A DNA stretch of 64,000 nucleotides from Candidatus Poribacteria bacterium. GTDB taxonomy: Bacteria; Poribacteria; WGA-4E; WGA-3G. The DNA lies in assembly GCA_022820835.1 (NCBI GenBank), contig JAJEET010000134.1:1-64000 (forward strand). Reading direction: 5' to 3'. Position 1 is the first letter of the stretch. Each line of letters begins with the position of its first letter. The notes beneath the pieces were generated by a model. It made no database searches. It saw nothing but the letters and a program-made list of their open reading frames with translations, and had not been told where the DNA came from. Shown here piece after piece: positions 1-64,000 of this stretch. Both the position numbers and the translations under genes were made by a program.

Positions 1-76
1 AAGAAGTATGGATACCTCTTAGAATGCCATCTCATGCGCTAAAAATCAAGCAACTTTTTTATCACAAAACGCATTT

Positions 77-379
77 TCATAACACGACCCGCGCTGAGGC
101 AACGCCTTCAGCAGTGTGACAATAACTTTGATAAATGTCAGTCCAATTATTTTTGAAGGCGAAGTGGTGTGTTCCTTCAGGCAATGAATTAGGTTTCCTA
201 CTAACCGCAAAAACCGCTATTCGTGCAGAATCAACGAAATAGCAATTGTTGAAGTTATCATAGAATGCTCCGTCACCATCCGTATAAAATCTATGGTAAT
301 AAGGTTCGTATTTCTCCAAATAAGGAGGATCACCGATAATGTAATGCCCCGGTGGAAATGTTACAGATTCTTTTGGCAC
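77..379 (-). CDS. Small hypothetical protein with IGDP motif
   Basis: A 100-residue protein of unknown function. It starts at GTG, preceded by AAAGGAG nine bases upstream. Near the N-terminus it carries the motif GHYIIGDPPYL. Similar IGDP-C/P-Y motifs occur in small uncharacterised phage and bacterial proteins, but I cannot name a family with confidence. It is rich in aromatic residues (Tyr, Phe, His) and has no signal peptide or membrane segment. It lies 72 bases downstream of the PIN-domain gene on the same strand, so it could be the third gene of that toxin-like operon. That link is inferred from position only. Confidence 0.6.
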   Translation of the reverse strand: MPKESVTFPPGHYIIGDPPYLEKYEPYYHRFYTDGDGAFYDNFNNCYFVDSARIAVFAVSRKPNSLPEGTHHFAFKNNWTDIYQSYCHTAEGVASARVVL

Positions 380-451
380 GTGAGTTTGCTCCTTTCAAAC
401 GAAATTTATTTGAAAAAAATCGTGTGATTTATTGTCGGGGGACAATACAAA

Positions 452-862
452 TTACCGGCACAGATTGATTCCCATCATCGAAAAATGTTGGTCGAAAGCA
501 AATGTCTCGCGGATGTTATTCTCGTGACATACCACAAAACTTGTGCAATCGGTAAAAGATAACCTTGCGGAGTCATACTGACGAAAAAGTGCTTTCGCTT
601 TTTCAAACACGTCTTTATCAATTTCTATAACGGTTAGACCGCCTGCTATTTCGGCGTTTCCAATAAACTCAAGGAACGCAACGGCTATTGAATGATTTGT
701 ATCATATCTGAGTCGAGTTACGGTTTCATCAATCACGTAATCAGTGGTTAAAAGTTGGGCTTCTCGGTCTCGCAAGTTGTTGTAAATTGTCATAGCTTCG
801 GGATGGTGCCGATCATTCCGCTTGTAAATAGCAATCCATGCACCGGTATCAACAAAAATCAT
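452..862 (-). CDS. PIN-domain ribonuclease (VapC-like toxin)
   Basis: 136 residues, the usual length of a single-domain PIN nuclease. The four conserved acidic positions are visible: D5 (IFVDTGAW), E46 (VIDETVT), D105 (LSFTDCTS) and D124 (AFDQHF). PIN proteins are Mg-dependent RNases, and most short ones are VapC toxins cleaving tRNA or rRNA. No VapB-like DNA-binding antitoxin of about 70-90 residues precedes it. Instead the start codon overlaps the stop of a 602-residue gene by ATGA, which implies translational coupling. That partner carries a HEPN-like motif, so this may be a two-nuclease module rather than ordinary VapBC. The domain call is firm; the biological role is inferred. Confidence 0.85.
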   Translation of the reverse strand: MIFVDTGAWIAIYKRNDRHHPEAMTIYNNLRDREAQLLTTDYVIDETVTRLRYDTNHSIAVAFLEFIGNAEIAGGLTVIEIDKDVFEKAKALFRQYDSARLSFTDCTSFVVCHENNIRETFAFDQHFSMMGINLCR

Positions 863-2667
863 GGTTTTGGCTGCAATTCATAGATAACTTCATCGTGATT
901 GACAGAAGCATCCATTGTGCCGGAATCGACAGATCCAACCATTTCGTCAAGAATAGCATAAGCATTTTTAATTTCATTTCTCTTAATGATTTCACGGATC
1001 CGCCCACTATTCACAAGCACAATGAAGTAATCAAGCGTGTCTGAGGCACTGTTTAGGATGTTGGCAAAAACGTACCGTAGACTCTGGTTTTCAATGTCAA
1101 AATGCTCCATTTTTTTCAAATAGGTTCGTCCTTTCCGATGTGCACTCCCACTTGATCGCAGGTCCTGAAGTTTTCGTAGAAAAGCGATGTGCGTGTCGGT
1201 CCCTTCAAGGTTGTTTAAATGCAGAGCAGCATCGAGAAGCGCGATGCCGCTTTTACCTTTAAATTTTTCCTGTTTCTCAGAAGGAATCAATTTTTTCAGT
1301 GATTTCTCATTTAAGGAATCAATTAGTATCTTAGTCAGGCTTAACACCATGGCATCAAAATCCCGTTGTTCGTCGGTAGCAGGAATTCTCAAGGATTTTA
1401 AGTGATGAGCATCGGCAGTGTGCAGGGGCAGCAACCACTGCCAACCGAGTTGCTTCTGACTTACCTTTTGTAAATCGTGATAACGTTGTTTAAATATGTG
1501 TTCCGGTCTGTCTGAATTTGTGAATTGTGCTTCAAGCTGACGTGCGAAATACGTTTTACTCACACCGCCTGTTGGTGGGATGTTATATTGGTGCCAGTGT
1601 TTCTGTTCACTGAACGGCAAATCACGCCCAAGGTCTCCTAACCAGGCACAGACGATGTCATGGTGATGATTATCGATATACATGCTCCATAAACTCCCGC
1701 AGCGAAGGATAGAATCCTCTACAGTGTATTTACTTGGCTCTTGGTGGTACTTGTCCAAAACTTTCTTACGGAAATGGATAGGTGTTAGATAACTCGGTGC
1801 CTCCTCGTCTACACCGCGAATATTCCCAGGGTCCGCCGGCGTTTTGAGTGCATCTGGATCGGACGTGTATATGATTTCATCTCCGTTCTCATTGGCGTCA
1901 ATAATAAACGAAACGAATTTTTGATCGGGTACTTCGGCAAAGGGCCAGAAGTTGCTTTTCGCTTTTGGCAGCGGTTCAATGAGTCGTTTTCCTACTAATC
2001 GACTAAACGCTCTACAGTTATTAATACCCTCAAGGTCCCCATAGCGTTGCATCCAACACATCAGATCGTTTTGCTTATCCGTGTCGCCCGCTGTAAATCC
2101 AAGTGCTTCTAATGTCTGCGTTGAAGTTTCACTAAAAATGAATTGAATGGCGAGATGCATCTCCTTAATTGCCAAAAATTGACGAATTTCTTTGAGCCGG
2201 ATATGGACATGGTTCGGTTCAACAACCGCGACAACTTCCTCATTTCCATCTTCATCAATTTTGATGTATTGATCCGTTTTTCTTTCGTGATGGAGATTAT
2301 GGAAAAGGCGGAACTCCTCGGATATTTCTGTATAGTCATCGCGCAATCCATGAAAACTTCTGCCAATGATTAGGGGTTCAACGCCGTTGTCAACGCCATA
2401 GCGGAGATATTCGCGTACTTCTCTACCACCTTTGTTGGAGATTATGCTACTGGGCATGTTCTGTGAAAATTCCATATCCCATGTTGAAACAGAAAGTGCT
2501 TTTTCAATGTGAGCAGATGGAATCAGCACACAATAGATATAATGTTTACTGTTTTCTTCCGTATATGCTTGATATACAGTGAGCATCTCATTCAATTTTA
2601 TGTCGCGTTGCATGTGCTGCAGGGTCTGTACTTGTGACAATCGTTTTTTATCTGTATCAATACTCAT
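859..2667 (-). CDS. Large hypothetical protein with C-terminal HEPN-like RNase motif
   Basis: About 602 residues from the ATG at 2667, which has AGGAG eight bases upstream. An in-frame start at 2766 lies upstream of the likely promoter and is rejected. The protein is soluble, with no signal peptide. Near the C-terminus the stretch LQDLRSSGSAHRKG contains R-x5-H (about R504 and H510) between predicted helices, the signature of HEPN ribonucleases found in abortive-infection and toxin proteins. The N-terminal 450 residues resemble no family I can name; they contain FHNLHHERKTD and a long RLKEIRQFLAIKEMHLAIQF helix-like segment. The gene ends in an ATGA overlap with a PIN nuclease. A defence or toxin role is inferred from the motif and its partner. 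Confidence 0.7.
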   Translation of the reverse strand: MSIDTDKKRLSQVQTLQHMQRDIKLNEMLTVYQAYTEENSKHYIYCVLIPSAHIEKALSVSTWDMEFSQNMPSSIISNKGGREVREYLRYGVDNGVEPLIIGRSFHGLRDDYTEISEEFRLFHNLHHERKTDQYIKIDEDGNEEVVAVVEPNHVHIRLKEIRQFLAIKEMHLAIQFIFSETSTQTLEALGFTAGDTDKQNDLMCWMQRYGDLEGINNCRAFSRLVGKRLIEPLPKAKSNFWPFAEVPDQKFVSFIIDANENGDEIIYTSDPDALKTPADPGNIRGVDEEAPSYLTPIHFRKKVLDKYHQEPSKYTVEDSILRCGSLWSMYIDNHHHDIVCAWLGDLGRDLPFSEQKHWHQYNIPPTGGVSKTYFARQLEAQFTNSDRPEHIFKQRYHDLQKVSQKQLGWQWLLPLHTADAHHLKSLRIPATDEQRDFDAMVLSLTKILIDSLNEKSLKKLIPSEKQEKFKGKSGIALLDAALHLNNLEGTDTHIAFLRKLQDLRSSGSAHRKGRTYLKKMEHFDIENQSLRYVFANILNSASDTLDYFIVLVNSGRIREIIKRNEIKNAYAILDEMVGSVDSGTMDASVNHDEVIYELQPKP

Positions 2668-2708
2668 AATGTTCTCCTTTCTGTTAGCATGTAGAATATG
2701 TAACTTGA

Positions 2709-2738
2709 AGTATATCACATTTTCTGCTTGCATTGCAA
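2709..2738 (-). promoter_or_regulatory. Sigma-70-type promoter of the HEPN-PIN operon
   Basis: On the minus strand, TTGCAA (2733-2738) and TATACT (2709-2714) are separated by 18 bp. Transcription would begin near 2702, giving a leader of about 35 nt before the ATG at 2667. This supports the shorter start. Confidence 0.5.
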
Positions 2739-2804
2739 ACCAATTTCGTTTAAACTCATATAGCAATTATGGCAGATCGGACAATTGGCGATACAGTGTC
2801 GATC

Positions 2805-2825
2805 GGCGCGCTTCCAAAGCGCGCC
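2805..2825. repeat. Perfect 9-bp hairpin (GGCGCGCTT / AAGCGCGCC)
   Basis: Nine perfect base pairs with a 3-nt loop lie between the divergent HEPN operon and the first Gfo/Idh gene. There is no T-run on either side, so this is a palindromic repeat unit rather than a clear terminator. Confidence 0.6.
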
Positions 2826-2867
2826 TACCGGTAGGTGTCTACAATTTTGTTACGAGGAGGGACGCGT

Positions 2868-3953
2868 ATGACGATTCGAGTCGGTATTGTGGGTACGGGT
2901 GGTATTTCACGGGCGCACCATAGATCCTATACGGCTGTCGGTGGGTTTGAGATCGTCGCGGTGTGTGATATTATCAAGAGCAAAGCGAACGAGGCTGCTG
3001 ATCGGTGGGGTGTCCCAAGGAAACACGTCTTCACAAGCTACAATAAGATGCTTGAGATGGACGAAATCGATACGGTCAGCGTTTGTACTTATAACCAAGG
3101 CCATCGCCGCCCGACGGTGGCAGCGTTGAAGGCTGGTAAACACGTCTTCTGCGAGAAACCGATGGCGGCGACGCTCCCTGATGCGACCGCAATGGTCCGC
3201 GCAGCGAAAGCGTCCGGTAAGATATTGCAGATTGGGGTCAAAAGTGCTTTTGCTCCGCGAGTGCAATTCGCTAAAAAAGTGATTGATGAAGGACTGCTCG
3301 GTGACATCTACTACTCCGAATCTGTAGGGTGCCGACGACGCGGGAACCCGGGACGTACATTCATCTACAAAAAGACCGCAGGCGCGGGTGCGATCGTAGA
3401 CATCGGGGTCTACAATATGCACAACTCACTGTATGCGATGGGGTATCCGAAACCGGTGCGCGTCTCTGCAATCACTGAGGATTACATCTCTCAGCAAGAT
3501 CCGAGATTTAAGGGTATCATGGATGTCGAAGAGTTCGGTGTCGCATGGGTGCGTTTTGAGAATGGTGGCGTGATGGTCTTCAAAATCTCTTGGGCAGTGC
3601 ATCAGGATTCATTGGGTAGCAGTTTCTGTCTCGGTAAAGAGATGGGTATCTCGCTGAGTGGACCGGTTGTCTATGCCGATGCCTATACGGGTGACCTCAA
3701 GAAACTCGTCGAATCCGAAGGACTCACGGCGGAAGCGAACCCACCGGAGGGTATGACAACTATTAAGTTCTCAGGATTCCCTGAGGTCAACGTTTGGGAA
3801 GCACAGATGACAGCGTTCCGTGAATCTGTTAAAGCGGATGCGCCGCCCGTGCTACCCCCGGAAGGTGTCTTACTCACGAATGTGATTATGGACGGTATCT
3901 TCCGTTCACATGCAGCGGGAAAAGAGGTGGCGGTGAAAGTGCCAGAGATTTAG
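2868..3953 (+). CDS. Gfo/Idh/MocA family oxidoreductase (copy 1)
   Basis: 361 residues from the ATG at 2868, which has GAGGAGG eight bases upstream. The N-terminal Rossmann fold has GIVGTGGISRAHH (NAD(P)-binding G-x-G-x-x-x-A/G form). The family signature CEKPMA follows at about residues 99-104, and then the C-terminal alpha/beta substrate domain. Such enzymes oxidise or reduce sugars, inositols and other polyols; the substrate cannot be told from sequence. The next gene encodes a close paralogue of identical length, and several DNA blocks are nearly identical, so this is a tandem duplication. The two substrate domains differ most around residues 125-145 and near the C-terminus. Confidence 0.9.
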   Translation: MTIRVGIVGTGGISRAHHRSYTAVGGFEIVAVCDIIKSKANEAADRWGVPRKHVFTSYNKMLEMDEIDTVSVCTYNQGHRRPTVAALKAGKHVFCEKPMAATLPDATAMVRAAKASGKILQIGVKSAFAPRVQFAKKVIDEGLLGDIYYSESVGCRRRGNPGRTFIYKKTAGAGAIVDIGVYNMHNSLYAMGYPKPVRVSAITEDYISQQDPRFKGIMDVEEFGVAWVRFENGGVMVFKISWAVHQDSLGSSFCLGKEMGISLSGPVVYADAYTGDLKKLVESEGLTAEANPPEGMTTIKFSGFPEVNVWEAQMTAFRESVKADAPPVLPPEGVLLTNVIMDGIFRSHAAGKEVAVKVPEI

Positions 3954-4151
3954 GTTAGCCGTCGGCTGTCAGTTGTCAGCCATCAGCAATTAGGAGTCAA
4001 TGGAGAGGGCATATTTTTGTGTCTGCATAAAATTTATTATTAGGATTTACGCATTTTTTCACGAATCCCAACATAATACGCACTGCAGGCGGTGTTACAA
4101 ACCTCGCCTGCAGAGGGCATCGCGTAATTTCTGTTATGAGGAGAGAACATT
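3954..4151. repeat. Spacer with short repeat modules
   Basis: The 198-bp spacer between the Gfo/Idh copies holds a GTCAGTTGTCAGCCATCAGC-type stretch (about 3960-3990). It also holds a degenerate copy of the family whose ends read AGGACTTACGCA, here AGGATTTACGCA at about 4042 with a weak counterpart near 4120. An inner GCAGGCGG...CCTGCAG palindrome is present. No coding frame was recognised. Confidence 0.45.
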
Positions 4152-5237
4152 ATGGCAGTCCGAGTTGGTATTATTGGTACAGGTGGCATTTCACGTGCGC
4201 ACAGGGGTACCTATGAGAAAGTAGGCGGTTACGAGATTGTCGCGGTCTGCGACATCATTAAAAGTAAAGCGAACCAAGCCGCTGATGAGTGGGGTGTGCC
4301 AAGAAAGAACGCCTTTTCGAGTTACAACAAGATGCTCGAAATGGACGATCTCGATGCAGTGAGCGTTTGCACTTACAATCAGGGCCATCGCCGTCCGACG
4401 GTGGCAGCGTTGAAGGCTGGTAAACACGTCCTCTGCGAGAAACCGATGGCGGCGACGCTCCCTGATGCGACCGCAATGGTCCGTGCAGCAAAGGAATCCG
4501 GCAAAATCTTACAAATCGGACTCAATCCGACGTTTGATCCGAGGCTCCAATTCATAAGGAAGGCTTATGATGCCGGATTGTTCGGTGATATCTACTACTC
4601 TGAATCTGCAGGGTGCAGGCGGCGCGGGAATCCGGGGCATACGTTTATCTATAAAAAGACAGCGGGTGCGGGTGCAACCGTAGATATCGGTGTCTATAAC
4701 ATGCACGCTTCGCTGTATGCGATGGGGTATCCGAAACCGGTACGTGTTTCCGCTATCACCGAGGATTACATCTCTCAGCAAGATCCGAGATTTAAGGGTA
4801 TCATGGATGTCGAAGAGTTCGGTGCGGCGTGGGTACGGTTTGAGAATGGTGGTGTGATGGTGTTCAAAATCTCTTGGGCAGTGCATCAGGATTCGCTTGG
4901 TGGTAACTTCCATCTCGGAACGAAGGCGGGGTTCTCGTTGGGTGGACCGGTTATTTATGCCGATGCATACGACGGTGAGCTCAAGAAGTTTGTCGAAGCA
5001 GAAGGATTAACAGCAGAACCGAACCCCCCTGAAGGTATGACGACGATCCAGTTCTCTGGATTCCCGGCATCTGATAATTGGGCATCACAGATGATTGAGT
5101 TTCGTGAAGCCGTCAAAGTAGACGGGCCGTCGCCGATACCACCGGAGGGTGTTCTACTCACGAATGTGATTATGGATGGTATCTTCCGATCACACGCGGC
5201 GGGAAAAGAGGTCGCTGTAAGAGTGCCAGAGATTTAA
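4152..5237 (+). CDS. Gfo/Idh/MocA family oxidoreductase (copy 2)
   Basis: 361 residues with the same architecture as the upstream paralogue: GIIGTGGISRAHR nucleotide-binding motif, CEKPMA signature and C-terminal substrate domain. The ATG at 4152 is preceded by GAGGAGAGAACATT, a good ribosome-binding site. Divergence from copy 1 is concentrated around residues 125-145 (NPTFDPRLQFIRKAYDAGLF here) and near 270-335. The central block around YISQQDPRFKGIMDVEEFG is unchanged. This pattern suggests related but not identical substrates, with gene conversion keeping the core alike. A hairpin repeat follows the stop and separates the gene from a convergent methyltransferase. Confidence 0.9.
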   Translation: MAVRVGIIGTGGISRAHRGTYEKVGGYEIVAVCDIIKSKANQAADEWGVPRKNAFSSYNKMLEMDDLDAVSVCTYNQGHRRPTVAALKAGKHVLCEKPMAATLPDATAMVRAAKESGKILQIGLNPTFDPRLQFIRKAYDAGLFGDIYYSESAGCRRRGNPGHTFIYKKTAGAGATVDIGVYNMHASLYAMGYPKPVRVSAITEDYISQQDPRFKGIMDVEEFGAAWVRFENGGVMVFKISWAVHQDSLGGNFHLGTKAGFSLGGPVIYADAYDGELKKFVEAEGLTAEPNPPEGMTTIQFSGFPASDNWASQMIEFREAVKVDGPSPIPPEGVLLTNVIMDGIFRSHAAGKEVAVRVPEI

Positions 5238-5270
5238 TGGCTGTCAGCGATTAGCCAGCAGCAGTCAGCG

Positions 5271-5306
5271 GGTAAGTTGGGTTTCACTACGTTCAACCCA
5301 ACCTAC
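5271..5306. repeat. Inverted repeat GTTGGGTT...AACCCAAC between convergent genes
   Basis: An 8-bp perfect stem (5276-5283 with 5295-5302) lies between two convergent genes. It could act as a bidirectional terminator but lacks a T-run. The same GTTGGGTT...AACCCAAC module, with a wider loop, recurs at 63773-63873, so it is a dispersed repeat. Confidence 0.45.
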
Positions 5307-5322
5307 CTGCGACATGGACGTG

Positions 5323-6375
5323 TTAGGCGAAGCGGACGACGTATATCCACGCCTTTTTTCCGCGAACATCTACCGTCAACCTCTGACGAACATCAAGAAA
5401 GTGTAGTCGTTCCAACTCGTCGTTGAGGGTTGTACGCTGTGAAGTCAGAAGTACCATTTTCCCCCTTGGTTTCAAGACGCGGGCATATTCCTTAAGACAA
5501 TGCCGGTATAGATTCGTTAGTTGCGGTAGATTTCCGATAGTTTCACCGAACGGGAGATTACAGACGACCTTATCGACCGTATCTCGCTGTAGCGGTAATT
5601 TGCGTGCGTCCCACTGAAAAAACTGGCGCGGTTGATGTTTCCTACCGAAGTTCATGACGGTAGCGTCTAATGCGTCTACGGAGACATCGCCGCCGATCAG
5701 GTAGTCATAGCGTCCCATCAGTGCGCGTTCCAATAGTATAGTGCCAGCACCGCACATTGCATCTAAGAAAACATCGGTCGGGTGTGGACGGGACAGGCGT
5801 ACCATACTGTACGCTACTGTCGGTTTAAGGGATGCGGGGATATGTGCCTGTTTGTAGGGACGCTGCGCCATATCGTTCCGAGAGAGTTTGACGCTGATAT
5901 AGCCGTCGTCTCCATGTATTTCAGTCCAGACCTCCAACGCTGCACGTCCAGCGGTAAGGTACCACCCACGTGCTAACAGTGCCTGTTCGATAACACGTTG
6001 TAGGTCTATGCGTCGGAAGTTGCGTTTTCCTGAGAGTCGGCTCGTCACGCGGAACGGCATCCGCTTTCGGATGTTAATACCTACCTGCCGACAGCATTCG
6101 GACATCTCTTTGAAATTGAAGCGTTTGAGCGAACCGCTCAGTGATGCCAACGAACTGCGTGAACGTGTCATTTTCGGCATCTGCTTTAAAACAAGGAAGA
6201 GATGTTCGGCTGTTCGGAGAGATAGTAATTCACGCGGGTTACCCGTGTATTGAAAAATGAGTCGCTGCGGTTTACGTTCGAGGATCTTCAGGTGTTCGGT
6301 ATTCCCGAAACGTTCTGATAGTTCCTCGCGCGCAATATTTTCTAAGCCCGCGCTTACAATGATTGAATAAAGCAT
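5323..6375 (-). CDS. THUMP-type class I SAM RNA methyltransferase
   Basis: 350 residues. The N-terminal part looks like a THUMP RNA-binding region. The C-terminal half has a Rossmann methyltransferase fold with DAMCGAGTILLE (SAM motif I) at about 204-215 and the catalytic NLPFGE motif, a variant of N-P-P-Y/F, at about 274-279. The combination matches the Trm14/RlmL-type guanine-N2 methyltransferases acting on tRNA or 23S rRNA; a tRNA m2G6-like activity is the most likely. The middle P of NPPF is replaced by L, as in several Trm14/THUMPD3 relatives. It is convergent with the Gfo/Idh pair. Confidence 0.8.
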   Translation of the reverse strand: MLYSIIVSAGLENIAREELSERFGNTEHLKILERKPQRLIFQYTGNPRELLSLRTAEHLFLVLKQMPKMTRSRSSLASLSGSLKRFNFKEMSECCRQVGINIRKRMPFRVTSRLSGKRNFRRIDLQRVIEQALLARGWYLTAGRAALEVWTEIHGDDGYISVKLSRNDMAQRPYKQAHIPASLKPTVAYSMVRLSRPHPTDVFLDAMCGAGTILLERALMGRYDYLIGGDVSVDALDATVMNFGRKHQPRQFFQWDARKLPLQRDTVDKVVCNLPFGETIGNLPQLTNLYRHCLKEYARVLKPRGKMVLLTSQRTTLNDELERLHFLDVRQRLTVDVRGKKAWIYVVRFA

Positions 6376-6464
6376 ATTTTTTTGTGGCTGTCGGAAACTA
6401 TTGGCTATCAGCTATTGGTTGTTAGTTATCGGTTATCGGCAAGATGATTTGCGGATGCTCACTA

Positions 6465-8723
6465 TCAGGATGGCTCGGGCCAATTCAGGTGGCGATGTAG
6501 GAACTTGAAGGTGCCATGGGAGTTAATCTGGTGTCCACCGTCGAAGAATTCTATCTCCGTTCTATCGGCGATTCCCAATCGGACGTATAGCCTCCGGACG
6601 ACAGCGTATTCGTGTGCGACCCACTCATCCGGGGCAACGCCATCATCGTGTCCACGTTCCACCATAAACGGGCGCGGCGCAATCAATCCTGCCATCTCAC
6701 CGTAGTTAAACGTGTTACCGAGATCGAACTCCGGCATCTCGTATTCGCCTGTGAACATATAACTGTATCGGGAATCGAAGGTCGCATTTTTGACGATCCA
6801 TTCGTTGAAATCAGCGGAACAGATCGAGCAGGCGTATCGATCCAGCAGTGCGGGGACACGCATCGCCGTCTTTCCGCCATAAGACAGTCCATAAAACCCG
6901 ATTCGATCAGCATCAACGAACGGCTGTTCTGCTAACCAGTCAAGCGTCCGTTCATGTTGACGCACAATCAACGAAAAGAGCGACCATTTTATCGGGTTTG
7001 CCTTGCGCTGGATGACGCGGAAGGCATCTTGACCGATATACGGATTCTGTGGCGCGTAAGTGATAAACCCTCTATCTGCTAATTGTGCTGCATACGAGTG
7101 ATAAACAGATGCTATCTTCGGATCGGCAGTATCCTGCGGTCTCCCTTCTAAACCGTGCTGACAGACGACAACCGGACGCTTTTCATCAGGTTGAAGATCG
7201 TTCGGAAGTAGGAGGATACCGTAAGCGAAAACGTCTTTCCAGACATCGAGGACGACCTCGTAACCTTTCCAGCTCGGTTCGTCATAGATGAGTCGGGTTC
7301 TCGGATTCGCGGTAACATCGGGAGGCGGACATCTGCCGATCACCTCGTCCCAGAAATAGGTTTTGGCATCCGCGCACGTCTCTTGCCAGCGTGTCAGTGA
7401 ACTCGTATCGGTTTTATCCCAGAAGAATTGTTTCCGTCGTGATGCCGCTTCCCGTAAAAAGCGTTGCGTCAGATTAACGAGTTGCGTAAACTGTCGTTTC
7501 TGTCGTGCCTCGCTATCGAAATCATCAACGGCAGCAGGCACGGAAGATAAATATCCATCAATATGTGCATTTTTGATACCGAGTCCAGTGAGTAAATCCG
7601 TTAGTGTCTCTTGGGAACCCGGAAGCCTATCTTCAGTAGAGACGAGATGCAAAGCGTCTTCACTGTTGAGACGTTGGTAAAACTCGCTGGCACGCTTAAA
7701 TTCTGATTCGACGGCATCTATCGGTGGGGACACGAGTTGTCCGGGGGCGGCACCGCCGCGTCCCGGTCGTGGTGCTGGCGGTCCAGCGACTTCGGGTCCG
7801 CGACTCCCTTCAATAATCAGTGGACGCGGTGCGATGAGACTTGCGATTTCAGCATCACCGAATTCGTGTAGCAATCCCCAGACGTTGCGATAAATCGGTT
7901 CTCGCCAAACTTCCTGTCGAGATTGGAAATATCCGCTGACAGCAGTCGCCTGAATGCGTGTATCAACTGCAGCACTGTAGAAGGCGATCAGTCCGCCTTC
8001 ACCGTAACCGATAACTCCTATCGGCAATTCGGTGAGAGACATCCAATCGACTAACGACAACACTTTCTGCACTTCATATCCGATGATATGCCTGCCTAGC
8101 TGGTACGCCATCCGATAGATGAATTCGCGGTGGGGTTGGTTCGTCGTCGCACCGAGGGTCGAGTTACCGGAATAGGTGTCATCTCGGTTGATGAGGAGCG
8201 GAACGACAACACGGCACCCCGCCTTCGCCAAACGCCTTGCAAATTGTGCCTTCGGTGGTAATTCGTCTGTTACCCCGGCAATCGTCTCTGGTGTCCAGTC
8301 GGCATCTGGCAGTGCAACGATTTGCGCGGTAATTGGAACGTTATGCCTCGGTTCTAAGAGGAGTCCTTCACCCTCAACTTCATCAAAAACGTGCCATCGG
8401 ACGCGGGAGACAGTGTAGTGCTCATCTTCTACGATCTGCGCGGTGTCTCTTGTCGTAGCGACGTAGTGGAGATCTTTAATCGGCAGCCGTTCGTCAATAC
8501 ACCCAATCTGTTTCCTAAAACGCTCGCGATTCGGCTCGACGGATTCAGCATAAGCATCATGAGAATTGTAGTCGCGATGCCACAACGTTTCCCGCCTTTC
8601 AAGGGAATCCACCACCGCATTGCTAACATAACCGTCAAGCACCTCAACCATCTGTGCGGCGAGGTCTCCTTCAAACGTCAACAGGTTCGTTCCGTGTAGT
8701 GCTTGTGAAGTTTTACTTGACAT
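6465..8723 (-). CDS. Two-domain alpha/beta hydrolase (acetyl-esterase/dienelactone-hydrolase type)
   Basis: 752 residues, roughly twice the length of a single hydrolase. The C-terminal domain has the nucleophile elbow GLSYGG (S614), an acid in RGHDDG (about D693/D694) and a histidine in DGGHQ (H731), a complete triad. The N-terminal domain has the same fold signals (LIAPRPLIIEGSRG) but its elbow reads GYGEGG (239-244), with Gly where Ser is expected. It should be catalytically dead and may bind substrate or hold the structure. A Pro/Gly-rich linker (PPAPRPGRGG) lies between. No signal peptide is evident. Related enzymes cleave acetyl esters of carbohydrates; the substrate is unknown. Confidence 0.8.
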   Translation of the reverse strand: MSSKTSQALHGTNLLTFEGDLAAQMVEVLDGYVSNAVVDSLERRETLWHRDYNSHDAYAESVEPNRERFRKQIGCIDERLPIKDLHYVATTRDTAQIVEDEHYTVSRVRWHVFDEVEGEGLLLEPRHNVPITAQIVALPDADWTPETIAGVTDELPPKAQFARRLAKAGCRVVVPLLINRDDTYSGNSTLGATTNQPHREFIYRMAYQLGRHIIGYEVQKVLSLVDWMSLTELPIGVIGYGEGGLIAFYSAAVDTRIQATAVSGYFQSRQEVWREPIYRNVWGLLHEFGDAEIASLIAPRPLIIEGSRGPEVAGPPAPRPGRGGAAPGQLVSPPIDAVESEFKRASEFYQRLNSEDALHLVSTEDRLPGSQETLTDLLTGLGIKNAHIDGYLSSVPAAVDDFDSEARQKRQFTQLVNLTQRFLREAASRRKQFFWDKTDTSSLTRWQETCADAKTYFWDEVIGRCPPPDVTANPRTRLIYDEPSWKGYEVVLDVWKDVFAYGILLLPNDLQPDEKRPVVVCQHGLEGRPQDTADPKIASVYHSYAAQLADRGFITYAPQNPYIGQDAFRVIQRKANPIKWSLFSLIVRQHERTLDWLAEQPFVDADRIGFYGLSYGGKTAMRVPALLDRYACSICSADFNEWIVKNATFDSRYSYMFTGEYEMPEFDLGNTFNYGEMAGLIAPRPFMVERGHDDGVAPDEWVAHEYAVVRRLYVRLGIADRTEIEFFDGGHQINSHGTFKFLHRHLNWPEPS

Positions 8724-8830
8724 ACGAGCTCCTTTGGAGGTTAGCCATCAGTCGTCGGCAGTCAGTATTCCATTGCTGATCGGTTTTCGTTTCCTGATAA
8801 AGGTAAACTGTTCAACGATGTCCTTAAAGC

Positions 8831-10018
8831 TTAGATAACTCCATCTTGTCTTAACCGTTCCACTTCCTTCGGCTGCATTTTTAGCACGCTCGTCAGGATC
8901 TCGGTTGTGTGTTCACCGAGACTTGGGGCGGGTGCGTCCACGTTTCCAGGTGTTTCCGAAAGTTTGATAGGCACTCCCGGCACTTCCACTTCACCTGTGA
9001 GTTGGTGTGCGACGCGAGTAATCATCTCTCGTGCCTGTACCTGGGGATGACTGACCACCTTGTCCATCGCGTTGATTGGGCCGCACGGGACACCGATTTT
9101 CCCGAGGGCATCAATCCAGTCGTCCGTTGTTCTCTCAGACATTATCTCCGAGAGGATTGGAAACAGTTCACTATGGTTTTCCGTCCGATCGGCATTTGTC
9201 TGGAAACGTTTGTCGGAGATGAGGTCCGCGCGATTGACGTGTTCACAGAATTTTGCCCAGAGTATATCGTTGCCGAGTGCGATGATAACGTGTCCATCTG
9301 CGGATGCGAACGCTTCAAAGGGTGTAATCGCGGGGTGTCTTGCGCCAAGCGGTTTCGGCGGTTCGCCTGTCGCGAAATAACGGACAACGGCATTCTCCAA
9401 GACAGCGACGAGGCTATCTAACATCGCGACATCAACGAACTGACCTTTCCCTGTTTGGTTGCGATGGTGTAGTGCCGAGAGGATACCGATTGTCGTGAAG
9501 AGCGCGGCAGTGATGTCACTAATAGATGTCCCGACACGCACCGGCGGTCCGTCGGGTTCACCCGTGATACTGATAATACCGCCCATGCCTTGGATAATCA
9601 TGTCATAAGCACCGTGTTCTGCATAGGGGCCGGTCTGTCCGAAACCGGAGCACGCTGCGTAGATAAGCGAAGGGTGCGCTGCTTTCAGTGCGTCGTAGTC
9701 CAATCCCAATTTTTTCATGGTTCCGGGTCGGAAGTTCTCCACGAGAATATCGGTTTGCGCCAGCAACTGCTTAAATACGGTTTGTCCACGTTCGGATTTA
9801 AGGTTCAGCGTTACACTCCGTTTTCCGCGGTTCACGCTCATGAAATAGAGGCTAAAACCGTTTTTGAATGGACCGAAATTGCGAGATTCGTCACCTGTAC
9901 CGGGTTGCTCAATTTTGATCACGTCAGCACCGAGGTCACCGAGGAGCATCGTCGCATACGGACCTGCAAGGACGCGGGTCAAATCTAAAACCTTTATTCC
10001 GTCGAGTGGACCCGGCAT
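8831..10018 (-). CDS. CaiB/BaiF family III CoA-transferase
   Basis: 395 residues, typical for family III CoA-transferases. The N-terminus (LDGIKVLDLTRVLAGPYATM) and GADVIKIEQPGTGD are characteristic. The likely catalytic aspartate is D139 in GAYDMIIQGMGG, followed by the Gly-rich loop. These enzymes move CoA between carboxylic acids through an aspartyl-CoA thioester; known substrates include formate/oxalate, carnitine and bile acids. Nothing in the neighbourhood fixes the substrate. The gene is separated from the upstream purC by a run of 27-bp repeats. Confidence 0.88.
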   Translation of the reverse strand: MPGPLDGIKVLDLTRVLAGPYATMLLGDLGADVIKIEQPGTGDESRNFGPFKNGFSLYFMSVNRGKRSVTLNLKSERGQTVFKQLLAQTDILVENFRPGTMKKLGLDYDALKAAHPSLIYAACSGFGQTGPYAEHGAYDMIIQGMGGIISITGEPDGPPVRVGTSISDITAALFTTIGILSALHHRNQTGKGQFVDVAMLDSLVAVLENAVVRYFATGEPPKPLGARHPAITPFEAFASADGHVIIALGNDILWAKFCEHVNRADLISDKRFQTNADRTENHSELFPILSEIMSERTTDDWIDALGKIGVPCGPINAMDKVVSHPQVQAREMITRVAHQLTGEVEVPGVPIKLSETPGNVDAPAPSLGEHTTEILTSVLKMQPKEVERLRQDGVI

Positions 10019-10056
10019 TGTTGTATCTCCTTTGTGACTCAGCAGGTGTGATTAGA

Positions 10057-10191
10057 AGATCGCGAGTAAAACTCGCTCCTACAAGATCGCGAGTAAAACT
10101 CGCTCCTACAAGATCGCGAGTAAAACTCGTTCCTACAAGATCGCGAGTAAAACTCGCTCCTACAAGATCGCGAGTAAAACTCGCTCCTACA
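10057..10191. repeat. Five tandem copies of a 27-bp hairpin repeat
   Basis: Exactly five contiguous 27-bp units. Each contains the palindrome GCGAGT-AAA-ACTCGC followed by TCCTACA. Copies differ by only one base (CTCGC versus CTCGT in the third). A related single unit occurs at 33827-33853. There are no unique spacers, so this is not a CRISPR array. As RNA each unit would fold into a 6-bp hairpin, and the set could attenuate or stabilise a purC-CoA-transferase transcript. Confidence 0.95.
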
Positions 10192-10203
10192 AATAGAAGG
10201 CAC

Positions 10204-11097
10204 CTACAGTTCTTCGCCGACGATGAGACGGTACGCCTCGCGGTATTTCTCGCTTGTTTTCGAGATAACATCTTCCGGTAACTCGGGTGCAGGCGGTTGT
10301 TTGTTCCAACCGATCTCGGAGAGGTAGTCCCGAACAAACTGTTTATCGAAACTCTGTTGCGATTTACCGGGTTCGTAGAGATCAGCGGGCCAGAATCGAG
10401 AGGAGTCCGGCGTGAAGACTTCATCAATGACAATCAACTTACCGTCACGCTGCCCGAATTCAAACTTCGTATCACAGAGGATAATACCTGCAGATTCTGC
10501 ATGTTCGCTCGCAGCTCTGAAGAGGTTGAAGCTGGTTTCAATCAGTTGATCCGTCAGTTCACTACCGACTTCGTTGCGCATTTCTTCGATAGAGATCGGT
10601 TCGTCGTGTTCTCCCTGTTCCGCTTTGGTTGTCGGCGTGAACAAGAGTTCTGGAAGCCGTTCGGATTCACGCAGTCCCGCGGGGAGTTTCTGTCCACAGA
10701 TTTCACCCGTCTTTTGGTAGGAGGACCAACCGGAACCTGCGAGGTAACAGCGGACAACGCATTCAACGTCAACTCTGTCGGCTTTTTGGACGAGCATGGA
10801 ACGTCCCTTCAAGAGTTCAGCATCAGGCTGCAATATGTCGGGATACTCTTCAACTTCAGTCGCAATGAGGTGGTTGTCGGCAATGGATTCGGTATATTTG
10901 AACCAGAAATTGGATAGGCCGGTTAAGACGCGTCCTTTGTCTGGAATACCGTTCGGTAAGACGACATCGAAAGCGGATATACGATCCGTAGATATAATTA
11001 GGAGTTCGTCTCCGAGGTCATAGAGATCCCGGACTTTACCGCGATGGAGCGGTGTTAAATTGGTTAATTGTGTAGATGTAATAACGTTTTGAGACAT
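10204..11097 (-). CDS. purC: Phosphoribosylaminoimidazole-succinocarboxamide synthase
   Basis: 297 residues. Joins CAIR and aspartate with ATP to give SAICAR in de novo purine synthesis. Recognised from the N-terminal HRGKVRDLYDLGDELLIISTD-like region (G-K-V-R-D-x-Y), RISAFDVVLPNGIPDKG, VECVVRCYLAGSGW and the C-terminal LIVIDEVFTPDSSRFWP. Length and motif order fit the longer, yeast-like class of PurC. The ATG is preceded by GGAGGAAAT. No other pur genes are in the window. Confidence 0.95.
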   Translation of the reverse strand: MSQNVITSTQLTNLTPLHRGKVRDLYDLGDELLIISTDRISAFDVVLPNGIPDKGRVLTGLSNFWFKYTESIADNHLIATEVEEYPDILQPDAELLKGRSMLVQKADRVDVECVVRCYLAGSGWSSYQKTGEICGQKLPAGLRESERLPELLFTPTTKAEQGEHDEPISIEEMRNEVGSELTDQLIETSFNLFRAASEHAESAGIILCDTKFEFGQRDGKLIVIDEVFTPDSSRFWPADLYEPGKSQQSFDKQFVRDYLSEIGWNKQPPAPELPEDVISKTSEKYREAYRLIVGEEL

Positions 11098-11219
11098 ATT
11101 TCCTCCTTTGTTAGCCGTCGGCTGTCAGCCATCAGTTGTCGATAGTTGACTGTTAACAGGTTTGTTTCCTTGATATATGCGTAATCCCGAAAAATTTGCA
11201 ATACAGGCGGAAATTTGTT

Positions 11220-11822
11220 TTATTTCCTCAACAAGTTTTGTAGTGCAATAGCGGTCCTGTTTGTTGTATCAATTTGGAGTGCCTTATCTATCTCTGCAGT
11301 TGCAGGTCGGTGTTCACCGAGATAGTAGTAGCAGGCTGCCTTCAACGCGTAGAGATCGGCTTGGGATTGATAATCGTGCCGGAAGAGGTATTGAGCATCG
11401 CCTTGTAGTGCATTATCAATCGATCGGATCGCAGACGTGAAATCGTTGGTTTCTTTGTTTCGTAAATATAGCACCGTTGCTAATCCTACCCACGCGTCGG
11501 CGTTCGAGTTGTCATGTTGAATAGCGTTTTGGAACGCCTCTTGTGCTAACGGTGCGTTTAATGATAGACTCAGATGGCTCCATCCGATCCCGTTGTGTGC
11601 GTCTGCAAGCGTCTCGTCGAAGTTAACCGCACGCTCAAAACTCAACAGTGCCTGTGCATAGTCGCCCGACGAATAGAAACGCCACCCCTGTTCCTTATAA
11701 TTGACTGCGCCCAATGTATCTGGTTCAGAATCACTGGAACAGCCATTCAGCACCAACAAGCAGATGATGACCGAGGTCGCATGGGCGATGTAAGATATCG
11801 TTTTGAACGTAACAGAGCGCAT
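11220..11822 (-). CDS. TPR-repeat lipoprotein
   Basis: 200 residues. A hydrophobic signal segment ends in LLVLNGC, a lipobox with the acylated Cys at about residue 28. It is followed by tandem TPR-like helices (GWRFYSSGDYAQALLSFERAVNFD, then GWSHLSLSLNAPLAQEAFQNAI). It is probably anchored in the membrane and acts as a protein-binding scaffold. It lies about 95 bases downstream of an FtsX-type permease on the same strand, so it may be a periplasmic partner of that transporter. The partner role is inferred. Confidence 0.75.
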   Translation of the reverse strand: MRSVTFKTISYIAHATSVIICLLVLNGCSSDSEPDTLGAVNYKEQGWRFYSSGDYAQALLSFERAVNFDETLADAHNGIGWSHLSLSLNAPLAQEAFQNAIQHDNSNADAWVGLATVLYLRNKETNDFTSAIRSIDNALQGDAQYLFRHDYQSQADLYALKAACYYYLGEHRPATAEIDKALQIDTTNRTAIALQNLLRK

Positions 11823-11916
11823 GGCGTATTTTCCTATGTAGTGGGTTCCAACGCATCAAGGGCGTTGAAATCACCGGCATGCAAATGAGTCCGATGCCAT
11901 CTATGCTAACAACATT

Positions 11917-14900
11917 TTATTCGGATTTGAGCATTGATAAGAGCGGACTTCGGAGTGCAACTGCAACTGCAACTGCATTTGCAATTATACCAAAGCCGAA
12001 GATCAAAAGCAAGGTAATTGTGAGAGACATCCACGGAAATGAGGGTAGGCTTCCTTGCGAACCGAGAATCGCCACAAGTCCAGCGACTATTCCGATGAGC
12101 ATACCGACAGCAAGTAGGAAGCAGCTTTCGAGGAACAGCATCCGCGAGAGCAGCTGCCGTCGGAAACCGAAAGCACGTAAGGTCGCTAACTCACCGCGAC
12201 GTTCGATAATGTTTCTGAACAGCACTAGTGCTAATCCGAAAGTACCGAGGAGTACACCTAAACCGCCGAGACTCTGAAAAGTAGAGATATAGGTATTCTC
12301 GACTGACCGATAATTTGCCAAACGTGCGGCTGCCGATGTGAGATCGAAACCGTAATCGACCAACGTCTTTTCAAGAACCTGTGCTGTCTCCTCCCGCAGC
12401 TCGGGTGGTGTTTTGATGAGGAAAAACTGGTACCCGCTTTGACTCGGAAAGTATTTTGTGAAATTGGGTTCCGAGATGATCAATTGGCTCTGGAAGAGGC
12501 TGTCCGAAACTGTTTCAAGTTCAAGACTGAGCGGTTTACCGAATTCGTCTTGAACAATAAAATCGTCTTTCGGATTGTGATGTAAAATCCAGCGGAGCGA
12601 GTTCTCATCGCCGATAGCGGGAGCTCTGCCGCTTTCAGGTTGAACAACTCTTATTTGACTCCAAGGATATCCGTCCAGTATGGCATCTGGTGCACCCAAA
12701 ATTTGCGGTTTCTGCGGTTGGTAGAGGTTCAGACAACTGACATCTTCACCGGGAAGCACCCGAAACGGAAATATTTCCGACGCGTTCAGCAGTTCGGAAT
12801 CCTTGTCGGAAAAACCGAGTTCAAACCTGCCATCAGGTGTATTTAGGCTGTGGTGCAGCGGCATCGCGGATTCAGCAACAAATGCATATTCCGATTCAGG
12901 GGGTGCATCATGTCTATTTGCACCGACTGCCACGATGATACAACACGCCAAACTGAGCGTTTGGACACAGGTCAAGCTGCGTCCGGGTTGGCGTGCAGCG
13001 TTTTTGAGTGCCAGCCGCATCCTATTCAACCGCTTTGGAACACGCTGTGATTTTAACCACCGATCAAAAGCGTCCCACCCGACACCGATAACACTCAAAG
13101 TAAAGACTAAGAAATCAATCATCGGTTCTTCGACCCAGATACCAAAGGTTTCAGAAAGCCATTCATCAAAGATAACAAAGACACCAAATAGAACAACTAT
13201 AATCGCAGTAGCTACGTTTTTGGTGATGGACCCCACAGTACGCGATTTCGCTTTTTTGGGTTTGCGTGTTACCTCAGTAAAATCGGTTTCACCGGCAAGG
13301 AGTGCAGTCGTGGGTATTTGTCCCAATTGTTGGACGCTGAAGCGGATAGAGAGCATCACGACAGCCAACGCGATGAGGATGCCAGTGCTTAAGCTCAATA
13401 GGTTAACGTGGAGTTCCATAAACGGTGTGCCGATAGCAGGCAACCACCACGTTTGCAACCCGAATATCATAAGTTGTGCGTAGCCTACCGCGAACAGACA
13501 TCCTAACAGACTGCCGATGCCAGCGACGGTCGCGCCTTCATAAAGGAAACGGCGGCGGATTTTGGCAAGTGGATAACCGACAGCCTGTAGCAGCCCAATT
13601 TCACGCGATCGCTGTTCGACACCGACGCGGAAAAGCATGGCAATCAACACGGCAACAGCAATAATGATAAAACCGCTCAGGCTGCCGAACAGCATACCGA
13701 AATCTGTAGCACCACTGGAGGCTTGAAGTCCCTCCGCTTTCGGTGATAGAAACTGGAAACCGACCTGTTCTGGTTGAATCTTTTTCAGGAATTCGGTTTC
13801 AAAGAGTGTCTGCGTCGCCTGAATATCTGTGTCCGGTGCAGTTCCAAGCCGAATTGTGGTGAGATCGCCGAACCGATTTTGCCAGAGGCGTTTACCAATT
13901 CCCAACGGAATAAATGCTTTCGGTGTCGCTCGGTATTCATCCCAATAGGCTTCGTCTTTGCCGCGCACCAAGGTATAATCAATCGGGAAAGGGGATTCCC
14001 ACTCAGACATATCGGCGGTATCGTGGATGCCCGGAAATTCGGGGATGAGGTCTCTATCTGCAGTGATACCTTCGATTGGCAGAATCCCCTTCAGCCGGAA
14101 AATCGCTGTTTCAGTGATATACGCTTCTTCTGCGCTGACGCTATAATAGGTAACCTCAATAATATCGCTCACACTGGCTCCGAGGTCCTCTGCAGCCCAT
14201 GTATTGAGATAAATCGCGGCGGGTTTGCTACGGTCACGAATTGCATTTAACGCACTCTCCACTTTTGCTAATTTTTGCTTGACTTCTGCGATTCGTTGTT
14301 TATATTCGGGGGTACCGCCAAGTGCTCGCTTTGTTTTTTCTAAACTACTGACCTCTTTCTCTATTTTATCAATTTCCTCATGGAGTTTTTTGCGCTCTTC
14401 AATTTTTTCAGTTTCTATTTTTTTCCATCCTTGAGCATCTGCCTGCTGGTACGCGAGTCGGTCCGCTTCAGTCGTGTGATTGTTAGCAAGTTCAGCAAAT
14501 TCGCTCTCATCTGTCGGTAGTGCCACAATTGTAGAATATGGTATCGTTTTATCCTTCGCTGTGATTGTATTCGCAAGATAGGTGAGCGTTGGGAGTATCG
14601 GGATACGGTTTTCAGATGCAACCGTTAGTGCAGTCTCAGAAAGTATCGGTTTGATGAGATACTGTTCACTCTGAATGTCAAGATGGTTCTCATCCGCTTT
14701 AATATTCAGGTCGAGCGCGGATAACGTGAGTGTGAGATCATCAGCCGAGAGCGCGTCCGTGTCGGCAGTAAAAACGACGTTTACCTTGCTGTCTTGTCCG
14801 AGCGCACTTTGTAAGATAGGCAGCGATATGAAGACATTGAACGGTAGACTCTGATTCGCTTGTAGATTGAACCTACCAAAGTTTTCGGTGGGAATGATGT

Positions 14901-15438
14901 CACTGATAATCATTCGGAGACTCTGGATCGCCTTGGCTGCATCGCGTTCACCGAGCAGGAATTCTGGATGGATGTCGGCTGTTTGCGACATATTCACGAG
15001 AAGTGTATCCCCGACTTGGACGTTCAATTCTTTTTCGAGTGCCTCGTTAATGACGATCGCGTTGAAAGGCTGTCCTTCGGGTTTGTTGAGGTTCGGTGCG
15101 TCTGTTTCCCAAAATGTAAAGAAGTTATCCGTTACGCCGAGGATGTTCACTTTTGAGGCGCGCGCTTGTGTTTGTGGGACAACGATGGTGCCGTTCAGTA
15201 AAATGGTGGGAACCTTGTTCTCACGGTTCAGTAGGTCTGGTTGGAAAAAATGGTCTGCGAGGAGCGCGTGTTGGATTGTACCGAGTCGTTCCGTGGTGAG
15301 ATTCAGCAGGCTGCCACGCACGGAGTCACCGACGACCAAGGCACCGGCGAGAACACCCGTCGCTACAGCAGTGCAAAGTACAACGATAACATGTATCTGC
15401 CAAAAGTGTTTAAGTGAGTTCCAAGAGAATCTGGGCAT
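11917..15438 (-). CDS. FtsX/MacB-type ABC transporter permease
   Basis: 1173 residues, longer than the usual 400-850 for this class. There is an N-terminal membrane segment (VIVVLCTAVATGVLAGALVV) and a large extracytoplasmic region. A first FtsX core follows at about 575-720 (REIGLLQAVGYPLAKIRRRF), and a second at the C-terminus (RRGELATLRAFGFRRQLLSR). Two FtsX cores in one chain resemble the LolCE/DevC-like permeases that act on lipoproteins or lipids. A charged coiled coil (about 340-395, EKIEERKKLHEEIDKIEKE) sits within the periplasmic part. The ATPase gene lies just upstream, so the two likely form one transporter; cargo is unknown. Confidence 0.85.
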   Translation of the reverse strand: MPRFSWNSLKHFWQIHVIVVLCTAVATGVLAGALVVGDSVRGSLLNLTTERLGTIQHALLADHFFQPDLLNRENKVPTILLNGTIVVPQTQARASKVNILGVTDNFFTFWETDAPNLNKPEGQPFNAIVINEALEKELNVQVGDTLLVNMSQTADIHPEFLLGERDAAKAIQSLRMIISDIIPTENFGRFNLQANQSLPFNVFISLPILQSALGQDSKVNVVFTADTDALSADDLTLTLSALDLNIKADENHLDIQSEQYLIKPILSETALTVASENRIPILPTLTYLANTITAKDKTIPYSTIVALPTDESEFAELANNHTTEADRLAYQQADAQGWKKIETEKIEERKKLHEEIDKIEKEVSSLEKTKRALGGTPEYKQRIAEVKQKLAKVESALNAIRDRSKPAAIYLNTWAAEDLGASVSDIIEVTYYSVSAEEAYITETAIFRLKGILPIEGITADRDLIPEFPGIHDTADMSEWESPFPIDYTLVRGKDEAYWDEYRATPKAFIPLGIGKRLWQNRFGDLTTIRLGTAPDTDIQATQTLFETEFLKKIQPEQVGFQFLSPKAEGLQASSGATDFGMLFGSLSGFIIIAVAVLIAMLFRVGVEQRSREIGLLQAVGYPLAKIRRRFLYEGATVAGIGSLLGCLFAVGYAQLMIFGLQTWWLPAIGTPFMELHVNLLSLSTGILIALAVVMLSIRFSVQQLGQIPTTALLAGETDFTEVTRKPKKAKSRTVGSITKNVATAIIVVLFGVFVIFDEWLSETFGIWVEEPMIDFLVFTLSVIGVGWDAFDRWLKSQRVPKRLNRMRLALKNAARQPGRSLTCVQTLSLACCIIVAVGANRHDAPPESEYAFVAESAMPLHHSLNTPDGRFELGFSDKDSELLNASEIFPFRVLPGEDVSCLNLYQPQKPQILGAPDAILDGYPWSQIRVVQPESGRAPAIGDENSLRWILHHNPKDDFIVQDEFGKPLSLELETVSDSLFQSQLIISEPNFTKYFPSQSGYQFFLIKTPPELREETAQVLEKTLVDYGFDLTSAAARLANYRSVENTYISTFQSLGGLGVLLGTFGLALVLFRNIIERRGELATLRAFGFRRQLLSRMLFLESCFLLAVGMLIGIVAGLVAILGSQGSLPSFPWMSLTITLLLIFGFGIIANAVAVAVALRSPLLSMLKSE

Positions 15439-15465
15439 AATCTTTCTTCACGTCTGATGCGGGTG

Positions 15466-16155
15466 TTAGGTGTCTCTTTCGATGGTACATGTTCCATCCA
15501 CCAATTGTAGATGTCGATCAAAGCGCGATGTGAGTGCCAGGTTATGTGTCACCACAATCAGTATAGTCTTCTCAGTACGGTGTAACTCAAAAAGCATATT
15601 GGCGACGGTATCCGTCGTAGCGGTGTCGAGATTACCTGTCGGTTCATCGCAGAGGAGGATATCCGGTTGATTGATAAGTGCGCGCGCAATCGCGACGCGC
15701 TGCCGTTCACCGCCTGAAAGTTCAGCCGGACGGTGCGACAGACGATCTGTGAGTCCAACCCGTTTTAGGAGTTGAGTCGCACGTTCGGTCGCGTCGGTTC
15801 TCTGTTTGAAGGCAAGTGTCGGAATCAGCACATTTTCAAGCACAGAATATTGTGGAAGTAGATGATGCTCCTGAAACACAAATCCGATAACGGAATTACG
15901 GTACGCCGCAAGTTCAGGTTCAGAGAGGTTGAACGGATTTATATTGTTAATCTCCACAATTCCATTCGACGGCTCTTCTAATGTGCCGATGATGTGTAAG
16001 AGTGTACTCTTACCGGAACCGGAAGGACCCGTGATAACGACGGATGTGCCTGCTGTGAGGCTGAACGAAACGTTTCGCAGCACTTTGACTGCCCCAAAGT
16101 CTTTGAATAAATGAGATATTTTAAGCGAAGATGTCACAGTGCTGGATTGTTGCAT
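15466..16155 (-). CDS. ABC transporter ATP-binding protein (LolD/MacB type)
   Basis: 229 residues. Walker A GPSGSGKST (about 43-51), Q-loop FVFQEHHLLPQ, signature LSGGERQRVAIARAL and Walker B ILLCDEPTGNLD are all intact, followed by the H-loop VTHN. The sequence pattern is that of the LolD/MacB/FtsE subclass that partners FtsX-type permeases. The permease gene starts 27 bases downstream, which makes this an operon. Confidence 0.93.
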   Translation of the reverse strand: MQQSSTVTSSLKISHLFKDFGAVKVLRNVSFSLTAGTSVVITGPSGSGKSTLLHIIGTLEEPSNGIVEINNINPFNLSEPELAAYRNSVIGFVFQEHHLLPQYSVLENVLIPTLAFKQRTDATERATQLLKRVGLTDRLSHRPAELSGGERQRVAIARALINQPDILLCDEPTGNLDTATTDTVANMLFELHRTEKTILIVVTHNLALTSRFDRHLQLVDGTCTIERDT

Positions 16156-16196
16156 GGTTATTGTCGTCTACTGGCGTGTGAGGTTGTAACACTGTC

Positions 16197-16613
16197 CTAT
16201 GGTGTACAGCATATCTGATCTGCAATAAAATTAGGGATCGGAATCGCACGTAGTTTCTCACCCGGGTTCGTTATACAACAAACTGTTGTGACCTCACCGC
16301 GTGCGATATCTTCTCCCTGAAGTGTAAAGTGGAATTGGTATGTGAGCGACTTCGTCCCTTTCCTTGAGACCCAAAGATGGATGTCTACCTCATCTTCAAA
16401 TCGGAGCGGGCTTAAATACTGACACGAAACGGCGAGTCGTGGCCAACCGATTTTATTCCCATCCCATTCGGTCGCGACACTCGTGCCTAAACTACGTAAA
16501 AATTCGTGTTCTGCGGTCTCCATAAAGACAAAAAAGCGTGTGAAATGGACGATCCCTGCCATATCGGTGTCAGCGAATTCGATTTTACGTCTGGTTCGGT
16601 ACTCGGTGCACAT
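16197..16613 (-). CDS. Hot-dog acyl-CoA thioesterase (YbgC/4HBT type)
   Basis: 138 residues from the ATG at 16613. A TTG three codons upstream is also open, but GGAAA fits the ATG better. The motif EFADTDMAGIVHFTRFF contains the catalytic Asp and the following His of the 4HBT/YbgC family, followed by a helix MxTAEHEFLRSLG. These hot-dog enzymes hydrolyse acyl-CoA or acyl-ACP thioesters in the cytoplasm. It is upstream of and codirectional with the ABC ATPase, with 41 bases between, but a functional link is not evident. Confidence 0.88.
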   Translation of the reverse strand: MCTEYRTRRKIEFADTDMAGIVHFTRFFVFMETAEHEFLRSLGTSVATEWDGNKIGWPRLAVSCQYLSPLRFEDEVDIHLWVSRKGTKSLTYQFHFTLQGEDIARGEVTTVCCITNPGEKLRAIPIPNFIADQICCTP

Positions 16614-16730
16614 ATTTTCCAATCGTCATCAATTATCATGCTTCGCAGTGAGAATAGTTATCAGTTAAGGGGAACCTTGGTTGCATCAGTCGCCTCTCTA
16701 ACTGATGCTTGAAAACTGAAAACCATTCCG

Positions 16731-18146
16731 CTACATCTTCGGATATTCTGGGACATCTTCATAACGGCTCCATGTCTCCGCGTAGATTCGCCAGTGTCCA
16801 TCGGTAGGGTCTATCATCAGATTTAGTCTTTTGGCGCCGTAATCTGAATATGCAGGACGCGTGCCACTCGCTGGGGTGCCGGTAAACTTCTGTAAGAACA
16901 CGACATCTGCGACTGCGCGGTCTCCGTTAATTTGTAACTTAGAGATGTCAACTTGTATGTCACTATACAAACTGTTCAGCCTTTTCATGCTGGCACGGAG
17001 TTGCTTTTTGTTGAGGTATACCGGTGTCTCCTTGCCGTCACGAACAGTGACGCGGGTGATTAAAGCTTCGTCAGAATAGATGGACATATAGGTATTCAAA
17101 TCCTTCCCTTCCCAAGCAGCCTGCCATTTACCCAAGATTTGTCTCGCTTTAAGTTGCGTGTCAAGTGGCGCGTTCCCGTCAAAGGCCCCGCCGGATTCGT
17201 CGCCAGAAACTGTGTTCGCACCGGACGGTTGTTGTGTCTGTTCAAGTACGATAGCCCCCGATATTTCACCAACCTGATCGTTAATAAGTTTCCATTTCCG
17301 TCTGAAAAATCCTTTCTTTTCAATTGTGAGTGTACGGTTATGCGTTTCAACGATGTCGCCGTTGTTTTGCAAAGTCACACGAATAGCGTCAACGATATAG
17401 CGGTTCCGATGCGTTGGTACGGGTGTGTAAGTTGCATCTTGTAGGTCGATGATATGTGCTTGTGACATCAATCCGAGTGCCTGCCGAAAACTCGATGTCC
17501 GTTTCTTCCGAGCAGATTTGTCCCACAGCGCGGTGTATGCCGTTGAATCCTGTCTTTCTAATGCGCTCTTCCAATTGAGGACAAGCGGCGCTACAGGACT
17601 GTTAGATGGGTTGGGACGATTCGGCTGTTGCGTCGTTGTATAAGTCGGCACCGAAGCGATATAATCTTCACCGACGATCTCGTCTTGTGCGATTTTCCAG
17701 CGCTGCTGCACAATCCCTTTCTTCTCAATCACAAGATTCCGTAACTGTTGTTGCGCGCCATCAGGTAGGTGAACCGTCACGGGTATCCCTTCAATCCGAT
17801 AACGGTTCGGATAACGCGGAATTTGATACGGTGGATTTCCACCTTCAAGATTCACATCGAGTCGTATATTATCTCTTAGGAGTTTCGCTGTATTCGGATA
17901 TCCTTTGTCGGGGCGCAGTCGCTCGCTTTTTATCCAAAGCGCGTCATACCGTTTTAGGTCGCTGGATTCAAGTGTATTTTTCCACTTCGCTAAAAATGCG
18001 GTAGGTGTTTCACTCGAACTCATAAATATGAGTAGGAATACAACAAACGCGATAACGATTGCTGCGATAGCACCACCCCATATCAGGTTTCGGGGCATCA
18101 TCAATTTCTTAGGCGTGTTTTTCTGCCAATTTTGTGCGTCGTTCAC
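16731..18146 (-). CDS. Membrane-anchored protein with three NTF2-like modules
   Basis: About 471 residues. I choose the GTG at 18146 because GGAGG lies seven bases upstream; an in-frame ATG at 18164 would place that site inside the gene. A single membrane helix (IWGGAIAAIVIAFVVFLLIF) is followed by three related modules. They begin FLAKWKNTLESSDLKRYDALW, then LNWKSALERQDSTAYTALW, then LGKWQAAWEGKDLNTYMSIY, and each ends in a Trp-rich strand. They look like NTF2/SnoaL-fold repeats. Related tails occur in L,D-transpeptidases and cell-envelope proteins. The third module resembles the C-terminal domain of the upstream lipoprotein. Function is unknown. Confidence 0.7.
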   Translation of the reverse strand: MNDAQNWQKNTPKKLMMPRNLIWGGAIAAIVIAFVVFLLIFMSSSETPTAFLAKWKNTLESSDLKRYDALWIKSERLRPDKGYPNTAKLLRDNIRLDVNLEGGNPPYQIPRYPNRYRIEGIPVTVHLPDGAQQQLRNLVIEKKGIVQQRWKIAQDEIVGEDYIASVPTYTTTQQPNRPNPSNSPVAPLVLNWKSALERQDSTAYTALWDKSARKKRTSSFRQALGLMSQAHIIDLQDATYTPVPTHRNRYIVDAIRVTLQNNGDIVETHNRTLTIEKKGFFRRKWKLINDQVGEISGAIVLEQTQQPSGANTVSGDESGGAFDGNAPLDTQLKARQILGKWQAAWEGKDLNTYMSIYSDEALITRVTVRDGKETPVYLNKKQLRASMKRLNSLYSDIQVDISKLQINGDRAVADVVFLQKFTGTPASGTRPAYSDYGAKRLNLMIDPTDGHWRIYAETWSRYEDVPEYPKM

Positions 18147-18170
18147 AATATAACCTCCGCTCATAGTTGA

Positions 18171-18253
18171 TTGGACTTACGCAATTTTGGGATAAATCCA
18201 CATCATTTGACAAGATTCGGAATTCCCACCAGCAGGTGTTTGTGTAAGTCCAA
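18171..18253. repeat. TIR element, ACTTACGCA family (83 bp)
   Basis: Ends TTGGACTTACGCA and TGTGTAAGTCCAA are inverted with one mismatch. It lies between two envelope-protein genes and just after the stop of the upstream one. It is one of six two-ended copies in this window. Confidence 0.7.
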
Positions 18254-18267
18254 ATCGAGATCAGTGT

Positions 18268-19596
18268 TTATAAGTTTGGCACTCTCTTATAAACCTTCCA
18301 GATTTCGTGATGTACCTTCCAACTGTTCCCTACTTGATGCATCCAGATTTCGCGAATCCAAATATCGTATAGAGCGGTATCGTTCTCATCAGCTGCCGGA
18401 TGTACCAATTGATTCAGTTGTAGGATACCGATGACACTTTCGCTTTCGACTTCGGTGTCAAATTTAACCTTCGTCCATGAGTGTGCACTCATCTGACGAA
18501 GATCCGATTCCAGTTGTTGTCTGTCAATTTTACTCCGATTTTCCTTGCTCTCAAGCACTACGACTTTATCTGCGATAACGTTCGGGTTATAATAGGTGAG
18601 ATGCGTATTTAGATTTCCGCTCTGCCACGCGGCATCCCACTTGTTAAGCGCAGCTTTGCCGGCTGCAATCTGTTGTGTAGAGAGTGAAGTACGCCCGGTT
18701 CTTGGAGGCGAAAGTGCGGGTTGGCTGGCTACGTATGCTCGCGACTTTTCTGCTTGCCTCGCGGTAAATTCAGCATGCTTCGCCGCGACATCTTGCTTAT
18801 TCGCCTGTGCGAGTCTCTGTGTATAGACTTCTGCTTGTTGACGCATCTGTTTCCTGAGAGATTCTGCCTGAGCAATCGCTGCCCGTTTCTGGTATCCCTC
18901 TTCTTTTGCGATCTTGTCAGCAACTTCCAATTTACGACGGAGTTTGGAAAGTTCAGTGCCGTAATTACGGATTTCTTCTTCCGCGCGGCGTGCTCGTATC
19001 TGTGTATCTTCTAAGGTCTTCGAGAGATCACTTATCTGTTTTCCGAAGGCTTTCCTCGTATCGCCTAACTCGCTATTCGCTGTCTGAAGTTCTTGAATTC
19101 GCTGTCTCAATTGTTCGGACTCACGCCAAGCGTCTTGAACCTGAGATTCCTTCTGTGAGACCTGCGTCTCTGTTGTCTTGAGTTTTTGACGGAGTTCTGT
19201 AACGTTTGATTCCTTCTGAAGAATCGTTGCGTTGAGTTCCGAGCTTTTAGCGACATTGATGGCTTGTCGATGTGCGATTTTAGCATCGGCACTCGCTTGG
19301 TGTGCAAGACGGAGTGCGTCTACGCCTCTCTTTTCTTTCAATGCCTCCCTTGCGGCATAAAGATTTGCGTTAGCGGCTTGAAACGCTTCAGGTGCAAGTG
19401 ATACTGCATCAACATCTTGCGCCGCTGCGATGGCTGCTTCTGCTTCCGCGATCGCTGTATCAACCACCGGTGCCTCAATCTTCCCGAGTTGTCCGCCACA
19501 ACCAACAAAAGCGAGGGGAATGAGTAGTAGCCAGACCATCAGTGTCCTATCTAATGCGAGGTTAATCCTCCATCGTAAAGCAGTAAGTCGTTTCAT
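18268..19596 (-). CDS. Lipoprotein with long coiled coil and NTF2-like tail
   Basis: 442 residues. The signal peptide ends in LAFVGC, a lipobox (Cys about 33). An Ala-rich helix follows (DTAIAEAEAAIAAAQDVDAV, DUF4398-like), then a long coiled coil (about 110-275, with repeated QKESNVTELRQKLKTTETQ-like heptads). The C-terminal module (about 310-440, ALNKWDAAWQSGNLNTHLTYY) matches the repeat modules of the downstream gene. It is likely a membrane-anchored periplasmic scaffold. AAGGAG precedes the ATG. The neighbouring paralogous tail suggests the two act at the same site, which is inference. Confidence 0.75.
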   Translation of the reverse strand: MKRLTALRWRINLALDRTLMVWLLLIPLAFVGCGGQLGKIEAPVVDTAIAEAEAAIAAAQDVDAVSLAPEAFQAANANLYAAREALKEKRGVDALRLAHQASADAKIAHRQAINVAKSSELNATILQKESNVTELRQKLKTTETQVSQKESQVQDAWRESEQLRQRIQELQTANSELGDTRKAFGKQISDLSKTLEDTQIRARRAEEEIRNYGTELSKLRRKLEVADKIAKEEGYQKRAAIAQAESLRKQMRQQAEVYTQRLAQANKQDVAAKHAEFTARQAEKSRAYVASQPALSPPRTGRTSLSTQQIAAGKAALNKWDAAWQSGNLNTHLTYYNPNVIADKVVVLESKENRSKIDRQQLESDLRQMSAHSWTKVKFDTEVESESVIGILQLNQLVHPAADENDTALYDIWIREIWMHQVGNSWKVHHEIWKVYKRVPNL

Positions 19597-19640
19597 TTTC
19601 TTTTTTTCTCCTTATACATTCTTTTTTCTATTTAATAGTC

Positions 19641-19766
19641 CTTACGCATAAGCAAGATTTTCTCAATGGGAAAGATAGAAGAACGGAAGGAGAGATTGCC
19701 CTTCCACCACACACGCAATCTTCCTATCTCTTATTCCCGCAAGCAAACGAAACGATTATGCGTAAG
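19641..19766. repeat. TIR element, ACTTACGCA family (126 bp)
   Basis: CTTACGCATAA and TTATGCGTAAG form a perfect 11-bp inverted pair. The interior holds a purine-rich half and a matching pyrimidine-rich half that could form a long imperfect hairpin. Confidence 0.65.
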
Positions 19767-19897
19767 TTCTGTAAAACCTAAGTTCAATCCTGTTTTCTTT
19801 TTCGCGGCGATCAGCACCCTGATTTTCAAAAATAATAGACTTGCAGGATTATAGACCCGCCTACAATCCGAGTGCCAGTAGATGCCGACTCTATATG

Positions 19898-20050
19898 TTA
19901 TTCAAACATTGGTAAGGTTGGGTATGCGGTTGGGCGGAGGCTGTTCGCCTCCAGTCTCATAATCTTTTTAAAAGCCTCAAATCCGTCGCTTAGACGTTCA
20001 TGATAGTAGTCTTGCGTAATCAGAAGTTCACTCTCAATTTCGGTTGTCAA
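19898..20050 (-). CDS. Possible short protein (50 aa), or remnant of a longer gene
   Basis: A coding-like frame on the minus strand stays open from 20125 to the stop at 19898. The encoded peptide looks natural (helical segments such as TTEIESELLITQDYYHERL, ending PTLPMFE) and is followed by TAA. The only standard start in the frame is TTG at 20050. AGGGGAG lies further upstream, near 20090, but no ATG or GTG follows it at a normal distance. It is either a real small gene with an unusual start or the tail of a decayed gene. No family was recognised. Confidence 0.35.
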   Translation of the reverse strand: MTTEIESELLITQDYYHERLSDGFEAFKKIMRLEANSLRPTAYPTLPMFE

Positions 20051-20099
20051 TTTACGGATGTGTTGTATCGATTGTGCCTGTGTCTCTCCCCTAATTATT

Positions 20100-20129
20100 A
20101 GGATACCATGTCTAAATCCGGTGTGTCAA
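20100..20129 (-). promoter_or_regulatory. Promoter-like TTGACA-18-TATCCT upstream of the short frame
   Basis: TTGACA at 20124-20129 and TATCCT at 20100-20105 on the minus strand. The distance suits transcription of the short frame ending at 19898, supporting the idea that something is expressed here. Confidence 0.4.
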
Positions 20130-20195
20130 GTTGGATTCAGTGCAGAGTTACTAACGACTGAAAATTGGTGACTGACAACCCTTGTCCGAATTATG

Positions 20196-20224
20196 TTGAC
20201 TTCACCGACAAATCGGTGTATAAT
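20196..20224 (+). promoter_or_regulatory. Consensus sigma-70 promoter for the cyclophilin gene
   Basis: TTGACT (20196-20201), 17-bp spacer, TATAAT (20219-20224). The spacer contains CACCGACAAATCGGTG, an inverted repeat (CACCGA / TCGGTG) that could be an operator. The leader to the start codon would be about 120 nt. Confidence 0.7.
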
Positions 20225-20351
20225 AATATACTGACATCCGTGAAAAAACGTTTATATGTAGAAGCCTTCTGATACAACAAGATAGGACGATACTTATATT
20301 CCAACAACATTTGCGTAAACTATCGCGCATAAACACAGAGAAAAGGAACTC

Positions 20352-20915
20352 GTGAAAATTCCCATTTTTCACACGCAAATTATGCAATTAAGCTTATTAG
20401 GTGCGTTTCTGGTAACAATTGTTTCATGCAACGGTGAGCAATTGCCTAATGTAACGATAGAAACCCAAAAAGGCAACATTATTATAGAACTTTACCCTGA
20501 AGCTGCCCCCGCTACAGTAGCGAATTTTGCTAAGTTGATAGCGTCTGGATTTTACGACGGTGTGACTTTTCACCGATATGTTCCGGGCTTTGTTATCCAA
20601 GGTGGTGACCCGAACGGGACAGGCAGAGGTGGACCTGGATGGACAATCCCAGGTGAATTTCAAGACCCCATGCTTCGCGATAAGATGCCGCCCCATGAAA
20701 AAGGGGTCGTTGCTATGGCACGGACACAGAACCCGGACTCAGCTGGAAGCCAGTTCTATATCTGTCTCACATCGGATTCGAGAAGTGTTGGACATCTGAA
20801 CGGAAGCTACACTACGTTTGGCAAAGTCATTGAAGGGATAGATGTCGTAGAAGCACTCCGCGAGCGTGATGTTATGACGAAAGTAACGATTAAGGACTAC
20901 ACGCCGTCAGAGTAA
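20352..20915 (+). CDS. Cyclophilin-type peptidyl-prolyl isomerase lipoprotein
   Basis: 187 residues starting at GTG, preceded by AAAAGGA. An N-terminal hydrophobic stretch ends in TIVSC, a lipobox (Cys about 25), so the enzyme is likely membrane-anchored outside the cytoplasm. The cyclophilin core is intact: VTFHRYVPGFVIQGGDP (catalytic Arg in FHR), SAGSQFYICL and GSYTTFGKVIEG. It catalyses cis-trans isomerisation of prolyl bonds and probably helps fold exported proteins. It is monocistronic from its own promoter. Confidence 0.93.
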   Translation: MKIPIFHTQIMQLSLLGAFLVTIVSCNGEQLPNVTIETQKGNIIIELYPEAAPATVANFAKLIASGFYDGVTFHRYVPGFVIQGGDPNGTGRGGPGWTIPGEFQDPMLRDKMPPHEKGVVAMARTQNPDSAGSQFYICLTSDSRSVGHLNGSYTTFGKVIEGIDVVEALRERDVMTKVTIKDYTPSE

Positions 20916-21002
20916 TCATGTAAATCATAGATGCATCGTAAGACAACGCTTGTGGATTTCTAAATCCGCGATTGTCTACGGAGAAAACGTCCAACAGTAA
21001 CC

Positions 21003-21153
21003 GAACTTACGCATACCCTTTTGCAGACGGGGTTTCCAAATCCGCTGCATCGCACGTTATGTGCTGAACATCCACATTCTCTTTTGGAGGATAGGTTTTC
21101 AACCTCGCTGTTTTGCTTGTCATGTGCCGACATATCAAAAAATGCGTAAGTAA
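21003..21153. repeat. TIR element, ACTTACGCA family (about 150 bp)
   Basis: CTTACGCA (21006-21013) and TGCGTAAG (21143-21150) form the ends. The element lies directly upstream of the KamA-family gene, so its right end abuts the ribosome-binding region. The gap before it (20941-20978) also holds an imperfect hairpin, AGACAA...TTGTCT, that may terminate the cyclophilin transcript. Confidence 0.6.
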
Positions 21154-21171
21154 TATTTAGAAAGGAGGGTA

Positions 21172-22233
21172 ATGTATATGGAAGAATGGAAACGTCTTGT
21201 CAGAGATACTGTCAATACCCCCGAGAAGCTTGCTGCCGCGTTCGATGTTGACCTCGAAGAGATGCGGCGCATCCATAAAGAATTTCCGATCCGAATCAAC
21301 CCGTACTACCTCAGTCTCATAGAAGAACCCGGCGATCCGATCTGGAAGCAGGTCGTTCCTGATCCGAAGGAATTGATGAGCACCGGTGTAGAGGACCCGC
21401 TCCACGAGGAAGACGATAGCGAGGTACCGAACGTCACACATCGTTACCCCGACCGCGCCCTCTTTTATGTCAACTATATGTGTCCTATCTATTGCCGTTT
21501 CTGCACCCGCAAACGGAAAGTCGGCGACCCGCACTCAATCTCTGAGGACAACGTTGAAACAGGACTCGCCTATATTCAGGCACACCCCGAAATTCGTGAT
21601 GTCATTATCTCCGGCGGCGATCCGCTCATGTTGACGGATAAAAAGATTGATAGGATTGTCGGTGGTTTACGAGCCATTGAACACTTGGAGATCATCCGGA
21701 TCGGTTCGCGTGTCCCCGTGACACTCCCGCAGCGTATTACGCCTGAGTTGTGTGCGATCTTGAAACAGCACCACCCATTTTACATCAATACGCATTTCAA
21801 CCACCCACGCGAGATTACGCCTGAGACCGAGAAAGCATGCGGCATGCTGGCAGATGCCGGAATACCGCTTGGTAACCAGACAGTTCTGCTCAAAGGCGTG
21901 AACGACGATCCCGATGTCATGGTGGAACTGATGAAAGGGTTACTTCGGATCCGTGTCAAGCCGTACTATATCTATCAAGCGGATCTCGTCGTTGGAACCG
22001 ACCATTTCCGAACGGCGGTGAAGACCGGTTTAGAAATCGTTTCGGCGTTGCGCGGTCATATATCAGGGCTCGGTGTACCGCACTACGTCGTAGATGCCCC
22101 TGGTGGTGGTGGAAAAATCGCGTTGATTCCTGATCCGATCGTTGCTTTTGACGATGATGAAATCCAGCTACGCAACTACGAAGGCAACGTTTACAGTTAC
22201 CCGAGTACGCCGTTCTTTGATGAGGACTGGTAG
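21172..22233 (+). CDS. KamA-family radical SAM aminomutase-like protein
   Basis: 353 residues (351 if the second ATG is used; AAAGGAGGG suits either). The radical SAM cluster is C104-x3-C108-x2-C111 in YMCPIYCRFCTRKRK. The PLP-binding lysine is in the conserved DAPGGGGKI motif near residue 310. This is the lysine 2,3-aminomutase/EpmB group, which moves an amino group from the alpha to the beta carbon of lysine. At 353 residues it is shorter than clostridial KamA (about 416) and closer to EpmB. No ablB-like acetyltransferase or epmA is adjacent, so beta-lysine osmolyte synthesis and EF-P modification both remain possible. It is convergent with potD. Confidence 0.88.
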   Translation: MYMEEWKRLVRDTVNTPEKLAAAFDVDLEEMRRIHKEFPIRINPYYLSLIEEPGDPIWKQVVPDPKELMSTGVEDPLHEEDDSEVPNVTHRYPDRALFYVNYMCPIYCRFCTRKRKVGDPHSISEDNVETGLAYIQAHPEIRDVIISGGDPLMLTDKKIDRIVGGLRAIEHLEIIRIGSRVPVTLPQRITPELCAILKQHHPFYINTHFNHPREITPETEKACGMLADAGIPLGNQTVLLKGVNDDPDVMVELMKGLLRIRVKPYYIYQADLVVGTDHFRTAVKTGLEIVSALRGHISGLGVPHYVVDAPGGGGKIALIPDPIVAFDDDEIQLRNYEGNVYSYPSTPFFDEDW

Positions 22234-22269
22234 TCTGTTTCCTGATTACACTATGATGAATATCAAGAG

Positions 22270-23298
22270 TTATTTTGCTTTGACTTCTTCCCACGCGCGA
22301 TCGTAGTGCCTCGTGAAATCTCCAGGGTCCCTCAACCACTCAAGGGAATCCAACACCTCTTTCGGTGGGTAGATAAATTTATGTTCACGTAGGTTTTCCG
22401 GTAAAAACGCTTTCGCTGTCGGTACACAAGTGCCGTATTTCGTGAAGGCGGTAATCTTGGCGTTGACTTCGGGTCGGAGTAGATAGTCAATGAACTGCTC
22501 TGCGAGTGCCTTATGCGGTGCGGATTTTGGAATACAGACAGCATCAATAAACTGGCTTGATCCTTCTTTTGGAATGATATATCGGATCGTCGGACGTGTT
22601 TCAATTGCACGGAACGCGTCGCCGCTCCAGCAGTGTGCCATAACTACATCGCCAGCGATGAGGAGTTCTTCCGCCTCGCTCTTATACTGTTTCACAAGTG
22701 GTGCCTGGGCTATTAGTTTCTCTTTTGCCGCTTTAATCTCCGTCAGGTCGGTTGTGTTGAGGCTGTATCCGAGCAGTTTAAGTGCAGCACCGATTGTTTC
22801 GCGCTGGTCGTCTAACATACTGAACTGGTTCTTGTATTGTTCATCCCATAGTACTTCCCAGCTATCCGGTGCTGGCGAAATAACAGCCGAATCGTAAGCG
22901 ATACCCGCTGTACCGAACGTATACGGAATAGAATATTGGTTATCGGGGTCAAAGTACTTACCGAGGAGCAGGGGACTGATATTCTCGAAATTGGGGATGT
23001 TGTCACAGTTGAGTTTTTCTAACAGATTCTGCTTGATTAAGATTGATACCATGTAGTCAGACGGCATGATGATGTCGTATCCAGTCGCGCCTGCCATCAA
23101 CTTCGTGAGAAGATCTTCATTGCTGGCAAAGGTATCAACGAGAACGGTCACCCCGAACTCTTTTTCAAACCCCTCACGGATGTCATCGCTGACGTAACCT
23201 GCCCATGTAAAGACATTTAATTGTTTTTTTTCTGTATTGCAGGCACTGACAAGAAGTGTGAGGAGTATCAGGGCTAAGAGGATATATCTATTGCGCAT
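22270..23298 (-). CDS. potD: Spermidine/putrescine-binding lipoprotein
   Basis: 342 residues. The signal peptide ends in LLVSAC (Cys about 20), then LNVFTWAGYVSDDIREGFEKE, the classic N-terminus of PotD/PotF-type binding proteins, and YDIIMPSDYMV. It is the extracytoplasmic substrate-binding component of a polyamine ABC transporter. No potA, potB or potC is adjacent, so it is an orphan here. It is convergent with the KamA-family gene, only 36 bp apart. A polyamine substrate is the best guess from family; the ligand residues were not checked. Confidence 0.88.
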   Translation of the reverse strand: MRNRYILLALILLTLLVSACNTEKKQLNVFTWAGYVSDDIREGFEKEFGVTVLVDTFASNEDLLTKLMAGATGYDIIMPSDYMVSILIKQNLLEKLNCDNIPNFENISPLLLGKYFDPDNQYSIPYTFGTAGIAYDSAVISPAPDSWEVLWDEQYKNQFSMLDDQRETIGAALKLLGYSLNTTDLTEIKAAKEKLIAQAPLVKQYKSEAEELLIAGDVVMAHCWSGDAFRAIETRPTIRYIIPKEGSSQFIDAVCIPKSAPHKALAEQFIDYLLRPEVNAKITAFTKYGTCVPTAKAFLPENLREHKFIYPPKEVLDSLEWLRDPGDFTRHYDRAWEEVKAK

Positions 23299-23427
23299 GT
23301 TTCCTCCGTTGGTATCCGTGTTATGATTGGTATAGATGGGACGATTCCGTCGTAGAAGATGAGATCGTCCCGACTGCTGTTAAGATATTGACAAGGGCTG
23401 CTATTCGTGTTAATCTAATACTATTCC

Positions 23428-23793
23428 TTATGCGTCAGGCTTTTCGGTGGCTAATCCTTCGGCTTTCCAACCGCGGAAACCACCGGTTAACACTGAAACG
23501 TTTTCATACCCCATGTTTTTTAGCGTGTGTGCGGAGAGTGTCGCACGGGTGCCGCCACCGCAGTAGGTAACGATGTGTGTATCCGCGTCAGGAGCGACCT
23601 CGTCGATATCGAGTTCAATGTAGCCGCGCGGTAGCGAAACGGCATTCGGTAGATGTTCTTCGTCGTAATCCGGTTCGTCCCGAACATCTAAGAGGATAAT
23701 TGACTCTGTTGCCTCTGTGAGTTCATCAGGAGATATGTGTCCAACGTTTTCTCTCGCTTCGGTAAGCAGTTGTTCAAGGGTTTTTAATGGCAT
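23428..23793 (-). CDS. Single-domain rhodanese sulfurtransferase
   Basis: 121 residues from the ATG at 23793, which has GGAGG eight bases upstream; the frame is open further upstream without good signals. The active-site loop is YCGGGTRAT with the persulfide-forming Cys at about 78, and the LLDVRDEPDYDEEHLPNA motif precedes it. The loop length is that of a sulfurtransferase rather than a Cdc25-like phosphatase. Partner genes are not evident. Confidence 0.9.
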   Translation of the reverse strand: MPLKTLEQLLTEARENVGHISPDELTEATESIILLDVRDEPDYDEEHLPNAVSLPRGYIELDIDEVAPDADTHIVTYCGGGTRATLSAHTLKNMGYENVSVLTGGFRGWKAEGLATEKPDA

Positions 23794-23810
23794 AGTTTTC
23801 CTCCATTTAT

Positions 23811-23935
23811 AGTTGTCAGTTGTCGGTTCGGGTTTTCTATGAAAACCCTTTCGGTTGTCGGTTAAGAGGTTTTCGTCTAACAGAACCTTCTTGTAACTGA
23901 AAACTGATAACCGATGACCATACACACTATAGCAT
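23811..23935. repeat. Dispersed GTCAGTTGTCGG / CTGAAAACTGATAAC repeat block
   Basis: A run of related 7-12-mers (TTGTCAGTTGTCGG, CGGTTGTCGGTTAAG, AACTGAAAACTGATAACCG) with an inner palindrome GGGTTTTCTATGAAAACCC. Similar blocks occur near 6383-6441, 8742-8775, 11107-11150, 16655-16725, 42324-42420 and 43655-43755. All are intergenic. Confidence 0.5.
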
Positions 23936-23989
23936 AATGTCCGCAGATTCGTCAACATATTTTGGTTATCATTTTAGGAAGGAGAAGAC

Positions 23990-24433
23990 ATGGAGTTACT
24001 AAAAAAATCGGTTCAATCTGTGCTTGAAAAAGATCGGATTGGGAGTCCAGTGTTCCTGCGTTGTGTCTTACACGTGGCAGACGAGAACGCGAATCTATTG
24101 TCGTCGGTCGGTGTAGTGACGGCACTCGCAAACGAGTGGATTCCTTCAACACCTACCCGGGTCTATGCCCAGGGACACGTAGAAAGTACACAGGTGACGG
24201 TAATGGTTCACTATGTTGGCGGCCAGATGGCACTCTTGAGCGTTGATAGGGTTGATATTGAAACCGCAATTGACATCATGTTGGTCGGGAACAGAGGGGG
24301 CATCTATCACGAAACGCCAATCGGTAGACACTACCAGAACGCCACTCCACTGGAACTCGACGGGACCGGCGAGTTAACAGAAGCTATCGCGCAATCGCTT
24401 GAAAGCGGTCAACCTGTTGAATTGGAGGTTTAA
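23990..24433 (+). CDS. Hypothetical protein paired with a Gfo/Idh/MocA dehydrogenase
   Basis: 147 residues, soluble, preceded by AAGGAGAAGAC. No family was recognised. The sequence alternates hydrophobic strands (VFLRCVLHVADE, TQVTVMVHYVGGQMALLSV) and looks like a compact alpha/beta domain. The stop is two bases before the start of a Gfo/Idh/MocA gene, so the two are cotranscribed and probably cooperate. The role of the small protein is unknown. Confidence 0.7.
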   Translation: MELLKKSVQSVLEKDRIGSPVFLRCVLHVADENANLLSSVGVVTALANEWIPSTPTRVYAQGHVESTQVTVMVHYVGGQMALLSVDRVDIETAIDIMLVGNRGGIYHETPIGRHYQNATPLELDGTGELTEAIAQSLESGQPVELEV

Positions 24434-24435
24434 AC

Positions 24436-25584
24436 ATGCAGCAAAACGGAAAATATGGTGTGCTATTACTCGGTGGATACCGCACGCATCAAGAAAATTA
24501 CGCCTCGCTTTTCGGTCAAGACGAACGCTGCCGATTGGTTGCATTTGCCGATGAACTCGACGCACCACCGGAGCGGGTGGCACTGGCACGCGCACTTGCA
24601 GAATCGTTGAATCTACCCTTCATCCGTGATCTCAACGACGCTTTGGCACGTGAGGATGTACACATCGTCAGTCTCTGCACGGAGGTGGAACGTCGTGGAC
24701 GCGTGGGTGCCAAATGTGCAGAAGCGGGAAAACACGTCTATCTTGATAAACCGATGGCACTCAACCCCGAAGATGCGAACAAGATCGTTGGGACAGTCGC
24801 GAAAAGCGGCGTGCGAACCCAGATGTTTAGCAATATCCATAGTACTTGGGCACGCACGGTTCAGCGTGCATTGGCAAGTGGACGTATCGGCGAACTTCAG
24901 GCAATCCATTGCGATGTCCTGTTCTCTAAAGGGCATCCTGGCACAGCGCCTGTCGGAGAAAAAAGGGTTCAAAGACCTACGCTGGAACGCTATAGTTTCG
25001 TTGAGGCGAAACCTGAGATGTTTGATGTCGGGGTCTATGCGGTGTCTATGGTGAATTGGTTAACGCAGAAACGCGTGCAGCGTGTGTTTGGGGGAACAGG
25101 GAACTTTTTCTTCAAAGAGCATCTCGATTGCGATCTTGAAGATTTCGGTGCTTTGGTTCTGACGTTAGAAGATGACATCACAGCAACAATTGTCAGTGGA
25201 CGCTACGGTTGGCAGAGTCACGCGCAAGGTGGAATTCGGAAGGTACATCTCGTCGGTACCGAGGGAACTTTGACGTTCGATGCTTCAGCGAACCGTCTGG
25301 AAGTTTTTGCCGCTGAACCGGCGTTTGAGCCACCGACCCCGCATCCGCTCGATCCGATGGGGATGTGGAGCAGCACACAGGCAGAGATTGGGATGCGCCC
25401 GAAACAGCAGTGGATAGATGTCGGCAGCGGAGACGATGGACAACGGGAATTCAGCGCGTTTGTAGATTGTATTGAGGACGGTGTAGAGAGCGAAATGAAC
25501 GCCGAATTTGCGGCACATTCCGTGGAGATTATCTGTGCGGGGTATCGTTCTGCTGCAAGCGGGGAGGTTATTAACCTCAACTGA
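24436..25584 (+). CDS. Gfo/Idh/MocA family oxidoreductase (divergent)
   Basis: 382 residues. The CDKPMA-type signature appears as YLDKPMALNPEDA at about residue 109, and the C-terminal domain has VEAKPEMFDVGVYAV. The N-terminal nucleotide loop (LLLGGYRTHQENY) departs from the usual G-x-G-x-x-G/A, so cofactor binding may differ. It is clearly distant from the tandem pair at 2868-5237. It is translationally coupled to the 147-residue protein upstream. A sugar or polyol dehydrogenase role is presumed. Confidence 0.85.
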   Translation: MQQNGKYGVLLLGGYRTHQENYASLFGQDERCRLVAFADELDAPPERVALARALAESLNLPFIRDLNDALAREDVHIVSLCTEVERRGRVGAKCAEAGKHVYLDKPMALNPEDANKIVGTVAKSGVRTQMFSNIHSTWARTVQRALASGRIGELQAIHCDVLFSKGHPGTAPVGEKRVQRPTLERYSFVEAKPEMFDVGVYAVSMVNWLTQKRVQRVFGGTGNFFFKEHLDCDLEDFGALVLTLEDDITATIVSGRYGWQSHAQGGIRKVHLVGTEGTLTFDASANRLEVFAAEPAFEPPTPHPLDPMGMWSSTQAEIGMRPKQQWIDVGSGDDGQREFSAFVDCIEDGVESEMNAEFAAHSVEIICAGYRSAASGEVINLN

Positions 25585-25737
25585 CGCGAGGTTCTCATAG
25601 GTTCCACGCTTACCGATTTTACTGTTTGAGGCTACACAGTGTTTTCTGTGTTGGGATTCAAGCTTATCCCTCAAGGACTGATAGATTTCTTTACCGCGGG
25701 CAGCGATGGCTTCGGAGATGTCATCAGAATATGGCAT
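25585..25737 (-). pseudogene. Remnant of the small partner gene of the aspartic protease
   Basis: The first 35 or so codons (MPYSDDISEAIAARGKEIYQS) match the intact 87-residue protein encoded at 26117-26380. Similarity then fades and the frame runs antisense into the Gfo/Idh gene. The intact paralogue continues with VVDIETGNYEI, which is not preserved here. It lies directly downstream of the protease gene, so the order is partner, protease, partner remnant. This suggests a partial tandem duplication that decayed. Confidence 0.6.
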
Positions 25738-25748
25738 AGTGATTTTCC

Positions 25749-26117
25749 CTATGGCAGCGGGGCAATCGTTACGTCACCATCTGGCACGACATCTAAAGTC
25801 AAACGACTTCCGTGAAGCAGTGACATGCCTACTAACGATTCAGTGTCTGATTGTAGAACGTACACCACACGTTCTACGCTGTGCCATATCACTTTCACAC
25901 GATATAAATTAAGCGGAACACTATTCCCATTAGCAAGAAGCACGTTTCGCTTACCAATCAGTGGGAGATTGAGGCGGTTAATTAAATCAATCGGTAGCAT
26001 TAAAAAACCAGTGAAACCTGTATCAATAACTGCCTCAATTTTTACGCGCTGTGCTAAGCTAACTACTTCTAATTCAATAACAGCTTCTCGATCCGCCTTA
26101 ATTTTTCCTATAATCAT
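25749..26117 (-). CDS. Clan AA (retropepsin-like) aspartic protease
   Basis: 122 residues, the size of one retropepsin-type half. The active-site motif is AVIDTGFTGFLML (catalytic Asp at about 32), followed by the flap-like region and the hydrophobic-hydrophobic-Gly element LVGMSLLHG typical of single-domain clan AA proteases that act as homodimers. The start codon overlaps the end of the preceding small gene. Such protease plus small-partner pairs occur in cyanobacteria and other genomes; their function is not settled and a toxin-antitoxin-like role has been considered. No signal peptide is seen. Confidence 0.82.
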   Translation of the reverse strand: MIIGKIKADREAVIELEVVSLAQRVKIEAVIDTGFTGFLMLPIDLINRLNLPLIGKRNVLLANGNSVPLNLYRVKVIWHSVERVVYVLQSDTESLVGMSLLHGSRLTLDVVPDGDVTIAPLP

Positions 26118-26380
26118 TATGTTGGGTCCGAAATTCTAAAGCCAAGTCGATAAGCAGCTCCAAAGCCGATTCGCAGCCCGTAAGTCATAGCCTTCGGATT
26201 CTTAGCAAGCAGACGTTCTGTAGCTTCCATATCCTCATCGGCGATTTCATAGTTTCCCGTTTCAATGTCAACTACAAAAAACTGACCTTTGTGTTGAGCT
26301 TCAAGTTCTTTGCGGTACTGCTGATAGATTTCTTCGCCGCGGGCGGCAATGGTTTCAGAGGTAGCATCAGAATATGACAT
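26117..26380 (-). CDS. Small partner protein of the aspartic protease
   Basis: 87 residues with a helical N-terminus (ATSETIAARGEEIYQQYRKELEAQ) and a short beta region (FFVVDIETGNYEI), ending in a basic/aromatic tail. GAAGGAGAATTACC precedes the ATG. It overlaps the protease start, so the two are translated together. It could be an inhibitor, substrate or antitoxin of the protease; this is inference. A decayed second copy lies on the other side of the protease. Confidence 0.75.
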   Translation of the reverse strand: MSYSDATSETIAARGEEIYQQYRKELEAQHKGQFFVVDIETGNYEIADEDMEATERLLAKNPKAMTYGLRIGFGAAYRLGFRISDPT

Positions 26381-26434
26381 GGTAATTCTCCTTCTGAAAT
26401 GTTATTGTGAAACACGGCATTCTGTTTATTACAC

Positions 26435-26440
26435 ATTATA
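26435..26440 (-). promoter_or_regulatory. Likely -10 box (TATAAT) of the protease module
   Basis: TATAAT on the minus strand about 55 bases upstream of the small partner gene. The -35 region (TTCGCA at 18-bp spacing) is poor, so the promoter may be weak or activated. Confidence 0.4.
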
Positions 26441-26480
26441 ACACAAAATTGCGCCGGGTGCGAATGCAGTATTTTTCTTC

Positions 26481-28301
26481 CTATCCTCTAACGCCTATCG
26501 CTTCAAGTTGGGCAATCTGTTTTATCCACGATTCACGGATTTCTGGGGAATAATCGCCGGGGAGTAGCGATTTTCGCGTGCAATTGAGAAGTGCTTGTAA
26601 GGTTTGGTATTGTCTTATCGGTCCGATATTCGGTAGGATTCGATCTTCGGCGACGGCAATAATTTCATCGATTGTGAGTTCACCCGTTTCTGAGTTCGTC
26701 TTGATAAGACTGGCGGCTTCAAGGTCGGAACGTAGCGAGGCGAAACTCGCTGCAGAATACGCCTCTGTTACCTTCAAAAGCCGTTCGGTTTCTTCGTCAG
26801 AAAGTGGACTGGAGGAAACTTTCGCAACAGTCCAGCGTAGAAAATCCTCGCGGTCTTCGTCTCTCGGATCAAGTACTGGAACCACCATATCTCCGACTCT
26901 ACCTTCGCGTCGTAGGTCAGGTGATAGGTTATATATCCGGGCAGTCATCAGAAGCCATGTGATATTCCCTCGGAGTTGAGGGTCCGACATCATCGCTTGT
27001 ATCTTTCCCGTCAAACGTCGTTCTGTGCTGTGTGCTTCTCTTCCAACTCCCCCGAACTGCGTATCCGCTTCATCGACAAAGATTAAAACCTTTACCAATG
27101 CCATCAGTAACCGTCGGAGCCGTTCAAAGATGACATCTGTCTGTCCGAACCACATACTTCGGATGTTCTTAAGGACAAGGACAGGTATATCAAGTTGACC
27201 GGCGAGTCCCTCGAAAATAAAAGTTTTTCCGCTGCCGATGGGACCGCAGACGCTCATCCCCGGAATCGCATCGGGTCCGGTTGAGGTGATCCGCGGAATC
27301 AGCTGTGTTTTTAGAAAATCCACTAACTTTCGGTTGCCGACGATGTCCTTTAGACTGTGTGCTGGTTTTTTAAACTCCACAACATCTTCACCCAACTGCG
27401 TCTGAATATATTCGGAGACTTTCTCAATGACATCATCAGGTTGAAGTTTCTCACCGGAATAGCATGCGGAGAGCAACATTTGTCGGAGTGCCTGTATGGA
27501 TAATCCGGCTGTCAGCATCGCGAGTTGTGCTTGTGTACCCCAGAGGTTTAACGGTTTCTCAATCAATTTGGGTGTGTTGTTGAACCACGAAATGAAGTGC
27601 TGACGCTCCGACATTCCCGGGGCAGGGATTTCAACGTTGACGACCTGTGGCAACCTGATAATCCGTGAGTTCAGGAGACTCGGAGATTCTGTGATGAAGA
27701 TGACGGTATCGTTTCCGTTCATGAAATTGGAATCGGAAATCCAGTCTTGAACGATGCTGACCCGATGTCTATCCTGAACGGATAAGCTCCGTATCTCGCC
27801 TTCTGGGAGCAACATATCGGCTGCTTCTATGAGAATAATCAGTTTTTCGGCGAGAAATTTTTTGCCGTCCGTGTTTGTGCTGCGGGAGAGCAGGCAAAAC
27901 TGTCGGAGCAGTTCAAGTGCGAGTGTTGAGCTGCCGATCGCGTCGGTCATGTACTGTGAGAAAGAGACCTTAGAAGGCTCTGTAGCGGATTCAAGGAATC
28001 CGATCACAGATTCGCGTCCGCGCGAGGTGCTGGCAGGTGCATCTATACCGGTATCAGATTCGGTTATGCCTCGCCATCGGTTGAAGGCGCGCTCAACCTT
28101 TTCGCGTTCCGCCTCCTGAGCGAAGCGTATGGGGCCGTTGAGTTCATAAACGATCAGGATGAACCCATGTATATCCCAGCTGTGCGTTAAAAAGGGGACG
28201 ATCGGAACATAATCCGTTCTCTCTTCTTCCTTTAAAAAGAAGAGGTCGTGAATATTTCCGGACAAGACAAGACTCCGAGATGTCCCAGAATTAATGAGCA
28301 T
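26481..28301 (-). CDS. AAA+ ATPase linked to PspA
   Basis: 606 residues. The C-terminal AAA+ module is complete: Walker A GPIGSGKT (353-360), Walker B VLIFVDEAD (404-412) and arginines in SPDLRREGRVG (about 464-468) as candidate fingers. The N-terminal 300 residues look like a second, degenerate AAA module: LVLSGNIHDLFF and LIILIEAADMLLP are present, but there is no Walker A. It is not PspF, because no sigma-54 contact motif or HTH is seen. It follows a PspA/IM30 gene by 112 bases. PspA belongs to the ESCRT-III superfamily, so a Vps4-like remodelling ATPase is an attractive inference. Confidence 0.82.
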   Translation of the reverse strand: MLINSGTSRSLVLSGNIHDLFFLKEEERTDYVPIVPFLTHSWDIHGFILIVYELNGPIRFAQEAEREKVERAFNRWRGITESDTGIDAPASTSRGRESVIGFLESATEPSKVSFSQYMTDAIGSSTLALELLRQFCLLSRSTNTDGKKFLAEKLIILIEAADMLLPEGEIRSLSVQDRHRVSIVQDWISDSNFMNGNDTVIFITESPSLLNSRIIRLPQVVNVEIPAPGMSERQHFISWFNNTPKLIEKPLNLWGTQAQLAMLTAGLSIQALRQMLLSACYSGEKLQPDDVIEKVSEYIQTQLGEDVVEFKKPAHSLKDIVGNRKLVDFLKTQLIPRITSTGPDAIPGMSVCGPIGSGKTFIFEGLAGQLDIPVLVLKNIRSMWFGQTDVIFERLRRLLMALVKVLIFVDEADTQFGGVGREAHSTERRLTGKIQAMMSDPQLRGNITWLLMTARIYNLSPDLRREGRVGDMVVPVLDPRDEDREDFLRWTVAKVSSSPLSDEETERLLKVTEAYSAASFASLRSDLEAASLIKTNSETGELTIDEIIAVAEDRILPNIGPIRQYQTLQALLNCTRKSLLPGDYSPEIRESWIKQIAQLEAIGVRG

Positions 28302-28413
28302 CCCGGCTTCTGATCGGAATGTATAGGTTGGGCTTTTAACAGGTATGAGTTGTCGCCCCCTTCAGTTTTAGGTAGCAAACTTACGTCGCTGCGAAACACT
28401 TGTAAGTGGTAGA

Positions 28414-29256
28414 TTAGAGCGGCAGTTCAGAATCAGAATCCTCTGCCTTCTTCGCGGGTTCTGCTTCTGTTTCCGTCTGTGTATCTGTTTGCTGTGCGCC
28501 GAAGATCAAAGCATCAAATTCGTCGGAGGTTGAAGAGGATCGCGCGGCTGCGAGGAATTCCTGTTCTTCAGACCTTGAATCCGTACCCGCCAACTCCTGT
28601 GCGACCACTGAACGTCCTTTCGCTTTTTCACGGATTTCGCGCATCCGCGACAATTCAGCGGAGGTACCATCCATGCTGATACCCGAAAGCATATCGGCGA
28701 TCTCTTCTTGCTCTTTTGCAGTAATGAGATCAGCGACCGCTTCAGACTGCTCATTCTTAATTTGTTCTAAATCGCGATGTAGGCTGGTGATCTGGATTTT
28801 ATGGTTGTCAATACCGGCTTGCGCTTCCTCAATTTCGCCTTCTAACTCCGAAATTTGTCTGGTTTTGTCTTCCAGGTTGGAATTGAATTCTTGGTAAGCC
28901 GTAACACAACGTACATATTCAGCATGCTGTTTGACTTCTTCGGGTGCCATTCCGTCTTCTTGCAGGGCCGCAGCGGTCTGCTGTGCCTTAGCGATTGCCC
29001 CAGATTTCAATTCTTCCAAATTTTCGACTTCGTCGGTAAGGTTCTTTACCGTGGATTTCTTACGTTCCACGAGTGCTATAAGTTGACCGATCGCATTCTT
29101 ATAGCGATTAATATTCCCCTTTTTGTCAGCGATGATGTCTTCGTAAGCCCCTCTAACGGCTTCCGGGTCTTCCATCATTCGATCCGCTGTTTCATGTGCG
29201 CGCCCCGACAGTGTGTACCAGATCGCCTTGAAAAATCGTGTGAATCCATTTGCCAT
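28414..29256 (-). CDS. pspA: PspA/IM30 (Vipp1) family membrane-stress protein
   Basis: 280 residues, longer than E. coli PspA (222). The start ANGFTRFFKAIWYTLSGRAHETADRM-type region is an amphipathic helix 0 followed by helix 1. Long coiled-coil helices follow (about 60-185), and the C-terminal 70 residues form an acidic, Glu/Asp/Thr-rich tail (TDTQTETEAEPAKKAED). PspA family proteins assemble on stressed membranes in ESCRT-III-like polymers. AGGAGA precedes the ATG. The AAA+ gene downstream is probably cotranscribed. Confidence 0.9.
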   Translation of the reverse strand: MANGFTRFFKAIWYTLSGRAHETADRMMEDPEAVRGAYEDIIADKKGNINRYKNAIGQLIALVERKKSTVKNLTDEVENLEELKSGAIAKAQQTAAALQEDGMAPEEVKQHAEYVRCVTAYQEFNSNLEDKTRQISELEGEIEEAQAGIDNHKIQITSLHRDLEQIKNEQSEAVADLITAKEQEEIADMLSGISMDGTSAELSRMREIREKAKGRSVVAQELAGTDSRSEEQEFLAAARSSSTSDEFDALIFGAQQTDTQTETEAEPAKKAEDSDSELPL

Positions 29257-29382
29257 TTTAGTTTCTCCTATTGAATCGCACTTGAAAATAATAAGATAAG
29301 CGCGATTTTTCTGTATTGCTTTGCGACTTATATTAATGCCAGTTAAACGGTTAGGAACCGTACCGCAAATCCATCGTATCGT

Positions 29383-29412
29383 ATTTTAACATATTTTTAT
29401 CTAAAACTGCAA
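29383..29412 (-). promoter_or_regulatory. Putative promoter of the pspA-AAA+ operon
   Basis: TTGCAG (29407-29412), 18 bp, TAAAAT (29383-29388) on the minus strand. The leader to pspA is about 120 nt. No obvious sigma-54 (-24/-12) element was seen, unlike the enterobacterial psp operon. Confidence 0.4.
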
Positions 29413-29455
29413 GAAAATTCTGCACAGCGTTTCAGGTATATCAGGATAGGTAGTT

Positions 29456-31459
29456 TTAGACATCTATAACAGGTTTCATATTCCAGAGGAGGACGGTGCC
29501 GTCATAGCTGCTACTTGCTAAGCGTTCACCATCCTTTGAAAAAGCGAGGTTTTGAACATCTGAGGTATGCCCCCAAAAAGTATGTATGTTTTTCCCAGTG
29601 GCTACGTCCCATAAACGGATGGAGACCTTTTCTGTTTTTTTCCACCAAGAACCGGAGGCGAGATACCGTCCACATGGCGAAAACGCCACGACACCGACAC
29701 GGGAGCAACTCTCAGGTAGAATCATCCCCATACACGGTTCCAAAGTTGCTGCATCCCACACACGAATGTCACCGAATAATCCACCAGCCAAAAAAGTACC
29801 GCAAGGTGAAAACGCAATTGAATACTGCTCTCGCACCCTTGACTGCGGTTTGCAACGGCGTTGGATTTCGCGTGAATCCCCTTTGTAGAGGGAAGCATCT
29901 GCTAAGGTGACCTCTGTAGAAAGTGAGCCAAGCTGTTCGCCACTCGTAACGTCCCAAAGAAAGATGCTCGCCCTGTCGGCAGTAACGAATTGCTGTCCAT
30001 TGGGGTGAAAGGCTGCTGTCCGAAGCGGCTCTGCGTGCCCTGTAAATGCATGCTGCTTTTCCCAACGGAGGGTGTCCCACACAACAAGGTTTCCACTTGT
30101 ATCTCCGCTGACGATGTGTTCCCCCGATGGCGAAAACACCACGGTGGTGATCGAAGCCTGATGTTCGGCGAGTTCTGCTATTCGGGTTCCGGAGGTGATG
30201 TTCCAGACTTCAAGCGTTTGTCCACTTTCTCCGATAAGAGCCAACAATTCTTCACTGGCAACCAGTGCACACCTTTTACCTCTGCTTTTTGGTGGGATCG
30301 GGGGAGGGAGCACCTGTTTCTGAACAACATTCCAGAAAACGACCCTATCATTCCAATATTTGCAAACCAACCTCTTGCCCGATTGATAAAAAAATAGGGA
30401 GTCAGGTATCCCATTAGGTGTTGTGTGTGGTGCTACTGCGGCAGGGGCACCTGCACGCCACACGCGGATCTCGCTGTGTGTGGCAATTGCGAACTGCTGT
30501 CCATCCGTCGAAAGACATTCTGCCCGATGGTCTATCCTATGTTTTCCTTGATGTTCAATGGTATCAAGTTTTTCACCTTGGGCCGCATCCCACATCACTA
30601 CCTTGTCTTCATAAACATCAGCAACCCGTAAAGCACCATCAGGGGAATAGGCGAGAAGCACCCGAGTTCCACCGTAGTCTGTGTAAGTCGTCTCCAAAGT
30701 CTCTTTATCAATATTCCACACTTGCACCTCAATATTCTCCCGTGTCGTTGGATCCTGAAGACTCGCAGCAAGAAACTGACCACAGGGTGAAAAGACGAGA
30801 TCATGCAGATGTCCTGATTCACACAGATGACGGTCTAAAACTAGCCAAGCGAAACGTTCTTTCGTTTTTAGGTTTTGGACCGTAAGGGTGCACGAACCAG
30901 TAGAATAAGCGAGCAGCTGCCCATCGGGTGAAAAATAGAGCGGAAAACGAGTCGGATATTTTTCACCTTCCTTCGATGTGATTCTCACTTTGAAACTTGC
31001 GACGTGGTAGCCGTTTTTCGCACTCCAGATGTAAACATCGCCGTATTCGCGGCCAGATGCGGCGATGTATTGGCTATCCGGTGAAAAGGTGAGGTGGGAG
31101 GTGCCGTCGTGCCAGCCTTGTATCTTCGCCACGCGCTGCTGGGTCTCTATTTCTCGGACATTGATGATGCCGTCCCCATTGCTGGTTGCGATCCATTGCC
31201 CATCAGGTGAAAGAACGACGTTAGAAATCAGGCCGCGTTCGGTTTCAAGTAGTGTGACGGGCTGCATCGTGTCAAGTTCATACATCCATATCCCGACCCG
31301 AGTGCCAACAGCGAGGAACGCGTTATCCGGTGAAAACGTCATGCCAAATATGAGTCCTTGTCCGAATCGGGCAATTGCGCCATCGGGGAGTGCCCAAGTT
31401 GTCTCATTACTGTTTGTCTGGACAGATTGTGTGGTTATCTGTGATCTTCGATTTTCCAT
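29456..31459 (-). CDS. WD40-repeat protein (copy B)
   Basis: 667 residues from the ATG at 31459 (GGAGG seven bases upstream; a TTG one codon earlier is less likely). The chain is filled with WD40 units such as VVFSPSGEHIVSGDTSGNLVVWD and VAFSPCGRYLASGSW, ending HTSDVQNLAFSKDGERLASSSYDG. That is enough for two seven-bladed propellers or one large one. No enzymatic domain or signal peptide was found, so it is a cytoplasmic interaction scaffold. It shares its N-terminal segment (ENRR...TTWALPDGAIARFGQG) with the adjacent upstream paralogue. The partner is unknown. Confidence 0.88.
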   Translation of the reverse strand: MENRRSQITTQSVQTNSNETTWALPDGAIARFGQGLIFGMTFSPDNAFLAVGTRVGIWMYELDTMQPVTLLETERGLISNVVLSPDGQWIATSNGDGIINVREIETQQRVAKIQGWHDGTSHLTFSPDSQYIAASGREYGDVYIWSAKNGYHVASFKVRITSKEGEKYPTRFPLYFSPDGQLLAYSTGSCTLTVQNLKTKERFAWLVLDRHLCESGHLHDLVFSPCGQFLAASLQDPTTRENIEVQVWNIDKETLETTYTDYGGTRVLLAYSPDGALRVADVYEDKVVMWDAAQGEKLDTIEHQGKHRIDHRAECLSTDGQQFAIATHSEIRVWRAGAPAAVAPHTTPNGIPDSLFFYQSGKRLVCKYWNDRVVFWNVVQKQVLPPPIPPKSRGKRCALVASEELLALIGESGQTLEVWNITSGTRIAELAEHQASITTVVFSPSGEHIVSGDTSGNLVVWDTLRWEKQHAFTGHAEPLRTAAFHPNGQQFVTADRASIFLWDVTSGEQLGSLSTEVTLADASLYKGDSREIQRRCKPQSRVREQYSIAFSPCGTFLAGGLFGDIRVWDAATLEPCMGMILPESCSRVGVVAFSPCGRYLASGSWWKKTEKVSIRLWDVATGKNIHTFWGHTSDVQNLAFSKDGERLASSSYDGTVLLWNMKPVIDV

Positions 31460-31494
31460 CAAATACCTCCGATTTTACCCTGGCAAGTAATATC

Positions 31495-33534
31495 TTAAGA
31501 ACCTATGAACGGTTTCATATCCCAAAGGAGAACGGTGCCGTCAAAACTTCCGCTCGCTAAGAGCGTGCCGTCTGGTGAAAAGGCGACATCTTGAACATCA
31601 GAGGCGTGTCCCCAGAAGGTGTGGATGTTTTCACCAGTAGCGACCTTCCACAATTGGATAGGCACTCTATCTGTCCCGCACCACCACGAACCGACAGCGA
31701 GATAATCACTGTCAGGCGAAAAAGCAAGTGCGAAAGGTCTCTTACTGGTTTCAGGCAGCCGTATTACCATACGTATTTGTGAGGTATTTGCGTCCCACAG
31801 TATAACTTCACCTTCGCGCCCACAGGCAATAACGGTCCCGCAGGGAGAAAATGCAATAACATCAAGGACTGGTTCCAGATGTCGCTGACGCTTAGGATCT
31901 TCCGCTTCCTTGGTTCCTTTTGACTCACCTTTGTACAGAGGTGGAACGTCTAAACTTTCTGGCAAAGGAAGTGTGGCAAGATGTTTACCACTTTCAACAT
32001 CCCAGATGCGAGCTTTATCATTGTAAGAAATAGCGGCGACCTGCTTACCATCAGGGTGAAACGCTACTCTCTTATCTCCCATTCGCCATCTCGCTTCTAC
32101 TACGCGTTCATTTTCATCTGGCGTAAGCGAATGTTGTTTTTCCCAATTCTCAACATCCCATACAAAGAGTTCGCCTTCTGTTCCAGCACTGACAAGATAT
32201 TTACCGATGGGTGAAAAACTAAACGAAATTACATGACGTTCATGTTCGGTGAGTTCAGCGACTAATGTTTCGGAATCAATGTTCCAGATTTTGATGTTCG
32301 CGTCCCCTGTTTCAGCTGCTAACAGTTCATTGAACGGACATAGAGTAGCTGTCCTTCGTAAAGAGGATCGTTCGGTCAGGGATGGGAATATCCGCTGCGT
32401 TTTCCTGTTTGCGACATCCCAGAAAATTTTACCCGTTGTTCCCCAGTGACTGCTGACCAATGTCTTGCTGTCCTGCGAGAATACCACCGAATAGGCACTC
32501 GGTTTATATTCGGGAAATAAGGCAATTGTAGAAGGGGATCCAGTTTTCCATAGCTGCAGATTGCCGCGTGTGTTGGCAATTGCGAATTGGGTTCCATCGG
32601 TTGAAAAACGCGCCGCAGTAGTCGTCGTTCCCCGGGAGTCAAAGGTGTCCAACTTTTCTTGCTGCGATGCATCCCAAATCTCCACCTTGTTTTCATAGAT
32701 ATTGGCGATCCGCAGTGTGCCCTCAGGCGCATAAGCCAATCTTATCCGATCTCCTTCATAAGTAGTAGGTGGTGTTACAAGGGATTCGTTGTGAATATCC
32801 GAGACTCGTACTTCGTTGTCTAAGGTCGCGGTGGCAAGGTACTGTCCGCAAGGAGAAAAGATGGCGGAATGCACCGGTGCTGCGTGTTCAGTGAGATGAG
32901 CAATCTGTTTGCCGGTGTCTATGTCTGAAAGCGTGATAGTGTCTATTGCAGTCACATACGCAAGTTGGTTGCTGACGGGTGAAAATGAGATAGGAAAGCA
33001 CCTGTCGCCGTAATATCCCCTTCGGTAATCCTTTTTTTCTGCATCTTCAATGGTGCAGCTCATAATAGGCGTGTCAATGTTTGTCCCCCATTTGTAGACG
33101 GCACTATGTGCGAAACCGGATGTGGCAAGATATTGTCCGTCCGACGAAAAGTGGAGATGTAAAAGGCTATTAAAGTTTCGCGTACTTCCCCAATCTATTT
33201 TCGTAATGCATTGTCCGTTTTGTGTGTCCCATATTTTAACAATCCCGTCTTGGTCGCCAGTAGCGATCCATCGCATATCATGTGAGAAGGTCGCGACATT
33301 GAACATCCCGCGTTCGGTGCCCCACAAAGCACGAGGGATCATTGTTGCCGTGTCATATATCCAGAATCCGATTTTGGTTGCAACGGCAAGATATGCCCCA
33401 TCGCTCGAATACTCAACACCAAGTAGTACCCCCTGTCCCAATCTACCGATTGCACCTTCAGGGAGTTCCCAAGTTGTTACATCTGTGTCGTCAGGTGGTC
33501 TGAGCGCGGGGATCATGGTGCGCCTGTTTTCCAT
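31495..33534 (-). CDS. WD40-repeat protein (copy A)
   Basis: 679 residues, with AGGAG before the ATG. The same layout as copy B: an N-terminal cap (DVTTWELPEGAIGRLGQG) followed by WD40 blades up to GHASDVQDVAFSPDGTLLASGS near the C-terminus. The two genes are 35 bases apart and are an old tandem duplication; many blades differ while the cap and the last blades are conserved. A consensus promoter lies about 165 bases upstream. Function is unknown beyond protein binding. Confidence 0.88.
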   Translation of the reverse strand: MENRRTMIPALRPPDDTDVTTWELPEGAIGRLGQGVLLGVEYSSDGAYLAVATKIGFWIYDTATMIPRALWGTERGMFNVATFSHDMRWIATGDQDGIVKIWDTQNGQCITKIDWGSTRNFNSLLHLHFSSDGQYLATSGFAHSAVYKWGTNIDTPIMSCTIEDAEKKDYRRGYYGDRCFPISFSPVSNQLAYVTAIDTITLSDIDTGKQIAHLTEHAAPVHSAIFSPCGQYLATATLDNEVRVSDIHNESLVTPPTTYEGDRIRLAYAPEGTLRIANIYENKVEIWDASQQEKLDTFDSRGTTTTAARFSTDGTQFAIANTRGNLQLWKTGSPSTIALFPEYKPSAYSVVFSQDSKTLVSSHWGTTGKIFWDVANRKTQRIFPSLTERSSLRRTATLCPFNELLAAETGDANIKIWNIDSETLVAELTEHERHVISFSFSPIGKYLVSAGTEGELFVWDVENWEKQHSLTPDENERVVEARWRMGDKRVAFHPDGKQVAAISYNDKARIWDVESGKHLATLPLPESLDVPPLYKGESKGTKEAEDPKRQRHLEPVLDVIAFSPCGTVIACGREGEVILWDANTSQIRMVIRLPETSKRPFALAFSPDSDYLAVGSWWCGTDRVPIQLWKVATGENIHTFWGHASDVQDVAFSPDGTLLASGSFDGTVLLWDMKPFIGS

Positions 33535-33699
33535 AAAAAATGTCTCCTATTATTGCTGGACAGCTTTTGAAATTTAGGTGCCTCTCAAGGCAAAGTCCGC
33601 GTGTGTAGTGTTGAAAATTGATAGGATTAAAGGGGATAATCGTGTGGTAACAAAGAAAGGAGGCGAAAATTTTAATGATTCACCAAAGCAACTGTTCTA

Positions 33700-33729
33700 A
33701 TTATACAGCACATACCTATCGTTTGTCAA
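33700..33729 (-). promoter_or_regulatory. Consensus promoter of the WD40 operon
   Basis: TTGACA (33724-33729), 18 bp, TATAAT (33700-33705) on the minus strand. Transcription would start near 33693, leaving a leader of about 160 nt. Confidence 0.7.
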
Positions 33730-33826
33730 TACCTTTATTAAATGCTTCGCTGCCTGCTAACAACCGAATACTGCTAAGGTGCACTCAGGACGGTTTAGTT
33801 TTCGGTTCCGATCTTGGTACGGAGGG

Positions 33827-33853
33827 GATCGCGAGCACAGCTCGCCCCTACAG
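33827..33853. repeat. Single GCGAGC-ACA-GCTCGC hairpin repeat
   Basis: A single unit related to the 27-bp tandem array at 10057-10191. It keeps GATCGCGAG, the CTCGC arm and CCTACA, but has a different loop with compensated stem bases. Confidence 0.6.
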
Positions 33854-33913
33854 CGGAGGCGTATTTACATAGATAAAGTAAATATGTAAAACTAAATACC
33901 CCTGAAATTCTGC

Positions 33914-33942
33914 TTGACATAGAGCGGATATTTGAATAGAAT
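33914..33942 (+). promoter_or_regulatory. Promoter of the membrane metalloprotease gene
   Basis: TTGACA (33914-33919), 17 bp, TAGAAT (33937-33942). The predicted start of transcription is about 26 bases before the ATG at 33975. No strong Shine-Dalgarno sequence is visible in that short leader. Confidence 0.65.
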
Positions 33943-33974
33943 AGAGAATAAACACAACTTTCGACCTTCAAAAG

Positions 33975-36383
33975 ATGCGTATACAACCGACAATACACAA
34001 GACCTTTTCATACTGGCTCTGGCTTATCACATTCGGCGTATTAGGACTCATACTCGCTAATGTGCCGCTGTTTAACATCCTCGCTTTTGAGTTTTGCGCG
34101 GTGTTAGCACTCGGCATCTCTTTGGTTGGAGCACATGTAACGCTCACTGTAGTCCGGCAGATGAAGCGGCACCCTGAAGTGCTATCCGGCTCACCCGGAC
34201 AAATCATCAGCCGGTGTTTCTGGAGTGCATTGACCTTTAACTTGAGTTTACTCGTGCTACCGCTCAGTATCATCCTGCTGAACGCACTCCGTGTCAAAAA
34301 TTGCAACTTTGCGGAAGGATTTCTCTTTTTTTTTCTACTACCGATAATCAGTTGCCTATACGCAACCGCAGCAGGCGTATTCTTCGGGTTCTGGATTAAG
34401 AGGCGATGGTTAGGATACTTGGCGTATCTCGGGTTTCTCGCGGTCTCTTGTGTACCAGTGGTTATCAATCTGATATTTCACCCGCCGGTGTTTGCGTATC
34501 ACGCGACATTCGGATATTTTCCTGGACCGATTTACGATTTCGTTATCCCTATAACAAACACACTGCTCATCGCCCGCGCAGAAACATTGCTGTGGGCAGT
34601 CCTCTTTTTGGGACTTACCGTCAATATGTGCGAAATCAGTCGGGACACCGAATTGATGCCGCAACTGAGATGGCAAAAACTCTTTAATCCGTTGACAAAA
34701 CATGTCGGTTTATACCTGCTGATTGTCTGCCTTATCGGTTTCCAACTTTATGCGGGAGCGTTGGGAATTCGTCCATCCCGCAATGATGTTGCCAAAGCAC
34801 TCGGCGGTTTTCGTGAAACTGCCCATTTTGAAATCTATTATGCACGTGAACTTCAAACGGAGATTGATCGGATTGCCGAGGATTGTGAATTTCAGTATGC
34901 GCAATTAGTTGACTATCTCATGCCTGAAGGTGGAAAACTCTCGCGAAAAGTCCAAGCATATATCTATGCATCGACAGATCAGAAGAAGAAGTTAACAGGT
35001 GCAGGCGACACATCTGTAGAAGATCCATTTGGACACGGGTTCCACATTCATGCACAAGGCTTTCCACATCCGATTCTGAAGCATGAATTGGCACACGTTT
35101 TTACTGTTCCGTGGTCGCCATTGAAGGTAAGTCTGAAGATAGGGCTCCACGAGGGGATCGCCGTTGCGGCGGATTGGGACGAAGGCAAACTTACAGTGCA
35201 TCAGTGGGCAAAGGCGATGCGCCAGATGGAGGTCGCCCCCCCATTGTCAGCCATCATGGGAATCGGGTTCTGGGGCCATGCCGGTTCGAGGAGTTATCTG
35301 CTGGCAGGTTCTTTCGTCCGATTCCTCGTTGATACTTATGGCATAGAGAAATTTAGAAACGTCTTTCGATTCGGCAATTTTCTGCGTCACTACGCTAAGG
35401 AGCTGCCTTTATTGGAACAAGAGTGGATCAGTTTTTTGGACAGTGTTCCTCTACGAGACGAGGATTTAGACTACGCGAATTACCGTCTAAAGCAACGCAG
35501 CGTTTTTGAACAGGTCTGTGCTCATGAGATGGCGGTTTTACGGAATATCGCATGGCAGGCATTTTTCCAAAAAGATTTCGCCACCGCCATGGAAACCTTT
35601 GAGGCGATGTTATTAGACGAACCCGACAATCCAAACACACTGCGCGGACTCATGTACAGCGCGCATCGGATGCAGGATTATGACAAGGCATTATCCTTAG
35701 CAAACCGTATTGTGAGTAAAGAAGATCCGTTATTCAGTCCAGAAGCGATGCTGCTAATAGGCGATATTCATTGGCAAAGGAATGCGCATAAAGAAGCGAT
35801 CTACACCTACGGTTCCATTAAAACCGCATACGAAGCGGTGGCGCGTAGACGGAGCAAACGGATCGCGGCACTCTCTTACCAAGACGACGCACAGAGGGAA
35901 TCGAACGCGACACCCCAAAGGGGAGTATCTGTTCGTGAGTTGTTCCGTTCAGTCTTAGTTGAACCTATAGGTGCGGCAGAGAAGATGGCATCTTTGTCAA
36001 TATGCCTTCAAGTAGAACCGGATAACTGGTTGGCATCCGTCTTAGCAGGTGAACTGCTTCATAGAGAAAAAGCGTGGCAGCTCAGCAATCAATATCTTCA
36101 TAGTGCAGTGATGCAATTAGAAAAATTGTCCGTTTCCGATGAGACATTATCACCAATGCCGCTGACGCAACAACAATACAAGGTGCTTGCCTTAGAGGGG
36201 CAAAGATTAATAGGCATCAATGCCTATCATCAACACGATTACGAGGCTGCGATAAATGCATTCTCTGCGATTGCAAAAAATGAAGCGTTACCACTCGGAA
36301 CCATACTAAAAGCAGAAGAGTGGTTGCAGAGATGCCGATGGGCACAACAGCATCGTCAGGACCTCGTAAACCCGTTACCTTGA
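33975..36383 (+). CDS. Membrane-anchored gluzincin metalloprotease with TPR tail
   Basis: 802 residues. The first 265 residues hold about seven hydrophobic segments. A peptidase MA-like domain follows with zinc ligands HELAH (370-374) and a downstream glutamate in LHEGIAVAAD (E393), the HExxH plus E layout of gluzincins. Residues from about 530 on form TPR-like helical pairs (FFQKDFATAMETFEAMLLDEPDNP, YDKALSLANRI, and more). The protease domain probably lies outside the cytoplasm after the last membrane segment. The combination of a polytopic membrane domain, gluzincin and TPR is unusual. The substrate is unknown. Confidence 0.82.
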   Translation: MRIQPTIHKTFSYWLWLITFGVLGLILANVPLFNILAFEFCAVLALGISLVGAHVTLTVVRQMKRHPEVLSGSPGQIISRCFWSALTFNLSLLVLPLSIILLNALRVKNCNFAEGFLFFFLLPIISCLYATAAGVFFGFWIKRRWLGYLAYLGFLAVSCVPVVINLIFHPPVFAYHATFGYFPGPIYDFVIPITNTLLIARAETLLWAVLFLGLTVNMCEISRDTELMPQLRWQKLFNPLTKHVGLYLLIVCLIGFQLYAGALGIRPSRNDVAKALGGFRETAHFEIYYARELQTEIDRIAEDCEFQYAQLVDYLMPEGGKLSRKVQAYIYASTDQKKKLTGAGDTSVEDPFGHGFHIHAQGFPHPILKHELAHVFTVPWSPLKVSLKIGLHEGIAVAADWDEGKLTVHQWAKAMRQMEVAPPLSAIMGIGFWGHAGSRSYLLAGSFVRFLVDTYGIEKFRNVFRFGNFLRHYAKELPLLEQEWISFLDSVPLRDEDLDYANYRLKQRSVFEQVCAHEMAVLRNIAWQAFFQKDFATAMETFEAMLLDEPDNPNTLRGLMYSAHRMQDYDKALSLANRIVSKEDPLFSPEAMLLIGDIHWQRNAHKEAIYTYGSIKTAYEAVARRRSKRIAALSYQDDAQRESNATPQRGVSVRELFRSVLVEPIGAAEKMASLSICLQVEPDNWLASVLAGELLHREKAWQLSNQYLHSAVMQLEKLSVSDETLSPMPLTQQQYKVLALEGQRLIGINAYHQHDYEAAINAFSAIAKNEALPLGTILKAEEWLQRCRWAQQHRQDLVNPLP

Positions 36384-36468
36384 ATAACTTAATTGCGTTT
36401 TTTGAACCGATTTCAGGTTGATCCAAAATGGATTTTTGTGTATTTGATTTAAAAATAGAGGAGCCGAT

Positions 36469-38388
36469 ATGAAACTTTTTGTGCCGGGAAGAATTTGCCT
36501 GTTCGGAGAACATAGCGATTGGGCAGCAAGGTACCGACTAAATAACTCAGAACTTGAAAAGGGTTATACTTTAATAGCGAGTACAAATCAGGGTGTCTAT
36601 GCCGAGGTTAAGCCGCATCCGACGCGCCTAATTTTGAAGACAACCCTCAGCGATGGTACCCGTCACGGTCCCTATAGCCTCCCAATGGAAGGGGACGCTC
36701 TTCTTGCCGAAGCAGAAAAAGGCGGGTTTTTTAGTTACGCCGCCGGTGTCGCATATCAGATACTAACGAACTATCAGGTGCAAGGTCTCGAAATAGACAA
36801 TTATCTTACAGATTTACCGGTAAAAAAAGGGCTATCTTCAAGTGCTGCCATCAGTGTCTTAGTCGCTCGTGCTTTCAATCGCACCTACGACCTCAAAATG
36901 ACGACGCGCGGGGAAATGGAATATGCCTACCGCGGCGAGATTACAACGCCTTCGCGCTGCGGACGGATGGACCAGGGCTGCGCCTACCAACGTCCTATCC
37001 TCATGACATTTGATGGCGATCGTGTTGATATTACAGAACTCAGTGTGCCAGAAAACATGTACTTTGTCATCGTTGATCTCGGTGCTGGTAAAGATACACT
37101 CCTTATATTGAATCAATTAAGTCACTGTTATCCATTCGCGGAGAGCGAATTAGAAAAGAACGTACAACACTATCTCGGGCCCCTCAGCGCGCAGATCACA
37201 CAACAGGCACATCAAGCACTCCGAGACGGAGATGCTGAAGCAGTCGGTAAGTTAATGAGCCGGGCACAGACGGAGTTCGACAAACACCTCATCCCTGCTT
37301 GTCCGTCGCAGCTGACAGCACCGGTGCTCCATAAAGTCCTTAACTATGAACCGATTCAACCGTATATTTGGGGCGGGAAAGGGGTCGGTTCGCAGGGAGA
37401 CGGGTCGGCACAATTCATCGTGAAAGACGAAGAGAGCCAACAACGTGTTATAGAGATTATTGAGAAGGATTTGCAGATGTCGTGCCTGAAACTCGTCATT
37501 GAGGCGGGGAGACATGTTCGCAAAGCTGTTATTCCGGCAGCGGGATTCGGTACTCGACTCTTCCCAGCTTCAAAAGCGATGAAGAAGGAACTCTTTCCAG
37601 TCGTTGATGAATCTGGACGTGCGAAACCGGCAATCATGGCGATTGTTGAGGAAGCAATTGACGCAGGCATTGAAGAAGTATGTCTCATCATTCAGAGTCG
37701 CGATAGAGAACTTTTTGAATCGTTTTTCAAGACCCCGCCTCGAATTGAACATTACAATAAACTCAGCAAAGAAAACAAAGCATATTGCGACTATCTACTG
37801 ACGTTAGGGAGCAAGGTGACATTCGTCACACAAGACGTTCAAGAAGGTTTCGGGCATGCTGTTTATTGCGCGAAAGAGTGGGTCGGTAATGAACCTTTTC
37901 TGCTGATGCTCGGAGACCATCTTTACGGTTCAGATGAAGAGAAATGCTGCGCACGACAAGTCGTAGAGGCTTATGAACAGGTAGGTCACAGTGTCGTCGG
38001 ACTCAAAGTAACGCCGATTGAACAGCTATCAAACTTCGGATGCGTTACCGGTGTATGGAAAGAAGAGAACTCCCTGCTTTCGGTTACAGAGTTCTATGAA
38101 AAGCCAGATCCAGAATACGCGATGGAGCATCTGCATGTAGATGGCATGGATATCGATCAGTTCTTGACGGTGTTCGGCATTTATGTCATTCAACCACAGA
38201 TTTTCGAGTTCCTTGAACAGAACATCTCCCATAATTTGCGCGAACGCGGCGAATTCCAACTCACCTCTTGTTTGGACGAATTGCGGAAGGCAGAAGGTTT
38301 CTCAGGTTATGTTGTTAAAGGCAGACGGTTTGATATCGGTCTCCCTGAAGAATACAGACAAACCGTTATCGATTACAGAAACGCTTAG
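36469..38388 (+). CDS. Fused GHMP sugar kinase and UTP-sugar-1-phosphate uridylyltransferase
   Basis: 639 residues in two domains. The kinase (1 to about 345) has the three GHMP motifs: PGRICLFGEHSDW (6-18), LPVKKGLSSSAA (116-127) and GGKGVGSQGDGSAQF (302-316). The nucleotidyltransferase (about 350-639) has the GalU signature GFGTRLFPASKAMKKELFPV (359-378), LGDHLYGS and FYEKPDP. One chain could therefore phosphorylate a free sugar at C1 and activate it to a UDP-sugar. Fkp, the fucokinase/GDP-fucose pyrophosphorylase, has the same logic but the reverse domain order. The sugar is unknown; glucuronate, galactose or arabinose are possible. ATG with GAGGAG. Confidence 0.87.
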   Translation: MKLFVPGRICLFGEHSDWAARYRLNNSELEKGYTLIASTNQGVYAEVKPHPTRLILKTTLSDGTRHGPYSLPMEGDALLAEAEKGGFFSYAAGVAYQILTNYQVQGLEIDNYLTDLPVKKGLSSSAAISVLVARAFNRTYDLKMTTRGEMEYAYRGEITTPSRCGRMDQGCAYQRPILMTFDGDRVDITELSVPENMYFVIVDLGAGKDTLLILNQLSHCYPFAESELEKNVQHYLGPLSAQITQQAHQALRDGDAEAVGKLMSRAQTEFDKHLIPACPSQLTAPVLHKVLNYEPIQPYIWGGKGVGSQGDGSAQFIVKDEESQQRVIEIIEKDLQMSCLKLVIEAGRHVRKAVIPAAGFGTRLFPASKAMKKELFPVVDESGRAKPAIMAIVEEAIDAGIEEVCLIIQSRDRELFESFFKTPPRIEHYNKLSKENKAYCDYLLTLGSKVTFVTQDVQEGFGHAVYCAKEWVGNEPFLLMLGDHLYGSDEEKCCARQVVEAYEQVGHSVVGLKVTPIEQLSNFGCVTGVWKEENSLLSVTEFYEKPDPEYAMEHLHVDGMDIDQFLTVFGIYVIQPQIFEFLEQNISHNLRERGEFQLTSCLDELRKAEGFSGYVVKGRRFDIGLPEEYRQTVIDYRNA

Positions 38389-38397
38389 AAGGCGCAC

Positions 38398-41300
38398 TTA
38401 TCCGTCGGAATGCTGTTTGATAACAACAATCGTAAGATCGTCATACTGCTCCGCGTCGCCGACGAATTCATAGACATCATTGACAATGTGCTGGATAGTC
38501 TCGTCTGCACTGTAATTATCAGGCATCCGAGCGACTAGTTGCTTAAAACGTTCCGTCCCGTACATCTCTCCTTCTGTGTTGAGTGCCTCAATAAGTCCAT
38601 CGGTATGAAAGATCAACGTATCACCACCACTTAACTCAATAGTGCTGGACTCATAGACGACTCTTTTCATACTACCGAGCGGAAGATCACTATTTTCTAT
38701 CTCAATGACTTCCTCGCCTCGTTTGAGGATAGGATAAGGTTGTCCTCCGTTAGCATAGTTGATCTTTTTATTTTTTTTATCGAGGATCGCCAAGTTAAGT
38801 GCGATGAAACTGGGGCCATACATCCGCGGTGCTAATCCAGCGTTGAGATCACTTAAGATGACAGCGGCTTCGGATTTGTAACGCGAGACTTCATACAACA
38901 TCCCGTTTGTCAACACGGCATTCATCGCGCCCCGTAAACCTTTCCCTGCAGCATCAGCCACAGCGATTGCGGTCAGCCCGTTCTCTACAGTCAGGTAATC
39001 GTAGAAGTCTCCCCCGACCTGTGTCGCCGGAACAGACATCCCTGCGACTTCAAACCCCTCAATGTCCGGTGCCTCCGTCGGCAGCAGCCCCATCTGAATA
39101 TTCTGTGCTTCGCTCAACTCTGCACGGATACGCTGCATTTCGGTTTCTTCTTTCTCTCGCATCTCATTACGCAACTGGATCGTGTGTCGGCGGTTGAGTA
39201 TCAAACGCCCCACCAGTGCGAATACAACAGTAATGAAGATGAAGGTCGGTAAATACGTCCGCCAGCGTGTCCAGAGGGGTGGCGGTATATTAAAGTCCAC
39301 AATTGCCGGCGGTGCGGTGTAGTGCCACCCTTTTCGGAACGCCTTAACGAGAAAAGTATAGTGTCCTGCCTTAAGTCCGGCGTATCGGATACGCAGAATA
39401 CCGTTTTGGTTCTGGAGTTCCTGTGTAACCCCGCTATTGTTGAGGGTCTGTTGATTCGTTGCAATAGTGCCAGCAAACGGTGTCCATTCGTCTGATCGTG
39501 TGGTGGAAACGACGGGCAGTTTCGCGAAGTCCTCTGCTGAGACGTTCATCCACGTCGGTGTGTCCAACCCTATCAATTTAAATTGAAAAGAGAGACCTTC
39601 TCGCAGCGAGCTGAGTCCTCGGATATTGAAAGTTTTAGCCCCGCGTGCGGGTAAAACTAAACTCGATGAAAAATCGCTGTAAGGTTTATCCGCCTCCAAA
39701 CTGATTATTCTGCACTCCGGTAGTCCACCCCTCGCTGGTGTATATTGCGTAACACCGCCTTCAGTTGCAAACCAGATGTCTTTCTCAGAAGATTCAAGGA
39801 TTTTTGAGATGTTATTGTGTGCCCATCCGTTTTTCGTCGTTCGACTGTGGAAAGTTTCACCATCATATCGGACAGCCCCGCCACCTCTTGTTGCAAACCA
39901 TATATTTCCGCGGCTGTCCTCTATGACATCGCGGACATTATCCACAAGAAATCCATCTTCTTTTCTCGTATAAGTTCTGAGCCTTTTCCCGTCGTATCGA
40001 ACTGCACCGTGGGATGTCGCTAACCAGAGAACACCATCTCTCGAAATCACAGAAGCATTTACAGTATCGATTGGAGCAATAGGATCAACAGTTCTGAGCA
40101 TTTTTCCGTGGTAAGTCCTAAGCGCATCAGAAAAGACAAAAGTGATTCTGTCGATCTGACTGGCAGGTTCTTGCCAGACTGCGAGTGGTGCGGTACTTGA
40201 TTCTCCATCAAGGATAATTGGTTTACCAGATTCGATGTCGCTCCAGCGTATCAACTTTCCTGTCATCGCGTTGAAATACCATTTATCATTAGGTGTTGAT
40301 TTTACGAGGTGAGTTGCTCTGAGGCGCAGCAGGTCCGGCGGGATAGAACGTGTCGTAGACGATGCCAGATTGATATCCTTGGGATAGCGTTTTACGCTCC
40401 CATTGGCGAAATGCGCCCATAACCTATCGCCTGAATCTCTATATAAATCTGTTATCGGGACTGGTCCTGGGTCTATTTGAAGCGTAGAGGTTCCGCTATC
40501 TATTTCAGAGGATTTTTGAAATGGGATTCTTTGTGTACGACTATCTGTAACCCACAAAAGCCCCATGGTGTCCGCTTTAAAAAGATGTCCGCCAAAAGCC
40601 ATCCAAACATATTCGCCTTCGCTAAGAAGTACCCCCGGGTCGCTATCTGACCTGTCGCCACCGGGACCGATTTTTGTGCGGACAGAAATAGAGATTTGGG
40701 GACCGTAGCTCCCATTTACATAGCGGAAGAATGTGTATCGGGTTGAAGAGCCCTGGGATATCGGTTCATTGATAAACCAGATGTCGCTGCCGACTTCAAA
40801 TATTTTCACGATTTCTGACTGAGACCGGCGGTTCACATTCGGTTCGCCAGCAGACTCGTTTTTCCCATAATTTATCCTGAATGAGGCAGTTGTGATCTCA
40901 TCTATCTTTGCATCATAACGCGCGACGGCACCTGGAACACTGAACCATAGGTAGCCGCGACTGTCCTCATACATCGTTCGGACCCGACTGGTCCCGAGTT
41001 TCGCGTGTGTAATCACGGCAGGTGTCGGTTCAAGGATTGTCACCCCGTTGTTGTGTCCGAACCACAATTTACCGTCAACGGCTTCAAATATTGTTCGGAT
41101 CTCATCGTTATCGAGTCTACTATTCGCGTTATCTAAAAGGAGTTTTAGGTCGGCATCATATTGATTGACACCCCGGTCTTCACTGATGAACCATAGATTG
41201 TTCCATTTGTCCTCAATTTCAAGGAATCCGTGTACGTCTTTCGGTGCCCGTAGGTTGGAACCATCCCAGCGTCTTGTTGGTCGGTCATCGCTAAACCACA

Positions 41301-42306
41301 CGTCTCCATTCGTGTCAATTTTAATGGAAACCGGTCTTCTCAATGTCGTTCCTTCTGAAGCCTTGCGTCCGGTGTAAGACCCCGTAGGAAGAATCTGTTG
41401 AAATTCTACGCCGTCAAAGCGGAGGAGGAGATTGTCGCCGCCAAACCAGAGATTGCCGCTGAAATCTTCAACGATCGCCTCGACTGGGCTAACCACATTA
41501 AGACTGGACAGATCGTGTCGTGTAAACCCAGCATTTGGATGGATACGCGGTGCCCTGACTCCTGTTCCATCATCGGTACCGTCTCCTTCGTCAGGTGCCA
41601 CGCTTCTCCAACGACTTCCACGAAAACTTAGGATAACACCATTCTTCGTATCTTCCCCTTCACTCCCCCCAAGCCAGAGCGTTCCATCTTCGCTTTCAAA
41701 GACGATCTTTATCGTTAAAGTTGTCGATCGAATGAGATCTTCGCCTATGATTTCGTGGGGCTGCGGCTGCGGTAGTTTTTCGACCCCAGGGGTAACATAC
41801 TGCGTTAAGACATGATTTTCGCCCACCCATATATCACCGTGTTGATCTGTGATAATAGAATTCCCAGTACCGACATAACTGACCGACTGACCATCAAACC
41901 GGCTAATTCTACCGGATTTCTCTGAAGGCACTCGCGTGAGAAACCAGATGTGTCCCCATTTATCCTCAACGATTTGACGTGTCTGTCCGAGCAATGCCCC
42001 CGCTTCAACATCCTCATAAGTGTTCAGGGATCCGACATACGGTTTAAAAGTATTGTCATAAAATCGACTGACACCGCCGCTATCAGAACCGAACCAAAGT
42101 GCCCCTCGACTGTCTTGGAAAATCACGGGGACAATCGGACCTACCAATCCGTCAGCAACGGTATAGGTCTGAACCTGTTCAGCCCTTACGCCACTGCAAA
42201 CGAGGACCGCGCTAAAGACGATACTAACCGCTAATAGAAGCAGGTTTTTAGCCAGCGTTTGTATATGTTTGAAACTTCCTAAACAGAAATTAGTATATAA
42301 TATCAT
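38398..42306 (-). CDS. Two-component-type propeller sensor with SpoIIE/PP2C phosphatase domain
   Basis: 1302 residues. After an N-terminal signal/anchor (LLLLAVSIVFSAVLVCSGVRA), repeated blades of the REG_PROP type follow (DSRGALWFGSDSGGVSRF, DKWGHIWFLT, DSRGNIWFATRGGGAVRYDG). A Y_Y_Y-like domain (about 940-1020) and a membrane helix (YLPTFIFITVVFALVGRLIL) come next. A SpoIIE/RsbU-type PP2C domain (about 1070-1300) has GGDFYDYL, VADAAGKGLRGAM and DDLTIVVI. The propeller is outside and the phosphatase inside, so an external signal probably controls dephosphorylation of an anti-anti-sigma (STAS) protein. No histidine kinase or STAS gene is adjacent. The exact start is uncertain. Confidence 0.85.
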   Translation of the reverse strand: MILYTNFCLGSFKHIQTLAKNLLLLAVSIVFSAVLVCSGVRAEQVQTYTVADGLVGPIVPVIFQDSRGALWFGSDSGGVSRFYDNTFKPYVGSLNTYEDVEAGALLGQTRQIVEDKWGHIWFLTRVPSEKSGRISRFDGQSVSYVGTGNSIITDQHGDIWVGENHVLTQYVTPGVEKLPQPQPHEIIGEDLIRSTTLTIKIVFESEDGTLWLGGSEGEDTKNGVILSFRGSRWRSVAPDEGDGTDDGTGVRAPRIHPNAGFTRHDLSSLNVVSPVEAIVEDFSGNLWFGGDNLLLRFDGVEFQQILPTGSYTGRKASEGTTLRRPVSIKIDTNGDVWFSDDRPTRRWDGSNLRAPKDVHGFLEIEDKWNNLWFISEDRGVNQYDADLKLLLDNANSRLDNDEIRTIFEAVDGKLWFGHNNGVTILEPTPAVITHAKLGTSRVRTMYEDSRGYLWFSVPGAVARYDAKIDEITTASFRINYGKNESAGEPNVNRRSQSEIVKIFEVGSDIWFINEPISQGSSTRYTFFRYVNGSYGPQISISVRTKIGPGGDRSDSDPGVLLSEGEYVWMAFGGHLFKADTMGLLWVTDSRTQRIPFQKSSEIDSGTSTLQIDPGPVPITDLYRDSGDRLWAHFANGSVKRYPKDINLASSTTRSIPPDLLRLRATHLVKSTPNDKWYFNAMTGKLIRWSDIESGKPIILDGESSTAPLAVWQEPASQIDRITFVFSDALRTYHGKMLRTVDPIAPIDTVNASVISRDGVLWLATSHGAVRYDGKRLRTYTRKEDGFLVDNVRDVIEDSRGNIWFATRGGGAVRYDGETFHSRTTKNGWAHNNISKILESSEKDIWFATEGGVTQYTPARGGLPECRIISLEADKPYSDFSSSLVLPARGAKTFNIRGLSSLREGLSFQFKLIGLDTPTWMNVSAEDFAKLPVVSTTRSDEWTPFAGTIATNQQTLNNSGVTQELQNQNGILRIRYAGLKAGHYTFLVKAFRKGWHYTAPPAIVDFNIPPPLWTRWRTYLPTFIFITVVFALVGRLILNRRHTIQLRNEMREKEETEMQRIRAELSEAQNIQMGLLPTEAPDIEGFEVAGMSVPATQVGGDFYDYLTVENGLTAIAVADAAGKGLRGAMNAVLTNGMLYEVSRYKSEAAVILSDLNAGLAPRMYGPSFIALNLAILDKKNKKINYANGGQPYPILKRGEEVIEIENSDLPLGSMKRVVYESSTIELSGGDTLIFHTDGLIEALNTEGEMYGTERFKQLVARMPDNYSADETIQHIVNDVYEFVGDAEQYDDLTIVVIKQHSDG

Positions 42307-42463
42307 AAGCGTTACCGACCAAAGAGGTTATCAGTCGTTATTAGTACTCAGCACTCAGTTTTCGGTTAAGGGGACTCTTGTAACTGATAACTGGCAACCC
42401 TCCCTCTGACAACTGAAAGATTTTTTTTCCCAGAAAAAAATCGTACTGACGACTAACAACTAT

Positions 42464-43639
42464 TTAACGCGCAAAATCACGGAGTCGTGAAATTGCTTCA
42501 CTAATTACTTCGTCAGGGTAAGTAAGTGAGATTCGGTAGTACCCTTCGCTCCACTGCCCGTATCCGAGTCCGGGTGTCACAACCACGCCGACTTCTTCAA
42601 GGAGAGCCGTTGCGAAAGCACGACTTGAACCGTTGAAACGCGGTGGCACCGGTGCCCAGACATATATCGTCGCCTTCGGTTTTTCTATCTCCCATCCGCT
42701 TTCTGTCAAGGCATCTACGACAACATCACGCCGTTTCTGGTAAACAGTGTTTATTGCGGGTGTGACTTCCTCTGCGATTGAAAGTGCCTTTGCCCCGGCG
42801 AACTGAAGTGCGCGGAGTGAACCGTTATCAATGTTGTCTTTAACCATTTTGACGGCACTCACAGCCGTCGGATGGCCGACAACAAACCCTAATCGCCAGC
42901 CAGTCATATTAAACGCTTTACTCAATGAGAAGAATTCGACAGCCACCTCAGCAGCACCATCAACCTGTAAAATGCTAGGAGAACGGTAGCCGTCGTACGT
43001 GTTTTCACTATACGCGTTGTCGTGTGCGATTAAGATGTTATTTTGTCTTCCAAATTCCACTGCCCGTTCAAAGAAATCGAGATCAGCAGTCGCAGTTGTC
43101 GGGTTGTTTGGATAGTTGATCCAGAGGACTTTGGCGAGGCGTTTGATCTCATCAGGAATCGCATCAAAGTCGACGTAAAAATTGTTTTCTCGCAGAATCG
43201 GTGCATAGTATGTCGTCGCACTCGCAAAAACGTGTCCGATGTTATATGTGGGATAGCCTGGACTTGCAGCAATGCCGATATCACCAGGGTTGAGGATTCC
43301 GAGTGATAGTTTGACGATCGCATCCTTGCTGCCGAGTGTCGTAGCGACTTGATCTTCGGCAAGCGTAACACCGTAACGATCTCGATAGAAATCGAGGACT
43401 GCTTGCGGAAAATCCTCAACAGGGATGTCGCATCCGTAGCGATGTCGGTTGATATCCTCAGGATTCTGGATCGCCTGCACGAGTGATTCAACGACTGGGT
43501 CAGGGGTCGGGAAATCGGGGTCGCCGATGCCGAGACTAATTACGTCAACGCCTCGCGCTTTCGCCGCCTGCATCTTTTGTCGCAAATCTACAAAGAGATA
43601 GGGTGGAAGTTTTTGTAACCGTTCCGAAAATGAAATCAA
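42464..43639 (-). CDS. dapL: LL-diaminopimelate aminotransferase
   Basis: 391 residues, class I/II aminotransferase fold. SLGIGDPDFPTP, NYPNNPT (175-181) and the PLP lysine K241 in SLSKAFNMTGWR are all present, with R249 next to it. The pattern fits DapL, which converts tetrahydrodipicolinate to LL-diaminopimelate in one step. Two dapB genes, whose product makes tetrahydrodipicolinate, lie 3-5 kb away on the same strand, which supports the call. A generic aspartate-type aminotransferase cannot be excluded. Confidence 0.82.
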   Translation of the reverse strand: MISFSERLQKLPPYLFVDLRQKMQAAKARGVDVISLGIGDPDFPTPDPVVESLVQAIQNPEDINRHRYGCDIPVEDFPQAVLDFYRDRYGVTLAEDQVATTLGSKDAIVKLSLGILNPGDIGIAASPGYPTYNIGHVFASATTYYAPILRENNFYVDFDAIPDEIKRLAKVLWINYPNNPTTATADLDFFERAVEFGRQNNILIAHDNAYSENTYDGYRSPSILQVDGAAEVAVEFFSLSKAFNMTGWRLGFVVGHPTAVSAVKMVKDNIDNGSLRALQFAGAKALSIAEEVTPAINTVYQKRRDVVVDALTESGWEIEKPKATIYVWAPVPPRFNGSSRAFATALLEEVGVVVTPGLGYGQWSEGYYRISLTYPDEVISEAISRLRDFAR

Positions 43640-43760
43640 AATTTTCTCCCTTTATAACTATCAATTATCAATCACATTAACGTTCTCAGTGAACAGGCTA
43701 ACAGCCTATTCTACAAAAACGCGTGTTACTGAAAACTGTTAACTGAAGACTGTTAACTAC

Positions 43761-44504
43761 TTACTTCAGGTGAAGGATTGATTGCTGTGTTTCAGTGAGT
43801 CCTTCCATAACGTTTGGACTAAAATGCAAACCCTGACCACCCCAATCCGGCATATAACCGGTACTGTAGCAGTAATAGAGTGTCCGTCTCGGTCTGCCGG
43901 AGGTGTTGATAACAGAACCGTGTGTCAACGCCTCGGTAAAGATAATGGCATCGCCTGCTTTCGCTGGAATCGGTGTCAACACTGGATTCTCATCCGGGTG
44001 GCTTCCCCAGGGTTTCGGGAAATTGCTTTTGTGTGCTCCGGGTATAGCAGCGAAACATCCGTCTTCCACATCGCAATCCAACATTGGAAAAACAGCCTTT
44101 GTCAAGGTTGAAACCATCTGTCCATTTTTGCAGTGGTACTGGCACTTCGGAATAATCGGGGTGCCGTGCATGTGCAGACCGGTATAGCCGCCGCCCCACC
44201 GATAAATTGTATAGGTGTGATTGAGTCGGTAAGGACCACCGGTCACACCTTCAACCATGTCCAACACCTCTGGAATATCTATCAATGCGTTAAAGACACT
44301 ATCTGCTTCCATGATATTGGAGATGTAGAGTTCTTTTTTAGTCCGCTCTGTTCCAAGACACAACGGTGATGGATAGTCTTCGGGAGGCATATTTTCGTAC
44401 TGATCCAGCACAGCATTGCATGCCTTGACCACTTTTTTTGGAATCACACCTTTCAGCACGATAAAACCCTGCAGGTCGAATAGATATTTTTGTTCGTCTG
44501 TCAT
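43761..44504 (-). CDS. Phytanoyl-CoA dioxygenase (PhyH) family protein
   Basis: 247 residues. The family pattern is clear: GFIVLKGVIP near the N-terminus, DVEDGCFAAIPGAHKSNF in the middle, and THGSVINTSGRPRRTLYY at the end. Expected Fe(II) ligands are H-x-D and a distal H. The distal one is H195 and the 2-oxoglutarate arginine is R206 or R207. The proximal motif reads GLHMHGTP (H111, H113), with His in place of the usual Asp. It may be an atypical iron site or a subfamily variant. The substrate is unknown. Confidence 0.85.
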   Translation of the reverse strand: MTDEQKYLFDLQGFIVLKGVIPKKVVKACNAVLDQYENMPPEDYPSPLCLGTERTKKELYISNIMEADSVFNALIDIPEVLDMVEGVTGGPYRLNHTYTIYRWGGGYTGLHMHGTPIIPKCQYHCKNGQMVSTLTKAVFPMLDCDVEDGCFAAIPGAHKSNFPKPWGSHPDENPVLTPIPAKAGDAIIFTEALTHGSVINTSGRPRRTLYYCYSTGYMPDWGGQGLHFSPNVMEGLTETQQSILHLK

Positions 44505-44687
44505 TTTTTTTACTGGAAGCCTCCGAATAAATGTTATAGTAAAGTCCGAAAATAAGTTTACACTTCGCCCTGTGGTAGGGGAAACCGGGTAACGCAGCTC
44601 CTACGAGTTATCGTGTGGGCAAATAATTATGCGATTTACTATAAGCACGAATTGATAGTTAACAGATTTAATAGTTCAAAATATCCG

Positions 44688-46727
44688 TTATGGAACAGCC
44701 TGATATGTGAGAATCGTTCCGTTTTGACCAACGATCCATCCACTGTCTGCCCGACTTACGTAGATCGCCTTCAGGTCTGTTTGGGTATCTGTCCATTGAC
44801 GTCTCCAATTTTGTCCGCCGTCTTTCGTATGTAGGACCAACCCGCCTTTTCCAACGATCCAACCTTCTGTTTCGGAGATGAAAAACAGATCGTCAAGAAA
44901 ATTTTGTGTATAACTTTCTTGGCGGAGCCAACTGTTTCCACGATCCTCTGTGTGATATACCCGTCCATCAATACCGACAATCCATCCGAGGTTTGGTGAA
45001 ACAAAGTAGACGGCATCAAGCCAGATGTTTCCGTTGTTATCCAATTTTAAAAGTTGCCGACTCAGTTTTGAAGGTTTCCATGTTTCGCCACCATCAACTG
45101 TATGTAGGACCGTTGCGAAGAGACCGACTGCCCACCCTTCCTTTTTCGAGGTAAAATGGACATCAAAGAGATGCCAAGTTGTTCCGCTCTTCTGCTGCTG
45201 CCATGTCTTTCCGCCGTCCTTTGTGTGTATGATTTCACCGGCAGTACCGACGCACCATCCTGTTTTTTCATCCACAAAGAAGATGCCGAGCAGATCCTGT
45301 TGCGTCCCGGAAGTCTGGCGTTCCCACACAACGCCACCGTTTATCGTGTGCAGAACGACACCGGCTTCAGCGACTGCCCACCCTGTTCGCGCTGATACAA
45401 AGTGTGTAGCACCGAAGCACTCCGTCGTACGACTATCTTGTGCGTTCCATACGACACCACCATCCTCAGTTCGCAGGATAGCCCCTCGGTCCCCGACAAC
45501 ATATCCTTCTTCAGGCGAAACAGCACAGACCCCTACCAAAAGATGACTCGGACTCGATTGTGATTCCCACGTCACACCGCCGTTGCGGGTGTGAAAGATC
45601 GTGCCGTTCTCACCAACGACCCAGCCGAGTTGTTTAGAGATAAAATCAACACCGAGCAGGACGGCATCTGCACTGTTATGAAAACGTGGGCCGCCGCGTT
45701 GATGTTTCCATTTTCCTTTTCCACCGGACGACGTATGGAGAATCACCCCCAAATCGCCGACAATCCAACCGTTCTGATCATCTGTGAACGCAACATCGTA
45801 GAGCGTAAAGGTGTGCAACGGCTCATTGCCGAGATATTCCGGTTGTCCGTAACTGGTTTTATGGCGTTGGTTGCTTCCATCTGTTACGAATTGCCATGTC
45901 TCGCCACCATCGGATGTCTGGAAGACACTCCGCCGATCCCCTACAACCCAGCCAGTCTGATTGTCAATGAAACAGACACTGAAGAGTGCGGCTTTTGTAG
46001 CGAATTGTTCCCTCCATGTAACACCGCCATCGGTCGTCCGATAGATATAACCCGCGTTTTCCTGTGTTGTTGATGTCGGTGTATTATAGGTGACGATCCA
46101 TCCGTGGGTTTCATTTACAAAATGTATACCTTTCAAGGACTTACGACCAAATACACTTCCGTCAATCTCGGTAAATGTTTTTCCGCCATCGGTTGTCTTG
46201 AGGAGTGTACCCCAATCTCCGACGATCCAACCTATACCGCTGAAAATAAAAAGGTCATTGAGGCTGCTCTTTGTGGACGTTTCAATCGACTGCCACGTTT
46301 TCCCGCCGTCGGAAGTGCGAATAAGTACACCTTCCTCACCGATAGCCCAACCTTCCAATGCTGAGCGGAAATAGACTTTTCGTAGCGGTTTACCAAAAAT
46401 ACCACTGTTCTGTCGGTGCCAGGTGTTTCCACCATCGTTTGTAAGAATAATGAGGCTCTCTCCACCTTCTCCGATGTCGTGTTCTGGTGTTACCTCAACC
46501 GAATTACCGACTGCCCAACCTTGTGTTTCAGAGATGAAATGTACGTCATAAAGGTGAGAACTCCAATCCCCCTCCATGACGGTTTTCCACTCGTAGTGGA
46601 CCTGTTTTTTAGAGGTTGTATCCTCGCAACCCGTCATAAATAAGATCGTGATTAGCACAACGATAGATACGAGACTGACTGGCACAACGTACTTAGGGTT
46701 GCTTTTGAAAAAGGACTTCGCTGACAT
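44688..46727 (-). CDS. Ycf48/BNR-repeat lipoprotein
   Basis: 679 residues from the ATG at 46727, with AAAGGA eight bases upstream. A longer frame exists but would overlap dapB far more. A signal segment (VVPVSLVSIVVLITILFMTGC) ends in a lipobox-like site. The rest is a run of about 14 blades of the form GWxVGxxGxIxxTxDGGxTW, as in Ycf48/HCF136 propellers. In photosystems Ycf48 helps assembly; here no photosynthesis genes exist, so it is a generic surface propeller. Its start lies inside the 3' end of dapB (35-bp overlap). Confidence 0.87.
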   Translation of the reverse strand: MSAKSFFKSNPKYVVPVSLVSIVVLITILFMTGCEDTTSKKQVHYEWKTVMEGDWSSHLYDVHFISETQGWAVGNSVEVTPEHDIGEGGESLIILTNDGGNTWHRQNSGIFGKPLRKVYFRSALEGWAIGEEGVLIRTSDGGKTWQSIETSTKSSLNDLFIFSGIGWIVGDWGTLLKTTDGGKTFTEIDGSVFGRKSLKGIHFVNETHGWIVTYNTPTSTTQENAGYIYRTTDGGVTWREQFATKAALFSVCFIDNQTGWVVGDRRSVFQTSDGGETWQFVTDGSNQRHKTSYGQPEYLGNEPLHTFTLYDVAFTDDQNGWIVGDLGVILHTSSGGKGKWKHQRGGPRFHNSADAVLLGVDFISKQLGWVVGENGTIFHTRNGGVTWESQSSPSHLLVGVCAVSPEEGYVVGDRGAILRTEDGGVVWNAQDSRTTECFGATHFVSARTGWAVAEAGVVLHTINGGVVWERQTSGTQQDLLGIFFVDEKTGWCVGTAGEIIHTKDGGKTWQQQKSGTTWHLFDVHFTSKKEGWAVGLFATVLHTVDGGETWKPSKLSRQLLKLDNNGNIWLDAVYFVSPNLGWIVGIDGRVYHTEDRGNSWLRQESYTQNFLDDLFFISETEGWIVGKGGLVLHTKDGGQNWRRQWTDTQTDLKAIYVSRADSGWIVGQNGTILTYQAVP

Positions 46728-47502
46728 CGTGCAATCCTTTGGGGGCATCAATGATCCATCTCGCTGCGCGAATCGCGCCTTTGGCAAACGCTTCTGGGCT
46801 ATGGGCGCGATGGACGACACTGAGTTGTTCTCCCTTGGTTGCAAACATTACCGTATGATCGCCTGCAATATCGCCGCCTCGCACCGCATGAATACCGATC
46901 TGCTTCTTCGGTCTCGCGCCGACAATGCCGTGTCTACCGTAAATGCCTGCCTCGTCTAAATCTCGTCCAAGTGCTGTAGCGACCGTCTCCGCTAATCGGA
47001 GCGCGGTCCCACTCGGCGAATCTGCTTTATGATTGTGATGTGCTTCTATCACTTCAATATTATAATCATCTCCAAGGGTTTTGGCAATTAAATTGAGTAC
47101 TTGAATCATCACATTCACACTGAGGCTCATATTCGGTGCCATCACGCAGCGAATTTGGGATGCAAGTTCCTTGACAGTCGCAAGCTCATCAGAATCGAAC
47201 CCAGTTGTTCCGATCACTATGGCTTTATCCGTATTGACAACTTGTTGAAGATACCCGACAGCGGCTTCAGGCTTTGAAAACTCAATGAGAACATCCGCAT
47301 CTTCAAGGACATCGTCAAGTTCGCCTGCGATAGCTACACCGATGTCACCAATCCCTGCGACGACACCGGCATCACTCCCGATGTGTGGGTGCAATGGATA
47401 TTGGATAGCCCCCACGAGTTGCATATCAGCTTGTTGATCAATACAACGCGTGAGACATTTTCCCATACGGCCACAAACACCAGTGATAACAACACCGATC
47501 AT
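46693..47502 (-). CDS. dapB: 4-hydroxy-tetrahydrodipicolinate reductase (copy 1)
   Basis: 269 residues. The Rossmann motif GVCGRMG is followed by GTTGFDSDEL, and the catalytic HH-x2-K block EAHHNHKADSPSGTA is intact. It reduces hydroxy-tetrahydrodipicolinate with NAD(P)H in diaminopimelate/lysine synthesis. The gene is second in a tandem pair, 18 bases after copy 2. The last 125 bp of the two genes differ at only a few positions while the 5' parts have diverged more. The 3' end doubles as the translation start of the Ycf48-like gene. Confidence 0.93.
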   Translation of the reverse strand: MIGVVITGVCGRMGKCLTRCIDQQADMQLVGAIQYPLHPHIGSDAGVVAGIGDIGVAIAGELDDVLEDADVLIEFSKPEAAVGYLQQVVNTDKAIVIGTTGFDSDELATVKELASQIRCVMAPNMSLSVNVMIQVLNLIAKTLGDDYNIEVIEAHHNHKADSPSGTALRLAETVATALGRDLDEAGIYGRHGIVGARPKKQIGIHAVRGGDIAGDHTVMFATKGEQLSVVHRAHSPEAFAKGAIRAARWIIDAPKGLHDVSEVLFQKQP

Positions 47503-47520
47503 CAGAATTCCTCATAGCAA

Positions 47521-48324
47521 CTACTTTTGAAAAAGGACTTCGCTAACATCGTGCAATCCTTTGGGGGCATCAATGATCCATCTCGCTGCGCGAATCGCGC
47601 CTTTGGCAAACGCTTCGGGGCTATGGGCGCGATGGACGACACTGAGTTGCTCCCCCTCGGTTGCAAACATTACCGTATGATCACCGGCAATATCGCCACC
47701 TCGCACCGCATGGATGCCGATCTGTCCCTTCGGTCTTGCACCCACAATGCCGTGGCGACCGTAAACACCAACTTCATCCAAGTCGCGATCTAATGCCGCA
47801 GCGACGGTTTCCGCTAAACGGAGTGCGGTTCCGCTCGGTGAATCGGCTTTGTGATTATGATGTGCCTCTATGACCTCAATATCATAGTCGTCTCCGAGTG
47901 CCTTAGCGATGAGTTCAAGTGCTTGGATCATCACGTTCACACCGAGACTCATATTCGGTGCCATCACACAGCGGATTTGAGAGGCGAGTTCCTTGACCGT
48001 CGCGAGTTCATCAGCGTTAAACCCAGTTGTCGCAATTATCATCGCTTTATCTGCATCAACAACCTGCTTCAGGTGCTGTACGGTTACTTCGGGTTTTGAA
48101 AACTCGATGACAACGTCGGCATCTCCAAGCACGTCTTCAAGTGCACCTGTAATAGGGACACCGATCTCTCCAACCCCTGCGACGACACCTGCATCACTGC
48201 CGATTTGTGGGTGTTCGGGGTATTCAATCGCGCCAACTATTTCCATGTCAGCCTGTTGTGTCACACCTTGAATGATGAGTCGTCCCATACGACCACATGC
48301 CCCATTAATAATTATACGGATCAT
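47521..48324 (-). CDS. dapB: 4-hydroxy-tetrahydrodipicolinate reductase (copy 2)
   Basis: 267 residues from the ATG at 48324, with GAGGA six bases upstream. An in-frame ATG ten codons earlier lacks a site. It has GACGRMG, ATTGFNADEL and the catalytic EAHHNHKADSPSGTA block, all as in copy 1. Both copies look functional. The conserved 3' ends and more divergent 5' halves are consistent with gene conversion. Retention of two copies could allow NADH and NADPH preference to differ; that is speculation. Confidence 0.93.
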   Translation of the reverse strand: MIRIIINGACGRMGRLIIQGVTQQADMEIVGAIEYPEHPQIGSDAGVVAGVGEIGVPITGALEDVLGDADVVIEFSKPEVTVQHLKQVVDADKAMIIATTGFNADELATVKELASQIRCVMAPNMSLGVNVMIQALELIAKALGDDYDIEVIEAHHNHKADSPSGTALRLAETVAAALDRDLDEVGVYGRHGIVGARPKGQIGIHAVRGGDIAGDHTVMFATEGEQLSVVHRAHSPEAFAKGAIRAARWIIDAPKGLHDVSEVLFQK

Positions 48325-48673
48325 TGACTTTCCTCGGTAAAGACAGGTGCACACCTAACATGCACATCTATGATAAAGAGATACCTAATCTGTTATGAAT
48401 TCGCTATCTATAACGCAAGTTGCCACCTATTTACTCACATAGCACTCCGCTGGAGTGCAAGAGGTTAAACACACGATTTTCTATAGACATACCACCCCTC
48501 TGGGGTGAAGAAAGGTCCTAAAAAGGGTTCTTCAAGCATGCAAAACCCATTAGTAACAACTCGGGTTATAAAACAGTAGTTTAGCAAAAATCAGGTTTTA
48601 TGTAAACAGCGAAAATTTTCGGTCAGAAATCGTAATCCTGAAGGGTGTCCAAATCCTAAAATGGACACTTCTG
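48325..48673. repeat. Intergenic region with short GC hairpin repeats
   Basis: 349 bp without a recognisable gene. It holds two related hairpin units, CAT-A-GCACTCC-GCT-GGAGTGC (48439-48458) and CATAC-CACCCC-TCT-GGGGTG (48489-48507). The same CATACC...CCCC...GGGG design appears twice at about 59388-59455. It lies between lipA and the dapB pair and may insulate the two transcripts. Confidence 0.55.
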
Positions 48674-49588
48674 TTAGTGCTGTCCTATTCGCGCTTGCTC
48701 GCCTGCGTGGTAAGAACTCCGAACGAGGGGTCCCGATTCTACATGTCGAAATCCCATTTCCAAACCCGCTTCTTTGAGTTCATCAAACTCTTCAGGCGTA
48801 TAGTAGCGTTGAATCGGCAGATGGCGTGGAGACGGTGAAAGATATTGTCCTATCGTAAGAATATCGCAATCGGTATTACGAATATCCTGCATCGTTTCCA
48901 AAATTTCTGTCACGGTTTCACCTAAACCGACCATGAGCCCCGATTTTGTGAGCATCTGCGTATTGAGTTGCTTACTGATTTGCAAGAGCGTTAGTGTCTG
49001 CTGGTAATTTGCGTACGGACGGACACGGCGATAGAGGCGTGGTACGGTCTCGGTATTGTGGTTCAGGACTTCCGGTTGGGCTTGCACGATAATCGCGAGC
49101 GCATCCCAATTCCCTTCAAGGTCCGGGATAAGTACCTCTACAGTGCATCCGGGACGATGTTTCCGTGCTTCGGCGATACATTCAGCAAAGACACTTGCTC
49201 CGCCATCACTCAGATCATCACGGTTGACAGATGTAATAACAATATGCTTCAGTTTCAGATAACCGACTGCCTCCCCGATCCGTCTCGGTTCATCGGTATC
49301 GACACTTCCATTAGGGTTCCCTTTTTTGACAGCACAGAACATGCATCGACGCGTACAGACATCGCCCAATATCATGAAGGTGGCGGTGCGACTGTTCCAA
49401 CATTCGCCGATATTCGGGCATCGCGCCTCTTCGCAGACGGTGTGGAGTTGCAAATCCCGCATGAGTTTCTTAAGTTCTGCGTAGTTACCACCGCCGGGAA
49501 TTCGCGCCTTTATCCATGCGGGATGTCGGTTTTGCGCTGCTTTTGTGTTAATTATGGGGGTGTCAACTATAGGGAGCGTTTTTAGCAT
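48674..49588 (-). CDS. lipA: Lipoyl synthase
   Basis: 304 residues. Two Fe-S sites are visible: the auxiliary cluster C52-x4-C57-x5-C63 (VCEEARCPNIGEC) and the radical SAM cluster C78-x3-C82-x2-C85 (GDVCTRRCMFC). The C-terminal RSSYHAGEQ provides the Ser that contacts the auxiliary cluster. It inserts sulfur at C6 and C8 of octanoyl chains on lipoyl domains. It starts 18 bases downstream of the tRNA-Sec gene on the same strand. Confidence 0.95.
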   Translation of the reverse strand: MLKTLPIVDTPIINTKAAQNRHPAWIKARIPGGGNYAELKKLMRDLQLHTVCEEARCPNIGECWNSRTATFMILGDVCTRRCMFCAVKKGNPNGSVDTDEPRRIGEAVGYLKLKHIVITSVNRDDLSDGGASVFAECIAEARKHRPGCTVEVLIPDLEGNWDALAIIVQAQPEVLNHNTETVPRLYRRVRPYANYQQTLTLLQISKQLNTQMLTKSGLMVGLGETVTEILETMQDIRNTDCDILTIGQYLSPSPRHLPIQRYYTPEEFDELKEAGLEMGFRHVESGPLVRSSYHAGEQARIGQH

Positions 49589-49605
49589 TTTTTAATTTTC
49601 CCCAA

Positions 49606-49699
49606 TGGCGGGAGAGGGTGGGAGTCGAACCCACCAATCCACGTGTATGGACTATCCGGTTTTGAAGACCGGTAGGGCCACCGGACCCTATCCTCCCCC
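49606..49699 (-). tRNA. selC: Selenocysteine tRNA (UCA anticodon)
   Basis: 94 nt including an encoded CCA. The acceptor stem is 8 bp (GGGGGAGG with CCTCTCCC), discriminator G, and the T stem is 5 bp (GTGGG/CCCAC), giving the 8+5 layout of bacterial tRNA-Sec. The D stem is long (UAGGG/CCCUA). The anticodon loop is CTTCAAA, so the anticodon is UCA, and a long extra arm (AGTCCA/TGGATT) is present. All are hallmarks of selenocysteine rather than a serine or stop suppressor. selB is immediately upstream on the same strand. Confidence 0.95.
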
Positions 49700-49715
49700 A
49701 TAATTTTTAAAACTT

Positions 49716-49837
49716 AGGACTTACGCAATTTTGAGTGTAGGCGGTTCTGTGATAAAAAAGTTTTCGGAAAACACAGCGTTTCTGTACCACAGGCTAACAG
49801 CCTATGGTACAAAAGGGTTTCCGCATGCGTAAGTCCT
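49716..49837. repeat. TIR element, ACTTACGCA family (122 bp)
   Basis: Perfect 12-bp terminal inverted repeats AGGACTTACGCA / TGCGTAAGTCCT. An inner hairpin (TACCACAGGCT-AAC-AGCCTATGGTA) lies in the middle. It separates selB from the tRNA-Sec gene. Confidence 0.85.
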
Positions 49838-49849
49838 GAAACTATCGAA

Positions 49850-51790
49850 TCATGTTTCCAAATGCCGCGGATGTAACCTTCGCACGTTTCCTTCGCGAAC
49901 CGTAAGATTCTGCGTATCGCAGTACTCTAAAAAAGGCACGGCATACTTTCGCGAAGTCTCGGCGGTTTCTCGGAACTCCGCGACGGTTATCGTCTCATTT
50001 TCACGAAGGTACACAGTTAATGTGTCACTGATTTCTTCAAATTTTGCTTTATGAATGAAAAAATTCTCTGCTATCTTAACAAACCGTCCCAAGTTTAATA
50101 GCGCGTAAAATGTAGATTCAAGGACTTTTGGTGTATATTCTGGTAGCAGTGTGCTGAGTTGATTGAGCGTCGGCGTGTTCATACCCGCTTCCAAGAACAG
50201 TTGCTCTAATGTCTCTTTCGCAGTCTCCTCCTCTTGAGAAAACTGGATTTCGTGAGCGGCTAGCCGGAGTAAGTTTCCATCCTTAACGAGTTGGCGTTCC
50301 TTGATAAGTTGGTTCGCGAGTTTCTCAAAACTCTGTTCATCGAGGCTTAATTTATAACGAAGTTGTGCTGAATTTTGTCCAGCAAGGAGCGGCTGTGCCT
50401 CGTGAAACGCCGTAAGCGCGTCTACTATCTTCGCTTTAACCGTAGATACTCGCTCCGCGTCGGAGACGAGGGTTTCTCTACCAGATTCATCCCAGCGGAC
50501 AATTTTTCCTTCTGTCTTGAGACTGTCTAAGATGGTCTTCACATCCGTTTGCGAATGCGGAAGATAGTAATAGAGAAACGATTCCGGTACACAGACAGTT
50601 TCGCTATTTGCCAGGACGATATTGACGATCTGTGCGTCATCGGCTTCTTCCCATTGTGCTAAAGTCGCGATGGTTTCCGGCGTGAACCGCTTATGCTTCG
50701 GTGCAAATGGGTTGATGACCTCTCCGCCGCCGACTGTATGTTGTGCCGAAAAATCGCGTATGATAATTCGGTCGCCTCTAAACGTCAAAATCGGTTGCTC
50801 TAAACGGAGTTGGACCTGTACTTTATCTCCTGGGAGGATCGCCTCGTCAACCAGCAGAATCAATCGGCAAAATATCTCGCGGGTGCCGAGATACGCTCGG
50901 AAACGGCTCCAATGCTCAATGATTCTCGGAAACGAAGATAACACCTGTAAAGACACGTCTATGTTGTCTGTCACTTGTGAATAGTCAATAGGACAGAGGA
51001 CATCGCCGCGCTGGATGTCCTGAGCAGAGGTCCCAGAAAGATTTAAGGCTGTTCTCTGCCCCGCATAAGCAATGGAGGCGGGTTCATTGTGTACCTGTAT
51101 CCCGCGGACGCGAACAACATCGCCTTGTGGCAGCAGCACCATCCGCTGCTCTCGATTAATGGAGCCTCCGATAAGCGTACCTGTTACAACAACACCGAAG
51201 CCTTGCACAGTAAAAACGCGGTCAACATATAGCCTCGGAATCCCGTCATTTTCTTCTGATTTTGTAGCGAGTGTCACCTGCTCAAGAATCGTCTGCTTTA
51301 AGGTATCAATACCTGCACCGGTTATTGCGGAGACACTCACAGTCGGTATACCTTCGAGACTTGTGCCGACGAGCATCTCTTGTGTCATTTCAGTTGCCTC
51401 AGCCAATTCGCCAGCGGTTGCCAAGTCAGATTTCGTCATGACGAGGATACCGTTTGAGATTCCGAGCAGGTCCAAAATTGCCAAATGTTCGAGCGTCTGT
51501 TCCTGAACGCCTTCCTTTGCATCAACGACAAAAAGGACTATATCCATACCGTATGCGCCGGAGAGCATACTGCGGATGAATTTTTCGTGTCCTGGTACGT
51601 CAACGATACCGGCACGTGAGTTATCGGGTAGATCGAAATAAGCGAAACCCAATTCAATAGACATGCCGCGATCCCGTTCTTCCTTGAGCCGGTCTGTCTC
51701 CATACCGGTGAGTGTACCGACGAGTGCCGTTTTCCCGTGGTCAACATGTCCTGCTGTTCCGATGATAACGTGTCGTTGATCTTGATGCAT
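49850..51790 (-). CDS. selB: Selenocysteine-specific elongation factor
   Basis: 646 residues. G domain: [11 protein letters not shown] (11-21), DVPGHEKF (64-71) and MTKSD (about 118-122). Domains II and III follow, then a C-terminal region of winged helices (about 380-646) that bind the SECIS hairpin in other bacteria. It delivers Sec-tRNA to UGA codons. Together with the adjacent tRNA-Sec, the organism should make selenoproteins. selA and selD are not in this window, and no selenoprotein gene was recognised here. Confidence 0.95.
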
Positions 51791-51826
51791 ACGTTAATTC
51801 CGAGGGTTTACTCAAGCTTTCACATC

Positions 51827-51946
51827 AGGATTTACGCAATTTTGACTGTAACCCGTTCTGTTAGATGAGATTTCTCCGAAAACACGGCGTTCTTGTGTCC
51901 CAAACTGGAAAGTTTGTGACACAAAATAGCAGCGTGCGTAAGTCCT
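51827..51946. repeat. TIR element, ACTTACGCA family (120 bp)
   Basis: Ends AGGATTTACGCA / TGCGTAAGTCCT (one mismatch). An inner hairpin has CAAACT...AGTTTG arms. It lies between selB and the first lepB and shares most of its left half with the copy at 56974. Confidence 0.8.
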
Positions 51947-51951
51947 ACACA

Positions 51952-52740
51952 TTAAGGGTTTGCGTGAATGAGTTTGCCGATTCGATTAAATCTGATATTT
52001 CCTATCAGTTTCCAAACTTCCCATATTTTTGCTGGCATCGCGTCCTCCGCTGGGTTCACAGCAAAAGACCAATATACCATAAACGCTTGCCCCTTGATGT
52101 CATTGACATCTACGGGTCCCCAAGAGCGGCTATCGCTACTCGAATCTCGGTTGTCGCCCATTGCGAAGACCTTACCTTTCGGGATCGTAAACGGCTTTCC
52201 GTCAGGAAACTTGCGTCTAAATTGACTTGAGGTTAAGGTATAATCAGAAAATTCCTCAGTATCTGGTAGATACTCCGGTTGACGGAACGGTGGAAAATCG
52301 CCTCTCCTAAAGTGGCTGAAAGTTACATGTTTCGTATAATGCTTGTCATCAACGGCTTCGCCGTTCACATAGAGTGTGTTGCCACGTGTTTCGATCGTGT
52401 CGCCCTCAACGGCTACGATGCGTTTGATGAAATTTCGTTTTCGGTCATGCGGTGGCAGGAAAACGAAAACGTCCCCACGGGTAGGCTTATGGAAATCGAG
52501 AACCTTTATTTTCGTGCCGGGGATCGTAATGCCGTAGATAAATTTACAAACCAGAATTCTATCCCCAACAAGAAGCGTGTCCTCCATTGAACCAGACGGA
52601 ATTTTGAACGCCTCAACAACGAAAGGACGTATGAACCCGAAAACGAGAATGAGTGCTACAACGGCGACTTGCGTGTATTCCCATACAATGGTTCTCCGAA
52701 ATTTTTGCCATTTGGACAATTGGGTTTCGTTATCATTCAT
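51952..52740 (-). CDS. lepB: Signal peptidase I (copy A)
   Basis: 262 residues. One N-terminal membrane segment (VAVVALILVFGFIRPFVV) is followed by IPSGSMEDTL with the nucleophile S51 and the general base K106 in NFIKRIVAVEGD. The C-terminal box MGDNRDSSSDSRSWGPV is intact. It cleaves signal peptides of Sec- and Tat-exported proteins outside the membrane. A second lepB gene lies 46 bases upstream, with many blocks in common. Confidence 0.95.
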   Translation of the reverse strand: MNDNETQLSKWQKFRRTIVWEYTQVAVVALILVFGFIRPFVVEAFKIPSGSMEDTLLVGDRILVCKFIYGITIPGTKIKVLDFHKPTRGDVFVFLPPHDRKRNFIKRIVAVEGDTIETRGNTLYVNGEAVDDKHYTKHVTFSHFRRGDFPPFRQPEYLPDTEEFSDYTLTSSQFRRKFPDGKPFTIPKGKVFAMGDNRDSSSDSRSWGPVDVNDIKGQAFMVYWSFAVNPAEDAMPAKIWEVWKLIGNIRFNRIGKLIHANP

Positions 52741-52786
52741 GTTATTATAAAACCTCTAAAGATAAAAGCGTTCTCCTTTTTGCCGT

Positions 52787-53572
52787 CTAATTTTTCTTGA
52801 ATGAATCTGATTGTGAGCGGATAAGTTTACCGATTCGATTAAAACGTATATTGTCCACCAATTTCCAAACCTCCCAGAACTTTGCAGGACGATCAGCGAT
52901 CGACCACCAAATCATGAAAGCCTGTCCTTTAATGTCATCTACAGACACTGGCCCCCAAGTTCGACTATCGCTGCTCAGGTCGCGATTATCCCCCATAGCG
53001 AAAACCGTTCCTTTCGGAACAACAAACGGCTTTCCGTCAGGAAACTTGCGTCGAAATTGACTTGCTGTCAAAGTATAATCGTCAAACCCCTCACCTGTCG
53101 GTATATATTCTGGACTTCGGAATGGTGGAAAATCTCTCTTAACGTGGCTGAATTTCAGGTGTTTTGTGTAGGTGCTATCATCAACGATTTCACCGTTTAC
53201 ATAAAGCGTATCACCACGCGTTTCAACGGTATCCCCTTCAATGGCTACAATGCGCTTGATAAAATGTCGCTCGTCATGTGACGGAATAAAGACGAAAACA
53301 TCGCCGCGTGCAGGTTGATGAACATCAAAGATTCTTATATCTGTGCCGGGGATCTTAACGCCATAGACAAACTTACACACGAAAATATGGTCACCGACGA
53401 GCAGTGTATCCTCCATCGAGCCAGAGGGAATTCTATACGCTTCAACTACAAAAGGGCGGACAAAACCGAACATGAGAACCAGTAAAACGACAATAGGCAG
53501 TGCCTGCTCTCGGAACCATTTTTTTAATTTTTCTTGTTTCGATAGTGTTGTTTTGTTCATTTGGGGGCACAT
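52787..53572 (-). CDS. lepB: Signal peptidase I (copy B)
   Basis: 261 residues as opened here (257 if the ATG at 53560 is used; neither has a strong ribosome site). A membrane segment (LPIVVLLVLMFGFVRPFVV) is followed by IPSGSMEDTL (S52), HFIKRIVAIEGD (K106) and MGDNRDLSSDSRTWGPV. The catalytic dyad is complete, so both copies should be active. Divergence from copy A is spread along the chain, including the substrate-facing YTKHLKFSHVKRDFPPF region. Confidence 0.94.
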   Translation of the reverse strand: MCPQMNKTTLSKQEKLKKWFREQALPIVVLLVLMFGFVRPFVVEAYRIPSGSMEDTLLVGDHIFVCKFVYGVKIPGTDIRIFDVHQPARGDVFVFIPSHDERHFIKRIVAIEGDTVETRGDTLYVNGEIVDDSTYTKHLKFSHVKRDFPPFRSPEYIPTGEGFDDYTLTASQFRRKFPDGKPFVVPKGTVFAMGDNRDLSSDSRTWGPVSVDDIKGQAFMIWWSIADRPAKFWEVWKLVDNIRFNRIGKLIRSQSDSFKKN

Positions 53573-53593
53573 CCATTATGTTGTTATTTAGAT

Positions 53594-53712
53594 AGGACTT
53601 ACGCAAATTGGGCAAAAATCGGATATTTAGACGCAAAAGCGGTAATTTTTATCCTGTAAACCCCCTAAATCCCCCTTATCAGGGGGACTTTAAGGCGAAA
53701 TGCGTAAGTCCT
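53594..53712. repeat. TIR element, ACTTACGCA family (119 bp)
   Basis: Perfect AGGACTTACGCA / TGCGTAAGTCCT ends, flanked by TA on both sides of the pair. The interior differs from other copies (a Pyr-rich CCCCCTAAATCCCCC tract with GGGGG after it). It lies between lepA and lepB. Confidence 0.8.
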
Positions 53713-53731
53713 ATGTTATTTAGATTTGGTA

Positions 53732-55537
53732 TTATTCATCGGTTGCGAGCATTGCCGTGAATGCTTCCTGCGGCACGTCAACTCTACCGATCTGCTTGAG
53801 GCGTTTCTTACCCTCTTTCTGGTTCTCCAACAACTTCCGTTTTCGCGATACATCACCGCCGTAGCATTTCGCTGTAACATTTTTTCGGAGTGCGCGAACG
53901 GTTTCGCGGGCGACAATTTTGTTGCCGATCGCCGCTTGAACCGGTACCTCAAACATCTGACGCGGTATCAACTCCTTCAATTTGGTCACCAATGCTTTTC
54001 CTCGCGTTTCTGCTGTGTCACGCGGTAGAATCGTCGAAAGTGCATCCACAGGGTTCCCGTTAAGAAGTATATCGAGTTTCACTAATTTTTCAGGTTTATA
54101 GGCACCGATGTCGTATTCGAGCGATCCATATCCACGCGTCAGAGACTTTAGTTTCGGGTAGAAATCCGTTAGCATTTCACTCAATGGCAGTTCATAGAGC
54201 AATTGCACACGGCTCGCGTCCAATTGGTTCATCCGTTTATATACACCCCGCCGCTTCTGACAAAGTTCCATCGCATTGCCGATATACTCGCGCGGCACGA
54301 TAATGTCAATATTGACATACGGTTCCTCAATATGTTCAATATTATTCGGTTCGGGGAGGTGTGCGGGGTTATCAACGGAGATATAGTCCCCTGTTTTTAG
54401 GCAGACACGGTACATCACACTCGGTGCTGTCCGGACGAGTTCAAGTCCAAATTCACGTTCAAGGCGTTCATGGATGATCTCCATGTGGAGCAATCCGAGA
54501 AAACCGCACCGAAATCCGAATCCGAGGGCGACAGAGGTTTCGGGTTCAAAGTTGAAAGAGGAATCGTTGAGACGGAGTTTCTCGAGTGCCTCTCGCAATG
54601 CCGGAAACTGGTTTGTATCTGCAGGATACAGACCGCTGAACACAAGTGGTTTCATTTCACGGTAGCCGGGCAGCGGTTCAGTCGTCGGTTTTTTATGGTG
54701 TGTGATTGTATCGCCAATTTTCGCGTTGTCTATATCCCGGATGCCTGCGATGAGATATCCGACTGCCCCTGTGTCTAACCCCATTGTTGGCTGCATCTCT
54801 GGCGTAAAGATACCGACCTCTTCCACCTCATAGGCGCGTCTCGTCTTCATGAGTTGGATTTTATCACCCGTTTTGAGGCTGCCCTCGAATATTCGGGTGT
54901 ACATGATGACACCACGATAGTTATCGTAAACGGAATCGAGTACAAGTGCCTTCAACGGTGCCTCTGTTTCGCCGTCAGGTGCGGGGATACGATTAACGAC
55001 TGCTTCCAATATCGCGGGGATACCGATCCCCATTTTTGCGCTCACAAGAAGTGCGTCGTCTGCGGGGATGCCGATAACTTCCTCTATCTGTCGTTTCGCT
55101 TCGTCAGGACGGGATGTCGGTAAATCTATCTTATTGATGACCGGGATAATTTCGAGGTCGTTGTCGATTGCAAGATAAGCGTTCGCCAAAGTTTGTGCTT
55201 CAACGCCTTGGGCGGCATCAACAATTAGAATAGCACCTTCACACGCCGCGAGGCTTCGTGAGACCTCGTAGGTAAAATCGACGTGTCCAGGCGTATCAAT
55301 CAAGTTAAGTTCGTACCGGTTTCCGTTGCTGGCAGGATAGTGTATTTTAACGGCAGTGGCTTTAATAGTAATACCGCGTTCACGCTCCAGGTCCATCAGG
55401 TCAAGCACCTGTGCACGCATCTCGCGCTCGGCGAGCGTGTTCGTATGCTCAATAAGCCGGTCACTCAGTGTGCTTTTCCCGTGGTCAATGTGCCCTAAAA
55501 TACAGAAATTCCGTATGTTTTCAAGATTCGTTGACAT
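53732..55537 (-). CDS. lepA: Translation factor LepA (EF4)
   Basis: 601 residues, the standard length. GHIDHGKST (G1), [15 protein letters not shown] (G3) and NKIDLP (G4) are present. The LepA-specific C-terminal domain ends ...[18 protein letters not shown]. It is a ribosome-bound GTPase that promotes assembly and back-translocation under stress. The predicted -10 box ends only about ten bases before the ATG and no Shine-Dalgarno is seen, so the message may be leaderless. lepB follows, as is common. Confidence 0.96.
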
Positions 55538-55546
55538 AGTGTAGAT

Positions 55547-55575
55547 AGTATATCACAATTTTTGTCGATTGTCCA
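55547..55575 (-). promoter_or_regulatory. Promoter abutting lepA
   Basis: TGGACA (55570-55575), 17 bp, TATACT (55547-55552) on the minus strand. Transcription would begin about three bases before the lepA ATG. Confidence 0.5.
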
Positions 55576-55609
55576 TAAAATCTTATGCAAAACCCAAGGG
55601 TATTCAATT

Positions 55610-56467
55610 TTAAGAAATTATTGTGTTTAACTCGGTTTCCACTGGTGCGTTCAGGGCGGTGTGTGCTGCGTCCTGAATTGCCTTGTGATGTTTCCGCTCT
55701 AATTTCTCGTTGATGACGTGCATTGCGCCTGCTACCCGGACTTGTGCATTGGCAAGTTTGCATAGCTGGTTGGGATCGTCGCAGTGCTTGAAGTGATAGG
55801 CGAGTTTTTTCAGCGTCTCGTTCAATAGTTCGAGTTGGTTGTAAGGGGCGGCATAGGGGGTGCGTTGGCGGAGGTGGTTATCCACTTGTGCCTCGTGAAT
55901 GGCATCGGCGATCTCTCGGTATCGCTCTGGGAAATACTGGCTTGTCGGGTTCAGGTGCCATGCGCGTTCAAGGAATGCGTTAAAGACGGTGGCGGTATCT
56001 AAGACGTGTGTGAGTGTGCGCCATATCGTCATCACTTGACCGAGTTCTTGGCTATCGGTATCGTAAAGCCCAAAGCAGTGCCGGCAGGCACCTTCTACGG
56101 TCTCAGTGTCGGCGACCAACATCACGATATGCATCTTGATGCGTTCGGAAAAGGATGCATTTAGGAAGTCGCTGATGGCGTGGATCACGTCATGGGGTTG
56201 CAGTGTGTCTAACATGCTTTTGAGTGTTTCTGACACTTCACCGCAGGCTCTAAATATCTCCGCGTCTGTGAGCGTATCGTTCCAGTTCGGCGTTGCCCAT
56301 TGCCATCGTTGATCGGGCAAAATATCGGAAACCCTGTTTGATACGTCTAATCTTAGGGCGTTTTCTTCTCTATCGCTATTCTCCATGGCATATTTAGAGA
56401 CATACGCTTGTGTGGTTTCGTCAAACGCTTGTTGTTTAGTTTGCTGTTCTTGCGTCATTTTGTTCAT
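55610..56467 (-). CDS. Hypothetical helical protein
   Basis: 285 residues, soluble and mostly helical, with CAGGAG upstream of the first ATG. No family was recognised. It contains four Cys/His residues in ACRHCFGLYD and CKLANAQ but no zinc-finger spacing. It overlaps the end of the preceding small gene by 32 bases, so the pair is translationally coupled. The adjacent AT-rich spacer differs from neighbouring DNA, which hints at recent acquisition. Confidence 0.6.
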   Translation of the reverse strand: MNKMTQEQQTKQQAFDETTQAYVSKYAMENSDREENALRLDVSNRVSDILPDQRWQWATPNWNDTLTDAEIFRACGEVSETLKSMLDTLQPHDVIHAISDFLNASFSERIKMHIVMLVADTETVEGACRHCFGLYDTDSQELGQVMTIWRTLTHVLDTATVFNAFLERAWHLNPTSQYFPERYREIADAIHEAQVDNHLRQRTPYAAPYNQLELLNETLKKLAYHFKHCDDPNQLCKLANAQVRVAGAMHVINEKLERKHHKAIQDAAHTALNAPVETELNTIIS

Positions 56468-56825
56468 CGGGGGTCTCCTGTTGATTCTGAAAAATCTTAC
56501 CTGCTTTGGTGAAGAAGTTTGCTCCGTCCGTGCCAGCGATCTTGTTCGCCTCGGCGCAGAGACGGGTCACGGCTTGCTTGGTCTGTTGCTTGGCACGTAA
56601 TTCGTTGACTTTCTGTGCGTGCGCCTCCTGTTCGGCTTCTGTTTTTTCGAGTTGCGTCGCGATTTTCAGAATCTGCTTGGAAATCTTTGCTATGTTTCCA
56701 GGCTGGAGTTCTGCTATCAAGATTTGCAGCTGCTGTTCGTAGTGTGCGGCGCGTGTGCGTTTGTTCTCGATAATGGCTTCGGCGCGCGATAGAAAGATGC
56801 GTTCGGCTGCTGTGATTTTTGTCAT
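56436..56825 (-). CDS. Hypothetical coiled-coil protein
   Basis: 129 residues, strongly charged and helical (AQKVNELRAKQQTKQAVTRL, QLEKTEAEQEA). It is probably a coiled coil. No family was recognised. It is the first gene of a two-gene unit with a possible promoter in the AT-rich DNA upstream. The pair might be a structural or mobile-element-derived module, but nothing specific supports a function. Confidence 0.6.
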   Translation of the reverse strand: MTKITAAERIFLSRAEAIIENKRTRAAHYEQQLQILIAELQPGNIAKISKQILKIATQLEKTEAEQEAHAQKVNELRAKQQTKQAVTRLCAEANKIAGTDGANFFTKAGKIFQNQQETPDEQNDARTAN

Positions 56826-57148
56826 AAAGGCACTTTAATTTTTTTTGTACGCAAAAATCTGTGTTGTGTCTTTCTGTTTTTTTTAATTAATATAGTTTAA
56901 TTAGTATATATATAATAACGTATATAATGTAGAGGTGCAAATTTATTTTTTATTTAACGTGAGTTTGATAAATAGGACTTACGCAATTTTGACTGTAGAC
57001 TGTTCTGTTAGAAGAAAGTTTACTGGAAACACGGCGTTTTTGGGTCACAAACTAACAGTTTGTGGTACAAATGCCGGTTCAACATAAGGCAGAGGCAAAT
57101 GTTAGCATTAAAACCGCAATTTTCAGTGCTAATCCTCTTAAACACACA
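56826..57148. other. AT-rich spacer with promoter and half of a TIR element
   Basis: 323 bp. The part nearest the gene is very AT-rich (TATATATAATAACGTATATAAT). TTGCAC (56935-56940 as GTGCAA) and TATTAT (56912-56917) are 17 bp apart on the minus strand, a promoter for the unknown gene pair. A left half of the ACTTACGCA family (from 56974) runs to about 57070 and has no right end. No gene was seen. Confidence 0.45.
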
Positions 57149-57156
57149 GTGATAGA

Positions 57157-57176
57157 CCCAAGTCTAAAGACTTGGG
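57157..57176. repeat. Right-end hairpin of the IS200/IS605-type element
   Basis: Perfect 9-bp stem CCCAAGTCT / AGACTTGGG with a 2-nt loop, adjacent to the tnpB stop. It is the expected TnpA recognition structure and probably part of the omega-RNA 3' end. Confidence 0.75.
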
Positions 57177-57187
57177 CTTCCGCAAAG

Positions 57188-58402
57188 TTATGCGAAAGCA
57201 TTTGTGGAATGCAGAAGCGAACTGGACGCTTCAACGGAGATGCCCACGATTTTGCCAAGCAAGACAATAGGTCTTATTTCTCCTAACCCAAAGGAAGCTA
57301 CCCCTTCCTTAAGTATGTTCATCGCAGCGTTATGGTCACGATCTAAATGTGTATTACATTTCGGACACCTCCATTCTCTATCTGCAAGTGTTAAGGTGCC
57401 ATTTTTATGTCCACAAACAGAACAGCATTTCGTCGTAGGAGTCCATCTGTTGATCGTGTAAACGCGTTTTAGACGCTTTGTTGCTTGATGCTTGAGTTTT
57501 AGCATAAACTCACCGAAGGCGAGGTCAGATACTTGTTTACCAAAAAGGCGTTTCAGGTTTCCGTCAAGGTTTAGGTCTTCAAAAAACAGAATATCAAACT
57601 TTTTACAAAGTTCTATCGCAAGTTTCCAATGGTGGTCTGTTCTCTGATTTTCAGTTTTCTTATGGATACGAGCGACATTCTTACGTTCGCGTTCTCTGTT
57701 ATTAGAACCTTTGACCTTCCGGGAATGCACTTGTTGTGCTTTTGCTAACTTATCAGCGTTCTGTTTGTAGAACATAGGAGACGTGTATCGTTCACCATCA
57801 CTGCCAGTTAGGAAGTCTTTGATTCCCATATCGAACCCTTCGGCTTTACCCGTCTTGGGTTCGGGTTTGACTTCTTTACATTCTTCTGTGAGCGTGATAT
57901 ACACATCACCGATCGCATCTCGTGTGACTTGAACTTCAACTATTTTGCCTTCAACAGGTCTATGTTCGGCGAAACGATACCAACGACCGTTGAGGCGTAT
58001 TTGAAATGTCGCGTGATTTCTCTGGTTTTTCTGTTTCGGTAGCAAATACTCAAACTTGACTTGGTTGCCACGAAACGTCATGCCTTTGTGTTTTTTGCAC
58101 GACTTGAACTGCGGGTGACCTCTGCCAAGCGTTTTCATTTCGCTAAAGGATTGGGCTAACCGCTTAAGAACATTCTGTAATGCCCACGAGTAAGGGATAT
58201 TCCAATGCTGATATTTTTCAAGTTTCTTTAACTTCGTCAAATGTGCAGACATTTTCGCATACGAAAGCCCTTTACCATAGCGACGGTAATATCGCATACA
58301 CAACGCAATGAAGTGGTTACGCACAACACCACAGATATTCAACTCATCGTGGAGATGACGCAATGATTTATCGTGAAAAAGTTTATGTTTCGTATTTCGC
58401 AT
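57188..58402 (-). CDS. tnpB: RNA-guided nuclease TnpB
   Basis: 404 residues, a full-length TnpB. RuvC-I Asp in GFDMGIKDF (D191), RuvC-II Glu in LFFEDLNLDG (E275) and RuvC-III Asp in LDRDHNAAMNI (about D356) are all present. A zinc finger, CSVCG...CPKC (C327, C330, C346, C349), lies between the last two. The N-terminal OrfB_IS605 helix-rich region is complete. Such proteins use an omega-RNA from the element's end to cut donor joints and help keep the element. All active-site residues are intact. Confidence 0.93.
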   Translation of the reverse strand: MRNTKHKLFHDKSLRHLHDELNICGVVRNHFIALCMRYYRRYGKGLSYAKMSAHLTKLKKLEKYQHWNIPYSWALQNVLKRLAQSFSEMKTLGRGHPQFKSCKKHKGMTFRGNQVKFEYLLPKQKNQRNHATFQIRLNGRWYRFAEHRPVEGKIVEVQVTRDAIGDVYITLTEECKEVKPEPKTGKAEGFDMGIKDFLTGSDGERYTSPMFYKQNADKLAKAQQVHSRKVKGSNNRERERKNVARIHKKTENQRTDHHWKLAIELCKKFDILFFEDLNLDGNLKRLFGKQVSDLAFGEFMLKLKHQATKRLKRVYTINRWTPTTKCCSVCGHKNGTLTLADREWRCPKCNTHLDRDHNAAMNILKEGVASFGLGEIRPIVLLGKIVGISVEASSSLLHSTNAFA

Positions 58403-58498
58403 GGTATATCAAGTCTCAAGTCTTTACCCCTAATCAGTGGGTAGGCAGACACATTGCCTTGCAGCAACGCTGATTATGCCTGCCAACTTGATACTATA

Positions 58499-58527
58499 AT
58501 TATACTACATTTTTAGGTGAATGTCAA
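58499..58527 (-). promoter_or_regulatory. Perfect consensus promoter of tnpB
   Basis: TTGACA (58522-58527), 17 bp, TATAAT (58499-58504) on the minus strand. Both hexamers match the sigma-70 consensus exactly. A leader of about 90 nt holds the left-end palindromes, which could limit translation. Confidence 0.8.
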
Positions 58528-58727
58528 GTTTTTTCTTCACACATACCGCTAACCACTACTACATCCCAAACCTAAAGGATTCGGTCTTGTAGCGGAAGAT
58601 TAGATAATTCAGGAAGGCAACCCAAAAGAGGAGTGATGTCCGTTTATGTCATCAATTTCCTTTCTTTTTATTGCGTCCAATTGAGGCACCTGGGAACCAC
58701 GCATGGACGCAATAACTATGGACCTTT

Positions 58728-59336
58728 CTATAGCGGTTTGACTTTAATGTTTTTGCACCAGATTTTTCCGCCGTGGTCTTGGATGCCGATATGTCCGTTC
58801 CGCGGAAAATCCTTGAGGGCAATGCCGAACTTATTTCGGCTGCCATCGGGATTTCGGTGTGGTGTATCCCATTCATCGAGATCGGCGCGGACGATTTCTT
58901 CGTCATTGAGCGTCACGGCAACGATGCTACCGTCGCATGTGATGACCATCGTATTCCACTCACCGGCAGGTTTACAAGTGTTTCGGGTCGGACCCAGAGC
59001 ATCGTAAAGTGCGCCGCAGTCGTGGTTCGTCGTGGGCGTTTTGCCGTGTGTGTCTAAGATCTGGATTTCAAGTCCGGTCTGAACAGGGTTATTCAAATCT
59101 GCCCAACGGATGAAAATCCCGCTGTTGACCTTCGGTTCGGACTTGTAATCGAGTGATAGTACAAAGTTATCGTACTGTGCTTCAGTATAGAGATACTTGC
59201 CCCCTTGAACGGTGCAGAGGATACTACCATCCTCAACGACCCATCCTTCATCTTTTCCGGTGGATCCCCAACCGTTGAGGGTTTCACCATCAAACAGGGA
59301 TATCCATCCCTCAGCTTTCTCTTTTTCTGATAACAT
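58728..59336 (-). CDS. DUF1080 (3-keto-disaccharide hydrolase type) protein
   Basis: 202 residues, a complete single domain. The motifs WISLFDGETLNGW, GGKYLYTEAQYDNFVLSLDYK, SGIFIRW and NGHIGIQDHGGKIWCKNIKV are typical of DUF1080, a concanavalin-like jelly roll. Members are often exported and act on glycosidic bonds, some on 3-keto sugars. No signal peptide is visible here, so it may be cytoplasmic. The 3-keto role would pair naturally with Gfo/Idh-type dehydrogenases, but none is adjacent. Confidence 0.9.
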   Translation of the reverse strand: MLSEKEKAEGWISLFDGETLNGWGSTGKDEGWVVEDGSILCTVQGGKYLYTEAQYDNFVLSLDYKSEPKVNSGIFIRWADLNNPVQTGLEIQILDTHGKTPTTNHDCGALYDALGPTRNTCKPAGEWNTMVITCDGSIVAVTLNDEEIVRADLDEWDTPHRNPDGSRNKFGIALKDFPRNGHIGIQDHGGKIWCKNIKVKPL

Positions 59337-59353
59337 AATCTCTCCTTATCATT

Positions 59354-59575
59354 TACTAAAGTTTGGACAATTTTTACGCAATAAACATGCCGCCCCTACG
59401 GGGCTTAGCTTCGTGGGGATGCCGTTTCTATAGACATACCGCCCCTACGGGGCTGCGTATCGGTGCATCGGCATTTATTTTCTACAAGTTGCGTTTGTAT
59501 CTGTAACACTCAGAAAATCCGAGAATGTGGTGGAAACAACGCCTGACTTGGATAGAAACTGTCCAAACTTTAGTA
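59354..59575. repeat. 222-bp element with perfect 16-bp terminal inverted repeats
   Basis: TACTAAAGTTTGGACA (59354-59369) and its exact reverse complement (59560-59575) bound a 222-bp non-coding segment. Two CATRCCGCCCC-TAC-GGGGC hairpin units lie inside. The left end recurs at about 63370, so it belongs to a family. It resembles a MITE. Confidence 0.7.
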
Positions 59576-59625
59576 TTATTTAGAAGTGTGTAGGCACGGT
59601 TTCTCTCGTAGGCAGTGCCTTTTGC

Positions 59626-60735
59626 CTAACGCAAACTCTCCAAAAATAGTCTACCGACATCAAGATTATATTCAAAGTCTGTCGCTGTCCAAGGGCTGTT
59701 ATATCCAATAATCGGCACATAACTTTCGTGTCGCGAGCCGTGTGAACGTACATTTGTTGGTTCCACTGCGGTTTCCAGTTCTCCGAAGACAGTCGTTTCA
59801 TCTGCCAATACGAAGATGTCCCCGATCCGTTCACGATGGAGTCGAAAGGTCCGTGCAGCATCTTCTGCAGCGTATACCTCTTCAACGCCGGGTGTGTTTA
59901 ACAACTGCTGAATTGCTTCTGGTATCTCGGCGAGGTTTTTGAGGAACACATAAGCGGCACCGCCCAAGTTCCCGTGGTGTGCGACGTACCGATCCTTGAT
60001 AATCGGGATCGCACTGGCGCGGATGCCGCGTTCTGTAAGCACACGTCCCGGATCAAGTGCGGTAGTCTTCGCTAACATGCCGTGATCCGCCGTGATATAG
60101 ATTTCACGTTCTGGATCCTCATTGACAATATCGCCAATGATTGCATCAAGCACAGCGAGATGTTGTTGGGAGTGTTCGGCATCCGGCGCGTATTTATGCT
60201 GAACCCAATCTGTTGTGGAACAGTAGACGAGTTCGGGGTCATCCCGACGCAACGCCTCTCGTACCGCTCGGAGCAACCACCAATTGATCTCTGCCGAATA
60301 AATCTGTTCAACCGGTCCCACCATCCGAATATATTCATCGGGTGGTGCCTCGGCTGCGACAGCGATGTCGGTCCCTGCTTCTAACATCCGCAACAATTTT
60401 TTCTTTGTTACGAACAGTGCGGTTTTGTCAGCAAATTTAGACGCTTTTGCTGATTCAAAAAGCGTCGGTGCGAGCAGAAATCGGTCATCCTCAATAAATT
60501 CCCCTTTACCCGTTGTTCTGTCTACATGGTAATTCGTCGTGATGCCGTGCGTCTCAGGAAATGTACCGGTGGCGATACTCACATTATTGACATTTGTAAC
60601 GGACGGGATAACGGCATTGACATGTCGATAAAATCCGGTCTCCGCCAATTTTTGAAGGTTTGGGAGGTCACTGGCTGCCAAGTAGTCGTGGCTACCGGCA
60701 TCGATGCAGAGGATGAGAATTTTTCGTCTTTTCAC
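59626..60735 (-). CDS. Phosphonoacetate hydrolase-like alkaline-phosphatase-superfamily enzyme
   Basis: 369 residues. Metal ligands and nucleophile fit the alkaline phosphatase superfamily: D12 (LCIDAGSHD), T47 in PSVTNVNNVSIATG, D176/H180 in TDWVQH, D217/H218 in TADHGM, and a late His in RSHGSRHESY. The segment around T47, with THGITTNYH after it, strongly resembles phosphonoacetate hydrolase PhnA, which splits phosphonoacetate to acetate and phosphate. A general phosphodiesterase/pyrophosphatase is the alternative. No phn genes are nearby. Confidence 0.8.
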   Translation of the reverse strand: MKRRKILILCIDAGSHDYLAASDLPNLQKLAETGFYRHVNAVIPSVTNVNNVSIATGTFPETHGITTNYHVDRTTGKGEFIEDDRFLLAPTLFESAKASKFADKTALFVTKKKLLRMLEAGTDIAVAAEAPPDEYIRMVGPVEQIYSAEINWWLLRAVREALRRDDPELVYCSTTDWVQHKYAPDAEHSQQHLAVLDAIIGDIVNEDPEREIYITADHGMLAKTTALDPGRVLTERGIRASAIPIIKDRYVAHHGNLGGAAYVFLKNLAEIPEAIQQLLNTPGVEEVYAAEDAARTFRLHRERIGDIFVLADETTVFGELETAVEPTNVRSHGSRHESYVPIIGYNSPWTATDFEYNLDVGRLFLESLR

Positions 60736-60858
60736 GCTTTATGTTTTGCCCCACTGTCCGATACTTTAATTCAAAATATGACTGACCTACTCAGAAAATT
60801 GTAGCAGCTATCTATCCAAATTGCAAACTTTTCTACTGGAACCGTGAGTCATAAAACA

Positions 60859-60892
60859 GACGCGCCTGCTATCAAAAGACTGCAGGCGCGTC
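60859..60892 (-). terminator. Strong intrinsic terminator of the Cys/His-rich gene
   Basis: Perfect 11-bp stem GACGCGCCTGC / GCAGGCGCGTC with a 12-nt loop, followed on the minus strand by TGTTTTAT. It sits 36 bases beyond the stop of the secreted protein gene. Confidence 0.8.
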
Positions 60893-60927
60893 GAGTAAAA
60901 AAGATTTGTTGTGTTTCTAACATCAGG

Positions 60928-62085
60928 TTACTGTGCCCAATGACTTGAACGGGTCCCCCAGTTGCTGGTGCATGTGCCGTTATTACAGCGGTAGAACGTC
61001 ACACCGCAACCGGGACGACGACACGTCGCCTCATCTGTATGACGATACGCATACTGAGAACACGTCCAATACGGATTATTACAGTTGCCACACGACGGCA
61101 CGTGGTGTTCCGTTCTTGACGTTGCACCCGAACACCCCGTGTAACTCGCACCACCACAGGCAACTAACGATGGCGGATACGTATGGGTATGCGGCGAACA
61201 CGCGTAATAACCACCCGATGTCACACACGACTGACCATTCGAATCCGTCTCAAAACAAAACGAAACCCACGAATGATCTGTGCCATCACATTCATAACGC
61301 GCATGCAACGACGAACACGTCTCATACACCCATTCGTGATCGGAAGCGTTGATTTGACACAGATAACCTATGTGTGTATCGTCACCACACGGTGCCGTTC
61401 CCCAACTGTGATCTCCACTCACTGATGTCAAATGAACACCACACGCATGATACGAGGGCGGCGGCGACACAGGCGACGGATTCGCAGGATCCCCACCGTC
61501 ACCATTGTTACCACTGCCGCCGTTATTGCCATTGCCATCGCCTTGATCTTCATTGTCGCTCCAATCCAAGTGGGCACAGGCGGTGTGTGTTGGCAATGCG
61601 TACAGAGATCCTTCATTTAACGGATAGCCATTTATATGACAGCCTGCGACGATCGCCTCCACTTCCACAATTGCGTTTTGATTGTTAAAAGGTTGTTCGC
61701 TGCGCATCGCTTTGTGCTCAGAGGTAATTCCCTCGTAGACATCAACGGTTTTCTCCGCATTGTCAGGATCATCTGGTACAGGATCATGCGGCGGAACACT
61801 TGTTAAAGTCCATTCCCCTTTTATGTTGGGATCTGAATTACGAATAGCGGCATTGGATTTCCATCTAAATGTTCCGTCTACAGGACCGTGAGCAGATCCG
61901 CTCGCTGCAGCAATTAAAGGGCCATCGCTATCTGAACCTACCTTAGTCGTACTTGCTATTTCACGCTCAGTATAATCTGTTCCGAGAGTGTTGCAGGTAT
62001 CCGGCCCCGGGCCTGAAGAATATACCACCACACTACAAATGAAACCAAATACTCCGAGAAGAATAAGACTGAATCTCGTTTTCAT
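60928..62085 (-). CDS. Secreted Cys/His-rich repeat protein, function unknown
   Basis: 385 residues. A signal peptide (MKTRFSLILLGVFGFICSVVV) leads into an N-terminal domain (about 25-175). A Gly/Asn/Asp linker (GDGNGNNGGSGNNGDGG) follows. The C-terminal 175 residues have 17 cysteines and repeated DH-S/E-W motifs (DHSW, DHEW, DHSW), CGNCNNPYWTC and CRRPGCGVTFYRC pairs. The C-x2-C pairs resemble zinc ribbons but sit in a secreted protein, so metal binding or disulfides are both possible. No family was recognised. Confidence 0.75.
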   Translation of the reverse strand: MKTRFSLILLGVFGFICSVVVYSSGPGPDTCNTLGTDYTEREIASTTKVGSDSDGPLIAAASGSAHGPVDGTFRWKSNAAIRNSDPNIKGEWTLTSVPPHDPVPDDPDNAEKTVDVYEGITSEHKAMRSEQPFNNQNAIVEVEAIVAGCHINGYPLNEGSLYALPTHTACAHLDWSDNEDQGDGNGNNGGSGNNGDGGDPANPSPVSPPPSYHACGVHLTSVSGDHSWGTAPCGDDTHIGYLCQINASDHEWVYETCSSLHARYECDGTDHSWVSFCFETDSNGQSCVTSGGYYACSPHTHTYPPSLVACGGASYTGCSGATSRTEHHVPSCGNCNNPYWTCSQYAYRHTDEATCRRPGCGVTFYRCNNGTCTSNWGTRSSHWAQ

Positions 62086-62102
62086 AAGAATAGTAATCCC
62101 TT

Positions 62103-62822
62103 TTATTTGAGGTTTAAAAAGATGTAAGGGTCTATTCCTGCTTCATCAAAGTCAAGAATCGTAACACCAGCCGGAATGTCGCCATTCTCAAGGATTTCTT
62201 CGATTCTTGCTAAGTTATCGGCAGGATGTCCCTTAAGATGCAAGAAAGATGCACCATTGCTATGCCATCTTTTGACATAGACGGTGCCCCGAATCGTAGG
62301 GTATAGCAATCCATTAGTACGACTTATACCTTCAGCGTGTATACCCTGTTTCCACAACTTGATCCGGACCCGTGCCATTAATTCAAAAATCGGGGGATCA
62401 TTCTTGTAATAATCCCAAGAGAACGGTTTTACCGGATAGTCATCAGGCACCTCTGGGTATGGACCAAATCCGTGAGGTGATACGGGTGTATCCTCAGTAT
62501 TTTCTACATGAAATGTTTCGTTGGAAACTATCGGTACTTGCTGCCTTGGTGGGGCCTCTGTTTGCTGTTCTGCATGTGGTGTCTCATGCCACTCATCACC
62601 GTGCCAGTGTCCAACTTGCGAGGCATCGCCAACAGGTGCTTTCACAGTCGGTTGCTGTTGTTGTTTCTTCGTCACCTGCTTCACGGGATCTTCGTCTGTC
62701 GCAAGTTCTTCCACACCTTGCTTTTCGACATGCAATATATACAACGTGCCACCGACAACACATAAGATAAAGAATGCTAACGCACCTATGAATAGGCGAT
62801 TGCTGAAAAGGTCTTTTAACAT
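62103..62822 (-). CDS. Membrane-anchored protein with His/Asp/Glu-rich motif
   Basis: 239 residues from the ATG at 62822, with AGGAG eight bases upstream. One membrane helix (LFIGALAFFILCVVGGTLYIL) is followed by a linker with VGHWHGDEWHETPH, a metal-binding-looking His/Asp/Glu cluster. Then comes SPHGFGPYPEVPDDYP and a C-terminal globular region (about 150-239). This family-like pattern has no name I can give. It lies 17 bases upstream of the secreted Cys/His-rich gene, so the two form an operon. The shared terminator follows the second gene. Confidence 0.75.
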   Translation of the reverse strand: MLKDLFSNRLFIGALAFFILCVVGGTLYILHVEKQGVEELATDEDPVKQVTKKQQQQPTVKAPVGDASQVGHWHGDEWHETPHAEQQTEAPPRQQVPIVSNETFHVENTEDTPVSPHGFGPYPEVPDDYPVKPFSWDYYKNDPPIFELMARVRIKLWKQGIHAEGISRTNGLLYPTIRGTVYVKRWHSNGASFLHLKGHPADNLARIEEILENGDIPAGVTILDFDEAGIDPYIFLNLK

Positions 62823-62859
62823 GTTAAATACTCCTTTGCAAAGATTGTCCGGTGTGCCG

Positions 62860-63045
62860 CTATCTGGCCGCGTCCGGACAGGTGCGCACGATTTCACACG
62901 AGGGTTGTTTATCGGGGTGACATTCGGAACGAGGGTAACAGATCGGATCGCCCGTCACAGAGGGTGTATTTCGCGTCCAAGCGAAACACGCAAGGAAAAT
63001 AAAAATGCACGAGACGGCGATGATATAGGGTTTGGCGTATTTCAA
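62860..63045 (-). CDS. Small membrane/secreted Cys-containing protein
   Basis: 61 residues starting at TTG, with AGGAGG eleven bases upstream. A hydrophobic helix (PYIIAVSCIFIFLACFAW) is followed by a short tail with four Cys (GDPICYPRSECHPDKQPSCEIVRTCPD). It is 37 bases upstream of the membrane-anchored gene, so it is probably the first gene of a three-gene set. The TTG start and small size make it less sure. Confidence 0.55.
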   Translation of the reverse strand: MKYAKPYIIAVSCIFIFLACFAWTRNTPSVTGDPICYPRSECHPDKQPSCEIVRTCPDAAR

Positions 63046-64000
63046 GGGAGTGGGAACCTCCTATCGTTAGCGCAAACGGGTTTGCAATTACACCGATTTT
63101 ACGGTACAATAGAAACCGGTACTGTCATTCTTAGGTTAAAGTGAACAATGGCAGTGCTATCCGCGGTGTCGGTACTGGTAATACCGGCATCGCATACGGC
63201 TATACTTTGGAGCGACGTTTTTTTGGTGTCGCGTCTCTCCAAAATCAGCGATAAGAAGTCTGCCGATTGGTATTGAAAAAAAGTTTGCTTTTTATAGCGT
63301 GTATCCATTTTTTAACGTCGGACATCTCAATTATACCTCATAAAGCGATTTTTATCAAATTAAACTGTTTACTAAAGTTTGGACAATTTTGAGAAATTAA
63401 AGTTTTGCTACGCAATCGGAAGCAAGAACTATAAAAGTTGGATGTGCACTTAAATCTAAATTTTCAGCCAACGCTCTTATAAGACCATTTTTTTTCGCGC
63501 TTTTCGTGCATAAAATGAAAAAAATGTCATAAAACACCCAAAAATTACCACCGAAAAATGGGAAATGCTAAATTTTATGGGACTTACGCAATCAGACAAT
63601 AACAGTAGTTTGGACAATTTGTCCCACATTTCGGTTACATTTGCTAAGGGACAAGCGATTTTTCCACGAGTTTTAGACCGCACAGAACTTTCCGAAAAAT
63701 AGCGATGGTTCTGGGAGCTAGGCACAGACTAACAGTCTATGCAAACTAACGTGAGTTTGATAAAAGTAGGATGTTGGGTTTCGCTACCGCTATTTAAGCA
63801 GAAAGTGCTTTGAAAAACGGCATATTTGTCCAAATTATGAGGTTTTAAGTGTGTATTTACCGCTCAACCCAACCTACAGATTTATTTTCAAGTTCACGTC
63901 AAACTATAGTAAAGTTAACTCCGTTCTATGGTTTAAAGACACAGTTTTCAAGCAAAAGGGTGCATCGGGGACAAAAAAGTTCAGGATTTACGCAATTTTG
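63046..64000. other. Non-coding, repeat-rich end of the window
   Basis: 955 bp with no convincing gene. It holds a TTTACTAAAGTTTGGACA end (about 63367) and a GGACTTACGCAA end (about 63581). It also holds a CACAGACT-AAC-AGTCTATG hairpin (63723-63741), GTTGGGTT...AACCCAAC (63773-63873), and another AGGATTTACGCAATTTTG end at 63983 cut by the window edge. These are partial copies of the element families seen elsewhere. Confidence 0.6.

Follow-up and report, generated by a model that had tools for sequence, protein, structure and literature searches.

The window, by which is meant the whole stretch of 64,000 nucleotides analysed here, comes from a poribacterium, a sponge-symbiont bacterium, and carries on its minus strand, at 26481-29256, the gene for a diverged PspA/IM30 protein of 280 residues followed by that for a tandem AAA ATPase. 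The first-pass annotation had set PspA and an AAA+ ATPase side by side at this place, and both open reading frames were found there. From the end of the PspA gene it is 67 nt to a probable ATA start of the ATPase gene and 112 nt to the called ATG, from which the ATPase gene as called spans 26481-28301 (minus strand). The features of the pair are as follows.

28414..29256, minus strand: PspA/IM30-family (ESCRT-III superfamily) protein, 280 aa, with alpha0, a long hairpin, alpha4, alpha5 and a disordered tail
28417..28500, minus strand: disordered acidic C-terminal tail of PspA, residues 253-280 (pLDDT <50), with a variable linker
28417..28434, minus strand: C-terminal motif DSELPL, a candidate ATPase handle (LP invariant in a 33-sequence alignment)
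28356..28362, minus strand: Shine-Dalgarno sequence AAGGGGG, 9 nt before the ATA, the same in the genus rows but for L078 and L102
28344..28346, minus strand: probable non-canonical ATPase start ATA (aligned codon ATA in 39, ATC in 10 and ATG in 2 of 51)
26481..28346, minus strand: tandem AAA ATPase, 621 aa from the ATA (606 aa from the ATG at 28301)
28239..28259, minus strand: GNIHDLF of D1, in the place of a P-loop (inactive module)
27219..27248, minus strand: Walker A of D2, CGPIGSGKTF (three G and K in 38/38)
27144..27152, minus strand: pore loop 1 of D2, WFG (W and G in 38/38; the middle residue F in 36 and Y in 2)
27069..27074, minus strand: Walker B Asp-Glu of D2 (38/38)
26898..26912, minus strand: arginine fingers of D2, RR.GR (38/38; degenerate in the remote relatives L043 and L044)

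A scan for promoters and terminators gave no excess over background (4 hits where 4.0 were expected, and 4 where 3.3 were). Upstream of PspA and on the same strand lie two neighbouring WD40-repeat proteins (29456-33534), the first assigned by Pfam and the second by likeness. Elsewhere in the window, an 87-aa ORF (26117-26380) directly precedes a candidate small retropepsin-like aspartyl protease (25749-26117; PF13650, E=4e-4, under the cut-off), the two looking like a two-gene unit, and other conserved neighbours of the ATPase exist, such as that at 23990-25584 (plus strand).

Domains and predicted folds

Against PF04012, the window PspA scores 31.9 bits (E=1.3e-7; Pfam cut-off 33.9); a relative (L082) passes that cut-off with 34.3 bits, and two others (L112, L117) give no PF04012 match at E 0.01. 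The predicted model, with a mean pLDDT of 76, has helices at residues 3-15, 31-100, 112-193, 198-240 and 243-252, which is the alpha0, hairpin and alpha4-5 architecture of PspA/IM30 in a PspA-like order. When this fold is searched with Foldseek, the top seven matches are all PspA/Vipp1 proteins, at weak E values of 1.3e-3 to 2.3e-2, and a profile search of the PDB with the PspA alignment gives marginal Vipp1/PspA matches alone (E 0.008-0.01). VIA-align returns mostly generic coiled coils in tied rows, with PspA/Vipp1 not among its 50 rows and the ESCRT-III Snf7 core at rank 18 (Z 10.8), no better than unrelated rows. We read the window protein as a diverged member of the PspA/IM30 family. Another contig studied, C150 of genome G000, holds three tandem PspA_IM30 proteins (51504-54789; L037 6935-10796), of which the one scanned joins an RDD membrane domain to PspA and the other two start alike; related genomes have PspA_IM30 proteins similar in length to this RDD-PspA, the scan having covered the one G000 protein.

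The model of the ATPase (mean pLDDT 84) consists of two AAA modules beginning near the N-terminus, with no separate N-terminal domain. The modules were described in the first-pass annotation as one active and one degenerate, and this is what the motifs indicate: D1 has GNIHDLF instead of a P-loop, and D2 has GPIGSGKT, VDEAD and RR.GR, i.e. the Walker A, the Walker B and the SRH with arginine fingers of a classical AAA module (38-sequence alignment). PF00004 is the sole family over its cut-off and matches the second half only (E=4.7e-15). A PspF-like regulator was rejected, in keeping with the earlier claim, since the sigma-54 activator domain and the Fis HTH are both absent. At the position that we take, from alignment to Cdc48, to be that of the canonical sensor-1 Asn, D2 has Ala in 38/38 aligned ATPases, so its hydrolysis could be slow, a point that would count against a Vps4-like reading. 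Two remote relatives of the ATPase (L043 3997-5727 and L044 1158-2900) keep the Walker motifs and have lost the RR.GR fingers.

Over both halves, the ATPase model aligns with two-ring AAA proteins, the best full-length matches being Drg1 (Z 22.4, 474 residues, rmsd 8.0), Rix7, NVL, Pex1/Pex6 (Z 20.5, 491 residues, rmsd 4.5, sequence identity about 16%) and p97/Cdc48, all of which are general remodelers. Such matches would also suit a membrane-protein quality-control unfoldase or extractase for which PspA serves as a membrane adaptor or regulator, bound through its LP motif and unthreaded (compare PspA holding PspF), and a title within the reference list of PMC11746142 does term PspA an AAA+ adaptor. 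We regard this as unlikely, as no client is known and as it is PspA that stays immediately next to the ATPase in the window's genus. For D2 alone, the alignment with yeast Vps4 reaches Z 21.6 (rmsd 3.5 over 267 residues); it fits Vps4, spastin, fidgetin and proteasomal ATPases almost equally well, so that no Vps4 function can be singled out from the fold. Membership of the Vps4 family itself was rejected, given that the N-terminal MIT domain is absent from the model (one helix, then the AAA-like module D1), that there are two AAA modules and that the NCBIfam CdvC model scores 29.7 bits against a cut-off of 650. The original suggestion of a Vps4-like partner therefore stands as to mechanism, made plausible by the WFG pore loop, the arginine fingers and the D2-Vps4 match (tied with other AAA proteins), and falls if taken to mean a Vps4 proper.

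Genomic linkage and the wider operon

A scan of GTDB genomes yielded 220 relatives of the ATPase, and the linkage counts concern the nearer of these, the best 80 of 220, made up of 51 poribacterial loci and 29 others that include Verrucomicrobia, Sumerlaeota, Hydrogenedentota, Planctomycetes, Acidobacteria and Deltaproteobacteria. The poribacterial ATPase loci nearest the window are 81-92% identical. PspA was detected in 66 of the best 80 loci and was on the same strand and upstream of the ATPase in 66/66. When only loci with more than 5 kb upstream are counted (best 80 of 220), a same-strand upstream PspA is present in 58/61, from several phyla, so that the linkage, whose absence from other genomes would have told against the first-pass proposal, proved to be conserved. 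The three exceptions (L110, L113 and L136) have an LPE-tailed PspA farther off in the genome, on another contig in L110 and L136 and about 11 kb upstream on the same contig in L113. In the window's genus, the ATPase was found in 35/35 genomes searched, with PspA adjoining it in 35/35. The ATPase of G023 is spread over two contigs with a stop in the matched frame, and the gap between PspA and ATPase at L080 (G018) is about 1.46 kb.

Co-occurrence was examined around the Verrucomicrobium G071. Since a class-wide sample contained the ATPase in only 1/113 genomes, G071 itself, a sample of the order was used, in which 16 of 146 genomes have the ATPase, 16 have the AAA-linked type of PspA and 13 have both (Fisher p=2.3e-13, an optimistic value in that the genomes are related and of unstated completeness, G071 was picked for the pair, G077 and G082 were known beforehand and the G299 ATPase is a fragment). 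Three genomes have the ATPase only and three PspA only, which may reflect incomplete assembly. The linkage of PspA and ATPase is far beyond chance. Paralogous AAA proteins of 640-870 aa (L038, L045-L048, L052-L056), in whose loci the PspA query found no PspA, were set aside. One of them (L038 6153-8084; G000:C39) is a second AAA protein, of 644 aa, in the same genome as a PspA-linked ATPase to which it is related, with no PspA found within its 15-kb stretch.

Outside Poribacteria, 18/29 loci combine the AAA gene with genes for a PBP(-OmpA), a 2TM/coiled-coil protein, PspA, a permease and an ABC ATPase, the pair usually belonging to an operon of the type PBP-OmpA/2TM/PspA/PBP/permease/ABC/AAA; several of the remaining 11 loci are cut by contig ends, and TM segments were judged by eye. 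These transporter genes, beside so many members, could be the real client of the ATPase. Their recurrence in the 18 loci, together with the PBP/OmpA proteins that remain on another contig of the window genome, fits an ATPase acting in the assembly or recycling of the linked envelope complex (solute-binding/OmpA/ABC), with PspA as the scaffold of that complex. That explanation is nonetheless quite unlikely, for a permease occurs in 1/51 poribacterial loci (L101) and in 0/10 genomes of the window's genus searched, yet the ATPase stays.

In the window's genus, PspA and AAA remain together and the transporter is gone. The 2TM protein and a protein of ~600 aa are present in the same 6/10 genus genomes and absent from the other 4/10, and the single-contig genomes G010 and G022 are without either. 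In the window genome, the genes for these two proteins are on another contig (L179), where their neighbours encode two PBP/OmpA-type proteins and a VWA protein, and the operon seems to be split in two. The gene for the ~600-aa poribacterial protein (L082 8090-9910, L085 5447-7246, L095 8066-9745, L179 7747-9525) lies between PspA and ATPase or, in the window genome, beside the 2TM gene, and the two proteins scanned had no Pfam match. In other poribacterial genera, between one and three additional PspA-like genes, all tail-less, lie upstream; the short, LP-less paralogues at L082 6324-7010, L085 2334-4403 and L086 6340-7092, one to three of them upstream of a tailed PspA, are possible co-polymer subunits.

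The PspA tail and the probable ATPase start codon

A long acidic PspA tail was named in the first-pass annotation as the possible point of contact with the ATPase. The tail is there (residues 253-280, pLDDT under 50), and its linker varies in sequence and length ahead of an end motif whose L278 and P279 are invariant (33-sequence alignment). Among the motif-bearing PspAs of Poribacteria, 43/47 end in DSELP[LVI] and the others have ESELP, NSELP or ESKLP; non-poribacterial AAA-linked PspAs end in ..LPE. Within the genus the final position is L, V or I, and the difference between E and L/V/I looks, from the sequences, like one lineage change. LP stands at -3/-2 in 69/72 PspAs nearest the ATPase (67/70 without two duplicates), the exceptions being three ATPase-linked PspAs (L041, L042 and L044) whose ATPases are about 30% identical. 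The LP tail is found in 0/17 tandem extra PspA copies and in 0/31 PspA_IM30 proteins of other types, the latter controls coming from genomes of the same, single class (33 rows less two misread). In 30 codon-aligned genus sequences, pairwise comparison of the DSELP codons gives 906 synonymous differences and 0 non-synonymous ones, against 2345 and 2045 in the 20 columns before them and 34723 and 13546 in the rest of PspA. On these codon counts, the short motif that closes the disordered linker is under strong selection, as expected of a docking motif.

Because the last residues of the tail are strongly conserved and, among the proteins examined, occur in AAA-linked PspA only, the contact-point guess gains support for the tip of an otherwise variable tail, and we infer that the ATPase reads this motif. 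Alternatively, LP may characterise this clade of PspAs without serving as an ATPase handle. C-terminal protease tags are common and the poribacterial tails end hydrophobic, so LP might also be imagined as a degron or a PDZ/protease docking tag unread by the neighbouring ATPase, which is very unlikely considering that the LPE ending outside Poribacteria is unlike a hydrophobic PDZ ligand and that, within operons, it is the PspA copy closest to the ATPase that has the tail, the extra copies having none. A conserved LP end on AAA-linked PspA, mostly DSELP[LVI] or else LPE, would be a new feature of these proteins.

Homology of the ATPase does not stop at the ATG at 28301 but continues for 15 codons upstream, as far as the ATA at 28344-28346, and the alignment of the start across 51 poribacterial sequences (the window and 50 loci) has ATA or ATC in 49/51. 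The Shine-Dalgarno sequence before the aligned codon is mostly AAGGGGG or GGAGG, with L078 and L102 one base off the AAGGGGG of the genus. In 41/49 of the ATA/ATC sequences there is no ATG, GTG or TTG from the upstream stop to the ATA/ATC codon, and 8 of those 41 have no ATG, GTG or TTG at the ATG position as well, CTG being there in 3/8. Orthologous neighbours in the genus that share a start have ATG (PspA in 28/28), with GTG in one gene (2/2); the genes at 23428-23958 and 29456-31462, whose query start is not common to their orthologues, are uninformative on start usage. On the alignment, the start of the ATPase gene is most likely the ATA, which lies 45 nt before the called ATG. In Staphylococcus aureus, AUA and AUU starts with an extended Shine-Dalgarno sequence are reported to express at about 10% of the AUG level in poor medium, and one non-canonical start at up to 30% in rich medium (PMC13009471). 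By analogy with this low output, the cell probably makes far less of the ATPase than of PspA. The conserved ATA/ATC start behind a strong Shine-Dalgarno sequence, the second new feature, suggests throttled synthesis and yields a checkable prediction on the PspA:ATPase stoichiometry.

Relation to ESCRT-III/Vps4 and other AAA systems

We lean towards reading the pair as a bacterial analogue of ESCRT-III/Vps4, whose ATPase would act on PspA as a remodeler that is Vps4-like and not of the Vps4 family. PspA would polymerise on the inner membrane, and the ATPase, as a two-tier AAA ring with D1 inactive and D2 active, would capture the flexible tail by its terminal LP motif and thread PspA through the D2 pore, with subunits being removed or exchanged and the polymer reset. 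The weak ATA start behind its strong ribosome-binding site would keep the ATPase scarce relative to the PspA polymer. In the wider operon, remodeling might be coupled to an envelope sensor made up of solute-binding/OmpA proteins, the 2TM protein and the ABC transporter, and in the window's genus the PspA/ATPase pair would have become the core. More tentative, and falling somewhat short of probable, is the broader claim of a complete bacterial ESCRT-III/Vps4-like machine that has its own LP handle and a two-ring AAA protein, is AUA/AUC-throttled in Poribacteria, is reduced to two adjacent genes in one genus and elsewhere has tail-less paralogues and possibly mixed polymers.

That PspA-AAA+ linkages had been noted in surveys, as the first-pass annotation stated, is in print with the ESCRT parallel in Ravi 2024 (PMC11237479), section 18 of which describes PspA beside a two-AAA protein with an inactive N-terminal copy, and which also presents long PspA/AAA/ABC/permease/PBPB-OmpA operons with the ESCRT analogy. 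The window pair has this same arrangement, its PspA being adjacent to a two-AAA protein with the N-terminal copy inactive, and is like the published system in gene pair, module layout, accessory genes and proposed ESCRT parallel, a likeness drawn from the description and not from its accessions AEY64321.1 and OGG56892.1. Section 18 mentions no tail motif, reduced two-gene form or start codon; neither the tail motif nor the ATA start came up in the passages of Ravi 2024, Liu 2021 and PMC11746142 consulted or in the literature searched, where no paper joining Poribacteria and PspA was found either. For Liu 2021 it is unclear whether bacterial polymers of PspA/Vipp1 are served by a Vps4-like ATPase, and PspF in the Vps4 role is left open there; the 2024 PspA structure paper (PMC11746142) suggests chaperones or PspF, and in Makarova 2024 systems that combine vps4 with ESCRT-III are limited to archaea and eukaryotes. 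Since the pair is a minimal two-protein system with a deletable six-residue motif, the question of a Vps4-like ATPase becomes directly testable.

The PspA/PspF system likewise partners PspA with an AAA+ protein, but PspF is a sigma-54 activator, and no PspF domain is present in the window ATPase. Pex1/Pex6 and other two-ring AAA proteins share the tandem AAA modules, and D1 of Pex1/Pex6 is inactive, whereas sequence identity is about 16% and there is no peroxisomal context here. ESCRT-III/Vps4 and CdvB/CdvC pair a helical-hairpin polymer former bearing a C-terminal motif for the ATPase with a classical AAA protein bearing a W-x-G pore loop. The window pair, as read from its sequence, is alike in hairpin polymer-former family, C-terminal motif and W-x-G pore loop, and unlike in that its ATPase has two AAA modules and lacks MIT and its PspA has another tail motif, so that tail recognition, compared with that of ESCRT-III/Vps4, is likely convergent.
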